The notes beneath the pieces were generated by a model, which saw only the letters and a list, made by a program, of their open reading frames with translations, was not told where the DNA came from and searched no databases. A DNA stretch of 64,000 bases from Sporolactobacillus laevolacticus DSM 442 (GTDB lineage Bacteria; Bacillota; Bacilli; Bacillales; Sporolactobacillaceae), in assembly GCF_000497245.1 (NCBI RefSeq), contig NZ_AWTC01000004.1:760-64759 (forward strand). Direction: 5' to 3'. Positions 1 to 64,000 of the stretch are shown here, piece after piece. The position numbers and the translations under genes are program-made. Positions within the stretch are counted from its first letter, which is position 1. The number at the start of each line of letters is the position of its first letter.

Positions 1-90
1 CGCCTCGGTGCCCATTTAAGGGCTGGCCAGTAACAAAGGCTTTCAGCCGTAGAGCAAACCACCCGTTCACACGGGTGGTTTTGATTTGTT
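1..90 (+). other. 3' end of an unidentified structured RNA or element with terminator hairpin
   Basis: The first 90 bases hold no gene. A strong hairpin (AACCACCCG at 57-65 pairing with CGGGTGGTT at 72-80) is followed by TTGATTTG and looks like a Rho-independent terminator. The bases before it (GGCTTTCAGCC at 39-49 and GGGCTGGCC at 20-28) can also fold, so this is probably the end of a structured leader, or the right end of an IS200/IS605-like element whose guide RNA lies at that end. I cannot identify the family; it lacks the T-box core expected for an aminoacyl-tRNA synthetase leader. Confidence 0.35.
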
Positions 91-288
91 AGCCTATATT
101 TAAATATAATGTTGTTTTTTAGAAACGAAGCCGCCTGAGTGCGAGACGCATGCGGGATCGCGAGCCAGGGGAGACCCCGCAGATAAAGATCATGTCCGAG
201 GAGGCTCCCGGATCGCCCGCGGCAAGCGAGCACCTGCAGCGGCGGCTAAAAAACTGTAAAAAAACAACAGCAAACGTTTAACAAAGCC
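91..288. repeat. MITE/REP-like palindromic intergenic element, copy A
   Basis: GC-rich repeat core at about 139-235 (GTGCGAGACGC, GAGACCCCGCAG, GAGGAGGCTC, GATCGCCCGCGG) in AT-rich surroundings. It shares these blocks with the copies at 22692-22897 and 25780-25883. The arms are inverted: TGTTGTTTTTTAG near 110 faces CTGTAAAAAAACAAC near 255, and the right edge ends TTTAACAAAGCC (277-288) exactly as in copy B. No coding potential is evident. This core is familiar from intergenic regions of many Bacillaceae; its function is unknown. Confidence 0.7.
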
Positions 289-312
289 ATTTCTTAAAAA
301 GGAGCTAAGGCT

Positions 313-3300
313 ATGCAAAAAGTGGATGTACGAGAAAATCCTGCAAAAAGAGAGAACAGAATAAAGCAGCAGTGGGATGAACAGAACGTTTTTCAACAAT
401 CAATCACCAACCGTAACAACAGTCCTTCCTTTGTTTTCTATGATGGGCCGCCGACTGCAAATGGTATGCCCCATGCCGGGCATGTTCTTGGCCGGGTCAT
501 TAAAGACTTTGTCGCAAGATATAAAACGATGCGCGGTTATCAAGTAAGGCGAAAGGCCGGATGGGATACACATGGGCTTCCCGTGGAATTAGGTGTCGAG
601 AAGCAGCTAGGCATTTCGGGTAAACAACAAATTGAAGACTACGGGGTAGAGAAATTCATTAAGAAATGCAAGGAAAGTGTGTTTACGTATGAACGTGAAT
701 GGAAGAAGTTCACCGAAGCCATCGGCTACTGGGTAGATATGGAGGATCCGTATGTCACGCTTAATAACACGTATATTGAAAGTGAGTGGCATATCTTATC
801 AACACTTCATAAAAAGGGATTGCTTTATAAAGGGTATCGCGTTACGCCCTACTGCCCAAGCTGTCAAACCTCATTAAGTTCACACGAGTTGGCACAGGGG
901 TACAAGGATGTCAAAGACTTAACGGTAACAGCGAAATTCAAAATTAAGGATTCCGAAAATGAATACTTTCTTGGCTGGACGACAACGCCTTGGACACTTC
1001 CTGCCAATGTTGGGCTAGCAGTTAATCCAGAGACAACCTATGTTAAAGTCGGCCAGAATGGCGAGATTTACGTCGTTGCAAAAAATCGGTTAAGTCATGT
1101 CATGAGTGGAGACTATTCGTTAATCAGTGAGCATCAAGGCGAAGAGTTTGTCGGCTTGTCTTATACTCCGCCTTTTTCATTCGTTCAAGTTAAAAATGGC
1201 TATAAAGTCATTGCAGGTGATTTTGTTACTGAAGATAGTGGGACGGGTATTGTCCATATCGCGCCGGCCTACGGCGAAGATGACTTTCGGGTCGCAAAAG
1301 CGAATCACCTTGATCTCGTAAATGTGGTTGATCGAGCAGGACGTTATACGGAGCAGGTGAAGCCCCTTGCCGGCAAATTTGTGAAGGATTGCGATGTTGA
1401 GATCATCAAAATGCTTGCTAATGATGGCCTCTTGTTTGACAAGAAAAAGGTGGAGCACAGTTATCCGCATTGCTGGCGATGCGATTCTCCGCTCTTGTAT
1501 TATGCGATGGAAGGTTGGTTCATCAAAACCACAGCAATCAAAGATGTATTGTTGAAAAATAATGAATCCGTTGAATGGCATCCGGATCATATTAAGCATG
1601 GCCGTTTTGGTAAATTCCTTGAAAATGTGGTGGATTGGAATCTAGGACGTAACCGCTATTGGGGAACACCGCTGAATATCTGGGTTTGTGAGCAATGCGG
1701 TCATGAATATGCACCGGACAGCATCAAAGATTTACGAGAAAAAGCCATTGAAACAGTTCATGAAGATATAGAGCTGCATAAGCCTTATGTCGATGGTATC
1801 ACGCTGAGGTGTCCGGACTGCGGTCATGAGATGAAGCGAACAACAGAAGTCATTGATGTTTGGTTTGATAGTGGCTCCATGCCCTTTGCACAATATCATT
1901 ATCCATTTGAGAATAAAGAGTTATTTGAAAGCCAGTTTCCTGCCGACTTTATCGCGGAGGGTATTGACCAGACGAGAGGCTGGTTTTACAGCCTTTTAGC
2001 TGTTTCTTCATTATATAAAGGCAAAGCGCCATATAAAAGGGTTCTGTCACTGGGCCATATTCTTGACGAAGATGGGCGGAAAATGTCCAAAAGCAAGGGA
2101 AATGTCATTGATCCAATGGAATTAGTCAGCGAGTTTGGGGCCGACGCCTTAAGGTGGGCACTGCTGTCGGATAGTGCACCATGGAACAGTAAACGTTTCT
2201 CAAAACAAGTAGTGAATCAGGCAAAATCAAAACTGGTCGACACACTTGTCAATGTCCATTCCTTTTACACGCTTTATGCAAGTATTGATCAGTTTGATCC
2301 GAAAACAGATCCTCAAGGGAAACAAACAACGCTGGATCAGTGGATTCTTTCTCGATTGAACACTGTTATTGGTCTTGTAAAAGACAATCTAGATCGTTAT
2401 GAATTTACCGGAGCGGCACGTGAACTCTCAAACTTTGTCAATGAATTGAGTAACTGGTATATCCGCCGGTCACGCGCTCGCTTCTGGAGCGAAGGACTTA
2501 ATGAAGATAAGCTTGCTGCCTATCATACACTGAATCAAGTGCTCGTAAAATTAAGCCAGTTACTTGCACCATTTACGCCGTTTATTGCCGATGATATCTA
2601 TAGCAATCTGACAGGAAAAAGTGTTCATCTTTCAGATTTTCCTGAATCGGATTTAAGCCGCATCAATCGTTCATTAGAAGAAGAGATGGGTGAGGTTTTG
2701 GCGGTTATCGAGACCGCGCGTTCATTACGAAATACAGAGGGGATTAAAACGAAGCAACCATTATCTGAACTGTTTGTGATTCCTAATCAGAATGTGGCTG
2801 TCGATTATTTGCTTAGCTATTCAGATATTGTTAAGGAAGAAATAAATGTTAAAACTTTTGATGTTCTTCAGGATGACTATCGTTTCGTCAACTATCAGCT
2901 AAAACTGAATTTCGCGACGGCCGGCCGTAAATATGGAAAAAACAGCCCGCTTCTTCAAAAATATCTGCAAGGACTAAGCAATCAAGAGGCAAGAAAGGTT
3001 GTTGCACAAGGCTTTGCGGAAACAAAGCTTCCGAGTGATAAGGATGTTCGCGTTACTCTGGAAGATGTAGTGGTTGAGAAAAAGACGACAGAACATATGG
3101 CGTTGGCGTCCGACCAAAAGCAAACCATCATCTTGAATACGGAGATCAACAATGAACTCAGGAATGAAGGATTTGCAAGAGAACTGATTCGTTCTGTTCA
3201 GGAATACCGTAAAGAGCTTAATTTGCCAATCGAAAAGCGAGCTGATGTCGCTTTTGAAAGCAGCGCGTACGTCCAAGAGATTATTCGTGATTTCGACCAA

Positions 3301-3408
3301 TTGTTGAGAGATAATCTTCTGGTCAACACGATAACGTTCAGCAAGGGAGAGAATGCAACAAAGTATATCACAGTTAACGGGGAACGTATTGGCCTCACCG
3401 TACATTGA
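313..3408 (+). CDS. ileS: Isoleucyl-tRNA synthetase, long type-2 form
   Basis: Charges tRNA-Ile with isoleucine in the cytoplasm (class Ia synthetase). The HIGH motif is HAGH at residues 54-57 and the KMSKS loop (KMSKSKGN) is near residue 590. The editing (CP1) domain lies between them and the anticodon-binding domain follows. At 1031 residues it is longer than the usual ~920-residue bacterial enzyme and its N-terminal wording ([25 protein letters not shown]) fits the type-2 eukaryote-like IleRS, a class often naturally insensitive to mupirocin. ATG follows AAGGAG at a good distance. It stands alone rather than in a division cluster, so it may be a second ileS; the resistance idea is inference. 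Confidence 0.95.
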
Positions 3409-3476
3409 GATGAGCATATAGTAATAAATAGCGCATTTGATGGCTATATAAACTACTTATGACATGGAATATAAAA

Positions 3477-3517
3477 GCGGCTCAGCCTGAATAGAGGATG
3501 AGCCGCTATATTTTTTG
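3477..3517. terminator. Bidirectional Rho-independent terminator
   Basis: GCGGCTCA at 3477-3484 pairs with TGAGCCGC at 3499-3506, followed by a T-rich run on the plus strand and flanked by A-rich bases on the other side. It sits between convergent ileS and the anti-sigma gene and can serve both. Confidence 0.75.
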
Positions 3518-3545
3518 TATAGCGTTATAAAGGGGCTTTAGGGAC

Positions 3546-4874
3546 TTATTTAACTTTAATCCGAACATCTCCATGAATCCGTTCAGGATAATCCATAATT
3601 TTTAGTGTGATCGGGCCTTTGTAGTTACGATTTGGAATGTTGACTATCTCATAATGAATCGATTTGCTGAACATCTCTGTTCCTTCCGATCGGGTATCAT
3701 ACTGTTTGCCGCTCTGGTCAGTGAAGGTAATGTCAAAGATTCCATAACCGGAATGGCGATCAATGCTCGGCACGTGTACAGCGAATCGCAAGGTAAGGTC
3801 GTTCTTGTGATCGCTGACGCCGGTACGGATGGATTTTAATGCGATTTGTTTAGCAGCAGGGTTCCCAACCAGTTTTTTCTTCTTCAAATCAACCGTTACA
3901 TAACGCGCGCTCTTATCAATAGCACGCGCACGGGTTAATCTCAGATACAGCGACCGTGGATGCGCGAAATAGTTGCTTTGTAGATAAAATGTTTGATCAT
4001 TTTCATTCGACCAAGTACCAACGAGTCCGTCTGGCGGGGTCCAACCGCGCCCTTGTTTATCGACAAGCTGCAAATCATCCAGATGGGTGATTTGTTTTGT
4101 GTTTTTCGGGTCGTAAGTAATGTGAACCGCGATTCGTGTAGGATAGACGGTGACCGATTGAACAGTTAGCTTTTGCCCTTCCAAGGAAACGGTCTGGTGC
4201 ACCGGATAACTCATCTTCATCTTTTCGTATTTTGTCACATCATAAGGAACTTTGAACGTCCATGTTCCCATCTTAAAAATTAGAGATAAATAGAGTGGGT
4301 CGGTCAGTTTTTTCGCATCAAGTGATACCGATAATCGGTCATGAATTGGTGACTGATTTTTTGACCCGTGGCCGAGTAGGTAGTTAAATTCGGCAGCACC
4401 CATAACTGAGTGTCCATCTTTGTTTTTAACATCAAAATCGTTCAGTTGTGGATTAATCTTTTTCCCGGGCTGCTTAATGGTATAGAAGAAAATAACTTGA
4501 TCTGAATCGGCAATCATGCTGTCAATGGTGACTGTTGTTCCGTTCTTTGTTTGTGACAGGTCGAGCTTTTGCAGGTGGTGATGGTTAATCGCGTCTTCGA
4601 GACCGTGATCGCCATTCAGCAGGGTGACGATCGTCTGCATGCCAGGTACACGAGAGATATAGTCAGCGAAGGTAGGCGAAATTTTGATGGAAGAGAGAAA
4701 CAGGAGCAAAATCGCTGCCGCCGCGATCATGCTTTGCATCGCTCGCCGTTTTCTTTTGATTCGCTTCTTTGCTTGTTCAATGCCCGTATAAATGGCTGAT
4801 TTAGATTGATTGGACACATCCGTTTTGTAAAAGTGTTCACTCATTTTGGTCAATTCTTTTTCAAGATCCCGCAT
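3546..4874 (-). CDS. Membrane-bound anti-sigma factor, DUF4179/DUF5643 type
   Basis: Probable single-pass anti-sigma factor for the ECF sigma gene just upstream. A short cytoplasmic N-terminus (about 1-40, basic KKRIKRKRR at its end) is followed by one membrane segment (about 43-62, SMIAAAAILLLFLSSI) and a large extracytoplasmic region. After the membrane segment comes SPTFADYISRVPGMQTIVTLL, typical of DUF4179, and a beta-rich C-terminal half resembling DUF5643. Its ATG overlaps the sigma factor stop by one base (TAATG), so translation is likely coupled. The signal it senses cannot be read from the sequence. Confidence 0.8.
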   Translation of the reverse strand: MRDLEKELTKMSEHFYKTDVSNQSKSAIYTGIEQAKKRIKRKRRAMQSMIAAAAILLLFLSSIKISPTFADYISRVPGMQTIVTLLNGDHGLEDAINHHHLQKLDLSQTKNGTTVTIDSMIADSDQVIFFYTIKQPGKKINPQLNDFDVKNKDGHSVMGAAEFNYLLGHGSKNQSPIHDRLSVSLDAKKLTDPLYLSLIFKMGTWTFKVPYDVTKYEKMKMSYPVHQTVSLEGQKLTVQSVTVYPTRIAVHITYDPKNTKQITHLDDLQLVDKQGRGWTPPDGLVGTWSNENDQTFYLQSNYFAHPRSLYLRLTRARAIDKSARYVTVDLKKKKLVGNPAAKQIALKSIRTGVSDHKNDLTLRFAVHVPSIDRHSGYGIFDITFTDQSGKQYDTRSEGTEMFSKSIHYEIVNIPNRNYKGPITLKIMDYPERIHGDVRIKVK

Positions 4875-5398
4875 TAGTGTTCCTCCTCTCTGTCCAATTG
4901 ATTTCGAAGCCGTTCTAAGCCATGATTTAACCGCGTTTTTACTGTACCTAAAGGTATATCCAGGTTTTCCGCAATTTCGGAGAGTGTATATTGGTGATAG
5001 TATTTTAAAAGAATGATTAGTTGATATTTTTCATCGAGCCCATGAACGAGCTGCTCGATATCAAGTTTTGCCGCTTGATCAGGAGGAGTTTCGAATCTGT
5101 CCGGCACAGAATCAACGGGCATAGCTTTCCTTTGACGTTTCAGTTCGTCCAGACAATAGTTGATCATGATCCGGATCATCCATGTTTTTACATACTTTGG
5201 ATTCTCGACTTTATGAAAATGCTTGTAAACACGGCAGCTGACTTCCTGAAGCGCGTCGAGCGCGTCATGCTCATTTTTTAGGTAGTGCCAAGCCAGGCGG
5301 TAGAGTTCACTGTGACAAGATGCCATCAAATCGGTGAATAGCTGATCATCACGCTTTTTGACTCTGTTGAAGAAGTTCCCAGACATTTTGTTCACCAA
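4874..5398 (-). CDS. ECF-type RNA polymerase sigma factor
   Basis: Alternative sigma factor of the extracytoplasmic-function group, 174 residues. Region 2 spans about 25-95 (ELYRLAWHYLKNEHDALDALQEV, then WMIRIMINYCLDELKRQ). Region 4 spans about 115-170 with the helix-turn-helix YTLSEIAENLDIPLGTVKTRLNHGLERL. It is the first gene of a two-gene minus-strand operon with its anti-sigma factor, overlapping it by one base. Such pairs usually control a cell-envelope stress regulon and their own promoter. The upstream bases 5400-5470 are AT rich; I could not assign a clear ECF promoter. Confidence 0.9.
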   Translation of the reverse strand: MVNKMSGNFFNRVKKRDDQLFTDLMASCHSELYRLAWHYLKNEHDALDALQEVSCRVYKHFHKVENPKYVKTWMIRIMINYCLDELKRQRKAMPVDSVPDRFETPPDQAAKLDIEQLVHGLDEKYQLIILLKYYHQYTLSEIAENLDIPLGTVKTRLNHGLERLRNQLDREEEH

Positions 5399-5527
5399 AT
5401 TTCTTTTTGCTCTATACTTATTAGACTGCGAAACTGCGGAAACGGTTTTTGATTTTTTTTTTGTGGGGAGGAGAGCCGAACAAAGGAGCTAATGTTGAAC
5501 ACAAAAAAGATGCGATAAAAATGGAAA

Positions 5528-5560
5528 CGGCTCAACCTTTATAAGGCTGAACCGGTTTTT
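5528..5560 (+). terminator. Imperfect hairpin with T-run, orphan
   Basis: CGGCTCAACCTT (5528-5539) pairs with AAGGCTGAACCG (5543-5554) with two mismatches, then GTTTTT. No plus-strand gene precedes it within the 350-base gap between the sigma gene and the MFS gene, so it may be a remnant or end a small RNA. Nothing else is visible in 5399-5748. Confidence 0.45.
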
Positions 5561-5748
5561 GTCAAACATATGTTCGCTTTGTGCTGCAATTCAACAAGGG
5601 AGGCTATACCTCAACTTTTATACTAATAGTATAGAACATCGTAAATTATAAGTCTATATTTTTCAAGTGAATTCTTTTATTCTAAATTTACCCGGCCGGT
5701 AATACGCACATCATCAGGACGTTGATGTAGGGAAACGAGGAAGCACAA

Positions 5749-6984
5749 GTGAATGTTTTGAAATGGGATCACAATTTACAGATTCGCTTAGTTGGCGAAG
5801 CGTTATTTAATCTGTTTTTTTGGATGTACTTCCCTTTTATCACCGTCTATTTTAGTCACGCATTAGGCAATTCGATTGCAGGGATGCTGATGATGGTTCC
5901 TCCAATTATGAGCACGTTTGGCAACTTGATTGGCGGCGGATTGGCTGACCGAGTAGGACGGCGTCCGATCATGCTACTCGGCGCAATAATCCAAACGGTG
6001 ATGTTCGTATCTCTTGCGTTGTCTCCATCGATCTGGCTTGATTACTTTTCTTTTATGGGGATCAGCTTGGGGACGGCTCTTTATAGCCCGCCAAGCGCAG
6101 CGATGGTTGCTGACCTTACACCGGAGAAAGAGAGACGTCAGGTGTTTGCTACCTTCACGACAGCCAATAATATCGGTGCTGTTCTTGGCCCTGCACTCGG
6201 AGCCATTTTATTTTTTCATTATAAAAGTGAACTTTTGTGGACTTGCGCTATAGTCTTGTTGACCTATTCGGTGGTTATCTTCTTTAAAATACATGAAACC
6301 AAACCTGCAGTAACGGATGAGAAAAGTGATGCACCATTAACGCGACAGTTATTTAGAGGACTTTGGACGAAATTCAGCATTATCTTTACCGACAGAGTGT
6401 TTGGACTCTATATTCTGGCAGGTGTTTTTGCGATCATTACGATTATGCAATTGGATCTTCATCTAGCCGTTTATGTGATGAACCACGTGCCTGCGCAACC
6501 GTTGATTGCTTGGAATCATTGGTCCTTCAAGCTTTCGAGTTCTGAAGTTTTTGGCTGGCTGCTCGGGTTAAATGGACTGATGTTTGTTGTCCTTGTGCTC
6601 CCGATCAGCAGCTGGCTGAAAAATTGGCGTGAGCGAAATATCTTGCTTCTCTCGTGTTTCTTATCTGGAGTGGGTACATTTGCGGTGGGATTAAATTCGA
6701 ATATATGGTATCTATTTTTTGTAACTATTATTTTCACACTAGGAGAAATTGTACGCTCTCCGGTAACGCAAAGCTTTGTCAGCAATTATGCCCCTGAGCA
6801 TAGCCGTGGCCTGTATCTAGGAGCATCAAACTTACAGTTCACAATTGGACGATTTCTCGCTCCGATCAGTGTATTCTTGTCTGCCTGGGTTCCACCGATG
6901 GGTATTTTTAGCATTCTGCTCTTTTTTGCGCTTGTCGGCATGTCGCTTTACTATTATTTATTTAAAATTTACGCAGTAAACTAG
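5749..6984 (+). CDS. MFS transporter
   Basis: Twelve-helix major facilitator superfamily permease of 411 residues, probably a drug/metabolite efflux or uptake carrier. The loop after helix 2 carries the family motif A (GGGLADRVGRRPIM, about residues 63-76), and a typical helix-5 stretch (NNIGAVLGPALGAILF) follows near 140. The GTG start at 5749 is preceded by ACGAGG at eight bases. It stands alone, with no close partner gene, so the substrate cannot be inferred. Confidence 0.85.
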   Translation: MNVLKWDHNLQIRLVGEALFNLFFWMYFPFITVYFSHALGNSIAGMLMMVPPIMSTFGNLIGGGLADRVGRRPIMLLGAIIQTVMFVSLALSPSIWLDYFSFMGISLGTALYSPPSAAMVADLTPEKERRQVFATFTTANNIGAVLGPALGAILFFHYKSELLWTCAIVLLTYSVVIFFKIHETKPAVTDEKSDAPLTRQLFRGLWTKFSIIFTDRVFGLYILAGVFAIITIMQLDLHLAVYVMNHVPAQPLIAWNHWSFKLSSSEVFGWLLGLNGLMFVVLVLPISSWLKNWRERNILLLSCFLSGVGTFAVGLNSNIWYLFFVTIIFTLGEIVRSPVTQSFVSNYAPEHSRGLYLGASNLQFTIGRFLAPISVFLSAWVPPMGIFSILLFFALVGMSLYYYLFKIYAVN

Positions 6985-7104
6985 GGAAACACTTAAATTA
7001 TATAAATGTTTGTTTAATGATAGGAAGAGTTTGAACGATATTAAAAGTAGTTAAATAATGAACAAAAACTGCTCGATGATGGCACAAAAATTCTATTTGC
7101 AGAA

Positions 7105-7887
7105 ATGATTTTTATGGATTGCGGGGTGGGTTATTTGTTGTTTGATCAATCGCCTTTTCATTGTCGTGTTGAATGGGGGAGACGTGGTGCACGAGATGCA
7201 GCTGATCGTGGAGATCTTGTCATTGTTGTTGATGTCCTTAGTTTTTCCTCAACAGTTGTCACAGCCTTAAATTATGGTGCGATTATCTATCCGTATCCTC
7301 CTAACTTAAATGGAAAGGATTTTGCGGGAAAGATTGGTGCTCAATACATTTTGGGAAGATCCGAAGCAGCAAAGTTAGGAATACCAACTTTATCACCGGT
7401 TTCTTTTAATCAGGCACATGAAAACAAAAAGTATGTGCTGACCTCGTTAAATGGGGCTTTCTGTACGTGGATTGCCTCAAAGGTGCCTGCACTACTCATT
7501 GGCTCACTTTTAAACGCATCATCAGTTGCACGGGTTGCCAATCAACTGAGCACGCAGGCGAATGTAAACATTACGGTCATCCCATGTGGTGAGCAATGGA
7601 ATGACGTAAGAGCGAATGAAGATACACTGCGGCCATCAATTGAAGACTATCTCGGTGCCGGTGCGATTCTTGCGGAATTGGAAGGGAGCAAATCACCGGA
7701 AGCTGAGCTCTGCACAGCTGCATTTACCCATGCGAATCAAAAGATAAGCGACCTCATTTGGGATTGTGGCAGTGGCCGAGAATTACGCGAAAAAGGATTT
7801 GCAGAGGATGTCAGGCATTGTAGTCAATTGAATATATTCCAAACCGTTCCTTTGCTTAAAAAGGATCATTTTGAAGACGTGAGGTGA
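7105..7887 (+). CDS. ComB-family 2-phosphosulfolactate phosphatase-like protein
   Basis: Resembles the ComB phosphatase family: DLVIVVDVLSFSSTVVTALNYGA near residue 37 matches the family DVLRATST-type block, LTSLNGAF near 112 the conserved NG turn, and EDYLGAGAIL near 174 the later core. In methanogens and a few bacteria ComB removes phosphate from 2-phosphosulfolactate; here no other sulfolactate gene is present, so the substrate is uncertain. The first ATG (7105) has no Shine-Dalgarno; TTG at 7135 or 7138 lies behind GGGGTGGG and may be the true start. The HXXEE gene follows after three bases. Confidence 0.75.
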   Translation: MIFMDCGVGYLLFDQSPFHCRVEWGRRGARDAADRGDLVIVVDVLSFSSTVVTALNYGAIIYPYPPNLNGKDFAGKIGAQYILGRSEAAKLGIPTLSPVSFNQAHENKKYVLTSLNGAFCTWIASKVPALLIGSLLNASSVARVANQLSTQANVNITVIPCGEQWNDVRANEDTLRPSIEDYLGAGAILAELEGSKSPEAELCTAAFTHANQKISDLIWDCGSGRELREKGFAEDVRHCSQLNIFQTVPLLKKDHFEDVR

Positions 7888-7890
7888 ACT

Positions 7891-8427
7891 ATGGGAAATT
7901 GGTTAGATAGTCAAACACTGATCTGGTTCTTTCCTATTGTGTTTGTCTTTCATGATTTTGAGGAAATTATTATGATTGAACGTTGGAACGAAAAAAATAA
8001 GCAAAAGGTCTATCAAAGATTGCCGAGACAATGGGCGGATCGAATGATCAGACAGTTTTCCATGTCGACAGCACAATTTTCTGTTGCCGTGCTGGTCGTC
8101 TTTTTATTTGTCAGCAGTTTTACCTATATGGCAAGTCAGTATGTCCGACAGGGTCCCGGCGCAAATATTTACTGTTTTACGACGGCTATATTGCTATTGT
8201 TCATCCACTCGTTTACCCATATCGGCCAATCCGTTTTTTTTCGCTCGATTACGCCGGGTGCGGTTACGTCACTAATTATCGTTTTGCCTTATAGCCTTGT
8301 GTTGTTGTACTCGCTTCTAGAAAGCCATGTATTTACATGGTCGATGATCTTTTTCAGCCTGCCATTTATGGTATTAGCGTTACCGGTGGTGCTTCTCGCT
8401 CATTTTATTGGGAAAAAAGTGGTTTGA
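7891..8427 (+). CDS. HXXEE domain membrane protein
   Basis: Integral membrane protein of 178 residues with about five hydrophobic segments. The opening segment contains HDFEE (about residues 20-24), the motif that names the HXXEE family, and a second histidine-rich helix reads HSFTHIGQSVFF near 107. The family is uncharacterised; the conserved His/Glu set suggests metal binding or membrane-embedded catalysis. It is co-transcribed with the ComB-like gene (3-base gap), but no joint role is known. ATG preceded by GACGTGAGG. Confidence 0.75.
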   Translation: MGNWLDSQTLIWFFPIVFVFHDFEEIIMIERWNEKNKQKVYQRLPRQWADRMIRQFSMSTAQFSVAVLVVFLFVSSFTYMASQYVRQGPGANIYCFTTAILLLFIHSFTHIGQSVFFRSITPGAVTSLIIVLPYSLVLLYSLLESHVFTWSMIFFSLPFMVLALPVVLLAHFIGKKVV

Positions 8428-8529
8428 AATGAGAAGGTATTATGATTGCTTTAGATAACCGCGTGAATCTCGTTGTTGGACAAAAAAACTCCAGCTTTTC
8501 CATCTTCATTTGCATGAGACTTCATTACT

Positions 8530-9018
8530 TTATGTGAAGCTTAAAATGATCATTAAGGAAGTGTGTATCAGAAAATAGATCCAAAATGCTTTCCAGTTGT
8601 ACCCTGGATTCTTGTGGAGATAGCTTAGACGTTCATTGCGGTCTGGTATTTCTATTTTCAATCTGTTTATCTCACGCAATGCACCTAAGAAGCAGAAGTA
8701 ATTTGCAAACAATGTAAACAAAATTCCAACACCAAAGCTAACACTATAATCTGCAATAACCGGTACATAATCTGAGAATAATGAATCAACGATCCAGAAG
8801 GCTAAATATCCATAGGACAAATAGTATAGCTTACGGTGCGCAGACCAAAAGGAAACAGCGAAAAACGCCGACCAATTCCATGAAAAGAATCGTCTCTTTT
8901 TGCTCATCTTCGTCCAACGTTTTTCGTAGGTTTCATCATTTTTGCCGAGATAGATTAATAACTCTTCTCTTGTGTCTGCATCTAAATCTAAATAATGGAC
9001 ACCCCAATCTGTGTTCAC
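8530..9018 (-). CDS. DUF2628 domain membrane protein
   Basis: Small membrane protein (162 residues). The block FFSWNWSAFFAVSFWSAHRKLYYLSYGYLA (positions ~45-74) is the DUF2628 signature: an aromatic segment followed by two or three helices. The N-terminal part (YLGKNDETYEKRWTKM) matches the usual short soluble lead of the family. Start GTG at 9018 behind GGGGAGG. Function unknown; a single-gene unit convergent with the HXXEE gene. Confidence 0.75.
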   Translation of the reverse strand: MNTDWGVHYLDLDADTREELLIYLGKNDETYEKRWTKMSKKRRFFSWNWSAFFAVSFWSAHRKLYYLSYGYLAFWIVDSLFSDYVPVIADYSVSFGVGILFTLFANYFCFLGALREINRLKIEIPDRNERLSYLHKNPGYNWKAFWIYFLIHTSLMIILSFT

Positions 9019-9128
9019 ATAAATCCTCCCCTATCTATTTATTTATCAGCCATCCTACAGTTTACTTTTAGAAATACCCTTACCATGACAAAGAGCAAGG
9101 ACAATAAAAGGGACAGGGGATGGCCTAT

Positions 9129-9509
9129 TTATCTATAAAATGAATAATCCCGTTCGACTTTGCTGATCCGTGTGACGAATGAGGCATACCAGTCGCTTTT
9201 TCCTTTGTTCTGCGCCATTCGGTGATCCATGTTTTCTTTCCACAGCTTGATGCTTTCCAGCGTCGCCCAGTAAGAGACGGTAATACCTAGCCCATGTTCG
9301 TCACGAACACTTTCAACGCCGAGAAATCCTGGCTGCTTGCTTGCAAGCTCAACCATTAAATCAGCGACTTTGCCATATCCTTGTTCATCGCTCTCAGTCC
9401 GTTGAGATGTGAAGATCACTGCATAATAAGGGGGTTGGGGTGTGTTTGCAAATGACAACTGTACTGCCTCCTTCAATGATTCGTTCCATTTATGAACAGA
9501 CGGATCCAA
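9129..9509 (-). CDS. Antibiotic biosynthesis monooxygenase (ABM) domain protein
   Basis: Dimeric alpha/beta ABM-fold protein of about 126 residues, similar to YqjZ of Bacillus. Visible blocks are PPYYAVIFTSQRT (about 27-39), SKQPGFLGVESVRD (about 56-69) and ITVSYWATLESIKLWKENMDHRMAQ (about 75-99), the standard ABM pattern of a strand, a Gly-rich turn and the WxxxExxxxW-like helix. The TTG start at 9509 has a modest AGAGAA site. It follows the nitroreductase by eight bases, so the two probably form a redox/detoxification operon. Confidence 0.8.
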   Translation of the reverse strand: MDPSVHKWNESLKEAVQLSFANTPQPPYYAVIFTSQRTESDEQGYGKVADLMVELASKQPGFLGVESVRDEHGLGITVSYWATLESIKLWKENMDHRMAQNKGKSDWYASFVTRISKVERDYSFYR

Positions 9510-9517
9510 AGGTTCTC

Positions 9518-10276
9518 TTAATATTGGATGAGCCCTTGGGCTTTCAATGTATCTAGCATCTTTCTCTTGTTTTCCGATTGTTCTGCGGATACTGCCTTTG
9601 CGATTTGATTGGTAAACGTGTCTACTCGGCGGTTCGCATCACGCAAATCATAATATTGATTGACGTCGTGGTCGTAGGCTTTTAATTTTTCCGAAGGCTG
9701 TTCGATTGGTTGATATTCATTTTCGTGATAGACTGCTTCTTTTGGAAGGCGCGGCTTAAGTTGCGGGGACTGGTTTGGATAACCGATGGCGATACCGAAT
9801 GCAGGAAATGTGTATTTCGGCAGCTTTAAAAGATCAATGACTGCTTGAGGATCATTCAAGATACTGCCGAGGTAAACGGCACCAAGGCCCAAGCTTTCTG
9901 CGGCGATCACGAGATTCTGAGCGGCAATGACCGTATCACTGAATGCTCTAAAGAAGAAATCGGTAGAGCCCAGGATATCAGTAGGCTGTTCCTTTGCTTC
10001 GGCGATCTTCGCGTTTCGGTTCATGTCTACAACGAATACGAAGAGACGATCTGCTTCGGCTATGTAGTGTTGATTGCCTATTTTCGCTAGAGCCTGCTTC
10101 TTTTCTGGATCAGTAACACCAATAATTGAATATTGCTGGAAAAAGTTGCTGGTCGATGCATGTTGCGCAGCACTGATGAGTAGATCCACTTGTTCCTGCG
10201 GAATCTGTTGATCGGTGAAACTGCGAATACTGCGGTGATTTAATTGCAATTTGATTGTTTCATTCATGCTCATCAT
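9518..10276 (-). CDS. FMN-dependent NADPH oxidoreductase, nitroreductase family (NfrA-like)
   Basis: Oxygen-insensitive NADPH-flavin oxidoreductase/nitroreductase of 252 residues. The N-terminus RSIRSFTDQQIPQEQVDLLI with the following STSNFFQQYSII is the family FMN-binding start, LVIAAESLGLGAVYLGSI (about 120-137) is the second flavin/dimer block, and GIAIGYPNQSPQLKPRLP the third. It likely reduces quinones, nitro compounds or free flavin. Followed by the ABM gene in the same direction. A TATATATATA stretch at 10320-10335 may belong to its promoter. The exact start is uncertain because three Met codons lie close together. Confidence 0.85.
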   Translation of the reverse strand: MMSMNETIKLQLNHRSIRSFTDQQIPQEQVDLLISAAQHASTSNFFQQYSIIGVTDPEKKQALAKIGNQHYIAEADRLFVFVVDMNRNAKIAEAKEQPTDILGSTDFFFRAFSDTVIAAQNLVIAAESLGLGAVYLGSILNDPQAVIDLLKLPKYTFPAFGIAIGYPNQSPQLKPRLPKEAVYHENEYQPIEQPSEKLKAYDHDVNQYYDLRDANRRVDTFTNQIAKAVSAEQSENKRKMLDTLKAQGLIQY

Positions 10277-10468
10277 AAAGGACTCGCTTTCATTTAAGAT
10301 GGAGAACTCGCTAGGATCGCTATATATATATAAATGATTGATCCTGTAGATTTGCTTTTGGTTTTTCTGTAGTGATTATATCATGTCCGCGCCAGTGATT
10401 AGTGTATGAAAAATCCACCGTATCGGTTGGTTGTCATTGGAGACAGACACAGACAACCCGGTTAAGAC

Positions 10469-11761
10469 TCACTTTGTCCGGATATACGCTGTGTTTTTAC
10501 CTCTACCCACTGTTTGGATCAAACCCTTACGCGTAAGTTGTTTGAGAATGCGGCCGGACATCGTTTGAGAAACCTGCAAAATGTTTTCTACATCTCTTCT
10601 GCTGATTTTCATTTTCTTCTCCACCAGATTAATCACAGCCTGTTCCTGTTCAGAAAGATCACTTACTTTATTGATTACATTCTTGTTAGGAAGGGTAATT
10701 TTAAATGCATTATCGGATACTTCAAACTTTGGTTTTACTGGGAAATCGTAATAACTTCTGATCATTTTAGGAACTCCTGTCCCATAAGCTTCTACCAGCT
10801 TTAGGAGATAGAAAATACGAGCCAATTTCTCGTTTCGTGTCATCGAAACACCAAGCATCATATCTTCAATTGAGATTCCTTTGACTAAACCACCAATTGA
10901 AACAAACTCGATACGGTCGTCAAAAATACTGAGCAAAGTACTTGCGCTATAAGCATAATCTCTATGAACCAAAGAGTTGAGCAGTGCTTCTCGTAGGGCA
11001 TCCTCAGGGTAATCTCTGCGATCTACACGGTGAAGACCGGAAAATTCTGCGCGAATACGATTGTACTGAGAAATATATTCATAAACCTCATTAAGTTGTC
11101 TGAGCAAAGAACCTCCAAATTCACGACGATCTTTGAACACCGCTTTGTCTGTCCCTTCAAAAACGGCAGCTTTAATGGTATGCGCACATTGATCGGACAA
11201 CAGCACACCGAGATTTGTGTAAAGTCCGTCTGCATTCACTAAATTTAAGGTTTTATATTGACTTGTGCCAAAGAGAACTTGTCTATCCATAAATTCTTCA
11301 TTTGCAGCTTTGAAAGTCAAATTCTGATTAAGTGATCGCGTGGTTTCATAGCTGTCACCATCTGTTTCCTTGATCATTCTTCTTATGGCACTTTCAGTAG
11401 CGGGAACGGAGGAAGGACCTTGACGGATAAACACACCTTCCGGACGCATTCCTTTTCCTGAAAGATAGTAAGGACTTTCCGTTCCTTTCTGTATCGTTAC
11501 TTTTATTACAATCTTTCCTTCTATAGATTCAGTTTTGCAGGAAGTAAATAGTGTGATATCGGGTTTAATCGCATCTCTGATCATATTTGTCAATTTCAGC
11601 ATTTCTCCATCCGGATTTTGTACACCGATAATTTCACCGTCATCCCCAATTCCTACATAAATCGTTCCTCCATCTGTATTGGCGAAAGCAACAACTGTTT
11701 TTCGGAGATCATCAACAAACTGTCTTTTCAATTCGAGTGTTAAACCTTCTGTAAATTTCAT
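10469..11761 (-). CDS. AlbA_2/Schlafen-domain transcriptional regulator (RecG-like HATPase_c_4 and winged helix)
   Basis: Domains: AlbA_2 (Schlafen AlbA-like DNA/nucleotide-binding) at about 1-110, with LELKRQFVDDLRKTVVAFANTDGG and the GD-rich turn IYVGIGDDGEIIGV; a HATPase_c_4 domain at about 235-330 with ALREALLNSLVHRDYAY; and a C-terminal winged helix (about 375-430, ISRRDVENILQVSQTMSGRILKQL). Proteins of this build are putative regulators often annotated as RecG-like. ATG at 11761 follows GGGAGG. Its own promoter holds four direct copies of TTCTAACACA plus one inverted copy, which suggests autoregulation. Confidence 0.8.
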   Translation of the reverse strand: MKFTEGLTLELKRQFVDDLRKTVVAFANTDGGTIYVGIGDDGEIIGVQNPDGEMLKLTNMIRDAIKPDITLFTSCKTESIEGKIVIKVTIQKGTESPYYLSGKGMRPEGVFIRQGPSSVPATESAIRRMIKETDGDSYETTRSLNQNLTFKAANEEFMDRQVLFGTSQYKTLNLVNADGLYTNLGVLLSDQCAHTIKAAVFEGTDKAVFKDRREFGGSLLRQLNEVYEYISQYNRIRAEFSGLHRVDRRDYPEDALREALLNSLVHRDYAYSASTLLSIFDDRIEFVSIGGLVKGISIEDMMLGVSMTRNEKLARIFYLLKLVEAYGTGVPKMIRSYYDFPVKPKFEVSDNAFKITLPNKNVINKVSDLSEQEQAVINLVEKKMKISRRDVENILQVSQTMSGRILKQLTRKGLIQTVGRGKNTAYIRTK

Positions 11762-11778
11762 ATGAAACCTCCCGACCT

Positions 11779-11848
11779 TTCTAACACATATTCTAACACA
11801 TATTCTAACACATTCTAACCATTCTTATTCATTGAAAGTGTTAGAATA
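11779..11848. promoter_or_regulatory. Tandem operator: four direct and one inverted TTCTAACACA repeats
   Basis: TTCTAACACATA occurs at 11779-11790 and 11791-11802, TTCTAACACA at 11803-11812, TTCTAACC at 11813-11820, and the inverted form GTGTTAGAATA at 11838-11848. The array begins 18 bases upstream of the AlbA_2 regulator start and overlaps its likely minus-strand promoter, so it is a strong candidate binding site for that regulator. Confidence 0.6.
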
Positions 11849-12089
11849 GTATTAAGGAGCATACAAGTTGGTTTATGGGATTCGAAGGTTCATCCATTAG
11901 TTCGTATCTGTGCAAACTCCAGTATGATGCTCGATTAAATCATTTGAAATTCCGGTGAATTATTTTACGATATTTACGAGACCTTAACAAAAACAAAATA
12001 ATCTTGTTTTACACTATTTAGTGAAATCGTTTTTTCGTGATTCAAGATTCTACGTAGTTTGTAAAGGTAACGAGGGGAGATTTACCAAT

Positions 12090-13544
12090 ATGATCAGCCG
12101 AATAACTGAAAAGAGCCTAATCTTTATTGAAAAATATTTTTATTTATTTGCGCTCATTGAGTTGCTCATTCTTCTCTTTAACCTTTATTACAACTTGAAT
12201 CTACCGAATTTGAAAAGTTGGGATGAGTCGCGGCACGGAAGCAATGCTTTCGAAATGTTAAAGCAGCACAACCTTATCGTGAATTATTATCGCGGCATGC
12301 CGGATTATTGGAATTTAAAGCCACCATTGGCTAACTGGTTAATTATGATGGGTTATCAGTTGTTTGGTTACAATGCGCTAGGGCTCCGATTCTTTTCGGG
12401 TCTATGTATGGTGATTATTGAGATTGCTCTGATCCCGTTTATGAAAAACCGATACGGGAGTTTAGCTGCATTAATTACCGGCGCTGCGTTTCTTTCATGC
12501 GCACCGATAATATTGAATCATTGCGGGCGTACGGGCGATCCTGATGCTGTATTTCTATTGTTTTTTACGCTATCCATGTTGAGTTTGATGAAGATGGACC
12601 AGAAAATGATTTACTTTTATCTGAGCGGATTGTTCTTTGCATTTGCATTCCTGGCAAAGAGCTGGCATGCCATGTCCATTGTGATCATTATCGGACTGGT
12701 CATTTTGTGCGGAGGAAAGCTCAGAAAAATAAGCATTCGTCAATACGGTTTGTTTTTCTTATGTGCGGTTCTTCCAATCCTTCTTTGGGCATTAGCTCGA
12801 TACTTCTATGACGGTATGACCTTTTTTAAAGCTATGATTCAATATGATCTATTAAAAAGGAGTACGCTTGCCATTGAGCATCATCGAGAACCGCGATGGT
12901 TTTATTTTCATTTTATTTTAACGCATTATACGTATTGGTCTCTGCTCGTGTTCGGAACGTTGACCGCATGTCTTACTTTGCTGAATCGGGAACGATTTAG
13001 TCGGCATAAATCTGCTATTATTCCAATTTTTTTCTGGCTGATTATCCCTTTTATCATTTATACGCTATCGAAAACAAAGCTTTTTTGGTATATTTGCCCT
13101 GTATTTCCTGCACTAGCCATATGTGCCGGACTATTCACAGCGCGATTAATACGAATGAAAAAGACCGGATTAACCGTATTCTTGATTGCTCTTCTTGTTT
13201 TATCTTTTTACGGATCGGAAAAATATATTGTACATTCAATTACAAGACAACGACCGGCAGACATTCAGCTAATCTTCCAAAATGCAGAGCGCGATGCGCA
13301 TGTTAAGCAAATGAATGTCTATCTTGGGGATCGCTTGACTTGGCAGCAGAGCACATACTTGTCAGCTTTGCTCTATGGTCAATTTAAACCCCGAGATGGC
13401 GGCTTATCTGCCTTTGCTCGCGCTCATGATAACAAGAGTCTTTTGCTCCTTTCAAATAATGTGGAAAATAAACGAATGATTGCATCGAAGCACTATCAGA
13501 TAGTGACGAGCAATACCGGTTATTATTTGATTAAGAAAAAATAG
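12090..13544 (+). CDS. PMT/GT39-family integral membrane glycosyltransferase
   Basis: ArnT/PMT-type GT-C glycosyltransferase with about 10-12 membrane helices. The first external loop holds the acidic motif KSWDESRHGSNAFEMLKQHN (about residues 42-61) followed by LKPPLANWLIMMGYQLFGYN, which are the usual catalytic and acceptor-side blocks; RTGDPDAVFLLFFTLS matches the next conserved region. It probably moves a sugar from a polyprenyl-phosphate donor to an envelope acceptor. ATG at 12090 behind GAGGGGAGA is preferred over the upstream GTG at 12021, which has no ribosome site. It stands alone, so the acceptor is unknown. Confidence 0.85.
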   Translation: MISRITEKSLIFIEKYFYLFALIELLILLFNLYYNLNLPNLKSWDESRHGSNAFEMLKQHNLIVNYYRGMPDYWNLKPPLANWLIMMGYQLFGYNALGLRFFSGLCMVIIEIALIPFMKNRYGSLAALITGAAFLSCAPIILNHCGRTGDPDAVFLLFFTLSMLSLMKMDQKMIYFYLSGLFFAFAFLAKSWHAMSIVIIIGLVILCGGKLRKISIRQYGLFFLCAVLPILLWALARYFYDGMTFFKAMIQYDLLKRSTLAIEHHREPRWFYFHFILTHYTYWSLLVFGTLTACLTLLNRERFSRHKSAIIPIFFWLIIPFIIYTLSKTKLFWYICPVFPALAICAGLFTARLIRMKKTGLTVFLIALLVLSFYGSEKYIVHSITRQRPADIQLIFQNAERDAHVKQMNVYLGDRLTWQQSTYLSALLYGQFKPRDGGLSAFARAHDNKSLLLLSNNVENKRMIASKHYQIVTSNTGYYLIKKK

Positions 13545-13649
13545 AGTGCCGATGCGATTTATTTCGATTCCACCCAAGTGAGTCGCTTTGATTGGGGTTG
13601 AAAATGTGTTCTATGGTGTTGTTTTTAAAATTTTATATAAACCTATAAA

Positions 13650-13663
13650 TGAAAGCGCTTTAT
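13650..13663 (+). promoter_or_regulatory. Possible cre (CcpA) site in the 500-base gap before the type VII locus
   Basis: TGAAAGCGCTTTAT matches the cre consensus TGNAANCGNTTNCA except in the last bases. Between 13545 and 14039 there is no gene. A weak promoter (TTCCAA 13764-13769, TATACT 13786-13791, spacer 16) is the best candidate to start the type VII operon. I see nothing else convincing in this gap. Confidence 0.3.
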
Positions 13664-14039
13664 TTTAGGAGTAGTAAAAAAGTCTGGGTATATCTTGTCG
13701 AAGGTTGTCGGCAAATCTTTGCTATGCGGGATTTTTCGGGGTTTTTCAGGAGTTTAGACCGTGTTCCAATCTGCCGTTCTTCTACTATACTTTTCTCAAG
13801 AAATAAAAAAACATCGTTTATATGACCTGCACCTTCACCTCAGAAGACATCTTCATTTATTTATTTATTCTTTCTTACTCGACGCAAGCATCCCTAATCA
13901 AGCGGAAAACCGTCATTGACGGCTCACATAATGGATCTTCCGCTAAATACGCGCGCTTCTTGTGCACAACGCGGAAGTCACCACATCATGTGGAAGTTCC
14001 GGCATGCACATGCATGCAACAAAACAAGGAGGTTTTATC

Positions 14040-14333
14040 ATGGCAGGACAAATTCGTTTAACTCCGGAAGAACTGCGCAGCTACGCCGCAAAATATGGTC
14101 AGGAATCTTCAAACACAGGCGAATTGATCGGCCGGTTGGATGGCATGATTAATCAGCTTGCCCAAGTTTGGGAAGGCGCGTCAAGCCGGGCATTCAAGGA
14201 TCAGTATGAACGGCTTCGTCCATCCTTCCAACAGATGCAGCAGCTCCTCGAAGATGTCAATCATCAGCTTGCGAAAACAGCGAGCATTCTGGAAGACACC
14301 GACCAGCAGATTGCCGGACAAATCAACGCATAA
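14040..14333 (+). CDS. WXG100-family type VII secretion substrate (EsxA/YukE-like)
   Basis: 97-residue helical-hairpin protein. The turn carries WEG (QVWEGASSRAF, about residues 42-52), the defining WxG motif, between two amphipathic helices. ATG at 14040 follows AAGGAGG at seven bases; the longer frame from 13962 has no site. WXG100 proteins are exported by the YukE/EssC machinery, often as partners of LXG toxins. It is first in the cluster with YwqH-, YwqI-like and LXG genes, separated from them by a hairpin that probably lets it be made in excess. No yuk/ess machinery lies in the window. Confidence 0.9.
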   Translation: MAGQIRLTPEELRSYAAKYGQESSNTGELIGRLDGMINQLAQVWEGASSRAFKDQYERLRPSFQQMQQLLEDVNHQLAKTASILEDTDQQIAGQINA

Positions 14334-14343
14334 TTCACTGAGA

Positions 14344-14376
14344 AAAGTCGGGCTCTGGAGAGGAGTCCGACTTTTT
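14344..14376 (+). terminator. Intra-operon terminator/attenuator after the WXG100 gene
   Basis: AAAGTCGG-CTC pairs with GAG-CCGACTTT across a short loop and runs into TTTTT (14371-14376). Its place between the WXG100 gene and the next gene suggests partial termination, giving more WXG100 than downstream products. Confidence 0.75.
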
Positions 14377-14399
14377 GCCATGAAAGGAGGTGCGCCTAC

Positions 14400-14828
14400 A
14401 TGGGGGCATCTGAAACATTAAACGCAATTTTCCGCACGCTGGCCCATCAGTCGGCGGCGGTGGACGATAAAATTGACCGGTTAAAACGGGCAAATCGAAG
14501 GCTGGGTCAGGAACAGGCCGCAAGTGTTCATGCTATCCGCAACCTGACACAACCGGAGCTCGGTGCAGATTGGACGGGATCTCGAGCACGTACGTTCCAG
14601 AAAAAGCGAGAAACCGCGCATGATGCGATGAAGGCCAAACTGACCGATGATGTGGACGGTTATCAGCGGCGGATTGAGGCCAAAATCCATGAACTGCAGC
14701 TGGAAAACGACTTTCTCCGAGCGACCAATGCCATGGCGCGTGAAGCGGGCACGCTGCTTCACAAAGGTGAAAAAGCCGCAGATGCTCTGGAACATAAATT
14801 AGCCACAATAAAAGGGCGGTTATTCTAA
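14400..14828 (+). CDS. YwqH-like DUF5082 protein
   Basis: 142-residue, mostly helical protein with long heptad stretches (EAKIHELQLENDFLRATNAMA, about 97-117) of the DUF5082/YwqH type found directly before YwqI and LXG toxin genes in Bacillus. It contains DWTGSRARTFQKKR near 57, a WxG-like turn. Likely a targeting or adaptor partner of the LXG protein for type VII export. ATG behind GGAGG; its stop overlaps the next ATG by one base (TAATG). Confidence 0.8.
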   Translation: MGASETLNAIFRTLAHQSAAVDDKIDRLKRANRRLGQEQAASVHAIRNLTQPELGADWTGSRARTFQKKRETAHDAMKAKLTDDVDGYQRRIEAKIHELQLENDFLRATNAMAREAGTLLHKGEKAADALEHKLATIKGRLF

Positions 14829-15082
14829 TGTATCAGATTGAATTAAACCACAGCGTGGTGAGCGGGCGCATTGATGAGGCGGAGCAGGCACTCGGCCAGG
14901 TCACACGTCCTTCATCCACGTCATCGGGAAGAAACCGACTGGCCGTGACCGCTGCTTGGCAGGATGGGGAACAGATGATGGTACAGCTTCTGTCTGCGTA
15001 CCTTGCCGGGGTACGGAAGAACATTGCCGATACGCGTGCCAATGTTAACCTGCTGAAACGGCAGGACGAGGTGATCAAATGA
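14828..15082 (+). CDS. YwqI-like DUF5344 protein
   Basis: 84-residue helical protein, DUF5344/YwqI-like, placed between the DUF5082 gene and the LXG toxin exactly as in ywqH-ywqI-ywqJ. Small helical partners of this kind bind the LXG N-terminal helix and help present it to the secretion machine. Overlaps both neighbours (one base upstream, four bases ATGA downstream), so the three genes are translationally coupled. Confidence 0.8.
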   Translation: MYQIELNHSVVSGRIDEAEQALGQVTRPSSTSSGRNRLAVTAAWQDGEQMMVQLLSAYLAGVRKNIADTRANVNLLKRQDEVIK

Positions 15083-16770
15083 GAATAAATTCAGGCGGTG
15101 CGGGGTCTGCAGGAGACACAAAAACCTATGATTCCGAATCGCTCATCTCAGCGGCTAATGCGCACGCCAAACAGTACGAGACATTGAGAAGCCAATTCCA
15201 CACCTTAAGGACAGCTTTTATCCAAATCGCTAATATCGGTTCGGATTTTCAGGGACAGGGTGCTGAGGCAATAAAAAGCTTTTACTCCGCACAAGTCAAT
15301 GTGGTGGACGCCTGGCTGCGGATGATTGACAAGAAGATTGCTTATTACCACGATGTTGCCGGTACGATTGATAACAAAAACCTCGGCGGGAACACGCAAG
15401 TTCAGGTTCCTTTTCTGAATGAAGACCTGTCCCGAGGCTACGCACGCTCAAAAGAAATGATACGTGAGCAGCGTGACGACATTTCCAAAATTTTATCCAG
15501 CATCTCCGACCTGGTGCCGATCAACGTTTTTTCAAATCACGAGGTCGATCAAGCGCTCGACGCTGCTGAAGAGAAACGTGCTCAAAATGTTCTCGATGTC
15601 CAGGAATTCGATCAGAACCTGACGAATGAATACCGGCAGGTGAATGAAGATTTACCCTATATTGCTTCTCTTTACGGGGAGCTGATCAACGCCACCCATC
15701 AAGGTGCTGATGTTCAGCCGATGCATTTTAACGCTCATGCTTATCATGACAGCAAGATCTTTCAAGTTCAGGACGAGATGGCGAAGGAAACTCAGAAGTA
15801 TCTCAAGATCAAGAAGCAGCAGGAAAAGGCGAAAGAGGTAGAGAAAACTTCAGAGAAAGATCCTATCGAAAGCCTTGCCGCGGCAATTGAAGGCAAAGTG
15901 GCGGACACCGTTGATCAGGTTGTTGAAGAGGTCAAGAAGGAGACAACACAAGCTGGAAGAACTGCCGGCGAAATCAAAGATGAAGCAGAGAAAATGGCCA
16001 ACTCTTCAGCGGTTCAGGGTGTTGTTCATTTTACTGTTGGTGCCGCCGATCAAGTTATTGAAAACAACACGGGCTTAAAGATTGGTCACCAAGATGAATG
16101 GGATCAGTTCAAAGCCTATAAAAGCGGTGAAATTGCTGGAGATGTGTTCTCTGCTTTTGAAGGGGTTGCGGAAATAATCGGAGGCGGAGGCATCATAGCG
16201 GGTGGTACTACTGTTTCCGTTGCTGGTGCCCCCGAAACCGGCGGAGTTTCCCTCATCATCGAACCCGGTGTCCTTGCATTGGGGGCTGCCGAAATTGGCC
16301 ATGGCAGTTTCGTCACAGCGAACGGGTTTAGCAACTACGCCAAAGACATCAAAGATCTGAAACAGGATATTTCTGTTGAAAAGACGGGTGGGGGAGTTAA
16401 TAAAGCAGGTGTTCAAACAAGTAAAAAGCTTCAAAATGTAGAAGGGTATACGCCATCTAAAATTAATGGCAATGGAGATATGTTGAAACGAACTTACACC
16501 ATTGAGGGGAAACAAATTGTAATTAATAGCGGGCATGGATTTAGGGCACAAGGCCATAAAACAGGAAGTGTACGAGATATAGGATCAATGGATGAAATAG
16601 AAACTAAAATCTTAGATGATATAAAATTATATATTAAATCAAATGGTAATATTCCTAATGTTCCTCAAAAAATTGAAAGAGTAGTAGAAGTAAATGCAAG
16701 AGAAGTTGGATATAATCTAACTAGAACAAGTGATGGTGTAATCAGAGTTTCTACGTATTATCCTAAGTAA
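15079..16770 (+). CDS. LXG-domain polymorphic toxin, probable RNase-type C-terminal domain
   Basis: Secreted antibacterial toxin of 563 residues. The LXG export domain covers about 10-225 (TYDSESLISAANAHAKQYE at its start, a long helix through SLYGELINATHQGADVQPMHF). A charged linker (about 240-310) and a Gly/Ala-rich hydrophobic segment (about 345-410) follow. The last ~80 residues are a separate module starting near INSGHGFRAQG (His486) and ending GVIRVSTYYPK (Arg556, Thr559, Tyr561); a start His with a terminal R-x-T-x-Y pattern suggests a BECR-fold endoribonuclease, but that is inference. Base composition turns clearly more AT rich from about 16430, as expected for a swapped tail. The immunity gene follows after 13 bases. 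Confidence 0.85.
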   Translation: MRINSGGAGSAGDTKTYDSESLISAANAHAKQYETLRSQFHTLRTAFIQIANIGSDFQGQGAEAIKSFYSAQVNVVDAWLRMIDKKIAYYHDVAGTIDNKNLGGNTQVQVPFLNEDLSRGYARSKEMIREQRDDISKILSSISDLVPINVFSNHEVDQALDAAEEKRAQNVLDVQEFDQNLTNEYRQVNEDLPYIASLYGELINATHQGADVQPMHFNAHAYHDSKIFQVQDEMAKETQKYLKIKKQQEKAKEVEKTSEKDPIESLAAAIEGKVADTVDQVVEEVKKETTQAGRTAGEIKDEAEKMANSSAVQGVVHFTVGAADQVIENNTGLKIGHQDEWDQFKAYKSGEIAGDVFSAFEGVAEIIGGGGIIAGGTTVSVAGAPETGGVSLIIEPGVLALGAAEIGHGSFVTANGFSNYAKDIKDLKQDISVEKTGGGVNKAGVQTSKKLQNVEGYTPSKINGNGDMLKRTYTIEGKQIVINSGHGFRAQGHKTGSVRDIGSMDEIETKILDDIKLYIKSNGNIPNVPQKIERVVEVNAREVGYNLTRTSDGVIRVSTYYPK

Positions 16771-16783
16771 AGGGAGTGATTAC

Positions 16784-17194
16784 TTGAAGCCATATGAGCT
16801 TGCTTTAAAACTACTTGATTTGTCTGAAAAAAATTGGTTTGATTATAGCCAAAAAGAAAGAGCCAATCTAGAATCTGAGTACAATCATTTGATTGAGTTG
16901 TTTATAAAAAGTATAAAAAGCGAAAGTGATAGAGCAGTAATTCAATCGATTATCGAATTAGAAAAGAAAAAATTATTTTTACCTACTAACTGTCTAATTA
17001 ATTTATACAAGCAGGCTTTAAGCCTATCCGATGAAAAGATTGAATTGTTAAATGAATTTTTATCCTTCTTGGATTTATACAGTCCTGATTGGGATGTTGA
17101 AGTAGATAATATTAAAAATGCACTTAAAAATAGAAGCATAACAGATGCCTACGATTTAGCAATGCATGTTTCTGAAACGAAAGATTTTTGTTAA
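16784..17194 (+). CDS. Putative immunity protein for the LXG toxin
   Basis: 136-residue helical, soluble, acidic protein without recognisable domain. TTG at 16784 follows AGGGAGTG. Its place directly after the LXG toxin, its AT-rich composition like the toxin tail and its small size make it the likely cognate immunity protein that protects the producer from the C-terminal domain. No family assignment from sight. Confidence 0.6.
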   Translation: MKPYELALKLLDLSEKNWFDYSQKERANLESEYNHLIELFIKSIKSESDRAVIQSIIELEKKKLFLPTNCLINLYKQALSLSDEKIELLNEFLSFLDLYSPDWDVEVDNIKNALKNRSITDAYDLAMHVSETKDFC

Positions 17195-17225
17195 TGGATA
17201 TTAAGAACTACTTTCCTAGGATCAT

Positions 17226-17335
17226 TATCATGTGCATAATCCCAACAGCACAGTCAAAAAAGGTTATTACCTAGATGTTAATGGTAGCCAAGTATCAAAA
17301 GGTTAGAAAGCATCACATATAGAATCCGCAGGAGG
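17226..17335 (+). pseudogene. Remnant of a second toxin C-terminus
   Basis: Translates in one frame to HNPNSTVKKGYYLDVNG, followed by SQVSKG and a stop, then KASHIESAGG. The wording is like the last residues of polymorphic toxins and it sits immediately before a broken immunity gene, so it is probably the tip of a displaced toxin cassette. No start and no upstream domain are present. Confidence 0.35.
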
Positions 17336-17341
17336 AGATTC

Positions 17342-17663
17342 ATGGAGCTTTCAAAGTTTATTAAAGACTATACCCTTCATGATAGTCTCGTAAAAAAATA
17401 GAATATGATAAGGCGAAGAGGCAATTAACATTAACTTTAGATTTATGTCAATGGAAACATTCTTTTTATAAAGAAACAGATCCAGAAATGCAGCTTGGAT
17501 TTTTAATTTTTTCAGATGTCGTTTCTATAAAATTGAACCTGAATTGTACGAGCTGGATAGTAGTGAAGTATTAGAAGTTGAAGTCCGACCATCTGATGGA
17601 AAAAGCGAATGTATTAAACTAGTCATTGAAGGTTTGGACGATGTAATCGTGATCAATATTTAG
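17342..17663 (+). pseudogene. Frameshifted immunity-type gene
   Basis: Begins MELSKFIKDYTLHDSLVKK and hits a stop in a run of A (17391-17401). In the next frame it continues IEYDKAKRQLTLTLDLCQW to FSDVVS, where a second shift restores VEVRPSDGKSE to DDVIVINI and a stop at 17663. Two shifts in about 107 codons make it non-functional. A shorter, more decayed copy of the same start lies at 19363-19434. Ribosome site GGAGGAG is still present. Confidence 0.65.
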
Positions 17664-17808
17664 TCTAATAAAGTTGAATGGAAGATATCAAACGTGGATG
17701 GATAAGAGTCACTTTTAAATGAACTGAAAAAAAACGATCTACTTGCGTAAACTTCGTAATTGATCGTTTTTTTCTATGGCTAGATCATTAATGAATGTTA
17801 CTTTTTAG

Positions 17809-18197
17809 TCGCATTATGATTTCTTAGAGCGGTACGGTATTGATCCTGAAACCGGACGAAAACTGAGTGCCGCAGAACGTGTAGAAGCCGGAGCCATGGC
17901 TGCTTCCACATTCATTCCGATTATTGGCTGGTACGGCAGAATCGCCAAAGGCGGCGAGTCACTTTATAAAACGGCGAAAGGTTTGGAAGCTGCCGACCAA
18001 TCCCTGAAAGCATATGATCAGGCGAGCCGAACCTTGAAGATGTCTACAACAACGACTTATAAATAACTGAGAGAATAACAACTGTTAAAGACCAAAACGG
18101 AATATTTGAGTGGATTGTTGACCCGACCAAAGGAGTAAATCATAGAAGATTTATTCCTAATGGACATATTACAGGTTCTCCAAATCAAAGACCATAA
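17809..18197 (+). pseudogene. LXG toxin fragment: pre-toxin linker plus toxin tip, frameshifted
   Basis: Starts without a start codon at HYDFLERYGIDPETGRKLS, a pre-toxin (PT-TG-like) linker with STFIPIIGWYGRIAKGG, as found in polymorphic toxins. It stops at 18064-18066. A shifted frame carries ERITTVKDQNGIFEWIVDP and VNHRRFIPNGHITGSPNQ, ending at 18197, which is a distinct toxin tip. The intact DUF2247 immunity gene follows, so this is an orphaned toxin cassette kept with a working immunity gene. Confidence 0.65.
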
Positions 18198-18214
18198 GGT
18201 TAAAGGTGATAATA

Positions 18215-18748
18215 ATGATTTTTTCTATTAATATTTTTAAGAAAAATAAAATCAATTACGATTGGAAAACATTATATGTGGGATTTAATCTGGGTTTGAT
18301 TAAAAACTCTGACATAACTAATTATGCGGTTGATTTTTTAGGCAGCCATTCAGAATCTGATAATCAAAATATTGTTGAACTCGCTTGGGGTGGAAATGAT
18401 ATTGATTACGAGAGATTACTCAGGAACATATTGAGAGAATCAAATGTCGATGACTTAGTTCCAGATTCAGATGTTTGGCAATTAGAAACAAGAAAATGGA
18501 GATTCGGTATTCTGACTGATTTAGAAATAATGTATCAAAATGATCCTGAAGAATTATTAAACAAGATTGCTGAAGTGTATGCTGATTTTGATTATCCAGA
18601 AGACATGGATAGTTTCATTAATTATCTGACACCTAAAGCTGGCTATGATCCGTCATTGTACTCACCAAAGGAGAATGTAGCAAGATTAATGAATTATTTT
18701 AATGTTTTTTTAAACAAAGAACAACAATACTTACAAAAAATTGCATGA
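18215..18748 (+). CDS. DUF2247 family immunity protein
   Basis: 177-residue soluble acidic protein. Blocks VELAWGGNDIDYERLL (about 57-72), WRFGILTDLEIMY (about 102-114) and IAEVYADFDYPEDMDSFI (about 127-144) fit the DUF2247 family, which is found beside polymorphic toxins as immunity genes. ATG at 18215 behind AAGGTGA is preferred to the upstream GTG at 18206, which overlaps that site. Its cognate toxin is the broken fragment immediately upstream, so this gene now probably protects against toxins from sister strains. Confidence 0.7.
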   Translation: MIFSINIFKKNKINYDWKTLYVGFNLGLIKNSDITNYAVDFLGSHSESDNQNIVELAWGGNDIDYERLLRNILRESNVDDLVPDSDVWQLETRKWRFGILTDLEIMYQNDPEELLNKIAEVYADFDYPEDMDSFINYLTPKAGYDPSLYSPKENVARLMNYFNVFLNKEQQYLQKIA

Positions 18749-18941
18749 CTTAACAGTAAGAATAAGCTTTTGCAAAAAAGCTATTCAAAATTTTGTTATA
18801 TAACAAGGATTTTATTCACTATAAAAAAAGCAGTATACTATCTAAATGAAACATCAATGAATAGACAGTTTGGCGTGTTGTAAACTGGAACTGACGATTT
18901 AGAAAAAGTCGTTGCTCATTATTTATTGAGTAGGCGATGAG

Positions 18942-19136
18942 ATGAATTTTGAAGTAAACGGAACAGTGAAGGTTTTAGAAGATAATTCTAAGGATGGTAT
19001 TAAAAAAGGAGATATTCGTACGATAATAATGGTTTATGAAACACCTAATATAGCATATGAAGTTGAGTTTGTAGATGAAGAGGGTAAGGTTAAATTTCAG
19101 GGAGTTTATCATGAAACTCAAATAACTAAATTATAA
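18942..19136 (+). CDS. DUF4926 small protein
   Basis: 64-residue beta-rich protein (SH3-like pattern): VKVLEDNSKDGIKKGDIRTI then YEVEFVDEEGKV, matching DUF4926, a family commonly seen beside toxin cassettes and likely an immunity or accessory protein. Followed by an imperfect hairpin (AACTTGAA with TTCAGGTT, 19144-19172) and seven T, a probable terminator. It lies within the decayed toxin region. Confidence 0.6.
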   Translation: MNFEVNGTVKVLEDNSKDGIKKGDIRTIIMVYETPNIAYEVEFVDEEGKVKFQGVYHETQITKL

Positions 19137-19187
19137 TAACTTAAAACTTGAAGGGATTTTACTTTTCAGGTTTTTTTGTGCTCGCGC

Positions 19188-19304
19188 CAAGGTGCAGAAG
19201 TTCACCCCATATATTTCAACGCTGAAACTTACCATGACAGTAAAATCTACTAGGTTCAAGATGAGATGGCGAAGGAAACGCAGTTGCGGATAAGAAGCTT
19301 CTGA
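19188..19304 (+). pseudogene. Decayed fragment of the LXG toxin gene
   Basis: Reads QGAEVHPIYFNAETYHDSKIY, stop, then VQDEMAKETQ. It parallels QGADVQPMHFNAHAYHDSKI and VQDEMAKETQ of the intact LXG gene (nucleotides 15710-15797), including shared DNA words such as CAAGATGAGATGGCGAAGGA. It is a broken partial duplication that marks the far end of the toxin cassette array. Confidence 0.75.
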
Positions 19305-19362
19305 TCGGGGGATTTCTTTATGCTTGGGAGTGGTTGGTTTCGGCCAAAGGATTTTTTAACAT

Positions 19363-19434
19363 ATAGAACCCGTAGGAAAAGAATAATCAAGCCTTCAGAA
19401 TTTATTAAAGACTATACACTTCCTGAATGTCTTC
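19363..19434 (+). pseudogene. Second, truncated copy of the broken immunity gene
   Basis: ATAGAACCCGTAGGA then TCAGAATTTATTAAAGACTA closely follow the DNA around 17317-17375 (ATAGAATCCGCAGGA, TTATTAAAGACTATAC). The frame SEFIKDYTLPECLLP runs into a stop. Together with 19188-19304 it shows repeated duplication and loss of cassettes. Confidence 0.55.
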
Positions 19435-19561
19435 TGCCGTAGATATTCTTCTAGAATTCGACTGTTACTTAAAAGGCTAAATAGCCGACACAGTTCGACA
19501 ACACGTCTAATTGATGTAGTATACAATTAAAGAAACTTACAATGATTAGGATGGATTAACC

Positions 19562-19726
19562 ATGAAAAAATTCTACCTCATCCTTAGAATAGGTATAACC
19601 GTTATTTCTGTTTTTCTCCTTACACTTTCATACTTGAGAATAATTTCTATAGCAACAGCAAGCCAAATAATTATTCCTATGTGCATACTGTATATCGCAT
19701 TTGTTCCGACAGGTACAAAAAATTAG
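19562..19726 (+). CDS. Small two-helix membrane protein
   Basis: 54 residues, almost entirely two hydrophobic segments (about 5-25 and 30-47) with a basic start MKKFYLILR. AGGATGG lies upstream at about seven bases. No family recognised. It could be a real small membrane protein or part of the degraded locus; it has no stop inside and a sensible topology. Confidence 0.4.
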   Translation: MKKFYLILRIGITVISVFLLTLSYLRIISIATASQIIIPMCILYIAFVPTGTKN

Positions 19727-19789
19727 AGCCCACATCTAGGACTATAGATAGTTAATCGATTGTCGTTGTTCCATTCGTTCAGGTAAAAA

Positions 19790-20866
19790 TTATAGTGTAT
19801 AGATCCTAGATGCCTTATAATCACATTTCCAACCGTCATATTGATAACCGTCAGGGATTCTCAAGAAACACCCAATTGTATGATCACGTCTTCTTTTTAC
19901 GATTCCTGAGACATTCTGGTTATCTATATTACCTTCTGCTGTAACAAGAAACTCATCCTCACATGCAAGCACGATACCGATATGATCATGCCACGCACTG
20001 TCTTTAGGCTTGTTTTCCGGAGAGATTATATGATTAAAAATAACAATATCACCCCTCTCAGGTATAAATCCGCCATTGTCATGAGAAATAAAACCATTGG
20101 CTTTACCCCATTCATACCACGCGCCTGCTCCGGCAAATCTGTATTCAATCGGCGGCTGTTTAATAGGCAGCTCCATCCCGGCTTTCAAAGCGCAATGATA
20201 GACAAAAGCAGCACACCAGTTATTTCTTAATTCGTCGAAGGCAGAGGCCTCAGGATAATACTTGATGATCTCAATAAAAGTTTTATTTTCTCGTTCCCCG
20301 CATATGTTTTGTCCGGCAAATTTTTCAGCAATATCTGCAAATAATGATTTTTTGAATGGTTCAGCCGCGGTTTCCTGGTTTTGTCCATAGTCAATAGATG
20401 CTGCTTCGATGTCGAATTCATTCAGCAGTTTATTTAATCGCGGAACAGCACGCTCATTTATGAGTGAGACGGTGTCGGTTAAAAACCGTTGCAATAGATC
20501 TGCATCTTTTAATACTTCATCGTATTCATCATGGACAACTTCTTTATTTGAATGGTAAAAAATTGCGGATAGGATACACTTTTTCTCTTCATCCGAAAAG
20601 ATATTCATATTTCTGATCGCCGGGCGAGCCATCTCCGCACCACTTTGTGCATGGCATAAGGAGCTTCCGGTAAAAAAGGCATAGATGTCATGCAAGAGCC
20701 CGCTTATATAAGCAAGTTCAGTATTCAGTCCTCTTCTGCCGGCAATAAGTGCGCAGCATTGGGCAACACCATAAGTATGAATGATTGCACTTTTGCGTTC
20801 CGTATCCGATTTTATGTTTTCTATAATCTTATCAACATAATGCTGTACAATCGAAATTCTATTCAC
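19790..20866 (-). CDS. HD-domain phosphohydrolase fused to a CHAP amidase/peptidase domain
   Basis: 358-residue two-domain protein. The N-terminal half is an HD metal-dependent phosphohydrolase: His30, His59-Asp60 (GLLHDI), His72, His105 and Asp121 (KDADLLQ). The C-terminal half is CHAP-like: Cys218 in NNWCAAFVYHC, His295 in AWHDHIGIVL, and EGN at 311-313, the usual Cys-His-acid set of NlpC/P60-CHAP enzymes. No signal peptide or membrane segment is visible, which is odd for a cell-wall enzyme. HD usually acts on nucleotides; the pairing is unusual and its substrate unknown. Single gene. Confidence 0.75.
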   Translation of the reverse strand: MNRISIVQHYVDKIIENIKSDTERKSAIIHTYGVAQCCALIAGRRGLNTELAYISGLLHDIYAFFTGSSLCHAQSGAEMARPAIRNMNIFSDEEKKCILSAIFYHSNKEVVHDEYDEVLKDADLLQRFLTDTVSLINERAVPRLNKLLNEFDIEAASIDYGQNQETAAEPFKKSLFADIAEKFAGQNICGERENKTFIEIIKYYPEASAFDELRNNWCAAFVYHCALKAGMELPIKQPPIEYRFAGAGAWYEWGKANGFISHDNGGFIPERGDIVIFNHIISPENKPKDSAWHDHIGIVLACEDEFLVTAEGNIDNQNVSGIVKRRRDHTIGCFLRIPDGYQYDGWKCDYKASRIYTL

Positions 20867-20978
20867 TTGATGCCCCCCACTTTACCATATTCTTATTTCT
20901 ATTAACGTTATTTTTGACTACTTTACAGGATCTGAAAGGCTTTATCAAAGAGTAATCTTATATGAACGGTAAATCTAA

Positions 20979-21443
20979 TTAGCATGCATAATTCATTTTC
21001 AAAAATTTAAAACTACTTCCGTTAGTATCCTGCATAAAACTATATTCTTCTTTAAAACCAATTTTTTGATATACCTTTATTGCTCTTTGGTTAAAAGCAG
21101 CCACTGATAATGTAATAGTATTAGGTTTATAGTTTGATTTTGCAAAATCAATACCTGCTTTTAAAAATTCATATCCGTGTCCTTTACCCGTTAACTCAGG
21201 TTTCATACCCAGTCCTATTTCAATAGTATTATTTGAAAGCTTATTAAAGCAAAAGAATCCAATAATTTTATTGAAACTTTTAACTACGTAAAACAAATTA
21301 CTTCTTTTTTCAGGATTAAGAAATTCTTCTAGATCTTCCTCATCTGCTTCCATATCATAAAAAGAATAGTCACGGTCATAATGCCAATTATAGGATATAT
21401 CTTCTGCTTGTTCCTGTGTCATTACTTCAAACTTATAATTCAT
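20979..21443 (-). CDS. GNAT family N-acetyltransferase
   Basis: 154 residues. The acetyl-CoA binding block is GLGMKPELTGKGHGYEFLKAGIDFA (about 77-101) with the R/Q-x-x-G-x-G/A pattern changed to TGKGHG, and the C-terminal NQRAIKVYQKIGFKEEYSF is the usual strand-helix of the fold. RimJ/RimL-like small-substrate acetyltransferase; substrate unknown. ATG behind GAGGAG. Confidence 0.8.
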   Translation of the reverse strand: MNYKFEVMTQEQAEDISYNWHYDRDYSFYDMEADEEDLEEFLNPEKRSNLFYVVKSFNKIIGFFCFNKLSNNTIEIGLGMKPELTGKGHGYEFLKAGIDFAKSNYKPNTITLSVAAFNQRAIKVYQKIGFKEEYSFMQDTNGSSFKFLKMNYAC

Positions 21444-21556
21444 AATAGATGCTCCTCGAACGATTATCTTTTTAAAAAGCCCACTATTCTAGTCTACTGA
21501 GAATATAAGAATATGTTTGTTACATTTAATAACAATATAAAAATCAGCCATGATCT

Positions 21557-22288
21557 CTATATGAATGAATGCCAAGTTGCGCCGCTGTTCTTTTGAAAGT
21601 GGAGTGCATCGAGAACTCTGGTACGCATTTTGGGGCGAGTGAGGTAATCTGCAATATTTTCAGGGGTTAAGGTGACGAATGCGGTTTCCTGTGTTTCATC
21701 AGACGTTCTTAGCGTTCCGCCGACAGCTTTTCCGATAAACTCCAGATTGATAATATTCTTTGACATATTTTGGTTGATAGCACAAAGCTGTTCAACCTCA
21801 ACAAGGATTCCTGTTTCTTCTTCGATTTCTCGTTTCAATGCGTCGACAAGTGCTTCGCCTTCTTCTACTTGGCCACCGGGCAGCTCCCATGTATCGTCTC
21901 GCCAATAGGTTCTAACCAGCAGCACTTGGTTCTTGTCATTGGTGATGTAGCCGCGGACGGCGACGATGTGCATTGGTGTGTAGTAATCTCCAGTTGCTTT
22001 TAGAAAATCTTCGTGGCTTGTCATAAAAAGCGGTTCCAATTGTTTTCTTCGCTCTTGAGCACGTTTGTACATAGGGTCTTGTGCAACCGCGCGCATGATT
22101 TTTTTATAAGCATCAAAGTTTTCGTACTCCCAGATCACCACGATTTCATCTTTATTTTCAGTGACTAGCCGTTCAACCAATTTGGCTCCGTGCTTCAATT
22201 GATTGGGAAACAGGTACTCATCGAAAAACTGAGTAAATCGTTCGTATTGATCAGGGCGTATTTGATAACTTTCTCTCCGGTAGATCAT
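21557..22288 (-). CDS. NIPSNAP-like domain fused to NUDIX hydrolase
   Basis: 243 residues from the ATG at 22288, which lies behind GGAGG; the upstream extension to 22342 lacks a site. An N-terminal dimeric alpha/beta barrel (about 1-90: YRRESYQIRPDQYERFTQFF, WEYENFDAYKKIMRAVAQDP) resembles NIPSNAP/ABM folds. The C-terminal NUDIX domain (about 105-230) has the complete box GGQVEEGEALVDALKREIEEE followed by TG. It likely hydrolyses a nucleoside diphosphate derivative. It is divergent from the attenuator leader at 22407. Confidence 0.8.
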   Translation of the reverse strand: MIYRRESYQIRPDQYERFTQFFDEYLFPNQLKHGAKLVERLVTENKDEIVVIWEYENFDAYKKIMRAVAQDPMYKRAQERRKQLEPLFMTSHEDFLKATGDYYTPMHIVAVRGYITNDKNQVLLVRTYWRDDTWELPGGQVEEGEALVDALKREIEEETGILVEVEQLCAINQNMSKNIINLEFIGKAVGGTLRTSDETQETAFVTLTPENIADYLTRPKMRTRVLDALHFQKNSGATWHSFI

Positions 22289-22371
22289 GGTTAAACCTCC
22301 AGAAAATGTTCCGTATAAAGCAATTGTATTCCCATCCTCCATAAGATAAAATTGAAAATAAAAAAGTTAGG

Positions 22372-22400
22372 TTGACACTTCTTATTATATTTGCTATAAA
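22372..22400 (+). promoter_or_regulatory. Sigma-A promoter of the aromatic leader
   Basis: TTGACA at 22372-22377, 17-base spacer, TATAAA at 22395-22400; transcription would begin near 22407, 26 bases before the leader peptide ATG. No protein gene other than the leader peptide lies between it and the aminotransferase at 22924. Confidence 0.8.
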
Positions 22401-22432
22401 TGGAGTCACAAACGCAAAAGGAGTTTTTACTC

Positions 22433-22495
22433 ATGATTGAATCGGGCAAACTCCAATTGAATACATTTTATTACTACTTTGGTTTCTTTCGTTAG
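22433..22495 (+). CDS. Phe/Tyr-rich leader peptide
   Basis: 20-codon frame with an AAAGGAG ribosome site nine bases upstream. Codons 12-19 read FYYYFGFF: seven aromatic codons out of eight, as in phe/tyr attenuator peptides. The stop codon overlaps the first arm (22494-22504) of a hairpin series that ends in a terminator. The ribosome site and ATG sit in a small hairpin (GGAGTTT 22420-22426 with AAACTCC 22448-22454). The peptide itself probably has no role beyond being translated. Confidence 0.65.
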   Translation: MIESGKLQLNTFYYYFGFFR

Positions 22496-22624
22496 TGTTT
22501 GCATTCGTTTCACTGGATGCAAACACTTCAGCAGATGTTTGCATCCATGCGGAAGCCAGAGTGGTACGGTTCAACTCGGGAAAAATAACCACATGGATAA
22601 ATGATCAATAATCCGTGTGGTTTT
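22494..22624 (+). promoter_or_regulatory. Four-segment transcription attenuator
   Basis: Segment 1 AGTGTTTGCAT (22494-22504) pairs perfectly with segment 2 ATGCAAACACT (22517-22527). Segment 2 pairs alternatively with segment 3 TGTTTGCATCC (22536-22546, partner 22515-22525). Segment 3 overlaps ATCCATG (22543-22549), which can pair with CATGGAT (22592-22598), the left arm of the terminator AACCACATGGAT/ATCCGTGTGGTT (22587-22598/22611-22622). Hence 1:2 allows the antiterminator and 2:3 allows the terminator. A ribosome at the leader stop covers segment 1 and favours termination; stalling at the Phe/Tyr codons favours read-through. Confidence 0.6.
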
Positions 22625-22647
22625 CATTTATTAGTAAGAAGCCTTAA

Positions 22648-22680
22648 ACACCCACGGTTATTGATGCCGTGGGTGTTTTT
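22648..22680 (+). terminator. Second terminator in the leader
   Basis: ACACCCACGG (22648-22657) pairs perfectly with CCGTGGGTGT (22667-22676), then TTTT. It follows the attenuator directly. Its left arm CACGG (22653-22657) can pair with CCGTG (22613-22617) in the right arm of the first terminator, so both may open together; that coupling is inference. Confidence 0.75.
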
Positions 22681-22691
22681 CTCTAAAAAAA

Positions 22692-22897
22692 GGCTATGTT
22701 AAAGCTCAATTTTGAATTTGCTACTATGTTAATTGGAGCGGAAGGTGCGAGACTCCTGCGGGAGGGTTCCTGATGATCGCGAGCCAGGCGAGACCCCGCA
22801 GCGAAGTATTGAGCGAGGAGGCTCGCGGATCGCCCGCGGCCGTACCTGTTGATGCGAGCACATGGAGCGAAAATCAACAGTAAAATTTAACAAAGCC
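22692..22897. repeat. MITE/REP-like palindromic intergenic element, copy B
   Basis: Terminal inverted repeats GGCTATGTTAAA (22692-22703) and TTTAACAAAGCC (22886-22897), one mismatch, enclose the GC-rich core GTGCGAGACTCCTGCGGG, GCGAGCCAGGCGAGACCCCG, GAGGAGGCTCGCGGATCGCC at about 22745-22840. Shares core and right end with copy A (91-288). It lies between the leader terminators and the aminotransferase gene. Confidence 0.75.
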
Positions 22898-22923
22898 AGA
22901 AAATACAAAAGGCAGGGAAAAAA

Positions 22924-24123
22924 ATGAGACATTCATTAGTTGGCAAAATGAAAAAGGAATTGGCGCTGTTGCAGCCTTCGGACATTTTGTTATTTGATCA
23001 AGCGACTTCATCGATTCCTGATATTATCAAATTAACGATTGGCGAGCCGGATTTTAATACTCCGGAGCATATCAAAGAAGCGGCAAAACGAAGCATTGAC
23101 AGCAATCATAGCCATTACGCACCACCAGCAGGTACACCTGAATTAAGAAAAGCAATCAGCAATTTTCTTAAAAAGAAATATGATTTGCATTACAATCCTG
23201 ATCACGAAATTCTGGTAACAGCCGGTGCAACGGAAGCGATTTATACCGTCTTGACATCGATTCTGAATCCTGGAGACAAGGTGTTGATGCCGACGCCGAT
23301 CTTCCCACTATACATTCCGGACACGATTCTCGCTAAAGCAGAGCCAGTGTTCATGGATACATCATCAAATGGTTTTGTGCTTTCTCCTGAACTGCTTGAA
23401 GAAACGCTTGAAAAGCATGGCGATGCAGTAAAGGCCATTATTTTTAACTTCCCTACAAATCCGACCGGCGTTACGTACCGGAGAGAAGACGTAAAGGCGC
23501 TCGCTGAGATTCTAAAAAAACATGATATCTTCATAATCAGTGATGAAATATACAGTGAACTCACGTATGGCGAACGTCACGTGTCCATGGCTGAGTACCT
23601 GCCGGACCAAACGATTGTGCTTAACGGTGCGTCAAAATCGCATGCGATGACTGGTTGGAGGATTGGGTTCATCTGTGCTCCGGCAGCAATTACGACAGAG
23701 CTTGGTAAGATTCATCAGTTCACGATCACTTCGACAACAACGATGGCACAAGATGCTGCACAGGAAGCTTTTGAGAATGGGATGAACGATGGCGCGGAGA
23801 TGCGTGTGGAATATGAAAAACGCCGTGATTTTGTTTATCAAGAAATGCGCAAGGCCGGCTTTGAATGTGTAAAACCAGAAGGTGCCTTTTATCTATTCGC
23901 TAAAATTCCCGATGGATTTATCCAAAAGAGCTTGGATTTCTGTACGGATTTGGCACATAAAGCGCGAGTTGCTGTTATTCCGGGCGGATCATTCGGCCCG
24001 GGTGGCGAAGGGTATATCCGGATTAGTTATGCAGCAAGTATGGATCAGCTCAAGGAAGCGATGCGCAGGATTGCGGGCTATGTAGCCGAGAAAGAGGAAG
24101 AAAAAGGGAGTGTGCAACGATGA
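22924..24123 (+). CDS. PLP-dependent aminotransferase, aromatic/aspartate type
   Basis: Class I/II fold-type I aminotransferase, 399 residues, close in wording to AraT/PatA enzymes of lactic acid bacteria. Features: LTIGEPDFNTPEHIKEA (about 38-54), YAPPAGTPELRKAI (about 62-75), FNFPTNPTG (about 177-185), DEIYSELTY (about 205-213), the PLP lysine in NGASKSHAMTGWRIGF (about Lys237) and IRISYAAS near 361. It would interconvert aromatic amino acids and 2-keto acids. Preceded by a leader rich in Phe/Tyr codons and overlapping the D-hydroxyacid dehydrogenase by four bases, so the pair plausibly makes or uses phenylpyruvate-type acids. Substrate is inference. Confidence 0.85.
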   Translation: MRHSLVGKMKKELALLQPSDILLFDQATSSIPDIIKLTIGEPDFNTPEHIKEAAKRSIDSNHSHYAPPAGTPELRKAISNFLKKKYDLHYNPDHEILVTAGATEAIYTVLTSILNPGDKVLMPTPIFPLYIPDTILAKAEPVFMDTSSNGFVLSPELLEETLEKHGDAVKAIIFNFPTNPTGVTYRREDVKALAEILKKHDIFIISDEIYSELTYGERHVSMAEYLPDQTIVLNGASKSHAMTGWRIGFICAPAAITTELGKIHQFTITSTTTMAQDAAQEAFENGMNDGAEMRVEYEKRRDFVYQEMRKAGFECVKPEGAFYLFAKIPDGFIQKSLDFCTDLAHKARVAVIPGGSFGPGGEGYIRISYAASMDQLKEAMRRIAGYVAEKEEEKGSVQR

Positions 24124-25127
24124 AAATCATCATGTTCAGTGTCCGAGACGACGAGGAAGCGGCGATCCGAGAATGGGAGCAAAAGAATGGTGTGCAGGTG
24201 ACTATCAATCGCCATGAATTGGATGCCGAATCGGTGAAATTGGCACAAGGTTATGATGGGATTGTCATCCAGCAACGCAATCGCATCAGTGATCCAATTA
24301 TTTACGAGACGCTCGAAGCATTCGGCTTGAAACAGCTTACCTCGAGAACAGCGGGATTCGACATGATTGATATAGATCAGGCAACGGCGCATGGTCTTGT
24401 TGTTACCAATGTACCCGCGTACTCGCCGAACTCAGTTGCTGAATTGGCGGTCACTCAAGCGATGCGGTTGATTCGCAACCTGTCATTGTTTGATGAGCGG
24501 GGCAGGCAGCAGGATTACCGCTGGAGCGGCCTAATGGCACGTGAGATCCGCTCCTTAACCGTCGGTGTGATTGGCGCGGGACGAATCGGCGGAACGGCTG
24601 CCCGTTTGTTTAAAGCCTTGGGCGCAACAGTCATTGCGAATGATGTTGTCGAGCGGGACGATTTGAGCGATGTGCTCACCTATGTATCAAAGGAAGAATT
24701 GCTGCGACAGGCGGATATTGTGACGTTGCATGTACCTTTAATGGAATCAACCACGAAGCTCATCGATACAGACGCTTTGGCATTGATGAAACAGGATGCA
24801 TTCCTGATCAATGCCTCGCGTGGTCCGGTTGTTGACACCGATGCTCTGATTACGGCATTGCAAAATAAGAAAATTGCAGGGGCGGCTGTTGATACGTTAA
24901 CTGGTGAGGAGCATTTCTTCAATCAGGATTTGCGTGGTGAGGAAATCCCAAATGAGCAGCTACAAACATTACGAGCGATGCCAAACGTCTTGATCACACC
25001 GCACATCGGTTTTTATACAAACCTTGCCGTACAAAATATGGTTGAAATCAGTTTGAATGATGTGCTGACTATTCTTAAAACAGGGAAAAGTGAACATCAG
25101 GTCAATAAGGTAGCAGTTAAAAATTGA
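24120..25127 (+). CDS. D-2-hydroxyacid dehydrogenase (D-lactate dehydrogenase type)
   Basis: NADH-dependent reduction of 2-keto acids to D-2-hydroxyacids, 335 residues. The nucleotide site is VGVIGAGRIGGTAARLFKALG (about 148-168), the catalytic Arg lies in NASRGPVVD (about 232-240), the Glu in the GAAVDTLTGEE region, and the catalytic His in TPHIGFYT (about 292-299). Fits the D-LDH/VanH-like branch. The ATGA overlap with the aminotransferase implies joint expression; together they could turn phenylalanine into D-phenyllactate or supply D-lactate. Which keto acid is preferred cannot be read here. Confidence 0.9.
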   Translation: MKIIMFSVRDDEEAAIREWEQKNGVQVTINRHELDAESVKLAQGYDGIVIQQRNRISDPIIYETLEAFGLKQLTSRTAGFDMIDIDQATAHGLVVTNVPAYSPNSVAELAVTQAMRLIRNLSLFDERGRQQDYRWSGLMAREIRSLTVGVIGAGRIGGTAARLFKALGATVIANDVVERDDLSDVLTYVSKEELLRQADIVTLHVPLMESTTKLIDTDALALMKQDAFLINASRGPVVDTDALITALQNKKIAGAAVDTLTGEEHFFNQDLRGEEIPNEQLQTLRAMPNVLITPHIGFYTNLAVQNMVEISLNDVLTILKTGKSEHQVNKVAVKN

Positions 25128-25167
25128 TCAATGATTCTCCATCATTTAGTGGAAGAAGAGGATTGAA

Positions 25168-25632
25168 ATGGAAATCAAGTCCACAACAGATGCTGCACTG
25201 ATCGCAAGACTTAATGAACCGGTACAAAATTTGCATGCAAAATTATACCCGGAGTACTTCAAACCGTATAATTTTGATGAAATAAGAAAATGGTTTGAAC
25301 GGGTAGTGGAAGAAGATCACGAGTCAACCTTTTTAGTAATCAAAGATGAGGAACAAATTGCCGGGTACGCGTGGATTCAAGTTTTTACTCGTAAAGAAAA
25401 TCCTTTTAAGAAAGAATCAAGGGCACTTGAGGTTCATCAATTTAGCATCATGCCCGCTGAACACAAAAAAGGTTATGGAACTCATTTGATGAACTACATT
25501 TGTCAGTTTGCTAGAGACAAAGGAATCAATGAAATCGTTCTTGATTACTGGTCGGATAATAAAGCGGCAGAACAGTTCTATCAGAAGCAACAATTTACGG
25601 TATATCGAAAAGCTGCTCATAAGCTGCTATAA
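25168..25632 (+). CDS. GNAT family N-acetyltransferase
   Basis: 154 residues with the acetyl-CoA block FSIMPAEHKKGYGTHLMNYI (about 91-110) and the ending WSDNKAAEQFYQKQQFTVYRK (about 130-150) typical of GNAT enzymes. It follows the dehydrogenase after 40 bases and is closed by a strong terminator, so it may be the last gene of the aminotransferase operon. Substrate unknown. Confidence 0.8.
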   Translation: MEIKSTTDAALIARLNEPVQNLHAKLYPEYFKPYNFDEIRKWFERVVEEDHESTFLVIKDEEQIAGYAWIQVFTRKENPFKKESRALEVHQFSIMPAEHKKGYGTHLMNYICQFARDKGINEIVLDYWSDNKAAEQFYQKQQFTVYRKAAHKLL

Positions 25633-25668
25633 ATTGAGTAAAAGAGCTAACAAATAATTTCACGTAAA

Positions 25669-25711
25669 AAAGTTATCGCGCAGACGATTCATCTGCGCGA
25701 TAACTTTTTTT
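25669..25711 (+). terminator. Rho-independent terminator
   Basis: AAGTTATCGCGCAGA and TCTGCGCGATAACTT form a perfect 15-base stem followed by TTTTTT. It ends the aminotransferase-dehydrogenase-GNAT unit. Confidence 0.9.
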
Positions 25712-25779
25712 ACAGGATGAATTCAGGGTTCATATCGGCGGCGTAATGCTTGGGAAAAGTTCTGATTCAGAACACGAAA

Positions 25780-25883
25780 GTGCGAGACTCCTGCGGGACT
25801 GGTATTGTTGATGCGAGCCAGGGGAGACCCCGCAGACAGCGGGTTGACCGAGGAGGCTCCCGGATCGCCCGCGGAAAGGGAGC
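25780..25883. repeat. MITE/REP-like palindromic intergenic element, copy C
   Basis: Core blocks GTGCGAGACTCCTGCGGGAC, GCGAGCCAGGGGAGACCCCG, GAGGAGGCTCCCGGATCGCC as in copies A and B. The outer inverted arms seen in A and B are not recognisable here, so this copy is partial or older. It lies between the GNAT terminator and the MocR gene. Confidence 0.7.
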
Positions 25884-25977
25884 AACTGAAGTGTCATCAA
25901 AGCACAAGTTTGGTGAATTAAAGCCGCATAATAGTGATTGCCTGGTTTTTTTGATGAAAATTGGATACGAAAGGATA

Positions 25978-25991
25978 GATCCAATTGGATC
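25978..25991. promoter_or_regulatory. Palindrome in the MocR promoter region
   Basis: GATCCAATTGGATC is a perfect 14-base palindrome about 70 bases before the MocR start, with TTGGATAC (25961-25968) repeating its half-site nearby. TATGAT at 26014-26019 may be the -10. Candidate binding site for the MocR regulator. Confidence 0.4.
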
Positions 25992-26060
25992 TTTTCAATA
26001 ACAAGTGGCGTGCTATGATAGGAATAATAATTTTTAGAAATCTTACTGAGGGAGGGTACC

Positions 26061-27563
26061 ATGCGACTGGATATTAACCGGAATGAGACGCTTCCTGTGT
26101 ATATGCAAATTGCCAATCGAATTAAAGAGCAAATCCTTTCAGGAATTTTGCCGGCGGGATTCGTGTTGCCGCCGGAGCGAAAAATGGCTGACGATCATGC
26201 GGTGAGCCGAACGACGGTAATCAGGGCTTATGAAGAACTCAAAGCTTTAGGACTCGTTGCGTCACATCGAGGAAAAGGAACAGTGGTGACTGAACGGAAA
26301 GTGCCTGAATCGCACGGGAATGACCAGAAAGTCTTTCCCTTGTCCTGGTACCCCCTGTTTGACAAAAAAATTGCCAATGTGAGCGATACAGTCAGTGAAT
26401 TAATGCATGCGGGCAATCACAACGATGTCATTTCTTTAGCGGCCGGCATTGGTGATCCTAACTTGTATCCTATTTCTACACTACAGCAGATTCAAAGAGA
26501 AAGCCCTCTGGAAAGTGATCAGTTGAATCTTAGTCCTGTTGAGGGTCTCTATTCACTTCGAGAAAGTATCAGCCGGCTAATGACAGGCCGCAACCTGTCT
26601 GTATCGGCAAAAGAAGTAATGATCCTCGCCGGATCCATGCAGGGAATTGATTTCGCCGCACGTGCTCTTCTTTCTCCAGGGGATGCTGTTATTGTTGAGG
26701 AGCCGACGTTTTTACAGGCGATTCAATGCTTTCGGGCGGCAGGGGCAAAAATAATTGGTATCCCAATTGACCGGGAGGGTATTCGACTTGATGTACTCGA
26801 AGCACAGCTCGCGCGCTATAAGCCGAAATTTATTTATACCATTCCCGCCTACCATAATCCGACTGGAGTTGTAATGAGTATAGAGCGTCGAAAGGGCTTG
26901 CTTGACCTTGCTTATCGTTATCAGGTTCCTATTCTCGAAGATGATCCTTATGGCGATATCAGCTTTGCTCAAGAGAGGCTACCGCCGCTGAAGGCACTTG
27001 ATCCCTACGGTTATGTGATCTATCTCAGCACATTCTCGAAAGTGCTTTTTCCCGGCTTGCGGATTGGATGGACCATTGCGCCGGAACCGGTCATGAGAAA
27101 GTTTGCACTCTTAAAACAAATTGCGGATCTTCACGTGAACACACCAGGGCAATTTTTGGTGGACCAATTTCTTAGAAAGGGATACTATGAAGCGCATTTG
27201 CGAAGGACATCGTTGGATTATCAAAAGAAGAGAGATGTCATGGCAAAAGCGTTAACTCAAGCAAAAGGTTTGATTCATTTTGAGATCCCTGACGGAGGTT
27301 TCTATCTTTGGTGCCGGATTCCGTACCAGATTTCGCAAAAAGAGTTACTGGCTTTGTGCTCAGATCAGGGTGTGATCTATACACCGGGCAATGTTTTCTA
27401 TCCTCAGGAAAGTGACGGAGAACATTGGCTGCGTTTGAATTTTACCTATGAATCAATGGATCGTTTGGAACGAGGGCTTTCTATTTTTATAAACGCTGTG
27501 AAGAAGTTGAATAAACAAAGCAGTCAAACCGATTTAGAGACAGGCTCACGGCCGATTGTTTAG
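26061..27563 (+). CDS. MocR/GntR-family regulator with aminotransferase domain
   Basis: 500 residues. An N-terminal GntR winged helix (about 1-75: LPVYMQIANRIKEQILSGIL, PPERKMADDHAVSRTTVIRA) is joined to a fold-type I aminotransferase domain (about 110-490: SLAAGIGDPNLYP, YHNPTGVVMS, EDDPYGDISF, and the PLP lysine in STFSKVLFPGLRIGW). Such regulators use PLP or an amino compound as effector. The next gene is a related stand-alone aminotransferase, 62 bases downstream, a likely target. ATG behind GAGGGAGGG. Confidence 0.9.
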   Translation: MRLDINRNETLPVYMQIANRIKEQILSGILPAGFVLPPERKMADDHAVSRTTVIRAYEELKALGLVASHRGKGTVVTERKVPESHGNDQKVFPLSWYPLFDKKIANVSDTVSELMHAGNHNDVISLAAGIGDPNLYPISTLQQIQRESPLESDQLNLSPVEGLYSLRESISRLMTGRNLSVSAKEVMILAGSMQGIDFAARALLSPGDAVIVEEPTFLQAIQCFRAAGAKIIGIPIDREGIRLDVLEAQLARYKPKFIYTIPAYHNPTGVVMSIERRKGLLDLAYRYQVPILEDDPYGDISFAQERLPPLKALDPYGYVIYLSTFSKVLFPGLRIGWTIAPEPVMRKFALLKQIADLHVNTPGQFLVDQFLRKGYYEAHLRRTSLDYQKKRDVMAKALTQAKGLIHFEIPDGGFYLWCRIPYQISQKELLALCSDQGVIYTPGNVFYPQESDGEHWLRLNFTYESMDRLERGLSIFINAVKKLNKQSSQTDLETGSRPIV

Positions 27564-27624
27564 GCGGATAGGATTCAACAATAGAGATGTTTTAATACAA
27601 AAATATTGAGAGAGAGTGAGATTC

Positions 27625-28833
27625 ATGGAAATAAAATTTTCAGAACGTGCCAAACATGTGTCAAATACAGCAACACGCGAAATCTTAAAAGTTACCGAAA
27701 AACCTGAAATTATTTCTTTTGCCGGTGGTCTGCCAGCACCTGAGCTTTTCCCAGTTGAAGAAATTAAAGCAGCTTGTGAGGCTGTGCTCAATGAATCTGG
27801 GGAACAGGCGCTGCAATACAGCACAACGGAAGGCTATCTTCCTCTACGTCAAGCAATTGTTGATCGGTTAGCAGCGATAGGGATTGATACAACCCCAGAT
27901 AATCTCCTAGTCATTACCGGATCCCAGCAAGGACTGGATTTAACTGGCAAGTTGTTTCTGGACGAAGGCGATATCGTGATCTGTGAGAGCCCGACGTATC
28001 TTGCAGCCATTAATGCGTTCAAAACGTACAATCCAAAATTTGTTGAAGTACCGATGGACGACGAAGGCATGATCATGGATGCACTTGAACAGACACTTCA
28101 AGCGAACCCGGATGCAAAATTCATTTACACAATTCCGGACTTCCAAAATCCAACCGGGCGGACGATGAATCTGGAGCGGCGAAAGAAAATAGTTGAACTG
28201 GCTAATAGATACAACATCATAATCGTGGAGGACAATCCGTACGGTGCCGTTCGTTTTGCCGGTGAAGCACTCCCGCCTGTGAAGCATTTTGATACAGAAG
28301 GCCGTGTTGTCTACCTGAGTACATTCTCTAAAATCTTTGCTCCGGGTCTTCGTCTCGGATGGATTTGTGCAGATGAAACGCTCCTTGAGAAATATGTTGC
28401 CTTTAAGCAGGCTACAGACCTGCATACAGATAGTTTTGCCCAAAGAATCACCGCTAAATATATCGAGCTTTTTGATCTTGAAGAACATATACAGAAAATT
28501 AAAGCAGTCTATCTTTCGCGGCGTGAGAAAATGATGGAATGTATCGATGCCTTTTTCCCGAAACAAGTGAACCACAGTGTTCCGGAGGGCGGTTTGTTCA
28601 TTTGGATTGAACTGCCTGAACAGATTGATACCGAAGAACTCTTTGCCGAGTGTTTGAAAAATAATGTCGCATTTGTGCCGGGAAAACCGTTCTTCCCAAA
28701 TAGTGCGAAAAAAAATACCTTTAGGTTGAACTACTCCAACATGCCGGAAGAAAAAATTGTCGAAGGTATGAAGCGTATTGGAAAAGTTCTAGACGAGGCA
28801 ATAGCAAGTCAGGCTGAAGTTAGTGTTCATTAA
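27625..28833 (+). CDS. PLP-dependent aminotransferase, 2-aminoadipate/LysN-like
   Basis: 402 residues from ATG 27625 behind GAGAGTGAG; the GTG at 27616 sits inside that site. Fold-type I aminotransferase: ISFAGGLPAPELFP (about 32-45), YSTTEGYLPLRQAI, FQNPTGRTMNLERR, EDNPYGAVRF and the PLP lysine in YLSTFSKIFAPGLRLGW (near 235). Most like the LysN/KAT-II group that acts on 2-aminoadipate, Leu or aromatic amino acids. It follows the MocR regulator in the same direction, and a terminator closes the unit. Confidence 0.85.
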   Translation: MEIKFSERAKHVSNTATREILKVTEKPEIISFAGGLPAPELFPVEEIKAACEAVLNESGEQALQYSTTEGYLPLRQAIVDRLAAIGIDTTPDNLLVITGSQQGLDLTGKLFLDEGDIVICESPTYLAAINAFKTYNPKFVEVPMDDEGMIMDALEQTLQANPDAKFIYTIPDFQNPTGRTMNLERRKKIVELANRYNIIIVEDNPYGAVRFAGEALPPVKHFDTEGRVVYLSTFSKIFAPGLRLGWICADETLLEKYVAFKQATDLHTDSFAQRITAKYIELFDLEEHIQKIKAVYLSRREKMMECIDAFFPKQVNHSVPEGGLFIWIELPEQIDTEELFAECLKNNVAFVPGKPFFPNSAKKNTFRLNYSNMPEEKIVEGMKRIGKVLDEAIASQAEVSVH

Positions 28834-28843
28834 TTCATAAGAA

Positions 28844-28879
28844 AACACCTCCGACGGTATGAACCGTTTCGGAGGTGTT
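28844..28879. terminator. Bidirectional terminator between aminotransferase and bioY
   Basis: AACACCTCCGA (28844-28854) pairs with TCGGAGGTGTT (28869-28879); T-rich bases lie on one side and TTTTC-type bases on the other. It serves the convergent genes. Confidence 0.7.
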
Positions 28880-28901
28880 GCTGTTTTCTAAGCTGTTTCT
28901 G

Positions 28902-29465
28902 TCAAGCAGCCGTTTGTTTGCTTGTTTTCAACAATCCAAACTTTGTGAGACGCTGACGGACCTGGATGCCGACAACGCTGGCAATTAACGCTTTGATCAC
29001 ACCGACAACGATGAAGGGATAGACACCGACAGCAAGAGCCTTCGCCCATGAGAGATCCAGCACGAATTTCAGCTGAACGGTTCCAATTACCAAAGTCACA
29101 ATCATACCAACAATATTGGCAACGATGGCCATTGGTGTGTTGAATGCGGTACGTTCGAGAATAAATCCGGTAACAAAGGCAGTCACAATGAATCCGATGA
29201 TATAGCCGCCGGAAGGACCAAGGATGACGCCAAGGCCGCCGTTCATTTCAGCAAATACCGGAAGACCAATAGCACCTAGTCCTGCGTAGACAAGCATTGA
29301 AAGTGTACCGTAGCGACTTCCGAGAATGGTTGCCGTCAGTCCAACGGCAAGTGTTTGTCCGCTGATTGGGATAACCGGAAGTGGGATGTTCACTTGTGCA
29401 AGAATTGCAGTAATCGCTGCAAACAGTGCACATAAAATTAAATTTTTCAGTCTCGAATGATTCAT
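28902..29465 (-). CDS. bioY: Biotin ECF transporter S component BioY
   Basis: 187-residue membrane protein with six helices that binds biotin for uptake with the shared EcfAAT module. The BioY signatures are present: QVNIPLPVIPISGQTLAVGL (about 24-43), GSRYGTLSMLVYAGLGAIGLPVFA (about 49-72), and LGPSGGYIIGF (about 82-92). A BirA-type operator covers its promoter, so it is repressed when biotin is plentiful. ATG with GGGGA upstream. Confidence 0.95.
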   Translation of the reverse strand: MNHSRLKNLILCALFAAITAILAQVNIPLPVIPISGQTLAVGLTATILGSRYGTLSMLVYAGLGAIGLPVFAEMNGGLGVILGPSGGYIIGFIVTAFVTGFILERTAFNTPMAIVANIVGMIVTLVIGTVQLKFVLDLSWAKALAVGVYPFIVVGVIKALIASVVGIQVRQRLTKFGLLKTSKQTAA

Positions 29466-29487
29466 GAGTAAAAGTCCCCTTATATAT

Positions 29488-29518
29488 ATGTTAACCTTAA
29501 CAAGAAATAGGTTAACAT
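29488..29518 (-). promoter_or_regulatory. BirA operator upstream of bioY
   Basis: ATGTTAACC (29488-29496) and GGTTAACAT (29510-29518) form an inverted repeat with a 13-base spacer, the same layout as the biotin-protein ligase/repressor site of Bacillus. Confidence 0.85.
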
Positions 29519-29706
29519 ATATTTTTCGAAATGGCTATATTTTTTCTTTAATAAGCGTGAGCTTTTCACGGAATAACTTGGAAGATTTGGTACGGGAACT
29601 TCCGCTGATTATGGTCCTTAGTTATTTATAAAAAAATCCCATCCCGCTGATTAGGAGATGAGATGCAACTAATTATGATTTATTGTTAACCATGAAGCAT
29701 GCGCGT

Positions 29707-30288
29707 TTACATGGAATGATAGGAAATAACAAAGTGCAGGATTGCTAGAGCTGAGGTTGGATTACAGTATTTGTGGTCAAGATCTCCTTTGAATTTAATG
29801 GAGTCATATTCATTCAGATGATACGTCTCACCGCCTACTTCCAGCGTCAGTTTGCCGGACATTACAGTGACGTATTCAATGACTCCGAATTGATGAGCTT
29901 CGGATGGGTATTCAGCATGAGGTTGCAGGTATCCACGGTAGAGTTCATATAAGCCATGGGATTGAAACAAGGGTTCCGCGACAAATACTTTGTCTGAGCT
30001 CATCAGTTTCAACCCATCTTCTTTTCTGGCGATCGACACGTCGGACTCAATGGACAGAAGAGCGCTCACCGGGATATTCAGGCCGTTGGCAATTTTCCAG
30101 ATGACAGATAGTGTGGGATTGCCTTCGCCGCGTTCAACGTTCATTAAGGTAAGTTTGCTGATCCCGATCTTTTTCGCCAAATGCTCCATGCTCATGCCGC
30201 GATTCGTGCGAAATTGACGCAGATTAGCGCCGATCCGCTTTCCTGCAGCGCCTTCTTCCCAAGGATTACTTTGTACCACTATATACAC
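29707..30288 (-). CDS. XRE-family regulator with cupin domain
   Basis: About 190 residues. The N-terminal HTH (about 17-75: IGANLRQFRTNRGMSMEHLA, KKIGISKLTLMNVERGEGNPTL) is followed by a C-terminal cupin barrel (about 115-190: HAEYPSEAHQFGVIEYVTVM and LTLEVGGETYHLNEYDSI). This class often governs amino acid transport or metabolism. It is divergent from azlCD, a likely target. GTG at 30279 behind AGAGG may be the true start, three codons inside. Confidence 0.85.
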   Translation of the reverse strand: MYIVVQSNPWEEGAAGKRIGANLRQFRTNRGMSMEHLAKKIGISKLTLMNVERGEGNPTLSVIWKIANGLNIPVSALLSIESDVSIARKEDGLKLMSSDKVFVAEPLFQSHGLYELYRGYLQPHAEYPSEAHQFGVIEYVTVMSGKLTLEVGGETYHLNEYDSIKFKGDLDHKYCNPTSALAILHFVISYHSM

Positions 30289-30441
30289 CTCTTTCGGTTG
30301 GTATAATCTAATTTACAAAAAGTAAAACATTATATACTAAATGTGCCGCTTATATTATAATAAACAATAAGTTTAATCTATTATACTATTTGATTGGCTT
30401 TTATAACATCTAAAATGACAGATTCTAAGAAGGGGATCCCA

Positions 30442-31131
30442 TTGATTCAGAAGAAGGAAACGATAAAAACAGCGTGTATGGAAGCATTGCCGCTAGCGCT
30501 TGCGATTGCAACCTACGGCTTGTCTTATGGTGTTTTGGCGACCCAGGTTAAATTTAGTTTGCTTACAGCAGTCAGCATGTCTGTATTTGTTTTTTCAGGA
30601 TCGGCACAGTTGGTTACGGTAGCGATGCTGGCCGGCGGCGCCAGTTTGATTAGTGTGCTGCTTACCGTCATCCTGCTTAATTTGCGCAATCTACTCTACG
30701 GTGCAGCGCTCGCGGAAGGTCTTGCGCCGGCAAAGAAATGGACCGCGTTGCTTGCTTTTGGTATATCGGACGAGCCATTCGTGCTAGCAACTTCACGGTT
30801 TAAAAAGGTGGGCCCTGATCCTCTCTATTTTGCAATTGTGACAGGCATGTTCTATATCGCCTGGATCCTTGCTGCATTCTTCGGTGCTTTGATTGGCAAC
30901 CAACTTGACCCGCAGAAATGGGGCTTAGATCTCGCGTTTCCGGTCACATTTGCTGCGCTGCTTGTCCCTGGACTGAAGGGAAAACCGGTGATTGGAACTG
31001 TTCTGGCTGCAACTGTTATTGCAATGGTGCTCGAATATTTAAAACCGGGCAATGAACTAACGATTATTATTACCGGACTGCTTGCACCGCTAGTCGGACT
31101 TTATTTGCACAGGAGGACAAATCATGCTTAA
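30442..31131 (+). CDS. azlC: Branched-chain amino acid exporter subunit AzlC
   Basis: Large subunit of the AzlCD exporter of leucine/isoleucine analogues; about 229 residues and 6-7 helices. Typical text: EALPLALAIATYGLSYGVLA near the start, VFSGSAQLVTVAMLAGGAS (about 50-68), NLRNLLYGAAL. TTG at 30442 behind AAGGGG is preferred because it puts the first helix about 10 residues in; ATG 30415 and TTG 30394 have no site. Overlaps azlD by eight bases. Confidence 0.9.
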   Translation: MIQKKETIKTACMEALPLALAIATYGLSYGVLATQVKFSLLTAVSMSVFVFSGSAQLVTVAMLAGGASLISVLLTVILLNLRNLLYGAALAEGLAPAKKWTALLAFGISDEPFVLATSRFKKVGPDPLYFAIVTGMFYIAWILAAFFGALIGNQLDPQKWGLDLAFPVTFAALLVPGLKGKPVIGTVLAATVIAMVLEYLKPGNELTIIITGLLAPLVGLYLHRRTNHA

Positions 31132-31441
31132 TCAATGGCTGTTGATTGGCATTCTTGCCATTTCTACGTATTTATCCAGACTTATTGGCGTTGTTTTTAT
31201 GGCTCGGCAGAAAATGAGTCCGTCGTTGCGCCTTTATTTCAATTATGTTCCGATTGCCATCATTGCGGCATTGCTTGTGAAGCAAATTTTCGTTCCTACT
31301 GATGGGCAACTGACAATTTCTCTGCCCGTACTCATCGGGTGCATCTCAACAGCAGTCGCAATTAAAATCACAAGGTTGTTTCTTCCTTCAGTTGTAATCG
31401 GTATTGTGGTCGGTCTGCTTGTCCGGTATTTTTTAATCTAG
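31124..31441 (+). CDS. azlD: Branched-chain amino acid exporter subunit AzlD
   Basis: 105-residue, four-helix small subunit. ILAISTYLSRLIGVVFMARQ and YFNYVPIAIIAALLVKQIF match the AzlD family. The start lies inside the end of azlC, ensuring coupled synthesis of the two-part exporter. Likely controlled by the divergent XRE-cupin regulator. Confidence 0.9.
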   Translation: MLNQWLLIGILAISTYLSRLIGVVFMARQKMSPSLRLYFNYVPIAIIAALLVKQIFVPTDGQLTISLPVLIGCISTAVAIKITRLFLPSVVIGIVVGLLVRYFLI

Positions 31442-31476
31442 AAAACATCAATTCAGCATATATCCTTTTAGTGAGT

Positions 31477-31568
31477 GCGCATATCTCCTTGAGTTTCGTG
31501 CATAAATTTGTAATATCGCGCATAAATCCAGTCGGTTCGCGAATAAACCTAGGGGTTAAGCGCACAAG
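31477..31568. repeat. 21-bp-period motif array 1 (GCGCATAAAT type)
   Basis: GCGCATAT at 31477, GTGCATAAAT at 31498, GCGCATAAAT at 31518, GCGAATAAA at 31539 and GCGCACAAG at 31560: starts are 21, 20, 21 and 21 bases apart. The bases between copies are not conserved. The array lies between azlD and the Zur-controlled genes; no coding role is likely. Confidence 0.65.
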
Positions 31569-31615
31569 TTCTTCAAGGCAGACAAACGAGCAGGTGAATG
31601 ATAGACTCGTAAAAA

Positions 31616-31665
31616 TTGCGTTTTGTTGCAATTTATTATAATATAAATCGTAATTATTACTATTT
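31616..31665 (+). promoter_or_regulatory. Promoter with Zur (zinc) box
   Basis: ATCGTAATTATTACTAT (31647-31663) within a longer near-palindrome (31645-31665) matches the Bacillus Zur box (TCGTAATNATTACGA) with one central base. It overlaps the likely -10 TATAAT (31637-31642) and start region, as a repressor site should. Two downstream genes, a tiny basic protein and a cysteine-free L32, fit zinc-starvation control. Confidence 0.65.
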
Positions 31666-31722
31666 ATATTGATCGATCACCAACATACAATTGAACGTCA
31701 AACTGAAAAGGAGAACGAACAA

Positions 31723-31842
31723 ATGCCAAGCAAAAGTGAACTCTCTAGTGCGCGAAGAGAATTGAAAAGCACAAACAAGAAAACACAGCGAAGAGCATTA
31801 AAAGTTATTAAAGAAGCGAAACGCTTAAAGAAAGGGCTATAA
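31723..31842 (+). CDS. Small basic protein, putative metal homeostasis protein
   Basis: 39 residues, very rich in Lys and Arg (SARRELKSTNKKTQRRALKV), behind AAAAGGAGAACG. It resembles the short proteins annotated as putative metal homeostasis protein in lactobacilli. First gene after the Zur box and 73 bases before rpmF, so probably made under zinc limitation. Function is not established. Confidence 0.55.
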   Translation: MPSKSELSSARRELKSTNKKTQRRALKVIKEAKRLKKGL

Positions 31843-31915
31843 GTTCGGTAAATGATTGAAGACGCCGAATGTTTATTTCTAATCCTTTACCGATAATCGA
31901 AAGAAAGAATAAAAA

Positions 31916-32092
31916 ATGGCTGTGCCGAAAAGAAGAACGTCCACAACACGTAAAAATAAAAGACGTACGAATAAGGGTTTAAATGGTCCTGCATTGTCGC
32001 GTGATCCGCAGACGGGTGAGTATCATCTTTCTCACCGTGTCAATAAAGATGGCTATTACAAGGGCCAGCAAGTGATTGAACCGAAAGATTAA
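31916..32092 (+). CDS. rpmF: Ribosomal protein L32, zinc-independent (C-minus) paralogue
   Basis: 58 residues starting [20 protein letters not shown], the invariant L32 opening, and ending with [15 protein letters not shown]. Both CxxC pairs of the zinc-ribbon form are replaced ([13 protein letters not shown]), so this is the C-minus version that works without zinc and replaces the normal L32 in zinc shortage. The Zur box upstream agrees. The ribosome site is weak (AAAGAA). Confidence 0.85.
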
Positions 32093-32106
32093 GAGAAACG
32101 AAGAAA

Positions 32107-32139
32107 AGAGATCGCCTTACAGAAGGGCGATCTCTTTTT
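32107..32139 (+). terminator. Terminator after rpmF
   Basis: AGAGATCGCC (32107-32116) pairs with GGCGATCTCT (32125-32134), one loop of eight, followed by TTTTT. Confidence 0.9.
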
Positions 32140-32263
32140 GTCTTAATCAGTAGCGAACAGATTCGGTGATCGGTTTATGAGTAAGAATTTTACGGTTTTT
32201 AGTTGCAAAATAAATAAGCACATAATAATATAAGTGTATTGATATATAATCGGAGGTGAATAT

Positions 32264-32584
32264 ATGATTGAGACCATTGAAGATATGTCTGTAATTTCTT
32301 CAGTGCTTAAACTACTTGGTGATAAGACACGGCTGACCATTCTTTCTTATTTGAAGGACCAGGAACTTTGTGTCTGTGAACTTGTTGATTTGTTAGACAT
32401 TTCTCAGCCGGCGATCAGCCAGCATTTAAAAAAGTTACGCGTAGCAGAAATTATTCGTGAGCGCAAACAAGGCACATGGGTCTATTACAGCTTGAATGAA
32501 CAGATTCCAACGTATGTGTCAGTAATCATCGATCACTTGCCGAACCAGAATACGAAAGACTGCAGCAATCATGAATGTTGCTAA
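32264..32584 (+). CDS. arsR: Arsenic-responsive repressor ArsR
   Basis: 106-residue ArsR/SmtB winged-helix repressor. The arsenite-binding Cys36-Val-Cys38 (ELCVCELVDLL) lies at the start of the recognition region, followed by ISQPAISQHLKKLRVAEII. The C-terminus ends CSNHECC, giving extra thiols. It heads the arsR-D-A-hesB-B operon and likely represses it; TATAAT at 32247-32252 is the probable -10. ATG behind GGAGGTG. Confidence 0.95.
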   Translation: MIETIEDMSVISSVLKLLGDKTRLTILSYLKDQELCVCELVDLLDISQPAISQHLKKLRVAEIIRERKQGTWVYYSLNEQIPTYVSVIIDHLPNQNTKDCSNHECC

Positions 32585-32721
32585 TAAAAAAAAGTAACAA
32601 ATAAAAGGAAGTAGCAGTGAATGGTGTTCAAAGGCTATTGAGATAGGATTTGATGCAAATCAAGTAATTTACGGAAGAAAAGAAGGAAAAGGGCACTAAT
32701 TAAGAAAGGGACGAAGAACAC

Positions 32722-33081
32722 ATGAAAAGTATTCAAATTTTCGAACCGGCAATGTGCTGTGCTACAGGGGTTTGCGGTCCGGGTGTCAATCCGGAACTGA
32801 TTCGCATCACTGGTGCTGTTGGAAACTTGCAAAGGCAAGGATATCCGATTAACCGTTACAATTTGGCTAACGATCCAGCTGTATTTGCTGAAACAAAGAC
32901 CATTCATGATCTTTTGGAAAGTAAAGGGATGGAAGTATTGCCTGCAACATTTGTCGATGGGCAGCTTGTTAAAGAAGGAACGTACCCAACGAATCAGGAT
33001 CTTGCGAAGTGGACCAGTGTGCCTCTTGATGAACTGAGTAAGAAGCCGCAGTTTCGCATTACGCTCAACGTGAACAACTAA
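32722..33081 (+). CDS. arsD: Arsenic metallochaperone ArsD
   Basis: 119 residues. Cys12-Cys13 and Cys18 (PAMCCATGVCGPGVNPELIR) are the As(III)-binding triad that passes arsenite to the ArsA ATPase. Thioredoxin-like fold follows. Placed directly before arsA, 17 bases apart. The second Cys pairs seen in some ArsD proteins are absent. Confidence 0.95.
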   Translation: MKSIQIFEPAMCCATGVCGPGVNPELIRITGAVGNLQRQGYPINRYNLANDPAVFAETKTIHDLLESKGMEVLPATFVDGQLVKEGTYPTNQDLAKWTSVPLDELSKKPQFRITLNVNN

Positions 33082-33098
33082 GGGAAGAGGAGAACCAT

Positions 33099-34829
33099 TT
33101 GACTCATCTATTTCATCCTCAAAACATGGATCTGACCCCGTTCCTTTTCTTTACGGGAAAAGGAGGTGTAGGAAAGACATCCATTGCGTGCGCGACGGCG
33201 ACCGCTTTAGCCGACAAAGGGGAAAAGGTGCTGCTTATCAGTACCGACCCCGCATCCAATTTACAGGATGTTTTTGGCATTCATTTGACAATGGCATACA
33301 AAGAAATTGCTGAGGTACCTAACCTTTTTGTTTCAAACCTGGATCCAGAGGCGGCTGCGGCGGATTATCGAGAAAAGATTGTCGGACCTTATCGTGGTAA
33401 ATTGCCGGAAGTTGCTGTAAAACAAATGGAAGAACAGCTTTCTGGGAGCTGTACAGTGGAAATTGCGGCTTTTAATACTTTTTCTTCGATGTTGACGGAT
33501 CAATCGATTACTCAGACTTTTGATCATGTTATTTTTGATACGGCGCCAACCGGACACACCTTGCGCCTTTTACAATTGCCAACGGCATGGAGTGGATTTT
33601 TCAAGACGAACACCCATGGAACTTCCTGCCTGGGACCGCTTGCTGGGTTAAGCGATAAGAAGAAGCAGTATGAAGAAACGGTTCAGGCGCTAGCGGATAG
33701 AAAGCGAACGACACTCATGCTAGTCACGCGTCCTGATATTTCAGCACTTTCAGAAGCTGCTCGTGCTTCCAAGGAGCTTAGGAACATTGGTATTGAAAAC
33801 CAATATCTGCTCGTTAATGGACGAATGAAGGAATTCTCTAAAGCAGATTCATTAGCTTCAGCCTTTATCAAGCGTGAGCAACAGGCACTTGCCCATCTTC
33901 CTATTGAATTGAAAAATATCCCTGCATTTGATCTTTTTCTAGCACCTTTCAATATGACGGGTGTCATGAACATTCGCAGGCTTTTTTCTACGGAAAATTC
34001 AAGTGAGGCTGTGCAAACAAGTCATACTGATCAAAATAAAATTGTTCAGTATCCCAAATTGAATGTTGTTATTGACCAGTTGTTGAAACAAAAGCAACGA
34101 GTAATTTTCACCATGGGGAAAGGCGGCGTCGGGAAAACAACCATTGCCCGAAGGATTGCTGTCGGTCTTGCAGCTCATGGAAACAAAGTGCACGTGACAA
34201 CAACAGATCCGGCGGGTCATCTGGATGAACTCATTTCTGGTGAGAACGGAAACATAACCGTCAGCCAGATTGATCCGAAGAAAGAAGTGGAACGTTATCG
34301 GCTGGAAGTGATTAACCAGTCCAAAGATCAACTTGACAGCGAGGGACTGGCTTACCTTGAAGAAGATCTCCGTTCCCCGTGCACAGAAGAGATTGCTGTC
34401 TTTCGTGCATTTGCCGATGTTGTAGAACGAGCCGATGATGAAATCGTTGTTATTGATACAGCGCCATCCGGACATACACTTTTGCTGCTGGATGCGGCGG
34501 AGGCATATCATAGGGAAATTGCTCACACTGCCGGAGAAATACCTGCTTCTGTAAGGAATTTGCTGCCGCGCCTGCGGAATTCGGATCAAACAGCCGTCAT
34601 CATAGTGACCTTGGCTGAGACAACACCTGTATTTGAATCTGAAAGACTGGCGACCGATTTGAAGCGTGCAGGTATTACCCCGAAATGGTGGGTGGTGAAT
34701 CAAAGTTTGGCGGCTGCTAAGACGATTCATCCCGTATTGCAAGTCCGGGCGGCAAACGAACATGCCTGGATTGAGCGTGTCGCAATCGATTCAGAGGATC
34801 ACATGGCTGTTGTGCCCTGGCATGAGTAG
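33099..34829 (+). CDS. arsA: Arsenical pump-driving ATPase ArsA
   Basis: 576-residue two-domain ATPase energising arsenite export by ArsB. The two P-loops are GKGGVGKTS (about 20-28) and GKGGVGKTT (about 340-348), each followed by a DTAPTGHT/DTAPSGHT signature (about 147 and 451). Metal-site cysteines are visible in SGSCTVE (near 118), TSCLGPL (near 172) and RSPCTEE (near 427). TTG start behind AGAGGAG. Confidence 0.95.
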   Translation: MTHLFHPQNMDLTPFLFFTGKGGVGKTSIACATATALADKGEKVLLISTDPASNLQDVFGIHLTMAYKEIAEVPNLFVSNLDPEAAAADYREKIVGPYRGKLPEVAVKQMEEQLSGSCTVEIAAFNTFSSMLTDQSITQTFDHVIFDTAPTGHTLRLLQLPTAWSGFFKTNTHGTSCLGPLAGLSDKKKQYEETVQALADRKRTTLMLVTRPDISALSEAARASKELRNIGIENQYLLVNGRMKEFSKADSLASAFIKREQQALAHLPIELKNIPAFDLFLAPFNMTGVMNIRRLFSTENSSEAVQTSHTDQNKIVQYPKLNVVIDQLLKQKQRVIFTMGKGGVGKTTIARRIAVGLAAHGNKVHVTTTDPAGHLDELISGENGNITVSQIDPKKEVERYRLEVINQSKDQLDSEGLAYLEEDLRSPCTEEIAVFRAFADVVERADDEIVVIDTAPSGHTLLLLDAAEAYHREIAHTAGEIPASVRNLLPRLRNSDQTAVIIVTLAETTPVFESERLATDLKRAGITPKWWVVNQSLAAAKTIHPVLQVRAANEHAWIERVAIDSEDHMAVVPWHE

Positions 34830-34855
34830 ACATTTGGAGACTTTGAGGAGGAATC

Positions 34856-35152
34856 ATGATGAACATATCAGATGATGCAAAGGAAATTCTGTTAAAAAGT
34901 ATGAAAGAAAACGATTGTAATTGTATACGTGTCACTTTTGAACCTTCTGGATGCTGTGGATCTTCGATTAGTTTTGCATTGGATAAGTTAGTCAATGGTG
35001 ATCAGCAAGTCAAAATTAATGATCTCGCCATCGTTATGGATGAACAGGCACAAAATCAAACAGCATCACTAACGATCAATGCTGAAAATGGCGAACTCGT
35101 TGTAGATGGGGGAGATCACGGCTGCGGTTGCGGATCTTCCGGCTGCTGCTGA
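34856..35152 (+). CDS. HesB/IscA-like Cys-rich protein of the ars operon
   Basis: 98 residues. MMNISDDAKEILLKSMKEN with FEPSGCCGSSISFALD and a C-terminal GCGCGSSGCC tail recall HesB/IscA-type iron-sulfur proteins, but with more thiols. Placed between arsA and arsB; may bind arsenite or protect clusters. Role is inference. ATG behind GAGGAGG. Confidence 0.7.
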   Translation: MMNISDDAKEILLKSMKENDCNCIRVTFEPSGCCGSSISFALDKLVNGDQQVKINDLAIVMDEQAQNQTASLTINAENGELVVDGGDHGCGCGSSGCC

Positions 35153-35229
35153 AACAATATATCGGGGTTAAAAAAAATTGAATCTCTAACTCTAATTTTA
35201 TTTTGTAAGATAGAAAGGAAGAAACTAGG

Positions 35230-36525
35230 ATGTCCGCAATTTTAGCGATCATTGTTTTTTTACTTACGCTTACCCTTGTGATTTGGCAGCCAAAGAACTT
35301 ATCCATCGGCTGGTCGGCATGCGGAGGCGCGCTCATTGCACTGCTTGTCGGTGTTGTTCATTTAGCAGATGTTTGGGCGGTTACCCATATTATTTGGAAC
35401 GCGACGCTGGCCTTCGTTGCGATTATCATTATTTCATTAATTTTGGATCACATCGGCTTTATTGAATGGGCCGCATTGCATATGGCTCGGCTTGCCAATG
35501 GAAACGGCATACGCATGTTCGTCTTTATTTCGATTCTGGGTGCGTTTATCTCCGCCCTTTTTGCGAATGATGGCGGTGCATTGATTCTGACGCCAATTGT
35601 TTTGGCGATGGTTCGAGCACTTAACTTTGACGAGCGACGTGTTTTTCCATTTGTGATTGCCAGTGGGTTTATTGCAGACACAACGTCCCTGCCGCTCGTG
35701 GTCAGCAACCTGGTCAATATCGTATCAGCTGACTTCTTCGGTATTTCGTTTGGTAATTATGCATTACATATGATCATACCAACGATTTTTTCACTAATCG
35801 CGAGTATCGTTGTGCTTTATCTCTACTTCCGAAAAGACTGGCCGCGAAAATACCAGATGTCAGATCTAAAGAAACCATCTTCGGCTCTTAAAGATATCCG
35901 GATGTTTCATATTTCATGGTTTGTCTTGATTGTTCTGGTTGTTGGTTATTTTGTCAGCAGCCTAGTAAAACTTCCGGTGTCTTTTATTACCCTTGCTGTT
36001 GCTTTTATCTTCCTTTTTCTCGGGAGTCGGAGCTCCGCCATTCAGACAAAAACGATACTAAAAAGCGCACCGTGGAGCATCGTCTTCTTTTCATTAGGTA
36101 TGTATGTTGTTGTCTATGGCTTAAGAAATGCGGGTATTATTCATCTTCTTGCCCGAGTGATTGAAAGTGGATCAGATGGCGGACTTTTTGCCGGTACCAT
36201 GATGATGGGCTTTCTCTCTGCTGTGTTGTCGGCAATCATGAACAATATGCCAACGGTAATGATTAACGCGCTTTCCATTGATGCAACGTCAATCACTGGT
36301 GTCATGCATCATGCTCTGGTCTATGCGAATGTGGTGGGCGCTGATCTTGGACCAAAAATGACGCCAATTGGCTCTTTAGCTACTTTGCTCTGGCTCCATG
36401 TGCTATCAGAGAAAAATGTGAAAATTAGGTGGGGCGATTATTTCAGAATTGGCATCGTGATCACCATTCCGGTCTTGTTCATCACATTGGTTGGCGTTTA
36501 TTTGTCCATTCTTTTATTAGGATAA
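35230..36525 (+). CDS. arsB: Arsenite efflux permease ArsB
   Basis: 431-residue ion-transporter-superfamily permease with about 11-12 helices. Conserved text: [22 protein letters not shown] (about 57-78), [17 protein letters not shown] (about 114-130), and [13 protein letters not shown] (near 337). It exports As(OH)3 with ArsA. Follows the HesB-like gene by 77 bases. Confidence 0.95.
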
Positions 36526-36671
36526 ATGAGCAATAGTTTTGAAAACGGCTTAATAAACAAATGTAAAAATTGTGTAAAACCGTGTTTCATTGATTGAGAT
36601 ATATAATAACGCGCTTATATAATGATCATATAAAATGCTTTTCCAATATAAATTAAGTTGGGAGATATAAG

Positions 36672-38330
36672 ATGAGAATCGTAGTGATTGGCTCTGTAGC
36701 AGCAGGAACAAGCGTCGCGGCAAAGGCGAGAAGAAATACCGAAGATGCTGAAATCGTGGTCTACGACCAAGATAAGGATATTTCTTATTCGGTTTGCGGC
36801 ATTCCTTATTATGTAGGCGAAGAAGTTGAAACAATTGATGAATTAACGCCCAGGAATGCGACGTGGTTTAAGAAACGCTACAATGTTGATATTTTTACAG
36901 AGCATCGAGTCACTCATATTGACGAAGTGAAAAGCGAACTACAAATCATAAACTTGCAAACAGGCCAGATAATCATTGATTCGTATGATGCGCTTGTCTT
37001 GGCTACAGGTGCTGCACCGATTACACCGGATGCTTTTACACACCAAAAATGGAGGAATGTGTTTCAGGTACGAAATATTCAAAATGCATTATCGATTCGT
37101 TCCTATATTGAAGCGCATCAACCGAAAAAGGCAACAATTTTGGGTGCTGGATTTATTGGGTTGGAAATGGCGGAACAGCTTTTTAATGCGGGTTTAGAGG
37201 TCACTTTGATCCAACGTGGAAAACAAGTCATGAAACATATGGATCCGGATATGGCATTCCGTGTTGAAAAACTTTTACGAGACAAAGGCATTCGCATTCT
37301 TCTCGAAACAACCGTAACAGAAGTGGTTGGTAAACAGTTAGTGACTGCTCTGAAAACGAGTGCAAATGAGCAGATCGATACAGATATGGTTATCCTTGCT
37401 ACCGGAGTCAGACCCAATACACAATTGGCTAAAGAAGTAAATGTGACCATAGGCGCAACAGGTGCCATACAAGTCAATAAGAAAATGCAGACGAATGTGA
37501 AAAACATCTATGCGGTCGGTGACGTTGCCGAGAGTTACTCTTTAATAACCGGAAAGCCTATGTATCGTCCGTTAGGTTCAACAGCAAACAAAATGGGCCG
37601 CATTGCGGGTGATGTGATTACCGGCGGAGGGTTGGAACATCGAGGCATTTTAGGTACGGGCATCGTTCGCGTATTTGATATGGCTGTTGCACAAACAGGA
37701 CTGACCGAGAAAGAAGCAAGAGAGGCTGGATATGACCTTGCCGTTTTGTATAATATTAAGCCGGATAAAGCGGATTATCTTGGCGGAATAGAGTTGACGA
37801 TAAAAGCGATCGCTGATAAATCCTCGGGCCGTATTTTAGGTGCTCAAATTACCGGTGTAAACGGCGTCGATAAACGAATTGATGTATTGGCAACAGCAAT
37901 TACTTTTAAAGCGAAGGCAGAGGATTTGTTTCATTTAGATCTTGCTTATGCGCCGCCGTTTGCGACAACAAAAGATCCTGTTTTATATACAGGGATGGCT
38001 CTGGACAATGCGTTGAAAAAGAATCCGCTCATTACTCCGGCTGAACTTGTCATGAGACAGCAAGCTCATGAACCACTGCAAGTGATTGATACCAGGTCTC
38101 CAAAACAATACACAGTTTCGGCTGTAGAAGGTGCAATGAATATTCCTTTGGCCAATCAAAGGGAAATGGCGGAAACTCTGGATAAATCTATTCCAACCGT
38201 CACGTATTGTAATAAAGGAGTAACAGGAAATGCCGCTCAAAATATTTTGCTGAACCTAGGGTTTGAAGAGGTTTATAATTTGTCCGGCGGGAATAAAAAC
38301 TACCAACTATATCTTCAAATGAAGAAGTAA
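36672..38330 (+). CDS. CoA-disulfide reductase with C-terminal rhodanese domain
   Basis: 552-residue FAD/NAD(P)H oxidoreductase. The N-terminal IGSVAAGTSVAAKARR is the FAD site, Cys42 in SYSVCGIPYYVG is the single redox Cys of the CoADR group, LGAGFIGLEMAEQLF (about 155-169) the NADH site, and IYAVGDVAE the second FAD block. A rhodanese domain covers about 455-550 with catalytic Cys in VTYCNKGVTGN. It keeps CoA or low-mass thiols reduced, which suits arsenic stress. A palindrome TTATATAATGATCATATAA (36616-36634) precedes it. Confidence 0.9.
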   Translation: MRIVVIGSVAAGTSVAAKARRNTEDAEIVVYDQDKDISYSVCGIPYYVGEEVETIDELTPRNATWFKKRYNVDIFTEHRVTHIDEVKSELQIINLQTGQIIIDSYDALVLATGAAPITPDAFTHQKWRNVFQVRNIQNALSIRSYIEAHQPKKATILGAGFIGLEMAEQLFNAGLEVTLIQRGKQVMKHMDPDMAFRVEKLLRDKGIRILLETTVTEVVGKQLVTALKTSANEQIDTDMVILATGVRPNTQLAKEVNVTIGATGAIQVNKKMQTNVKNIYAVGDVAESYSLITGKPMYRPLGSTANKMGRIAGDVITGGGLEHRGILGTGIVRVFDMAVAQTGLTEKEAREAGYDLAVLYNIKPDKADYLGGIELTIKAIADKSSGRILGAQITGVNGVDKRIDVLATAITFKAKAEDLFHLDLAYAPPFATTKDPVLYTGMALDNALKKNPLITPAELVMRQQAHEPLQVIDTRSPKQYTVSAVEGAMNIPLANQREMAETLDKSIPTVTYCNKGVTGNAAQNILLNLGFEEVYNLSGGNKNYQLYLQMKK

Positions 38331-38415
38331 TTTATGCTTTTAGCACCTTCTATTTTTAAAGAACCGAAGAAAACAAACATGTTATCTATGATTGTTTTCT
38401 TTATTTGAAATAATT

Positions 38416-38437
38416 AATTGCATTTTACAAATAAATA
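38416..38437. promoter_or_regulatory. MarR operator 1, before the MarR gene
   Basis: AATTGCATTTTACAAATAAA (38416-38435) agrees with the site at 39028 at 19 of 22 positions across the full motif. A further half-site TATTTGTAA lies at 38450-38458, inverted to TTACAAATA (38425-38433). Both overlap the promoter of the MarR gene, so autorepression is likely. Confidence 0.6.
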
Positions 38438-38471
38438 TTCTATACTTAGTATTTGTAAGGGAGGAATTGCG

Positions 38472-38936
38472 ATGGAAAACCTCAGAGAAATGTTTCAAAT
38501 CATGATCAGGCGTTTCGGTTTTCTGGATAAATACTGTTGTTCAACAGGTGGCTATAACATTTCTCTTGTTCAGAGTCATATCCTGTATGAGATTTGGCGC
38601 CGGCCTCGACAGTCTATACAGACTATTTCTGAAACATTGGGCATCGAAATGTCAACATTCAGCCGGCAAATTCAGACGCTCGTTAAAATGAATCTTGTGA
38701 AAAAGTCCCCAAGCTCAGATGATGGACGTGTGTTTGTGTTGAGCCTGACAGAAGAGGGGAAAGAAGTGGCTGATCAGATCGACGATCAAATGAACAGTTT
38801 TTTGGATGACGTCTTTTCTCGGATGAGTGCTTTTGAAAAGGAGACGGTCATACATTCAATCAAATTGCTTAACGCATCAATGGCTCAGTCGGATCGCTGC
38901 TGTTCACCGGTTTCTTGCAAGCAAGTGAAGGAATAA
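38472..38936 (+). CDS. MarR-family regulator with paired cysteines
   Basis: 154 residues from ATG 38472 behind GGGAGG; the frame upstream has no site. MarR winged helix with SIQTISETLGIEMSTFSRQI (recognition helix, about 53-72) and a wing SSDDGRVFVLSL. Unusual thiols: Cys22-Cys23 near the N-terminus and Cys143-Cys144 plus Cys149 near the C-terminus, which could form a trivalent-arsenic site across the dimer. The nearby ArsP-like permease gene carries the same operator. Ligand is inference. Confidence 0.8.
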   Translation: MENLREMFQIMIRRFGFLDKYCCSTGGYNISLVQSHILYEIWRRPRQSIQTISETLGIEMSTFSRQIQTLVKMNLVKKSPSSDDGRVFVLSLTEEGKEVADQIDDQMNSFLDDVFSRMSAFEKETVIHSIKLLNASMAQSDRCCSPVSCKQVKE

Positions 38937-39027
38937 TCGGATCGGAATGCCGGCATCTAGTCTTGTTTTCGAGGCTTGTTTGGAGAGTCTATTATATTTC
39001 ATGGTAGATGTTTTTTTATAAGTATAT

Positions 39028-39049
39028 ATTTGCATATTGCAAATAAATA
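39028..39049. promoter_or_regulatory. MarR operator 2, before the ArsP-like permease
   Basis: ATTTGCATATTGCAAAT (39028-39044) is a perfect inverted repeat around TAT, followed by AAATA, and nearly repeats the site at 38416. It ends next to the permease ribosome site AGGAGG. Confidence 0.65.
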
Positions 39050-39061
39050 GGAGGATGACCT

Positions 39062-39928
39062 TTGTTCCGGAATATTATTCAAAGCTTCTTATCAATCGCT
39101 CTTGAATTGACGCTATTATTCATTGGTATTTCTTTTCTCATCAGTTTGATTCAGGGTTTTATTCCTTATGAAAAAATGAATCATTATTTGAGTGGAAGAA
39201 ATACAGCCTTGGGTGTTCTGGTCGCCTTGATTTTGGCCTTCATCACACCCTTTTGTTCTTGTTCAACGATTCCGGTTATCGTCAATCTGCTAAAGGAAAA
39301 GGTACGTTTTGGTATCGTTATGGTCTTTTTGTTTTCCTCTCCAGTACTTGATCCGACGATTATTACCTTGATGGGCGCTCTGCTTGGCGTTAAAGTTGTC
39401 GTTACCTATACCGTGATCACGTCAATCTTATCCGTTATCATTGGTATGCTCCTTGAAAAATTAGGATTTGAAAAGTCGGTAAAACAGGTGATTATGACCG
39501 GTTATGAAGTGAATGAACAAAAGTTTAGTCTTAAAAAAGCATTTCGGGAAACCATAGCGCTCATGAAATCTGTTTACCCTTATTTGATTATCGGAGCGGC
39601 AATTGGTTCAGTGATCCACGGTGCTGTGCCCACAGAATGGATCTCGTCTGTGTTTGGCGGAAATCAGTGGTGGCTTGTTCCGGTAGCCGCTATTATCGGT
39701 ATCCCATTATATATCCGTTTATCGATGATGATTCCGATGTCGCAGATTCTGATTTTAAAAGGCATGGCCGTTGCGCCTGTGATGGCTCTGATGATTAGTT
39801 CTGCCGGTGCAAGCTTACCGGAACTGACGCTACTACAATCTATTTTTCATAAAAGACTGGTTATTGCTTTTGTCGTTTCGGTATTTGCGATGTCTACAAT
39901 TTCGGGATTCCTGTTTTATGTGATTTAA
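39062..39928 (+). CDS. ArsP-like permease (DUF318 family)
   Basis: 288-residue membrane protein with about eight helices. TPFCSCSTIPVIVNLL (about 63-78) is the Cys motif of the DUF318/ArsP family, whose ArsP member exports trivalent methyl- and aromatic arsenicals. Further conserved: FLFSSPVLDPTIITLMG. TTG start at 39062 behind AGGAGGATG. Co-transcribed with a small Cys-pair protein and an ArsN1-like enzyme. Confidence 0.8.
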   Translation: MFRNIIQSFLSIALELTLLFIGISFLISLIQGFIPYEKMNHYLSGRNTALGVLVALILAFITPFCSCSTIPVIVNLLKEKVRFGIVMVFLFSSPVLDPTIITLMGALLGVKVVVTYTVITSILSVIIGMLLEKLGFEKSVKQVIMTGYEVNEQKFSLKKAFRETIALMKSVYPYLIIGAAIGSVIHGAVPTEWISSVFGGNQWWLVPVAAIIGIPLYIRLSMMIPMSQILILKGMAVAPVMALMISSAGASLPELTLLQSIFHKRLVIAFVVSVFAMSTISGFLFYVI

Positions 39929-39957
39929 AAAGGTCTTAATGGAAGGAGGTGTGGATC

Positions 39958-40101
39958 ATGGGTTTTAAAATTAATTTATTTGAAAAAAAGAAAGGGCATT
40001 CGTGCTGCAACATCAAGATTGAGGAAGTTAAAGCTGATCGTAAAACAGAGTCTTGCTGTGATCAAACCAAATTAGATGGAAAGGCTGACGGTGTGAAGTG
40101 A
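39958..40101 (+). CDS. Small twin-CC protein of the ArsP operon
   Basis: 47 residues, MGFKINLFEKKKGHSCC then NIKIEEVKADRKTESCC. Two vicinal Cys pairs (16-17 and 33-34) separated by a charged helix; basic N-terminus. AAGGAGG lies upstream and its TGA overlaps the next GTG (GTGA). Similar tiny CC proteins sit beside DUF318 permeases; a thiol carrier handing arsenicals to the permease is plausible but unproven. Confidence 0.65.
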   Translation: MGFKINLFEKKKGHSCCNIKIEEVKADRKTESCCDQTKLDGKADGVK

Positions 40102-40580
40102 ACATACGGAAGGCGAATGAAAAGGATCTCTCGGATATTCTGTGTATTTATAATGAAGGAATTGAAGACAGGAAAGCGACATTGGAAGAAGATCAGAAAA
40201 CAGTTGATTACATGCAAAACTGGTTTGCTGTTCATCAAGGAAGATATGCAGTATTAGTAGCGGAAGAGGAAAAAATCGTAGGTTGGGCATCGCTTAATCC
40301 TTATTCTCAGCGATGTGCCTACAAAGGTGTCGCAGAACTGTCTATTTATATTGAAAGAGCGCATCGGGGCAAAGGAATCGGCAGTAAGCTGCTTCAGCAG
40401 CTCGAGAAAGTTGCCTTGGAGAACGATTTCTATAAAATCGTCCTGTTTACCTTTCCATTTAATGAGTCTGGGCAGGGTCTCTACAAGAAAATGGAGTTTC
40501 GGCAAGTAGGTATATTTAAAAAGCAAGGCATTCTTGATGGGGAATTTATCGATATTATGGCGATGGAGAAGCTATTATGA
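40098..40580 (+). CDS. ArsN1/phosphinothricin-type N-acetyltransferase
   Basis: 160-residue GNAT enzyme. RKANEKDLSDILCIYNEGIEDRKATLE is the opening shared by Pat/Bar and ArsN1 enzymes, YIERAHRGKGIGSKLLQQLE (about 86-105) the acetyl-CoA block, and NESGQGLYKKMEFRQVGIFKKQG the ending. ArsN1 acetylates arsinothricin, an arsenic-containing antibiotic; linkage to the ArsP-like permease by a four-base overlap supports that reading over phosphinothricin. Confidence 0.8.
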   Translation: MNIRKANEKDLSDILCIYNEGIEDRKATLEEDQKTVDYMQNWFAVHQGRYAVLVAEEEKIVGWASLNPYSQRCAYKGVAELSIYIERAHRGKGIGSKLLQQLEKVALENDFYKIVLFTFPFNESGQGLYKKMEFRQVGIFKKQGILDGEFIDIMAMEKLL

Positions 40581-40623
40581 GCTAAGTTCGATGATTTAAC
40601 AATCAATAGAATAAGTTAACATA

Positions 40624-40666
40624 GGGTGATCGTGAAGAACAAATCGTTTCACGATCACCCTTTTTT
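40624..40666 (+). terminator. Terminator of the ArsP/ArsN1 operon
   Basis: GGGTGATCGTGAA (40624-40636) pairs with TTCACGATCACCC (40648-40660), followed by TTTTTT. Confidence 0.9.
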
Positions 40667-40725
40667 CGTTTTTTCAGCGCTACAGAGTTGTTGGTTATAC
40701 AAAACCCAATAAATAAAAATCTCTA

Positions 40726-40748
40726 TGAAAACGTTTTTATTATATAAT
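40726..40748 (+). promoter_or_regulatory. levR promoter with cre site
   Basis: TGAAAACGTTTTTA (40726-40739) differs from the cre consensus at one base and lies just upstream of TATAAT (40743-40748), so CcpA binding would block this promoter. Confidence 0.6.
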
Positions 40749-40795
40749 GGAGGATAATGAGTAGTTGAAGTTGAATGTTTAAAGAGGTGAACAAG

Positions 40796-43612
40796 ATGGG
40801 ACGACGACGTGAGAAGATTTACAGTGAATTGTCCAGGCGATGCGCTCAATTCGATAAGAAAGCACTTCTCGAAACATCAGGAATTACGGCTTCTGATCTT
40901 GCTAAAGCGCTGGACATTCTGAGGAGCAACGTTAGTTCAGAATTGAATGAGCTGGTCAGGGAGAAACGTGTCATTAAATTTATTACCCGTCCGGTGTTGT
41001 ATGTGCCTGCCGATCTTGTACGCTCGCAATTTGGAGATGTCATTAGTGATTTTGCTGTGAAAAGCGCGTCATTAAAGGAACTTTTAAATCAAGAAAGTGA
41101 GCATGAAAAAAATGAGGATGCGTTCTCTCATTTAATTGGCGCGGATAAAAGTTTGAAAAATAGTGTGAAGCAGGCAAAGTCGGCAATTGTGTATCCTCCA
41201 AGGGGGCTGCATACGCTGATTCTCGGTCCGACAGGTTCCGGAAAGACGCTGTTTGCGCATATGATGCACAACTATGCGCAATCGATCGGCCGGATCGACG
41301 ATAAGGCACCTTTTATCGATTTTAATTGCGCGGATTATTATAATAATCCGCAATTGTTGATTGGGCAGCTCTTCGGTTATGTAAAAGGAGCTTTTACTGG
41401 AGCCGCGCGTGATCAGGACGGATTAGTGGCTAAAGCTGATGGTGGAATCCTGTTCCTTGATGAAATTCACCGTCTTCCCCCGGAAGGCCAGGAAATGCTG
41501 TTTTATTTTATGGATACCGGTCATTACAGCAAACTGGGTGAGACAGGAAACAAGCGTGAGGCGCATGTGTTGATCATTGGTGCGACAACAGCAGATCCAG
41601 AATCGGCTCTATTGCAGACTTTTTTGCGGCGGGTTCCGGTGATGATCAATATTCCGAACTTTCAAAGCAGAAGCGTCAGTGAACAGATTGAACTCACCAA
41701 ATTTTTGCTCTCACGCGAAGCGCACCGTACGCATCATAAGTTCCATGTCAGCGCTGATGTTGTGAAGGCATTGATCGGTAGTGTGACATTTGGGAATATC
41801 GGGCAATTGAAGTCGAATGTTCAATTGATCTGTGCTCAAGGGTTCCTTGATAACATGAATAATGATTTCGTTCAGTTGGATGCGAAGATGCTTCCGTCGG
41901 AAATGCAAGAGGGTCTTCACCGTATTTCGCACAATGCTCAGATTAACCAGGAATTGAACAAGCAACTGCCGCTCTATCTTGTGGTAACAGGTAAAAAAGA
42001 TCCCTTGCTGACTGATGTGGATCGTTATGAGCCGCCTTTTGATCTATATAAAATGATTTCTGGCAAATACGACTCACTGACGCAGGAAGGCTTGTCTACA
42101 CAGGATATTAGAAAATTCATCGCAGAAGACATAAAAGAGCAGGTTAAGAAATTCTACAGGAAAACAGCGAAAGATATGCTCATGTCTTTTGTTGATAAGC
42201 GGATCATGGATATATCGAAAGATTTGGAGTCTATTTGTTCTCAGGTACTTGGCGAGCATCTCAGCAACCAGTTTGTTTCGTTATTGACGGTGCATCTGTC
42301 TTCTTTCCTAGAGCATCCTTTACGTAAAATTGACTGCTCGCCCGATGTGAAACAAACCATGTTCACGTATGCGCCAAAGGATTATGAAGCAGCCTGCGCG
42401 ATTGCACGGCTTATTGATCAGAGGCTCCATACAGAACTTCCTGAGGTGGAAATTGTCTACATTGCGTTTCTGATTGGTTCCTTTGTTGAATTATCCCAAC
42501 AAAGAAATGTCGGTATTGTCGTTGCCGCACACGGGCCACACACAGCAAGCTCCATGGTCAGCGTGGTTAAAGAACTGATGGGCGATTATCCGATCGAGGC
42601 TGTTGACATGCCGCTCAGCTTGAATTTCGGGGACATATTTGAAAACATTGTTCAGGCCGTTAAGTCCGTAGATCAAGGAGCAGGTGTCCTGATGATGGTT
42701 GATATGGGTTCGCTTTATTACTTTGAAGATAAAATTGCTCGCGGAGCGAAAGTGCGGGTTAAAGCGATTGATATGGTGTCAACACCCATGATTCTTGATG
42801 CGGTAAAGAACGCCAACTATCTTCATATGGATCTAAAAGGCATTGTCGATTCCCTGTATAAGCTGCGGCACACGGTTGGATTGGAGCACGCCACGACGAC
42901 GGAAAGTCAACGGCAAAAAGCAATCCTTACGATCTGTACGACAGGAAGCGGCATCGCGAAGCGGATTAAAAATATTGTCAGTATGTATATCCGTAATATT
43001 ACGGATGAAGAAATCATCGTTATCCCCGTATCTATTGAAGGTTTATATGATAACGCACAAAAAATGCAGGGCAAGTATGAAATTGTGGCAAGTATCGGCG
43101 CGAAAAATCCGAAGCTGGAAGGCGTTCCTTACATTACATTATCCCAATTCGTCGGTGGGGAAGGGCAAGACATTCTTCAGTCTATTTTAACGGGTAAGTC
43201 ATTGCCAATTAAAGATAATCCATCACATGTGATTGTTAAAGGTGTCTGTGAAGACAGTCTTCAGGACATGCTGATGTATCTCAATCCGAAACGAGCGGTG
43301 GCAGCCATTCTTGAATTCAGTGACGCAGTGCAAAAAGCACTTAATCTTCATTTTAAAAACGCGACACAAATCCGTATCATCATGCATTTGGCTTTTGCGT
43401 TGGAGCGGGAAGTTGCACGGACACCGCTTAAATATGAAGGTACATTAAGTGATGAGAAAAAACAGCTGTTCCGTGAATTGGAGAAAACACTGGAAGTCAT
43501 CAAATTTAAATTAAATATTCAAATGAGCGATGGAGAATTTTATTATTTTATTGATATGTTGATTGATGAGCTCGGGAAAAGCGTATTATTTGATCGTGTT
43601 TCACAAATTTAG
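40796..43612 (+). CDS. levR: Sigma-54-dependent PTS regulator LevR/ManR type
   Basis: 938 residues from ATG behind AGAGGTG. Order: helix-turn-helix (about 1-70), AAA+ ATPase (about 105-340; Walker A GPTGSGKT near 143, GAFTGA near 197, LFLDEIHRLP near 220), first PRD (about 430-540), an EIIA-Man domain with VVAAHGPHTAS (His near 576), an EIIB-like segment and a second PRD (about 820-938). The GAFTGA loop contacts sigma-54. It activates the mannose-type PTS behind the sigma-54 promoter at 43764 and is itself tuned by PTS phosphorylation. Confidence 0.9.
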   Translation: MGRRREKIYSELSRRCAQFDKKALLETSGITASDLAKALDILRSNVSSELNELVREKRVIKFITRPVLYVPADLVRSQFGDVISDFAVKSASLKELLNQESEHEKNEDAFSHLIGADKSLKNSVKQAKSAIVYPPRGLHTLILGPTGSGKTLFAHMMHNYAQSIGRIDDKAPFIDFNCADYYNNPQLLIGQLFGYVKGAFTGAARDQDGLVAKADGGILFLDEIHRLPPEGQEMLFYFMDTGHYSKLGETGNKREAHVLIIGATTADPESALLQTFLRRVPVMINIPNFQSRSVSEQIELTKFLLSREAHRTHHKFHVSADVVKALIGSVTFGNIGQLKSNVQLICAQGFLDNMNNDFVQLDAKMLPSEMQEGLHRISHNAQINQELNKQLPLYLVVTGKKDPLLTDVDRYEPPFDLYKMISGKYDSLTQEGLSTQDIRKFIAEDIKEQVKKFYRKTAKDMLMSFVDKRIMDISKDLESICSQVLGEHLSNQFVSLLTVHLSSFLEHPLRKIDCSPDVKQTMFTYAPKDYEAACAIARLIDQRLHTELPEVEIVYIAFLIGSFVELSQQRNVGIVVAAHGPHTASSMVSVVKELMGDYPIEAVDMPLSLNFGDIFENIVQAVKSVDQGAGVLMMVDMGSLYYFEDKIARGAKVRVKAIDMVSTPMILDAVKNANYLHMDLKGIVDSLYKLRHTVGLEHATTTESQRQKAILTICTTGSGIAKRIKNIVSMYIRNITDEEIIVIPVSIEGLYDNAQKMQGKYEIVASIGAKNPKLEGVPYITLSQFVGGEGQDILQSILTGKSLPIKDNPSHVIVKGVCEDSLQDMLMYLNPKRAVAAILEFSDAVQKALNLHFKNATQIRIIMHLAFALEREVARTPLKYEGTLSDEKKQLFRELEKTLEVIKFKLNIQMSDGEFYYFIDMLIDELGKSVLFDRVSQI

Positions 43613-43700
43613 TGTTTCATTTCTTAGTGTTTCGTTTCTTAGTGAATTATTGAACGTTTTAGTGTTTTATTTTGAACAGTTAGTGTGTTATTTTTTTAAG
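43609..43700. repeat. TTAGTG direct repeats upstream of the sigma-54 promoter
   Basis: TTAGTG begins at 43609, 43624, 43639, 43659 and 43680 (steps 15, 15, 20, 21), mostly followed by TTTCRTTTC or NNTTATT. The array is 80-170 bases before the sigma-54 promoter, the usual distance for enhancer sites, so LevR binding is plausible; its 20-21 step also recalls the intergenic arrays at 31477 and 46981. The first copy overlaps the levR stop. Confidence 0.55.
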
Positions 43701-43709
43701 TGATCTATA

Positions 43710-43723
43710 TGAAAACGCTTTTA
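43710..43723 (+). promoter_or_regulatory. cre site before the PTS operon
   Basis: TGAAAACGCTTTTA, one base from the cre consensus, between the repeat array and the terminator of levR. It suggests glucose repression of the PTS genes. Confidence 0.6.
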
Positions 43724-43725
43724 TT

Positions 43726-43752
43726 AGGAGCCTTTTTCAGGCTTCTTTTTTT
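43726..43752 (+). terminator. Terminator of levR
   Basis: AGGAGCC and GGCTTCT pair across TTTTTCA and run into TTTTTTT. It separates levR transcription from the sigma-54-driven operon. Confidence 0.65.
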
Positions 43753-43763
43753 AATACACAAAA

Positions 43764-43780
43764 TTGGCACGATAATTGCT
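43764..43780 (+). promoter_or_regulatory. Sigma-54 promoter of the mannose PTS operon
   Basis: TTGGCACGATAATTGCT has the -24 element TGGCAC and the -12 element TTGCT with the correct spacing. It lies 39 bases before the EIIA start and follows the LevR gene. Confidence 0.9.
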
Positions 43781-43818
43781 TATATAAAAGTGTACAGAGA
43801 GAAGGGAGGGGAAAAAGA

Positions 43819-44268
43819 GTGGTCGCAATCGTTATCGCAACGCACGGGAATTTATCAGAGGCTTTGATTGGTACAGCCAAGATGATTTTCGGCAATATGG
43901 AAAATGTCGCACAGGTCACTTTTAAACCCGGTGAAGGAATTGAAAATCTTTTAGACAAGTATCAAACGGCTAGCGGTCAATTTGATGATGAACCTATATT
44001 GTTCCTTGTTGATCTGTTTGGTGGAAGCCCTTACAATGCGGCGAGCCGCTTTGTTGCCCGTCAGGAGAATATGGACATCGTCACAGGTGTCAATCTTCCA
44101 ATGTTTGTGGAAGTTCTGGGTAAGCGCTTAGCTGGAGGCACGCTGGAAGAGCTGGTTCAAACTGCCAAGCTTGCAGGTGCTGATGGCATTAAATCATTCA
44201 AAGAAATTTTTTCTCACCAGAAAATCGCGAATAGCGCTAAAGAAGACGAAGGAGATGAATTAGGATGA
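43819..44268 (+). CDS. PTS mannose/fructose-type EIIA
   Basis: 149 residues, EIIA-Man fold. The phosphorylated His is His9 in VIATHGNLSEAL; LFLVDLFGGSPYNAA is the next conserved block. It receives phosphate from HPr. GTG start behind GGGAGGGG. Overlaps EIIB by four bases. Confidence 0.95.
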   Translation: MVAIVIATHGNLSEALIGTAKMIFGNMENVAQVTFKPGEGIENLLDKYQTASGQFDDEPILFLVDLFGGSPYNAASRFVARQENMDIVTGVNLPMFVEVLGKRLAGGTLEELVQTAKLAGADGIKSFKEIFSHQKIANSAKEDEGDELG

Positions 44269-44756
44269 AAATTAAATGGTTACGAATTGATTCACGGCTG
44301 ATACACGGACAGGTGGCAAACAACTGGGTGAACCATGTTGGGGCAGGTACAATTATTGCCGCGAATGACAGCGCTGCCAAGGATGATTTGAGAAAGACAT
44401 TGCTCCTTCAGGTGGCTCCTGGACGAACAAAATCCTATGTTATGTCCATTGACAAAACAGCACGCTGCTACAAGAATCCATCCTATGACAATCTGGAAGT
44501 ATTGTTAGTTGTTGAAAATCCAACAGATGTGCTCCGTTTAATCGATGCCGGTGTAGAAGTTACCCAAGTCAACGTTGGCGGTATCACATTCAAGGAAGGC
44601 ATGACCTTAATTTCTGAGGCGGTTTCTGTTAGCCCGGAAGATGTCGAGGCATTTAAAGAATTGGATAAGCGTGGGGTGAAGCTCACTTTACAGCAGCTGC
44701 CGAATACCGGCGCATCCGATTTTATGAACCGGCTGAAAAGCAAAAAGTTAATATAA
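44265..44756 (+). CDS. PTS mannose/fructose-type EIIB
   Basis: 163 residues. WLRIDSRLIHGQVANNWV carries the phospho-accepting His14. It passes phosphate from EIIA to the sugar as it crosses the membrane. Ends 21 bases before EIIC, which has an AGGAGGG site. Confidence 0.95.
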   Translation: MKIKWLRIDSRLIHGQVANNWVNHVGAGTIIAANDSAAKDDLRKTLLLQVAPGRTKSYVMSIDKTARCYKNPSYDNLEVLLVVENPTDVLRLIDAGVEVTQVNVGGITFKEGMTLISEAVSVSPEDVEAFKELDKRGVKLTLQQLPNTGASDFMNRLKSKKLI

Positions 44757-44777
44757 ATAGAAGGAGGGTATTAGATC

Positions 44778-45578
44778 ATGAATACTATGCAATTTATTTT
44801 AGTTATTCTCGTAGCACTCATCTGCGGTATGGCGAGTGTGCTCGATGAACGCCAATTTCACCGCCCGCTTGTCGCATGTACACTCATTGGACTCGTTTTA
44901 GGAGATTTGCATACCGGTATTATTCTTGGTGGTCAGCTTGAATTGATTGCTTTGGGGTGGATGAACGTTGGTGCCGCGATGGCTCCTGATTCTGCTCTTG
45001 CATCCACGATTTCGGCTATTGTTGTCATTGTTGGTCATCAATCCATCGGTGAGGGTATTGCCATTGCGATTCCTCTTGCCGCAGCAGGTCAGGTATTAAC
45101 GATTTTTGTTCGTACAATTGCCGTATTTTTCCAGCACCAAGCAGACCGCTTTGCGGCCCAGGCTAATTTTCGAGGGATTGAGTGGTGCCATTTTGGTGCA
45201 CTGCTCTTGCAAGGGCTGCGTATTGCCATCCCAACGGGCGCCGTTGCCGCGATCGCCGGAACGAGTATCGTCAATCAATGGCTGGATGCCATTCCTCCGG
45301 TGATCACGCATGGACTTCAAGTTTCCGGCGGTTTCATCGTTGTCGTCGGGTATGCGATGGTTATTAACATGATGAAGGCACGTTCGTTGATGCCATTCTT
45401 CTTCATCGGTTTTACGCTTGCGACGTTTATGACAGGTATTAACCTTGTTGGTCTAGGTATTCTTGCTGCGTGTGCCGCGGTTGTCTATGTTCAGTTGAAT
45501 CCGGACTTCCATGATTCGATTAAAGCACCTGCAGCTGCAACGAACGTCGGAACTGATGACGACGATGTATTAGGATAA
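44778..45578 (+). CDS. PTS mannose/fructose/sorbose EIIC
   Basis: 266-residue membrane protein. DERQFHRPLVACTLIGLVLG (about 24-43) and GGQLELIALGWMNVGAAMAPD (about 51-71) are family signatures. With EIID it forms the sugar channel; LevR control suggests fructose or mannose, but the substrate cannot be fixed from sequence. Confidence 0.95.
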   Translation: MNTMQFILVILVALICGMASVLDERQFHRPLVACTLIGLVLGDLHTGIILGGQLELIALGWMNVGAAMAPDSALASTISAIVVIVGHQSIGEGIAIAIPLAAAGQVLTIFVRTIAVFFQHQADRFAAQANFRGIEWCHFGALLLQGLRIAIPTGAVAAIAGTSIVNQWLDAIPPVITHGLQVSGGFIVVVGYAMVINMMKARSLMPFFFIGFTLATFMTGINLVGLGILAACAAVVYVQLNPDFHDSIKAPAAATNVGTDDDDVLG

Positions 45579-45592
45579 GGAGGGTGAAGAAA

Positions 45593-46429
45593 ATGACAGA
45601 AGTTAGAAAAATTGAATCATTAACAAAAAAAGATATTATCAGTACCTATTTTCGAAGCACATTTATGTTAGGTTCCTTCAACTTTGAACGTATGCAAGCG
45701 ATTGGATTCTGTGTGACGATGATTCCTGCAATCAAACGCTTCTATCATAAAAAAGAAGATCAGGCTGCCGCCCTGAAGCGCCATCTTGAATTCTTCAATA
45801 CAACGCCTTGGCCGGCGTCAGCAATCTTTGGTGTAACCTCCGCCATGGAACAAAAGAAGGCGGAAGGCGGCGACATCGATGAAGCCGCAATTACAAACGT
45901 AAAAATCGGATTGATGGGACCTTTGGCCGGCATTGGCGACCCAATCTATTGGGGCACTGCGCGTCCGATTCTTGCAGCACTAGGTGCATCACTTGCGTTG
46001 AGCGGAAGTATTCTCGGACCGTTACTCTTCTTCTTTGGCATTAACATTATCCGATTCTTAACTAGATGGTATGGATTCAAGGTTGGTTACAATCAAGGTA
46101 CGGATATCGTGCAAGACGTTGCTGGCAACCGCCTAAAGAAATTGACGCAAATGGCGTCCGTTCTTGGATTGTTCGTCATGGGTTCTCTAGTCTCAAAATG
46201 GACCACTATTAAGATGCCACTTGTACTTGTTTCTTACAAACAAGCAGGCCACGTTGTAAGTACATCTCTGCAGAACATTCTGGATTCACTGCTTCCAGGC
46301 CTTGTTGCCTTGCTGATGACGTTCGCTTGCATGTGGCTGCTCAAACGCAAAGTCAATGCGATTTACATCATTTTCGGTATGTTTGCGGTCGGCATTCTCG
46401 GCTATTGGGCAGGAATCTTCGGACTGTAA
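45593..46429 (+). CDS. PTS mannose/fructose/sorbose EIID
   Basis: 278 residues from ATG 45593 behind AAGGAGG (the GTG at 45584 is too near the site). FRSTFMLGSFNFERMQAIGF (about 17-36), FNTTPWPASAIFG and GPLAGIGDPIYWGTARPI are family blocks. Partner of EIIC. Confidence 0.95.
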   Translation: MTEVRKIESLTKKDIISTYFRSTFMLGSFNFERMQAIGFCVTMIPAIKRFYHKKEDQAAALKRHLEFFNTTPWPASAIFGVTSAMEQKKAEGGDIDEAAITNVKIGLMGPLAGIGDPIYWGTARPILAALGASLALSGSILGPLLFFFGINIIRFLTRWYGFKVGYNQGTDIVQDVAGNRLKKLTQMASVLGLFVMGSLVSKWTTIKMPLVLVSYKQAGHVVSTSLQNILDSLLPGLVALLMTFACMWLLKRKVNAIYIIFGMFAVGILGYWAGIFGL

Positions 46430-46505
46430 TTTAAAGAATCATAGACTTAGGCGCATCATTTGATGATGAATTAGACTTTTTGGAGAATGGCTAGGAGGGA
46501 TTTTC

Positions 46506-46883
46506 ATGTTAAAGAGCGTTATAGCATTTTTGGAACCAAAGAATAAACCTGAAGGTTATGTATACAGTTCGTCGAAACTGGTCACAGGATTGATGATCAT
46601 CGGGATCCTGTTATACACCATTACCAATGGGTGGGGAACGATCGTTTCTCTGTCGCTTGCAATCGCCTTGCTGATCGGACGCTATTTGCTTGCAAAGCAG
46701 GCTACAGGGGATTTCCATGATATGCACGAAGCAAAAAAAGGCTATGCCAAAACAAAAAATAAAGATTATCTGCGGTTCATTAAAGCGCGCGGCGAACAAA
46801 TGTTGAATGACAATAAGGTGCTCACCAAAACTGCTAAAGAAGAGATTCATGAGCTCCTGGCCTATACCGCCAAATATCTCTAA
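46506..46883 (+). CDS. Unknown membrane protein of the PTS operon
   Basis: 125 residues. Two adjacent hydrophobic segments (about 23-40 and 44-63, KLVTGLMIIGILLYTITNG, TIVSLSLAIALLIGRYLL) are followed by a charged helical cytoplasmic tail. It does not match ManO (DUF956), the usual fifth gene of mannose PTS operons, and I do not recognise it. It follows EIID by 76 bases with a CTAGGAGGG site and ends just before a terminator, so it belongs to the sigma-54 operon and may modulate the permease. Confidence 0.6.
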   Translation: MLKSVIAFLEPKNKPEGYVYSSSKLVTGLMIIGILLYTITNGWGTIVSLSLAIALLIGRYLLAKQATGDFHDMHEAKKGYAKTKNKDYLRFIKARGEQMLNDNKVLTKTAKEEIHELLAYTAKYL

Positions 46884-46928
46884 TTCATACTCGAGAATGA
46901 TGCTGCGAAACTGAATAAATAAAAGATG

Positions 46929-46960
46929 AAGCGAAGGGATTGGGGCCCTTCGCTTTTTTT
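46929..46960 (+). terminator. Terminator of the PTS operon
   Basis: AAGCGAAGGG and CCCTTCGCTT pair across a short loop, then TTTTTT. Confidence 0.9.
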
Positions 46961-46980
46961 TAATGAGCAAACCGATAGAT

Positions 46981-47095
46981 ATCGGTCTGATTTGCTAATT
47001 TATCGGTCTCTTTGAAATTTTTATCGGTCTATTTTCAGGATTTATCAGTCTTTCAGCTTAGCGAATTATTCAGCAGGTGAGCAAATGATTCAGCA
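46981..47095. repeat. 21-bp-period motif array 2 (ATCGGTCT type)
   Basis: ATCGGTCT starts at 46981, 47002 and 47023, and ATCAGTCT at 47044: exactly 21 bases apart each time. Two copies of ATTCAGCAG follow at 47068 and 47088, with GCGAATT and GAGCAAAT before them. The array fills the gap between the PTS terminator and the APH-like gene. Confidence 0.7.
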
Positions 47096-47224
47096 GAACA
47101 GGCATGTGTCATCTTCAGTTAATAAGGAGTCAATAGTCGCATTTCTAATTTGTATAGTAAAATCAATACAATAGGTGCGACATTTTTTTGATCACAATGA
47201 AATGAGAATCTTTGGAGGAATTAG

Positions 47225-48088
47225 ATGCAACTCAAAGACTATGTAAATCGGATACAGCAAGTGTACCCAGATTTGACGATAAACAAGGCAGAGCTTAATA
47301 CCATCGGTCAGAATAATGATGTACTGATTGTTAATCGCGAACTAGTTTTCAAATTTCCAAAATACCAGGCAGGAATCATTGATCTGCAAAAGGAATCCCA
47401 GTTGTTAAATCAAATCAAAGGTTATGTCTCATTGGCTGTGCCCAGTCCTGAATACGAATCCTATGAAGTGTTAAAACCAGGGCACGTCTTTAACGGTTAT
47501 TCATTGATACAAGGCACGCCATTATGGAGCAAAGAGCTGAATAAAGCGGACAGCCAATCACAGAAAATGATTTCGGACCAGTTGATTCAATTTTTGATCG
47601 ATTTGCATAGCATCCCTACTGGTGAACTTCATTTAGGGACCCAAGATCCTTATACAGATATGCTGAACCTGTACCGGAAAATTAAGGAGAAGCTTTACCC
47701 ATTTATGCGAACGGAGGCTCAAAGTGAAACATCCCGTATGTTTGACAAATTCCTAAGTGGCGGCAAACTTTCCAACATTAAGCTTGCTTTAATCCATGGT
47801 GATTTTGGATCGTCCAATATTCTTTGGAATTCAGAGCCTAAGAGGGTTACAGGAATCATTGACTTCGGCGGCTCCGGAATTGGGGATCTTGCTTATGATC
47901 TTGCCGGATTGCTGTCTAGTTTTGGTGAGCGATTCTTTAATCAATGCATGAGTCAATATCCTGATGGGGAGAAAATCGTTGAGCGAATCAATTTTTACAG
48001 AGGGACGTTCGCACTTCAGGAAGCCTTGCATGGCTTAGAAAATAACGATCCGCAGGCGTTTGATAATGGAATCAGCCGATATCGTTGA
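47225..48088 (+). CDS. APH-family phosphotransferase
   Basis: 287-residue aminoglycoside-phosphotransferase-fold kinase. The catalytic loop IHGDFGSSNILWNSE (about 190-204) and the metal-binding IIDFGGSGIGDLAYDLA (about 212-228) are clear; VLIVNRELVFKFPK near 35 gives the ATP Lys. It phosphorylates a small molecule, perhaps an antibiotic or a sugar or amino alcohol. ATG behind TGGAGG. Confidence 0.8.
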   Translation: MQLKDYVNRIQQVYPDLTINKAELNTIGQNNDVLIVNRELVFKFPKYQAGIIDLQKESQLLNQIKGYVSLAVPSPEYESYEVLKPGHVFNGYSLIQGTPLWSKELNKADSQSQKMISDQLIQFLIDLHSIPTGELHLGTQDPYTDMLNLYRKIKEKLYPFMRTEAQSETSRMFDKFLSGGKLSNIKLALIHGDFGSSNILWNSEPKRVTGIIDFGGSGIGDLAYDLAGLLSSFGERFFNQCMSQYPDGEKIVERINFYRGTFALQEALHGLENNDPQAFDNGISRYR

Positions 48089-48215
48089 CAGCAAGAGTAA
48101 ATCGCCTTTTTGGCTAGTAACTAATGACATCTTAATCCTATTAAGGAATTCTAGTAACAAATCTACCTGTCAAAATGATGAAACTAATTATTGTTTGCTT
48201 CCAGATAATGAATAA

Positions 48216-48228
48216 TTGACTAAGTCAA
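48216..48228. promoter_or_regulatory. Palindrome before the MarR-GNAT gene
   Basis: TTGACTAAGTCAA is a perfect palindrome about 40 bases before the start of the MarR-GNAT fusion gene; a likely autoregulatory site. Confidence 0.45.
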
Positions 48229-48267
48229 GTAATTGAGCTATAGTTCGAAAAAAGGAGGTTTTTATAT

Positions 48268-49179
48268 ATGCCAGGGCAATCTGCCATTTTAAAAATTAGA
48301 GCATTTAACCGTTATTACACGAGAGTATTAGGTCTGTTAAATCACCATATTTTATCGAGCGATGTTTCGTTAACTGAAGCCCGTATTCTGCTAGAGATCA
48401 AGACAATAGAGACATGTACTGCGAAAAAATTAATCGAAAAACTTGAGATTGATGGCGGTTATTTAAGCCGCATTTTGAAAAATTTTGAGAAAAGCGAACT
48501 AATTACGCGTTACGCATTGCCGGCTGATAAGCGAGTCAGCGTTATTCAGCTTACAGAGTCTGGTACTGAAAAGCTGAGTGAACTGGAAGGAAAATCAAAT
48601 AACCAGATTGAACAACTGCTCCATCATTTGGACAAGAAAAAGCAAGATCAAGTACTCGCTGCAATGGAAACGATTCACACGGCTTTGAGCAAAAATCAAG
48701 GGGTGGTGCTGCGTTCCTATCGTCAAAGTGATCTGTCCTTTATCGTTAATGCTCACAGAGATCTATATCACCGTGAATATGGCTTTAATGAAAAATTTGT
48801 TCGATATGTGGCGGACGCTGTATCCACGTTCGCTGTTCAACATGATGCAAAAAGAGAGAACATTTGGATTCTGGAAGTGGATCAGCAGCCAAAAGGGGTG
48901 ATTGCAATTGTCAAAGAATCTGAGGATACAGCTCAACTGCGCTGGTTTCTGCTTGATCAATCACTGAGAGGCAAAGGTTACGGGCATAAACTGCTGGACG
49001 AAGCGATTCAGTTCTGCCGCAGCCAGGGTTATGAAAAAGTCATCCTTTGGACAGTCAGCGATTTGAAAGCCGCGCGCCATATGTACAAAAGCAAGGGATT
49101 TAATCTTGTTGAACAACATGAAAATGGTGACTGGACGAGTCATGTGATTACAGAAGAAAAGTGGGAAATGACACTATAA
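48268..49179 (+). CDS. MarR regulator fused to GNAT acetyltransferase
   Basis: 303 residues. The N-terminal MarR domain (about 1-145: LTEARILLEIKTIETCTAKK, IDGGYLSRILKNFEKSELIT) is joined to a GNAT domain (about 150-303: FLLDQSLRGKGYGHKLLDEA and SDLKAARHMYKSKGFNL). This two-domain layout is known in many bacteria, but target and substrate are usually unknown. ATG behind AAAGGAGG. Confidence 0.9.
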   Translation: MPGQSAILKIRAFNRYYTRVLGLLNHHILSSDVSLTEARILLEIKTIETCTAKKLIEKLEIDGGYLSRILKNFEKSELITRYALPADKRVSVIQLTESGTEKLSELEGKSNNQIEQLLHHLDKKKQDQVLAAMETIHTALSKNQGVVLRSYRQSDLSFIVNAHRDLYHREYGFNEKFVRYVADAVSTFAVQHDAKRENIWILEVDQQPKGVIAIVKESEDTAQLRWFLLDQSLRGKGYGHKLLDEAIQFCRSQGYEKVILWTVSDLKAARHMYKSKGFNLVEQHENGDWTSHVITEEKWEMTL

Positions 49180-49242
49180 TTGTGCATAGTGTGGACCTAT
49201 TGATTCGAGGAAGTTCGATTTAAACGAACACTTTTTAATGGA

Positions 49243-49563
49243 TTACGACAGTCCACGTTTTACTTTTATAAAGGCGATGATTTCCTTCAATTCATCTGCT
49301 GTTAATTTTTCATCGTCAATCAATAATCTGCAGTCTTTAGTATGCATCTTATCTAAATGGATGTCCGATGCAAAGTCTCGGTTAACCAGTGTGTCGAGGG
49401 AGATGTTGAAGAAGTCGGCAATTTTGATGAGCGCGTCGATAGGGGGCTGGCGATATCCGGTTTCATAACTGGCATAAGTGCTTTTTGCGATCCCGAGAAC
49501 ATCGGCCATGTTCTGGATCGTTAATTTCTTGCATTTTCTTAATTCAATTAACTGCTCAAGCAT
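49243..49563 (-). CDS. XRE-family HTH regulator
   Basis: 106 residues from ATG 49563 behind AAGGAGGG. HTH at about 5-60: LRKCKKLTIQNMADVLGIAKS, TYASYETGYRQPPIDALIKI. The C-terminus (ADELKEIIAFIKVKRGLS) is a short helix. Divergent from the asparaginase gene, 121 bases apart; it may control it. Confidence 0.8.
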   Translation of the reverse strand: MLEQLIELRKCKKLTIQNMADVLGIAKSTYASYETGYRQPPIDALIKIADFFNISLDTLVNRDFASDIHLDKMHTKDCRLLIDDEKLTADELKEIIAFIKVKRGLS

Positions 49564-49684
49564 ACAAAGTCCCTCCTTATATAGCATTCTATCGAAAAGT
49601 ACGCTTAAAGTAAACTTTTGTGTTGATTATCATAGAAAAGAAGCTATAATCTTAATATAAATACACGAATCGGGGACATATGCA

Positions 49685-50674
49685 GTGAAAAAAATTCTAG
49701 TGCTTGCAACTGGCGGGACCATTGCATCAACGCATCATCAAGACGGACTGGCACCCGGTCTGACGATCGATCAGCTGGCTCGTTATTTCAAACATAACTC
49801 GGATGTATCGGTTGATTTCCAGGTTCTCATGAATAAAGACAGCACCAATATGCAGCCTGAAGACTGGCTGACCATGGCTAAGGTTATTGATGAAAATCAG
49901 AGCCGTTATGACAGCTTTATCATTACTCATGGGACAGACACCATGGCTTACACGGCATCAGGGCTTTCCTATCTCCTCCATGGCCTAAAGAAAACCATTG
50001 TGATCACAGGTTCCCAAGTACCTGTAAGTTTTAAACGGACCGACGCGAAGAAGAACATTAACGATGCGCTGACTTTTGCTCAGAAAGCTGATATTCCTGG
50101 CGTGTTCATCGTTTTTGACGGTAAGGCTATTCTTGGAACGCGGGCAATTAAAATCAGAACGAAAAGCTATGATGCCTTCGAGAGCATCAATTATCCGTAT
50201 ATCGCTTCAATTGGTGAGCAGGACATCCAAATCAATTTTCAGCCGGAGACGGAAACCGTTGTTTTTCCAAGACATTTCGGCATTTGCCCGAATGTGTTCT
50301 TGCTGAAAGTATTTCCTGGGCTTTCTCCAGCATTTTTTGATTTTTTGCAGCAGCATACAAAGGGTCTGATCATTGAGAGCCTTGGAAATGGCGGCCTTCC
50401 TTTTGAAAAAAGAGATCTAGTATCAGGAGTCGAAAAGCTGGTAAGCAAGGGCATACCCGTAATTATCACCACGCAGTGCCTTGAAGAAGGACAGAACATG
50501 GATCTGTATGAAGTAGGAAAACGTGTCGCTGATGCAGGGGGAATTACCGCAGGTGACATGAACACAGAAGCGATTGTTGCGAAATTAATGTGGGTGCTTT
50601 CCCAGACATCGGATCCGGCAACGATAAAGCGCATGATTCAGACGCCGATTGCTCATGATTTAGATTATATTTAA
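49685..50674 (+). CDS. ansA: L-asparaginase, type I/AnsA-like
   Basis: 329 residues; hydrolyses asparagine to aspartate and ammonia. ATGGTIAST (about 9-17) gives the nucleophilic Thr and ITHGTDTMAYTASGL (about 81-95) the second Thr and Asp. Cytoplasmic, no signal peptide. GTG start 49685. Followed 24 bases later by a YitT-like gene. Confidence 0.9.
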   Translation: MKKILVLATGGTIASTHHQDGLAPGLTIDQLARYFKHNSDVSVDFQVLMNKDSTNMQPEDWLTMAKVIDENQSRYDSFIITHGTDTMAYTASGLSYLLHGLKKTIVITGSQVPVSFKRTDAKKNINDALTFAQKADIPGVFIVFDGKAILGTRAIKIRTKSYDAFESINYPYIASIGEQDIQINFQPETETVVFPRHFGICPNVFLLKVFPGLSPAFFDFLQQHTKGLIIESLGNGGLPFEKRDLVSGVEKLVSKGIPVIITTQCLEEGQNMDLYEVGKRVADAGGITAGDMNTEAIVAKLMWVLSQTSDPATIKRMIQTPIAHDLDYI

Positions 50675-50698
50675 AAGTTTTGAAAGAAGGAGAGTATC

Positions 50699-51553
50699 AT
50701 TAAATCAATAGTTCTTACGATCCTAACGGTTCTCATAGGATCGATTTTTTATGGCATTGGCATCAACTGGTTTCTGATTCCTGCCAATGTATATGCGAGT
50801 GGGTTCGGCGGCCTGTCACAGTTGATCGCAACAACCGTTCATCATCTCTATCCGTTTTTATCCATTTCGAATATGGTCAGCGTCCTCTATTTGCTGTTCA
50901 ACATACCGGTCTTAATTCTTGCCTGGTTTGCGCTCGGGAGAAAATTTGTCTGGTACACAATCCTGAGTGTAATCTCCTGTTCGCTCGCACTCCATGTGAT
51001 ACCGGACATCGATTTTTCTTCTAATGTTCTGCTGAATGCGATCTTCGGAGGGATCTTCTGCGCGACAGGTGTTTCCCTGACCTTGAGATCCGGTGCTTCT
51101 ACGGGCGGGCTCGATGTGATTTCACTGGTTTTAATTCGAAAAACAAATTTTTCATTTGGACGAATCAGTTTAAGCTTTAACGCAATGATCACCATTATTG
51201 CAGGAATCGTATTTGGCGTAGAGAAATCGCTATATACATTGATCAGCCTGTATACAAATGCCAAAGTTGTCGACACCATCTATACAAGCAAATTCAAAAT
51301 ACAGTTAACTATGGTAATCGCAAAAAATAAACTAAATACGGTAAGGGAGCTTGTCCTTAATCACACAAATCATGGATTGACGTATACCGAAGCTAGAGGC
51401 GGATATACGGGTGACGAAAAGCAGATTATTTATACGGTGATTACCCGAGACGAATTGCAGACGCTCACTTCATTGGTTCATCAAGCCGATCCTTCATCAT
51501 TTATCACGATTCAAGATGTCGGAGAAGTTAAAGGAAAGTTTATCATGAAATAA
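50699..51553 (+). CDS. YitT family membrane protein, apparent ATT start
   Basis: The family text starts at KSIVLTILTVLIGSIFYGIG and goes on through NWFLIPANVYASGFGGLSQL into the open frame at 50822, so the only in-frame start that fits is ATT at 50699, six bases after AAGGAG. No ATG, GTG or TTG offers a complete first helix. The protein (284 residues) has five helices and a C-terminal DUF2179 domain (YTEARGGYTGDEKQIIYTVI). ATT starts are rare; a single-base change or sequence error at ATG is also possible. Confidence 0.75.
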   Translation: MKSIVLTILTVLIGSIFYGIGINWFLIPANVYASGFGGLSQLIATTVHHLYPFLSISNMVSVLYLLFNIPVLILAWFALGRKFVWYTILSVISCSLALHVIPDIDFSSNVLLNAIFGGIFCATGVSLTLRSGASTGGLDVISLVLIRKTNFSFGRISLSFNAMITIIAGIVFGVEKSLYTLISLYTNAKVVDTIYTSKFKIQLTMVIAKNKLNTVRELVLNHTNHGLTYTEARGGYTGDEKQIIYTVITRDELQTLTSLVHQADPSSFITIQDVGEVKGKFIMK

Positions 51554-51666
51554 AAGTCCTTATTGTTCTTGATCGATCTCGTCATGTGTATATTTTCAAA
51601 TGCGTTTATTTTTGAATGTAGGGGTGGCCGTGATGGTGAAGAACACAATTGTTTTTAGGCTGATCA

Positions 51667-51713
51667 TTGACAGTAATAAAAATTCATGCTATTTATTAAT
51701 CAATAAATAAATA
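51667..51713 (+). promoter_or_regulatory. tetR promoter and operator
   Basis: TTGACA (51667-51672), 17-base spacer, TATTTA (51690-51695). The operator ATTTATTAATCAATAAATAA (51691-51710) overlaps the -10. Its reverse complement nearly equals the site at 52282-52303 before the efflux gene. Confidence 0.65.
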
Positions 51714-51728
51714 TAAAGGAAATCTTTT

Positions 51729-52247
51729 ATGAGTAACAAAGAGGAACTCGCATCAAATCGAAAAACTCAAATTCTAGAAGCAGCAGCTGAGCTGTTCGCG
51801 GAAAAAGGTTATTACAAAACGACGACTGCCGATGTAGCACGATTGGTTGGAGTCACCCAGCCGTATGTTTTTCATTTTTTTAAATCAAAAGAAGAGCTTT
51901 ATTTGGCTGTACTGCAGAAAGCTAAGGAAATTATTCTATACGCCTTCTCTAGTACTGAAGCAACAATGGAAGATTTGCAGAAATCAATGGGGAACGCATT
52001 TGAAGGGTTGCTGAAAAGCTACCGCAATGAAATGCTGCTCATGATGACGGCATTCTCTATTCCGGAACCGGCAATTAGAAACTATGTTAGAGCTGGATTT
52101 GATGAAGTTTATGAGCGCATTAGAGGTGCATTTTCTGATGCAGGTATTACTGACTTTGAAAACCAGGCGAGAAAATTTATCGGCTGCGGTTTGCTCATCA
52201 CAATGGCAGAAGTCTTACAGCTGCCCAACTTATTTCTGAAAGATTAA
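51729..52247 (+). CDS. TetR-family regulator of the efflux pump
   Basis: 172 residues. HTH at about 12-55: KTQILEAAAELFAEKGYYKT, TTADVARLVGVTQPYVFHFF. The C-terminal ligand domain is unique to each TetR. It lies directly before an EmrB/QacA-type pump whose promoter carries the same AT-rich operator, so it probably represses both. Confidence 0.9.
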   Translation: MSNKEELASNRKTQILEAAAELFAEKGYYKTTTADVARLVGVTQPYVFHFFKSKEELYLAVLQKAKEIILYAFSSTEATMEDLQKSMGNAFEGLLKSYRNEMLLMMTAFSIPEPAIRNYVRAGFDEVYERIRGAFSDAGITDFENQARKFIGCGLLITMAEVLQLPNLFLKD

Positions 52248-52281
52248 GGATTAGCCATTCAGTGGCTTTTCTATTGCGTTT

Positions 52282-52303
52282 TATTTATTTATTGATAAAT
52301 AAA
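52282..52303. promoter_or_regulatory. Operator before the DHA2 efflux gene
   Basis: TATTTATTTATTGATAAATA (52282-52301) overlaps an inverted repeat TTTATT-GAT-AAATAAA and matches the TetR site at 51691 in reverse. Confidence 0.6.
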
Positions 52304-52317
52304 CTGGAGATGATTAC

Positions 52318-53760
52318 ATGTTTACTGCCTCACGTATTAAAATACTTGTTATCACTTGTGCAGCGCTTTTTATGGCTATGCTGGATAACTTAGTTCTCGG
52401 AGTGGCGCTGCCTTCTATTCAGGAATCCTTTCATGCAAGTTTGTCCGACTTGGAATGGTTCACAAACGCCTATACGCTTTCCTTCGCAGTATTGTTAATT
52501 CCCTTCAGCATGCTTGGGGACCGTTTCGGACGTAAAAAGATCTTCTTAGGCGGAGTAATTCTCTTTACCTTAGGCTCTGCATTATCCGGAATGAGTGGGC
52601 ATTCTCTTCAGTTGATTTTTTCACGCGCACTTCAAGGCGTCGGGGGAGCTGCCATCGTCCCACTTAGCCTCACACTTGTTCATACCGCTTTTCCTGAAAA
52701 AATGCGCGCAGCGGCAATGGGCATCTGGTCTGGAATCTCCGGTCTCGGATTGTCGGTCGGGCCGCTCGTGGGTGGACTGATTTTGGAAGGGGCACCGTGG
52801 CAGCTTATTTTCTGGGTGAACGTGCCGGTCGGTATACTTGCGTTTCTCCTCGGGTTAAACTGGCTGCGTGAATCTAAAGGCGAAGCGAAGCCGATGAATC
52901 CATTGAGCGTTTTGCTGCTTGCAGCTGGTATGTTTGGGATCATCTTTGGCTTGCAAAGGAGCAACACCGACGGCTGGACGTCATTGAATGTTGTTGGATC
53001 TATTCTCGGTGGATTTACGATACTGTTGTTGTTTTATTTATGGGAGAGAACACGCAAACATCAATTGATCCAATTTCATTTTTTCAAGGGTCGTCGTTAC
53101 GCGGTCTTGATTATTGCTGGATTTCTCATGAACGCCGGCATCTTTGGATCCATCTTTCTATTAACACTCTTTTTGCAGCTCGCTCAGGGGTATTCAGCGC
53201 TGGGGGCTGGAATCCGTGAAATGGCTTGGACCGGCTGCACGATGATTGCCGCACCGCTTGCGGGGCTCTTTATAACGAAACTCGGGACCAAGACTGTGTT
53301 ATCGATTGGCTTACTTTTTCAAGCCATTGGGCTTATTGGTTTTGCTGTCCTCATTACCAGTTTGGATCCAAACTTTTCTTTTGGATACATTGCAACGTTC
53401 ATGGTGCTTGCCGGCGCCGGTATGGGGTTGAGCTTTACGCCGCTCGCACACGGAATATTATCCTCTGTTCCTGAACGTTCGTCTGGGGAAGCAAGCGGCC
53501 TAAGCAATGCAACGCGTGAACTTGGCGGTGTTTTTGGAATCGCCATTTGTACATTGATTTTTGAGTCAGGGGCAAAAATTACATCTCCTCAGGCATTCAG
53601 TGATCATATTGTTCCTTCCTTACTTGCCGGTGCCGGATTTGTCCTACTTGCGCTGGGGTTAGTAATGGTACTATTTAGAGAAGTGTCCGGAAAGAAGACC
53701 ATGCAGGAGATTCCGGAAGTGGTGCGAGAAAGGAGTGCTGAAAGCTATGGCACAGAATAA
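52318..53760 (+). CDS. DHA2/EmrB-QacA family MFS efflux transporter
   Basis: 480 residues, about 14 helices. DNLVLGVALPSIQESFHASL (about 23-42) is the DHA2 motif D1, GDRFGRKKIFLGG (about 69-81) motif A, and RALQGVGGAAIVPLSLTLV (about 104-122) motif B; GLSVGPLVGGLIL is motif C. A proton-driven multidrug exporter. Under the TetR gene upstream. Overlaps the SDR gene that follows. Confidence 0.9.
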   Translation: MFTASRIKILVITCAALFMAMLDNLVLGVALPSIQESFHASLSDLEWFTNAYTLSFAVLLIPFSMLGDRFGRKKIFLGGVILFTLGSALSGMSGHSLQLIFSRALQGVGGAAIVPLSLTLVHTAFPEKMRAAAMGIWSGISGLGLSVGPLVGGLILEGAPWQLIFWVNVPVGILAFLLGLNWLRESKGEAKPMNPLSVLLLAAGMFGIIFGLQRSNTDGWTSLNVVGSILGGFTILLLFYLWERTRKHQLIQFHFFKGRRYAVLIIAGFLMNAGIFGSIFLLTLFLQLAQGYSALGAGIREMAWTGCTMIAAPLAGLFITKLGTKTVLSIGLLFQAIGLIGFAVLITSLDPNFSFGYIATFMVLAGAGMGLSFTPLAHGILSSVPERSSGEASGLSNATRELGGVFGIAICTLIFESGAKITSPQAFSDHIVPSLLAGAGFVLLALGLVMVLFREVSGKKTMQEIPEVVRERSAESYGTE

Positions 53761-54382
53761 AAGAATCGCGGTGGTTGGCGGAAATGGAAAGGCAGGTCGA
53801 TTTGTCGTACAGAAGGCTCTGGAAAAAGGTTATGCTGTTCGCATGCTTGTCCGAAATCCACAGAGGGTAACCGTATCAGACGAAAGAATTGAAGTGACAA
53901 AAGGTAATGCTGAGGACATCTCTTCGATCCAGGCATTGCTTGAAGGCTGCGATGCGGTGATTAACACATTAGGGCAACCGAACAAGGCAACGCCTATATA
54001 CAGTAAAGTAACAAGCCACATTCTGGCTACAATGAAAGAACGAGGTATTCAGCGCTATATAACAGTCACGGGAGGATCATTAAATGCGCCTGGTGATCGG
54101 AAATCGCCGATCAATAAAATCGGTGCATGGCTTTTTCAACGACTGTATGCAGATATGATCACCGATAAGGAAAAAGAACTTCGTATCCTGCTGAAAAGCG
54201 ATGCCGATTGGACATTAGTGAGGCTGCCGTTTGTTATTGAAAAGCCAGCTGTTAGCAAAATTAAAGTGAATCTCTATGACATGCCGGGAATGAAAATGAC
54301 CAACTCAGATATCGCCGATTTTCTAGTCAACCAGATTTCCGATACAAAGTATATACGCAAGTATCCTTTTATTTCGAACTGA
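53747..54382 (+). CDS. NAD(P)H-binding atypical SDR protein
   Basis: 211 residues from ATG 53747 behind AGGAG; GTG 53735 touches that site. Rossmann start RIAVVGGNGKAGRFVVQKAL (about 6-25) with GxxGxxG, VTKGNAEDISSIQALLEGCD and VINTLG. Resembles NmrA/BVR-B-type reductases. Starts inside the end of the efflux gene, so it is in that operon. Confidence 0.85.
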   Translation: MAQNKRIAVVGGNGKAGRFVVQKALEKGYAVRMLVRNPQRVTVSDERIEVTKGNAEDISSIQALLEGCDAVINTLGQPNKATPIYSKVTSHILATMKERGIQRYITVTGGSLNAPGDRKSPINKIGAWLFQRLYADMITDKEKELRILLKSDADWTLVRLPFVIEKPAVSKIKVNLYDMPGMKMTNSDIADFLVNQISDTKYIRKYPFISN

Positions 54383-54438
54383 AAGATTGGCAAAGTCTGA
54401 TCCAGGAATGAAAACAAAATTGAGCGAGGGGGAAAATA

Positions 54439-54970
54439 ATGGATAAGTATATTGTGGAAAAAGTGTCCGTTCCTGAATATTCTTTGGTCAATCAATCTTT
54501 TCCTCAGATCAATTATTCGGATTCATATAGAGTGATTTTGCCTGGTGAATCAACCCAAGATGTAGCGTCTGTCACACGATTATTTTTGACTGCTGTACCT
54601 CCTTGGGTTTCATATTTGATGAAGGTGCGTGATCACCTGGTCAGCTTGGTTGGGTTAAAAACATCCGACCAGTCGGAAAGACAGAATATAACCTATAACC
54701 CTGCAAAAAGGAAGCAGAATAGGAATTTTTCGTGTCATGGAGCACACATCCCATGAGATTTTATTGGGGGAAGATGACCGTCATCTGGATTTTCGTGTGT
54801 CTATTTTAATGGATGAAGTGCATGAACTAAAGTATGTCACAATCTCGACTGTCGTATTTTTTCATAACAGGTTAGGCAGACTGTATTTTTTCGTTATCGA
54901 AAGATTTCATAAAGCAATCGTATCTGCGATGCTGAAAAATATGATACGTCAAATAACATCTTCGACTTGA
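54439..54970 (+). pseudogene. DUF2867 protein, frameshifted
   Basis: The frame from 54439 (MDKYIVEKVSVPEYSLVN, PPWVSYLMKVRDHLV) loses the family text after about residue 92 and stops at 54756. One frame over, IGIFRVMEHTSHEILLGEDD, DFRVSILM, FFHNRLGRLYFF and FHKAIVSAML continue the DUF2867 fold to 54970. The shift lies near 54714-54725. Either a recent frameshift or a sequencing error. Confidence 0.7.
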
Positions 54971-55041
54971 AATGACAAAAGGGGCTTGCACCGTTTGAAC
55001 AATTATCTTCCTAGAGCCTGCTGTTCATCGGAAAAATAAGC

Positions 55042-55084
55042 GCTTGATCAAAGAGAGGAGATCTCTGTTTTGATCAAGCTTTTT
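55042..55084 (+). terminator. Terminator after the DUF2867 gene
   Basis: GCTTGATCAAA-GAGAG pairs with CTCT-TTTGATCAAGC, then TTTTT (55080-55084). Confidence 0.8.
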
Positions 55085-55160
55085 AAATTCCAATTTACGT
55101 GGTCTTTCATCTTTCAAATTTAAAATAATGTTGTTCGCATAATAAAAAATATTGTGGGGA

Positions 55161-55200
55161 AACACCTCTTAAGCTATTGTAGCTTTAAGAGGTGTTTTTT
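55161..55200 (+). promoter_or_regulatory. Leader hairpin/attenuator before the two-component genes
   Basis: AACACCTCTTAAGCTA pairs with TAGCTTAAGAGGTGTT-type bases (one bulge) and runs into TTTTTT. It lies within the 5' leader, 31 bases before the response regulator start, and looks like a conditional terminator. The frame through it (GTG 55154) is open and joins the response regulator frame without a stop. Confidence 0.6.
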
Positions 55201-55231
55201 AACATTTACATTTCTAGACGAGGTGTTGTTT

Positions 55232-55933
55232 TTGCAGAAAACCATTTTACTTGTTGAAGATGATCGATCGATTAGCGATATGGTAAGAAGATATTTAACA
55301 AATGAGGGTTTTCATGTTGCATGTGTCTTTGATGGCGAGGCAGCAGCGAATGCCTTTAAGCATTCGCATTATGACTTGGTTCTACTGGACTTAATGTTGC
55401 CGAAGTTAAATGGCATGGACGTTCTTCAAACGGTGAGGGCAAAAAGCTACATTCCCGTCATTATTATGTCGGCAAAAGATAGTGAACTTGATAAAGCACT
55501 AGGGCTTGGTTTTGGTGCAGATGACTATATTACGAAACCATTTTCGATGATTGAACTTGCAGCAAGAGTGAAAGCAGCTATAAGAAGAGCAACACAATAC
55601 ATAGCAAGTCATTCAAAGTTGAATGAATCAATAATAACCGTACATAAGATTGAACTGGACACGGAAAATCATCGTGCGATGAAGAACGGTGTTGAGATTA
55701 ACTTAACATCGAAGGAGTGGAAGATTCTCCTGTTGTTTTTTACTAATCAGAAGAAAGTATTTACAAAGGAGCAAATCTACCGTTCCGTATGGGGCGATGA
55801 CTATTTTGGTGATGAAAACATTATTAATGTTCATATGAGCCGCCTGAGAGAAAAAATTGAAGATACCCCGTCTAAACCAGCTTATATCAAAACATTATGG
55901 GGAATCGGATACAAATTGGGAGACTTTAAATGA
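55232..55933 (+). CDS. OmpR-family response regulator
   Basis: 233 residues from TTG 55232 behind GAGGTG. The receiver domain (about 4-115) has the phosphorylated Asp in DLVLLDLMLPK (near 53) and Lys in YITKPFSM. The winged helix (about 135-230) ends INVHMSRLREKIED, IKTLWGIGYKLG. Forms the BcrR/BceR-like control unit of the ABC exporter downstream. Overlaps the kinase by four bases. Confidence 0.9.
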   Translation: MQKTILLVEDDRSISDMVRRYLTNEGFHVACVFDGEAAANAFKHSHYDLVLLDLMLPKLNGMDVLQTVRAKSYIPVIIMSAKDSELDKALGLGFGADDYITKPFSMIELAARVKAAIRRATQYIASHSKLNESIITVHKIELDTENHRAMKNGVEINLTSKEWKILLLFFTNQKKVFTKEQIYRSVWGDDYFGDENIINVHMSRLREKIEDTPSKPAYIKTLWGIGYKLGDFK

Positions 55934-56862
55934 TCGCTTTATTAAGCTGCATTGTCATTGTCCTTTTACTCAGTACTATTTATCAATTTCAACAAAAAAA
56001 AGTAAGAGATAAGGACATTGCTTACATAACAAACAAGTTAGAGCAGATCACAAAGTTGCAATCAAAGGAACGGCTCCTCGTACGATCAGAGGATCAGCAA
56101 CTCATTGATCTGCTTGTTCAGCTCAATCAATTATTGGATAAAAATCAAGAACATTCACGTCAGTTTATAAGAATGGAAACCTCGATGAAGCGGATGTTGG
56201 CCAATGTATCTCACGATCTTAAAACGCCACTAACCGTAATTGCAGGCTACACCGAAATGCTGCAGAGCCAATCTCAGATTGATGAGAAAGAGCGAGTGCG
56301 TCTGCTCCAACAAGTGCATGACAAAACTATTGAATTGATTGCATTAATGAATACTTTTTTTGATTTAGCCAAATTAGAGTCTGGAGATAAAGAGATTCCG
56401 CTTGATAAAGTTAATCTAACTGAAATATGTAAAACAAATATTCTCGTATTTTATGATTGGATCCAAACAAAAGAAATAGAAGCTGTCATTGAGATCCCTG
56501 AAAAGCCCATTTTTGCGTTTGGCAATGAGGAAGCATTAAACCGTGTATTGAACAACTTGATTTCAAATGCGCTTCGCTATGGTGCAGAGGGCAAAATGAT
56601 CGGTTTAAAAGTATTTTATGATGAAAAGCGCGTCTATGTAGAAGTATCAGATCGCGGAAAAGGAATTAATGAAACTGAACAAGAAAAGGTGTTTGAACGT
56701 ATGTTCACACTTGAAGAGTCTAGAAACAAAGCATTTCAAGGCAGTGGTCTAGGTTTAACGATCACAAAAAGATTGATTGAAGAGATGCAAGGAAACATTT
56801 CGGTACAATCAAGGCCATTTGAGAAAACGTCATTTACCTTTTCATTACAGCGCCTCAACTAG
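55930..56862 (+). CDS. Sensor histidine kinase
   Basis: 310 residues. A single N-terminal membrane helix (about 2-17), no extracellular domain, then a coiled linker, HisKA with NVSHDLKTPLTVIAGYTEML (His near 95) and HATPase with NNLISNALRYG, DRGKGI and GSGLGLTI. The lack of an outside sensor suggests signal input through a membrane partner such as the ABC exporter. Confidence 0.9.
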   Translation: MIALLSCIVIVLLLSTIYQFQQKKVRDKDIAYITNKLEQITKLQSKERLLVRSEDQQLIDLLVQLNQLLDKNQEHSRQFIRMETSMKRMLANVSHDLKTPLTVIAGYTEMLQSQSQIDEKERVRLLQQVHDKTIELIALMNTFFDLAKLESGDKEIPLDKVNLTEICKTNILVFYDWIQTKEIEAVIEIPEKPIFAFGNEEALNRVLNNLISNALRYGAEGKMIGLKVFYDEKRVYVEVSDRGKGINETEQEKVFERMFTLEESRNKAFQGSGLGLTITKRLIEEMQGNISVQSRPFEKTSFTFSLQRLN

Positions 56863-56961
56863 CCGTTATTTTTTCTCTTAAGATTTTTGTAAGGATTAAG
56901 ACAGAAAAAAGCAACGATCGCCCGGTACACTGAAAACATAGTCAAAACGAGGAGGCTAACG

Positions 56962-57885
56962 ATGAATTTTGTTGTACAGACGAGAAATCTGACAAAAACA
57001 TATCAAGGACATGATGTTGTAACCAATGTAACGATGAACATTAGACAAGGTGAAATATATGGATTTCTCGGACCTAATGGCGCTGGTAAGTCAACGATCA
57101 TGAAGATGCTGACCAATATGATTAAGCCGTCACATGGTGAGATTACACTCTTTGGGAAACCGCTAAAGCACGATTCATTCGAATTTTTAAAGAGAATAGG
57201 CAGCATGATTGAGTATCCGATCTTTTATGAAAAAATGACCGCACTAGAGAATTTAGAACTTCATTGCGCATACATGGGGTACCATGACCCAAACGGTATT
57301 CGTGAAGCTTTAGAACAGGTTGGTCTCGAAAATGTAGAGAATAAGCGGCCAAAAGAATTTTCATTAGGAATGAGGCAGCGTCTTTGTGTTGCAAGAGCAA
57401 TCATTACAAAACCGGAATTCTTGATTTTGGATGAACCCATTAACGGGCTGGATCCTGCCGGAATTAAGGCTATGAGACAATTATTCAAAATGCTTAACAA
57501 GGAATACGGAATGACTCTGTTAATTTCCAGTCACATTATTGGTGAAATCGAACAAATTGCTGATACAATCGGCGTCATTAAAAGTGGCAGACTCATTGAG
57601 GAAGAGCCTATGGATACGATAAAAGCGAGAAATACAGAGTATATTGAAATCGTAACGAGTCAGCAGAGGAAGGCAGCGATGGTTCTGCATGACAAACTAG
57701 GCATTGATAACTTTAAGGTGATTGATGAGCAGGGCATTCGTGTTTATGCCACAGATGTACCTCAGTCGACCATTTCAAAGACATTAATACTGGAAGATAT
57801 TAATATTGAGTCAATCGATAGAAAACGGACAACACTTGAAGAATATTTCATAAAAAAAGTTGAGCTTGATCAACCAGTAAATTGA
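56962..57885 (+). CDS. ABC transporter ATP-binding protein, BcrA-like
   Basis: 307 residues. Walker A GPNGAGKST (about 37-45), signature FSLGMRQRLCVARA, Walker B FLILDEPINGLDPAG. The long C-terminal tail and context fit bacitracin/lantibiotic resistance exporters (BcrA, SpaF). ATG behind GAGGAGG. Pairs with the permease 48 bases later. Confidence 0.9.
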   Translation: MNFVVQTRNLTKTYQGHDVVTNVTMNIRQGEIYGFLGPNGAGKSTIMKMLTNMIKPSHGEITLFGKPLKHDSFEFLKRIGSMIEYPIFYEKMTALENLELHCAYMGYHDPNGIREALEQVGLENVENKRPKEFSLGMRQRLCVARAIITKPEFLILDEPINGLDPAGIKAMRQLFKMLNKEYGMTLLISSHIIGEIEQIADTIGVIKSGRLIEEEPMDTIKARNTEYIEIVTSQQRKAAMVLHDKLGIDNFKVIDEQGIRVYATDVPQSTISKTLILEDINIESIDRKRTTLEEYFIKKVELDQPVN

Positions 57886-57933
57886 TTCTTGGATTAAGTA
57901 TTGAACGTTCAATGAAGAAGCAGGAGGGATACT

Positions 57934-58632
57934 TTGTTTCATTTAATAAAACTTGAGATAAAAAAGAATAAGTTAGGATGGTTTTTCAAGGGATCCGTTC
58001 TTGCTAATATCATTATCCTCGGTTTTGTATGTATGTTTCCGTTAATTGAAAGAAATGAAGGAGAACATATATTTACGAAGTACACGGATTATTTTATGAT
58101 CAGTGGAGCCTTTGTCAGGGCTACTTTTACTATATTTGCCGCTGTACTTATTTCAAAGATGATTATTGATGAGTTTAAGAATCGAACGATCCTTGTTCTC
58201 TTTTCTTATCCGATCAACCGAAAAAGGATCCTAAGTGCAAAATTAATTCTCATCTTTTGTGTAACATTTATGGCTATGGCAATCTCTAATGTAGTAGTGA
58301 TTAGTGGTTTTATTGGATTGAATCAAATCTTTCATTTAACTTCTGCAATGAGTTTAACAATCGATGATTTTTTGGCGGGAATATCAAATTTAATGATGTT
58401 CAGTCTGGCGACTGCAGGTGCTGCACTTGTACCGTTATATTTCGGAATGAGGAAATATTCCACACCAGCAACGATCATTTCTTCACTGTTAATCGTTATG
58501 GTAATGTGTTCGTCATCGGGTTCGGCTTTCTCATTGGCTAGTATCATTTATATTCCACTTGGCTTAGCAATTATTGCGCTTGGTATAGTTGCGGGGGCAA
58601 TTCGAAAAATTGATCGTATTGACTTAAATTGA
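57934..58632 (+). CDS. ABC-2 type permease subunit, BcrB-like
   Basis: 232 residues with six helices: a first helix near 20-36, then GAFVRATFTIFAAVLISKMI and the helix-loop FKNRTILVLFSYPINRKRIL typical of ABC-2 permeases in antibiotic export. TTG start behind AGGAGGG. Works with the ATPase as a peptide-antibiotic resistance pump. Confidence 0.85.
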   Translation: MFHLIKLEIKKNKLGWFFKGSVLANIIILGFVCMFPLIERNEGEHIFTKYTDYFMISGAFVRATFTIFAAVLISKMIIDEFKNRTILVLFSYPINRKRILSAKLILIFCVTFMAMAISNVVVISGFIGLNQIFHLTSAMSLTIDDFLAGISNLMMFSLATAGAALVPLYFGMRKYSTPATIISSLLIVMVMCSSSGSAFSLASIIYIPLGLAIIALGIVAGAIRKIDRIDLN

Positions 58633-58657
58633 GTAACGTTTTCTCATAATAAATTAA

Positions 58658-58700
58658 GAAGAGACATCGCATGATTAGCCGAATATGTGATGTCTCTTCT
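58658..58700 (+). terminator. Terminator of the two-component/ABC operon
   Basis: AGAAGAGACATC pairs with GATGTCTCTTCT, with CAT/ATG extending the stem, followed by CTAATT. The T-run is weak but the stem is perfect. Confidence 0.7.
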
Positions 58701-58739
58701 CTAATTGATAACTGGGGACGCAGGGAGTCTAATTTATTT

Positions 58740-59025
58740 TTATTTAACTATCGTGTACGTTGCAGTATGAAAAGAAGATTGGTAGTTACTTAAATTGTAC
58801 ACGCTACGATTTGTTTTTGATTGTAACACATCTCCATAACAGGAAGTGTGATCGCCATCATGGGTTCGTTCCTTGAAGTCCAAGCTGTCTATTTCTTCGT
58901 AGTTCGGCACCATCATTTGCGATTGTTCCAGCAATACATGACCGCTTAGTCGAAATATTTCGGGCAGGGATGAACTGTTCCCTATTATTGATTCACCTAC
59001 ATCGCTGATACATAACTCTTCTTTC
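58740..59025 (-). pseudogene. Coding fragment without clear start or family
   Basis: On the minus strand a frame opens after a TGA near 59026 and reads PKKEELCISDVGESIIGN, then SSLPEIFRLSGHVLLEQ and ends FHTATYTIVK with a stop at 58740. There is no ATG near the opening; TTG 58934 is the only usable start and has no site. The text looks like protein but I recognise no family. Best taken as a gene remnant. The rest of 58701-59073 shows nothing else. Confidence 0.35.
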
Positions 59026-59073
59026 TTTGGTCAAAATAGAGGGCATGACAGCTTTTTAACAGGAGGACACAAG

Positions 59074-60744
59074 GTGATGCAAGTAGGTGAATTTTTGTTT
59101 GAATGCTTGAAAAATGAAGGCATTACAGATATTTTCGGGGTTCCGGGCGACTATAATTTTTCATTACTCGATCAAATCGAAAAGGATGGAGAGGTGCGCT
59201 TTGTCCATTGTCGCAACGAATTGAACGCGGGCTATGCTGCTGACGGCTATGCACGCGTTAAGGGGATCGGCGCGTTAATTACCACATTTGGCGTTGGCGA
59301 ATTGAGCGCATGCAACGCAATTGCTGGAGCTTACAGCGAATCGGTTCCGATTATACACATTGTCGGAGGACCGAAATCAATGATGCAGATGCAGCACAAG
59401 CCGATGCATCATACTTTGCTTGACGGCAATTTCGATACATTCAAGAACATGTATGAGCAGATTACAGCCTATGCGGCCAGCATTACCCTGGAGAATGCAG
59501 GTATTGAAATCCCCAATGCGATTCAAAAAGCGAGAGAAACGAAAAAACCGGTGTATCTGACCATTCCTATGGACGTCGTCACAACGAACATGACCTCAAG
59601 AGCAGGAAACCCGCAGCGAAAGAAAACGGATAAAGCGTCTCTGAAAGAAGCCGTCCAGATGATTACTACTCGTTTGCAAGCCGCCGAACGCCCGGTTATT
59701 CTGCCGGATGTTTATGCCATGCATTATGGACTTGGCGAAAAAGTAGAGGCACTTGCGCAGAAAATGAACGTTCCGGTCGTTACAATGATGATGGGGAAAG
59801 GCGGATATGACGAGAGTTTGCCGAATTATGCGGGCTTTTACTGCGGAAAACTCAGCAGTAATAAATCGGCTCGAGAACTTGTTGAAAACTCGGATTGCGT
59901 GCTCGCGTTCGGAGCGGTGTGGGACGATTACAATACCGGACTATTTACCGACAAAATTGATCCGCTCGCAATCATAAATGTGATGCCGAACTATGTGCAG
60001 ATTGGGAAAACAATCTATCCGAATATTATTATTGACGATATGATTGAAGCTTTTCCAACGGAGAATCATTCATGGACGCTGCCGAATCCGGTTGCGTTTC
60101 CTTTTGATCAGATGAATCCGAGCGATGGCAACCTATCTGCGGACAGCTACTATCCTCAATTTCAGAATATGCTCAAGGAGCGAGACATAGTAGTCACGGA
60201 GTCTGGAACGTTTGCATGGGGCTTGGCGGAGGTCCGGTTGAAGAAAGGGACAACTTATATCACTCAAGGTGGCTGGGGCGCGATCGGCTATGCGCTACCG
60301 GCTGCATTCGGCGCGTGTATCGCAGCGCCAAACCGACGGGTTCTGCTTTTTACCGGTGAAGGCTCAATGCAGATGAATGTGCAGGAATTAAGTTCAATGC
60401 TGGAGAACGGCTGCAAGCCGATCATCTTTATCCTGAACAATAAAGGCTATACGATTGAGAAGTACATCAATACAGTGAAAAATACGGTATATAATAATTT
60501 TCCTGATTGGGCTTATCACAAACTGCCTGAAGTTTTTCAACATGAAGCGTTTACTGTGCAAGTTTCCACGGACAGTGAACTGCGTCAAGCAATTTCTGAG
60601 GCGGAACAAAAGTGCGTCAAGCAGCTCTGCATCATTGAAATGATGGTGGCCCCAATGGATGCGCCGGAGATCATTCACCGCATGCATGAGACAGTATTGG
60701 AAATGGAGAACAAGAGCAAAGGCTTGCTTTCCGTTTTTAAATGA
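59074..60744 (+). CDS. Indolepyruvate/2-keto-acid decarboxylase (ThDP)
   Basis: 556 residues, PDC/IpdC/KdcA group. Catalytic Glu49 (RNELNAGYAADGYAR), twin His112-His113 (KPMHHTLLDG), and the ThDP/Mg site GEGSMQMNVQELSSM (near 428) with NNKGYTIEKYIN. It decarboxylates 2-keto acids such as indolepyruvate, phenylpyruvate or branched-chain ones to aldehydes. Stands alone. ATG behind AGGAGG. The exact substrate is inference. Confidence 0.9.
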   Translation: MMQVGEFLFECLKNEGITDIFGVPGDYNFSLLDQIEKDGEVRFVHCRNELNAGYAADGYARVKGIGALITTFGVGELSACNAIAGAYSESVPIIHIVGGPKSMMQMQHKPMHHTLLDGNFDTFKNMYEQITAYAASITLENAGIEIPNAIQKARETKKPVYLTIPMDVVTTNMTSRAGNPQRKKTDKASLKEAVQMITTRLQAAERPVILPDVYAMHYGLGEKVEALAQKMNVPVVTMMMGKGGYDESLPNYAGFYCGKLSSNKSARELVENSDCVLAFGAVWDDYNTGLFTDKIDPLAIINVMPNYVQIGKTIYPNIIIDDMIEAFPTENHSWTLPNPVAFPFDQMNPSDGNLSADSYYPQFQNMLKERDIVVTESGTFAWGLAEVRLKKGTTYITQGGWGAIGYALPAAFGACIAAPNRRVLLFTGEGSMQMNVQELSSMLENGCKPIIFILNNKGYTIEKYINTVKNTVYNNFPDWAYHKLPEVFQHEAFTVQVSTDSELRQAISEAEQKCVKQLCIIEMMVAPMDAPEIIHRMHETVLEMENKSKGLLSVFK

Positions 60745-60825
60745 GCGACAGATTTCAAGTATTAGCAAACTTGGCTTTGCCAAGCCTTAGTTCCGTTTAT
60801 ACTATAATCCTTTTAGTATAAAAAA

Positions 60826-60878
60826 AGAGACGGTCATTGATCTCAGAGCTTTCACTGAGTCGATGACCATCTCTTTTG
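60826..60878. terminator. Bidirectional terminator
   Basis: AAAGAGACGGTCAT and ATGACCATCTCTTT pair with extra pairing CTCAG/CTGAG inside. A-rich and T-rich flanks suit both the decarboxylase and the convergent YhgE-like gene. Confidence 0.8.
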
Positions 60879-60890
60879 TCCACGTATAAT

Positions 60891-62030
60891 TTATACTGTT
60901 TTTCTTTTTCTTTTCCACCAGCCGGAAGCAAGTACTGCAACTAAGGCACCCAAACCGGTGTAACCCAAGATCGAAGCCATTGTCCAAAGATCTGCTTTTC
61001 CTCCAAAGTAGAGAACGTCTTTGATCATTTCCATACCGAAACGTACGGGTACCCAGCTGTAGACCCAATAATGGAAGAAGCTGTTCAGCATTTCAGGTGG
61101 GTAAGGAAGAAGTGGTGATCCATAGAACCAAACGAGAATAATAATCGGCCATCCTGCTAGGCCTAGCCAATTCAGTATCGTCGTTTGTAATAAATAATAG
61201 ACAAAAGCACTAAATGTAAGGGCGACAATGAGGTTCCAACTGTTTGGAACATGCAAATTCATCAAGCCGCTGACAACGGCGAACAGGATCATGGCTTGTG
61301 CAATCGAAAGGACAAACCCTGCAAGAACCTGACCAATGGTTAATCGAAGGGATAAATCGCCTCCACCTATTTTTCTAGATGTTCGCCACATTAATAATGA
61401 ACTGATCAGTCCGCCCAGCCAAACAAGCATGGTTAGGAGTACCGGCGCATTTCCACCGGCACTGTGGCTGCCCACTTTATTCATGAGGTGAGTCTCAGCG
61501 ACAATTGGATGATTGATGACTTTAGCCTGTGCTGATGTCAGTGGCATCTTTTTCATATCTAGAGCATGAAACAGGGTATTACTTATGCTCGTATTCAATT
61601 TTATTGAAACTTTATTAAGGACTGTTTGAACAATGTTTGCTGCCTGAGCGTTCATTCCTTGATTGATCCAAAATTCTATTTGTGCAGGTTGCGGTTTAGG
61701 TGTTTGCAGGGAAGCCAATTGATTTGTAAAATGCTCAGGTATGATTACAGCTCCATAATATTCTTTATTATCTAGAGCTTTTTTAGCGGCATGGCTACTG
61801 CTCAGCTTCACTAATTTAATTGGCGAATCCTTTTTACTGAACGATTCCTGCAACTTTGACTGGATCGTTTTCCCTTGTGTTCCCCGATCTTCATTAACGA
61901 TGGCCACCTTTAGTCCTTTCACTTTTGCGGTACTTGACGGGCCGAATTGGGCAAATGAAAAGAGGGAGAGAACAAGCATTATAAGAACAAGGTAGAGCCA
62001 AAATGTTTTTCCTGTAAAAATACGAAACAT
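60891..62030 (-). CDS. YhgE/Pip-like ABC-2 permease
   Basis: 379 residues. One N-terminal helix (about 10-28), an external domain of about 170 residues (VAIVNEDRGTQGKTIQSKLQ, YYGAVIIPEHFTNQL), then five helices. The DUF3533/YhgE-Pip pattern: an exporter-like membrane protein often under TetR control. A 20-base palindrome stands before the start. Confidence 0.8.
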   Translation of the reverse strand: MFRIFTGKTFWLYLVLIMLVLSLFSFAQFGPSSTAKVKGLKVAIVNEDRGTQGKTIQSKLQESFSKKDSPIKLVKLSSSHAAKKALDNKEYYGAVIIPEHFTNQLASLQTPKPQPAQIEFWINQGMNAQAANIVQTVLNKVSIKLNTSISNTLFHALDMKKMPLTSAQAKVINHPIVAETHLMNKVGSHSAGGNAPVLLTMLVWLGGLISSLLMWRTSRKIGGGDLSLRLTIGQVLAGFVLSIAQAMILFAVVSGLMNLHVPNSWNLIVALTFSAFVYYLLQTTILNWLGLAGWPIIILVWFYGSPLLPYPPEMLNSFFHYWVYSWVPVRFGMEMIKDVLYFGGKADLWTMASILGYTGLGALVAVLASGWWKRKRKTV

Positions 62031-62048
62031 TCATTTTCCTCCTTATTA

Positions 62049-62068
62049 TTCACTGACCAATCAGTGAA
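62049..62068. promoter_or_regulatory. TetR operator before the YhgE-like gene
   Basis: TTCACTGACCAATCAGTGAA is an inverted repeat of eight bases with a four-base centre, matching the palindrome at 62826 in its TCANTGA core. Confidence 0.7.
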
Positions 62069-62090
62069 TTAAAATGTAAAATAATAATCG

Positions 62091-62738
62091 TTAAATTTGC
62101 CAGCACTCTAATAAAAAATCGATATTAACGATAATATAGCGCTCAGAGTCTTCATTGAGTTCGTATTCACCCATAATGAAGACCCGTTCAAAAATATGAC
62201 TTTGAAAGGTGCTGGCCAACTGACGTGCCATAAGTTTGCAATTGAGCGGACGCAATTCTCCATTTAAGACTCGTTTTTCTAGAAGCGTAGCAATTTGATC
62301 AATAACCGCATGAAATGTATCGACAACCCAAGTGGTTTGCTCCTTTTTCAATAAAGGCTGTTCATGAAACAGAATCATCAATGTTTTTCGATTGGTGTCG
62401 GACGTGATGGTCTCCCACATCCCTCGAAAGAGGTTGATGAGCATGTCGCGAATAGGCGCTTGTTGATCGACATCTTGAAGAAGCCGACGAATCAATTGGA
62501 ACTTATATTCAGTTGCTTCTTGGATGATTGAATCCAGAATTTGCTGTTTTCCTTCAGGGAAATAGTAGTACAATAATCCGTCAGCCATGCCGATCGATCG
62601 GTTGATCTCTTTGCTCGATGTATTATGGAATCCTTTTTCAGCGAATAAATCTCTTGCAGATTCTAATAATTGTTTTTTTCGTTCGATTGCCTGAAGATCT
62701 CTACTCGTCAGGCTTTTTTTTCGTGATGATCCGGCCAT
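62091..62738 (-). CDS. TetR-family regulator
   Basis: 215 residues from ATG 62738 behind GAGGTGA (GTG 62744 is possible). HTH at about 20-60: KKQLLESARDLFAEKGFHNT, SSKEINRSIGMADGLLYYYF. Two similar palindromes lie before it and before the adjacent permease, so it probably represses both. Confidence 0.9.
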   Translation of the reverse strand: MAGSSRKKSLTSRDLQAIERKKQLLESARDLFAEKGFHNTSSKEINRSIGMADGLLYYYFPEGKQQILDSIIQEATEYKFQLIRRLLQDVDQQAPIRDMLINLFRGMWETITSDTNRKTLMILFHEQPLLKKEQTTWVVDTFHAVIDQIATLLEKRVLNGELRPLNCKLMARQLASTFQSHIFERVFIMGEYELNEDSERYIIVNIDFLLECWQI

Positions 62739-62825
62739 ATTCACTCACCTCATGGTCAATCGTAATCGTTAGAGGAGGTGAACGTCAATACACTACGGTT
62801 GCCTCCTTCCGGCATATAAAATCAA

Positions 62826-62851
62826 TTTCATTGACTGATCAGTCAATGAAA
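62826..62851. promoter_or_regulatory. TetR operator before the tetR gene
   Basis: CATTGACTGATCAGTCAATG (62829-62848) is a perfect palindrome, extended by TTT and AAA at the ends. It shares TCA.TGA cores with the site at 62049. Confidence 0.75.
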
Positions 62852-63032
62852 TTATAGCTGATTCTTTTTTAATCGTCAACAAGTGTTCTTCGGTATCTGT
62901 GAGATGAATGAAATAATTCCCTGAATTTTTTACCACTCAAGAAGTGGCGGTTCCAAACGTTAAATTTGGTTTTGCTCCATATTGATCACTGTAGCCACAA
63001 AGGAATATAATTATACTACGGAGGGTTGCACG

Positions 63033-63317
63033 GTGAAGATAAAACCTTCAGCATCTATTAGAAAAAACTACAATGAAATAGCGGAATTGTGCAGAGAAAG
63101 CGGTGAACCGGTCTACCTGACAAAAAATGGTGAAGGTGACCTTGTTGTCATGGATATCGAAGCATTCATAAAACGTGAAAGTATGTTGAGACTGAGGGAA
63201 CATTTGGTAGCGGCTGAAGAAGATCGATTACATGGGAAACAAGGGTACACCATTGATGAAACAACCTCATTCATACGCAATGCAGTCCAAGAGGTTTTAG
63301 ATGGAAAACGAAAATAA
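63033..63317 (+). CDS. Phd/YefM-type antitoxin
   Basis: 94 residues from GTG 63033 behind GGAGGG. N-terminal Phd/YefM fold: SASIRKNYNEIAELCRESGE, PVYLTKNGEGDLVVMDIEAF. The C-terminal helix region would bind the toxin. The toxin gene that overlaps it is cut short. Confidence 0.85.
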   Translation: MKIKPSASIRKNYNEIAELCRESGEPVYLTKNGEGDLVVMDIEAFIKRESMLRLREHLVAAEEDRLHGKQGYTIDETTSFIRNAVQEVLDGKRK

Positions 63318-63441
63318 GCGATATACGGTTATTGTATCGGAGAAAGCAGCAGAAATACTGGTATCACATGCTCGGTTTCTTGCAAATGTTAGTGAAGGCG
63401 CGGCAAAAAAACTCATCGAAGATTGTCCGGTGCACTTTTAA
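63301..63441 (+). pseudogene. Truncated RelE/ParE-type toxin
   Basis: 46 codons: ENKRYTVIVSEKAAEILVSH, ARFLANVSEGAAKKLIED, then CPVHF and a stop. This is the first third to half of a ParE/RelE toxin (normally about 95-105 residues); the catalytic C-terminal part is missing. Overlaps the antitoxin by 17 bases. Confidence 0.7.
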
Positions 63442-63461
63442 TACTAAAGAATGAGGGCACA

Positions 63462-64000
63462 TTATTCTGATGATTGTTGCTTTCTAAATGTATAAGACAA
63501 CGCGATGAAAATGAACAAAATACCGAGAATCTGCAAATAAGCAGGCACAAATCCGGTAATCAATACATCCAGCAGAATCGCGACCAGAGGATCCAGATAG
63601 GTAAGAGCGGAAATCACGGGTGTTGGGAGCGAGCGGATGCTTCCATAAAACAGCAAATAAACGATACCTGTATGAACGATTCCGGTAAAGATGCTGTAAA
63701 ACCAGTTGGCTGCGGTTAAGTGCATGAAGAATGAGTAATGAACAAATGGCAGCAGCATGATCACACCGATAAAGGTTTGAATAATCGTTACCAGATAAGG
63801 GCTAGCTTGCTTAATGTACTTTCCGGTGATGATTACGAAAGCGTACAGTAAAGAAGCAGCAAGCGCATAGAACGGGCCAACAACGGATTTACCGCCAGAT
63901 AGATCGTTAATACTGATGCCTGATATCAGAACGGTACCGATAAAAGCAAGGACAACAGCTAGGATACCGAGCAATTTAATCCGGTCTTTGAAAAAGATCC
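63462..64000 (-). CDS. EamA/DMT family transporter, partial
   Basis: C-terminal 179 codons of a drug/metabolite exporter; the gene runs past the window end at 64000. At least five helices remain: LGILAVVLAFIGTVLISG, YALAASLLYAFVIITGKYI and SALTYLDPLVAILLDVLITG, the last being the EamA repeat signature. Start lies outside the window. Confidence 0.9.
   Translation of the reverse strand, partial: IFFKDRIKLLGILAVVLAFIGTVLISGISINDLSGGKSVVGPFYALAASLLYAFVIITGKYIKQASPYLVTIIQTFIGVIMLLPFVHYSFFMHLTAANWFYSIFTGIVHTGIVYLLFYGSIRSLPTPVISALTYLDPLVAILLDVLITGFVPAYLQILGILFIFIALSYTFRKQQSSE

Follow-up and report, generated by a model that had tools for sequence, protein, structure and literature searches.

The leader-peptide attenuators of the proteobacterial phe, trp and his operons are classical. 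The enterobacterial his leader is a chain of alternating helices, and the default of the untranslated trp leader of E. coli is usually described as the reverse of read-through. The leader described here, from Sporolactobacillus laevolacticus DSM 442, shares with the proteobacterial leaders a short ORF, tandem regulatory codons, mutually exclusive helices and an intrinsic terminator in front of a biosynthetic operon. It differs from them in its odd number of arms, in a first arm placed right after the stop codon, in two serial, coupled terminators and in its Bacilli host; the comparison is one of described design.

An earlier note on this DNA held that Bacilli mostly use other systems. They are still not devoid of leader-peptide attenuation, as His leaders of this kind have been published for Firmicutes (PMC2965389, PMC9413887). 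The portions of these two papers at hand describe neither aromatic leaders nor a seven-arm chain, and the His-codon leader reported below (L142) lies on the scaffold of the trpB motif. A possible Phe leader in Acholeplasma is mentioned in the available part of PMC8632094. The trpB motif (Rfam RF04312) was published as the strong riboswitch candidate SRC-39-1, with more than 900 representatives located mostly before an amino acid type ABC transporter; the available part of that paper also notes an antiterminator (PMC11109978). Rfam RF02863, Enterococcus sRNA 2410, is listed as a small RNA, and the main text of the Enterococcus faecalis sRNA paper (PMC3166299) contains none of the strings '2410', 'attenuat' and 'leader'. 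No paper on a Sporolactobacillus aromatic leader system was found in the open-licence text of PubMed Central.

The DNA analysed, hereafter the window, is a stretch of 64,000 nucleotides, and the features of the leader region and of the genes behind it are collected in Table 1. The leader ORF ends in FYYYFGFFR and a stop codon, with the Phe/Tyr run at 22466-22489. The promoter, the ribosome site, the 20-codon Phe/Tyr leader, segments 1:2 and 2:3, the ATCCATG arm and the two terminator-like hairpins of the earlier note are all present in the sequence; the leader stop codon, which the note had overlapping segment 1, abuts it instead. Helices 1:2 and 2:3 have 11 pairs each and both use segment 2, and the antiterminator arm ATCCATG (22543-22549) is complementary to CATGGAT (22592-22598). 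The four-segment attenuator of the note holds as a mutually exclusive switch and falls short in its arm count, since a pairing between arms 5 and 6 had been missed and there are seven arms.

Table 1. Features of the leader region and the regulated genes (positions in the window)
Feature	Position	Strand	Basis
Promoter: TTGACA 22372-22377, 17-base spacer, TATAAA 22395-22400	22372-22400	+	Read by eye
Ribosome-binding site AAGGAG of the leader peptide	22418-22423	+	Read in the sequence; aligned in relatives
Leader peptide ORF (MIESGKLQLNTFYYYFGFFR, then stop), ATG 22433, 20 codons, TAG 22493-22495	22433-22495	+	Sequence
Arm 1 (TGTTTGCATTC), abutting the leader stop codon	22496-22506	+	Pairs with arm 2
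Arm 2 (GGATGCAAACA)	22515-22525	+	Pairs with arm 1 or arm 3
Arm 3 (TGTTTGCATCCATGCGG)	22536-22552	+	Pairs with arm 2 or arm 4
Arm 4, 5' arm of terminator 1 (CCACATGGAT)	22589-22598	+	Pairs with arm 3 or arm 5
Arm 5, loop and 3' arm of terminator 1 (ATCAATAATCCGTGTGG)	22604-22620	+	Pairs with arm 4 or arm 6
U-rich tail of terminator 1	22621-22632	+	Sequence
Arm 6, 5' arm and loop of terminator 2	22647-22665	+	Pairs with arm 7 or arm 5
Arm 7, 3' arm of terminator 2 with its U tract	22667-22682	+	Sequence; alignment pairing
Regulated gene 1, class I/II PLP aminotransferase (NCBIfam PRK07309)	22924-24123	+	Profile cut-off passed
Regulated gene 2, D-2-hydroxyacid dehydrogenase whose start overlaps the gene 1 stop	24120-25127	+	

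A simple pattern scan reported neither the promoter nor either terminator, because the -10 box is TATAAA and not TATAAT and the hairpin loops exceed the limit of 8. Boxes resembling the promoter recur at the matching position in relatives (by eye). Folding of 22407-22690, the check proposed in the earlier note, gave -99.8 kcal/mol compared with -61.4 +/- 4.4 kcal/mol for 200 dinucleotide shuffles (z -8.8), none of which was as stable. The aminotransferase expected downstream is encoded there and passes the cut-off of PRK07309; the label 'aromatic' that the note gave it does not occur in that family name. The D-hydroxyacid dehydrogenase was also found where the note had it. Between terminator 2 and the aminotransferase lies a GC-rich repeat (about 22735-22890, limits by eye), with related copies at 193-239 and 25845-25891 of the window, which widens the gap between leader and gene compared with several relatives (by eye).

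The window leader gave no Rfam match at curated thresholds. The window contains no T-box (RF00230) at the gathering score; elsewhere in the same genome there are 19 T-box matches, 12 of them over the cut-off, and three of these 12 precede aromatic tRNA synthetases (Pfam: class I W/Y synthetase, Tyr synthetase and Phe synthetase), the genes behind the remaining ones being named by eye only. An Rfam Bacillaceae-1 RNA is found at 13927-13994 of the window (50.9 bits).

We suggest that the locus is very probably a ribosome-mediated transcription attenuator that senses charged Phe- and Tyr-tRNA through seven mutually exclusive arms. Three read-through helices, 1:2, 3:4 and 5:6, compete with three termination helices, 2:3, 4:5 and 6:7. 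With ample Phe and Tyr, the ribosome would arrive at the stop codon and cover arm 1, and 2:3 would form; 4:5 (terminator 1) and 6:7 (terminator 2) would then form as well and transcription would stop. A ribosome waiting at a Tyr or Phe codon would leave arm 1 free to form 1:2, arm 3 would capture arm 4, and arm 5, once released, would capture arm 6. Both terminators would then fail, and the aminotransferase and dehydrogenase would be transcribed. Since arm 5 pairs with arm 6, one switch would control both terminators. As the number of arms is odd, the chain predicts read-through for an untranslated leader, i.e. a default that is ON.

Partial transcripts of the window leader were folded with an assumed ribosome footprint of +16. 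With this footprint, a ribosome held at Tyr13 to Phe16 covers no base of segment 1 and one at the stop codon covers 10 of its 11 bases, a geometry that fits the contrast between stalling and reaching the stop codon drawn in the earlier note. For a stall at Tyr13 or Phe16, helix 1:2 stood at 1.0 and 3:4 at 0.96-0.98; for a ribosome that has reached Phe19 or the stop codon, 2:3 stood at 0.99 and 3:4 at about 0, i.e. a stall at the last Phe folds like termination. In this model a ribosome at the control codons and one at the stop codon would thus free different arms, as expected of an attenuator. Just before arm 7 is made, 5:6 stood at 0.50 (Tyr13), 0.96 (Phe16), 0.34 (stop codon) and 0.18 (Phe19). 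Equilibrium favours the terminators in every ribosome state as soon as arm 5 has been made in full, and does so anew after the completion of arm 7. In the full transcript the read-through chain reaches -33.2 kcal/mol versus -46.7 and -48.7 kcal/mol, and both terminators form whatever the position of the ribosome. Because equilibrium favours termination in every state, we infer that read-through must be kinetic, with the chain forming first and holding for a time.

The leader DNA was matched in 14 of 58 genomes, namely the genome of the window and 13 of the 14 others of the genus, and in none of the 43 genomes beyond the genus. A core model, R1, built from 19 of the 24 leaders that it finds, places the leader and its arms in 14 of 15 Sporolactobacillus genomes and also reveals a second, paralogous leader in 10 of the 15. 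Where the earlier note had looked to conservation in relatives, the peptide is kept in these 14 genomes and the arms carry compensatory changes. Among 299 genomes of the order, R1 has a match at E <=0.1 in 24, six of them Sporolactobacillus; the uninspected matches outside the genus are weak (at most 31.7 bits). The alignment of 24 leaders used below leaves out a leaderless remnant in genome G001 (L025/L091, 33.8 bits) as well as weaker or antisense R1 matches.

Set side by side, the 24 leaders agree with both chains of helices. The read-through chain is paired in 90.4% of 792 cells, compared with 30.5-42.9% for slid partners, and the termination chain in 94.5% of 757 cells, compared with 33.0-44.5%. 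None of 500 shuffles matches the paired percentage or the covariation score of either chain. All five measures of the termination chain exceed all 500 shuffles; so do cells paired, double-change cells and covariation score for the read-through chain, and its other two measures (pairs changed on both sides and further pair types) do not. Helix 1:2 is paired in 97.1% of cells over its first ten pairs and in 66.7% at the eleventh, and the other helices in 92.9% (2:3), 85.0% (3:4), 94.6% (4:5), 91.3% (5:6) and 95.8% (6:7). Every one of the six has at least one pair changed on both sides: seven of 11 in 6:7, three of ten in both 3:4 and 4:5, and one each in 5:6, 2:3 and the main part of 1:2. The leaders show what is expected of an attenuator: mutually exclusive helices that carry compensatory changes and end in an intrinsic terminator, and a short ORF in which regulatory codons follow one another behind a ribosome-binding site. 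Native partners pair only modestly better than swapped ones for 1:2, 2:3, 3:4 and 5:6, in part because related sequences share their arms.

The leaders are of two classes. Class I (n = 14) ends in YYYFGFFR or close variants, and class II (n = 10) in RYYYFGWF plus one residue, or close variants. All 24 have an in-frame aromatic run (ribosome sites read by eye), and in all 24 the stop codon abuts arm 1 or lies one base away from it. The last nine codons of the class I leaders (14 leaders, 126 cells) differ from the commonest codon by 8 synonymous and 13 amino acid changes; since the latter outnumber the former, codon substitution alone is not strong evidence of translation. Six of the 13 are Phe-Tyr swaps, and the aromatic run is kept. 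GGAGTTT of the leader ribosome site is complementary to AAACTCC inside the leader ORF (22419-22456 in the window), a pairing core seen by eye in most class I leaders and absent in L020 and L021; it might slow translation of the leader.

Orthologues of the aminotransferase (at least 74% identity) were found in 13 of the 15 Sporolactobacillus genomes, each time with a class I leader directly upstream and, in all 13, with the dehydrogenase directly downstream. Genome G011 has neither leader nor orthologue. Genome G001 also lacks the orthologue, and its class I leader, without a Trp codon, heads genes of early-pathway type, one of ADH-synthase type (319 bits against a cut-off of 241) and one like 3-dehydroquinate synthase II (374.4 bits against a cut-off of 375), which to judge from these profiles are an alternative early shikimate route. 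G001 also has a lone copy of terminator 1 (L025:3968-4011, minus strand, G001:C7), without leader or arms 1-3, in front of a D-hydroxyacid dehydrogenase and shikimate dehydrogenase-like and 3-dehydroquinase-like genes (names by eye); it is perhaps a decayed attenuator.

The class II leader in the genome of the window heads transketolase, DAHP synthase and aroB, and in G009 a shikimate dehydrogenase sits between the genes of the class II operon; gene contexts were read for the class II leaders other than L084 and L088. In L028:875-1198 (G005:C20) the transketolase behind the class II leader seems truncated, to about 107 residues, with a DAHP-synthase-like gene next (by eye). A Trp codon occurs in all ten class II leaders and in none of the 14 of class I. 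The Tyr/Phe/Trp codons of class II would fit a common pathway that also feeds Trp, and the Phe/Tyr codons of class I fit an aminotransferase expected, though its substrate is deduced, to act on Phe and Tyr; G001 is the exception to this rule. The regulatory codons would thereby match the downstream pathway, and gene context and codon content strengthen the earlier note's proposal that aromatic supply is the control signal. In the genome of the window, the scan rule used flagged no leader in the tyrA-like region or upstream of trpE. The regions upstream of aroA and of the trpE-like gene were read by hand. A possible 25-codon ORF, MNLWWLIRDH..., with two Trp codons and no clear ribosome site or terminator, lies at L115:2893-2970 (G000:C5) upstream of a 734-residue trpE-like gene.

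With relaxed thresholds, the class II leader matched RF04312 on the right strand with 41.5 bits and the class I leader of G001 with 37.5 bits, both below the cut-off of 59, and the class II leader matched RF02863 on the right strand with 37.5 bits, below the cut-off of 61. These leaders thus score outside both families, and up to E = 1 the window leader gave no plus-strand match to RF04312 and no match to RF02863.

In 398 genomes of the class, RF04312 has a match at E <=0.01 in 29 and over the cut-off in 10. Among the 37 matches listed we read 30 loci, one of them the class II leader of the window's own genome. All 11 matches over the Rfam cut-off have a short Trp-codon ORF ending 12-24 bases before the motif. 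With a loose ribosome-site rule and a line at 46 bits, drawn after looking, a leader ORF lies just upstream in 16 of 16 matches of at least 46 bits, the additional five having Trp (three), Phe/Tyr (one) and His codons (one). Below that line, one locus of 13 (L150) has a matching leader and 12 do not, three of the 12 having an unspecific short ORF. With a strict ribosome-site rule, 14 of the 16 stronger loci have a leader ORF and 13 have one with a Trp codon or four aromatics, compared with 0 to 1.7% of shuffles per locus; the rule missed L139 and L145 because of the ribosome site, and L142 because of its His codons. L142 (genome G342) has four His codons in a row on a trpB-motif scaffold, before a HisZ-like gene.

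In the RF04312 loci arm 1 begins right behind the stop codon, and its partner is the left side of P1. This helix, 1:2, has a mean of -14.8 kcal/mol compared with -5.4 for shuffles, and in 15 of 17 loci at most three of 300 shuffles are as stable; the exceptions are L136 and L142, where an arm 1 that begins at the stop codon has no advantage over its shuffles. Helix 3:4 averages -13.4 kcal/mol compared with -7.8 for shuffles, and only 5 of 17 loci stand out from their 300 shuffles to that degree. P1 corresponds to 2:3 of the Sporolactobacillus chain, the right shoulder of P1 to arm 3, where the available part of PMC11109978 also places the antiterminator, and the terminator to 4:5. Unlike the window leader, these loci have five arms and one terminator.

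RF02863 was found in 94 of 98 genomes of one family, 88 of them over the cut-off; we take this family as Enterococcaceae from the Rfam name. All of the best 30 loci have a leader ..QLN..YFSYFR or variants, with the stop at a constant place, and a transporter-protein-like gene behind it (both by eye; nine of the 30 genes scored). Six of the 30 could not be parsed with the pattern used, and the arm counts omit them. In the 24 parsed loci 5:6 has -17 to -23 kcal/mol compared with about -6 for shuffles, with none of 100 shuffles as stable in any of them, and the first hairpin has no U tract. These loci, which precede a TrpX-like ABC transporter protein, share with the window leader an aromatic peptide, arms 1-7 and a single switch ending at the terminator; they differ in this first hairpin.

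A third form was found in Lactobacillaceae. All five aminotransferase orthologues fetched (Pediococcus, Paucilactobacillus and Secundilactobacillus) have a leader ending QLN(N/S)(C/S)RYYF(W/R)FF.V. Arms 1 and 2 are absent, the role of arm 3 falls to the bases around the stop codon (GTGTGATTTGTGG), and the pairing is 3:4, 4:5, 5:6 and 6:7. Two arms are thus removed and the logic is unchanged, because a ribosome at the stop codon would now cover arm 3. Helix 5:6 has -15 to -22 kcal/mol. In all five, the first hairpin lacks a U tract and is unlikely to be a terminator; with no U tract here or in the parsed RF02863 loci, no connection between leader and terminator can be seen other than 5:6. Two of the five leaders were picked up by an automatic scan that applied a rule for the ribosome site, the other three being read by eye; the scan flagged none in the four distant relatives L042-L045 (L046 and L047 were outside the scan). 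A model of this form, R2, gave 11 weak, uninspected matches in 398 genomes of the class (at most 26.5 bits), so the form rests on five loci from a search that finds close relatives only.

The substrate-binding proteins behind RF04312 and RF02863 leaders were scored with the NCBIfam TrpX cut-off of 390. Downstream of Trp-codon leaders, 12 of 12 proteins tested lie above it (436-625 bits); there are 14 such leaders, and for L134 and L138 the sequence examined contains no downstream gene. Downstream of Phe/Tyr-codon leaders, 11 of 11 lie below it (269-384 bits), nine of these coming from one RNA family, so that the 11 are not independent. The sole His-codon leader precedes a HisZ-like gene (218 bits, cut-off 272). 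Since their leader codons match the downstream gene, RF04312 and RF02863 both look like attenuators of this design. Comparison, here and in relatives, thus bears out the leader ORF, the place of its stop codon, the six helices and the match of codons to genes, and one design of five or seven arms would fit RF04312, RF02863 and the Lactobacillaceae leader.

The seven-arm chain hinges on 5:6. In a simpler attenuator, arms 1-5 would act, terminator 1 would be regulated and terminator 2 would be a plain back-up, with 5:6 a loop-loop contact or a product of chance. Terminator 1 does have its own U-rich tail in the window, a five-arm version is seen in the RF04312 loci, and loop bases give much of the 5:6 pairing in the window, where the duplex has -18.8 kcal/mol. 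The mean over the 24 leaders, -17.7 kcal/mol, is as strong as that of 4:5 (-16.5), compared with means of -6 to -12 for shuffled arms and -7 to -9 for the unused pairs 4:6, 5:7 and 4:7; 5:6 is weak in L084 and L024, where up to 28 of 300 shuffles are as stable. Against a mere contact of loops, the pairing of arm 5 with arm 6 extends beyond the loops of the two terminators and into their stems in almost all of the 24 leaders. Four of the 24 are unpaired at one position of this stem part (columns 155:213), and L016 alone has CTGTG/CACAG in place of CCGTG/CACGG, a paired change. The first hairpins without U tract in the parsed RF02863 and the Lactobacillaceae loci also speak for coupling, and the operon would stay off behind a strong terminator 2 that lacked regulation. 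We therefore regard the simpler arrangement as unlikely and favour the seven-arm switch.

Two other readings keep the RNA and change what is sensed. As published for the trpB motif, in a strong candidate whose model matches the class II leader below threshold, an aptamer would bind an aromatic amino acid and the ORF would be incidental; in the available part of their paper its proponents also allowed for a classic attenuator (PMC11109978). The arms pair as plain helices of complementary bases, a leader ORF precedes all 11 RF04312 matches over the cut-off, and the codons (Trp, Phe/Tyr or His) change with the downstream gene on one scaffold. A match of codons and genes is predicted by a leader that the ribosome reads and not by a riboswitch, which we consider highly improbable here. 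TnaC is the model for comparison for nascent-peptide arrest. By analogy the peptide end (..FFR, ..YFR or ..WRR, then stop) would, at high levels of the free amino acid, keep the ribosome on the stop codon, with longer cover of arm 1 and hence termination. A QLN motif and often a final Arg are kept beyond the control codons in many class I, Lactobacillaceae and RF02863 leaders (by eye), and slow release would help because arm 1 lies just past the stop codon. The aromatic positions nevertheless vary in residue (two genomes have class I YYYCFRLFR), the choice of amino acid goes with the downstream gene, the conserved bases near the stop may serve the RNA, and arrest could add to stalling at the control codons rather than replace it. 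Such arrest in place of stalling seems to us quite improbable, and we retain the attenuator that reads charged tRNA.

The following points are, to our knowledge, new: a Sporolactobacillus regulon of aromatic leader peptides that exists alongside T-boxes for aromatic tRNA synthetases, one switch acting on two terminators, odd chains that predict a default of ON, and this re-reading of RF04312 and RF02863. We consider it likely that leader-peptide attenuators of a single modular type, always with five or seven arms and never an even number, are widespread in Lactobacillales and Sporolactobacillus for aromatic and some histidine genes, with the trpB motif and Enterococcus sRNA 2410 as members. 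Arms would be gained and lost in pairs that keep the logic, a hairpin could be a mere relay, one ribosome could switch two terminators, and untranslated leaders would be ON.

If this is true, two Rfam families would no longer count as unexplained RNAs. The published riboswitch candidate, with its more than 900 representatives (PMC11109978, as far as the available part goes), would turn into an attenuator that the ribosome reads and whose signal can be predicted, and the 'sRNA' that has matches in 94 of 98 genomes of one family would become the leader of a transporter operon. The codons would allow prediction of the cargo of uncharacterised transporters (Trp versus Phe/Tyr), and chains of different length with a shared logic would offer a clean model for the distance that a switching signal travels along a growing RNA.
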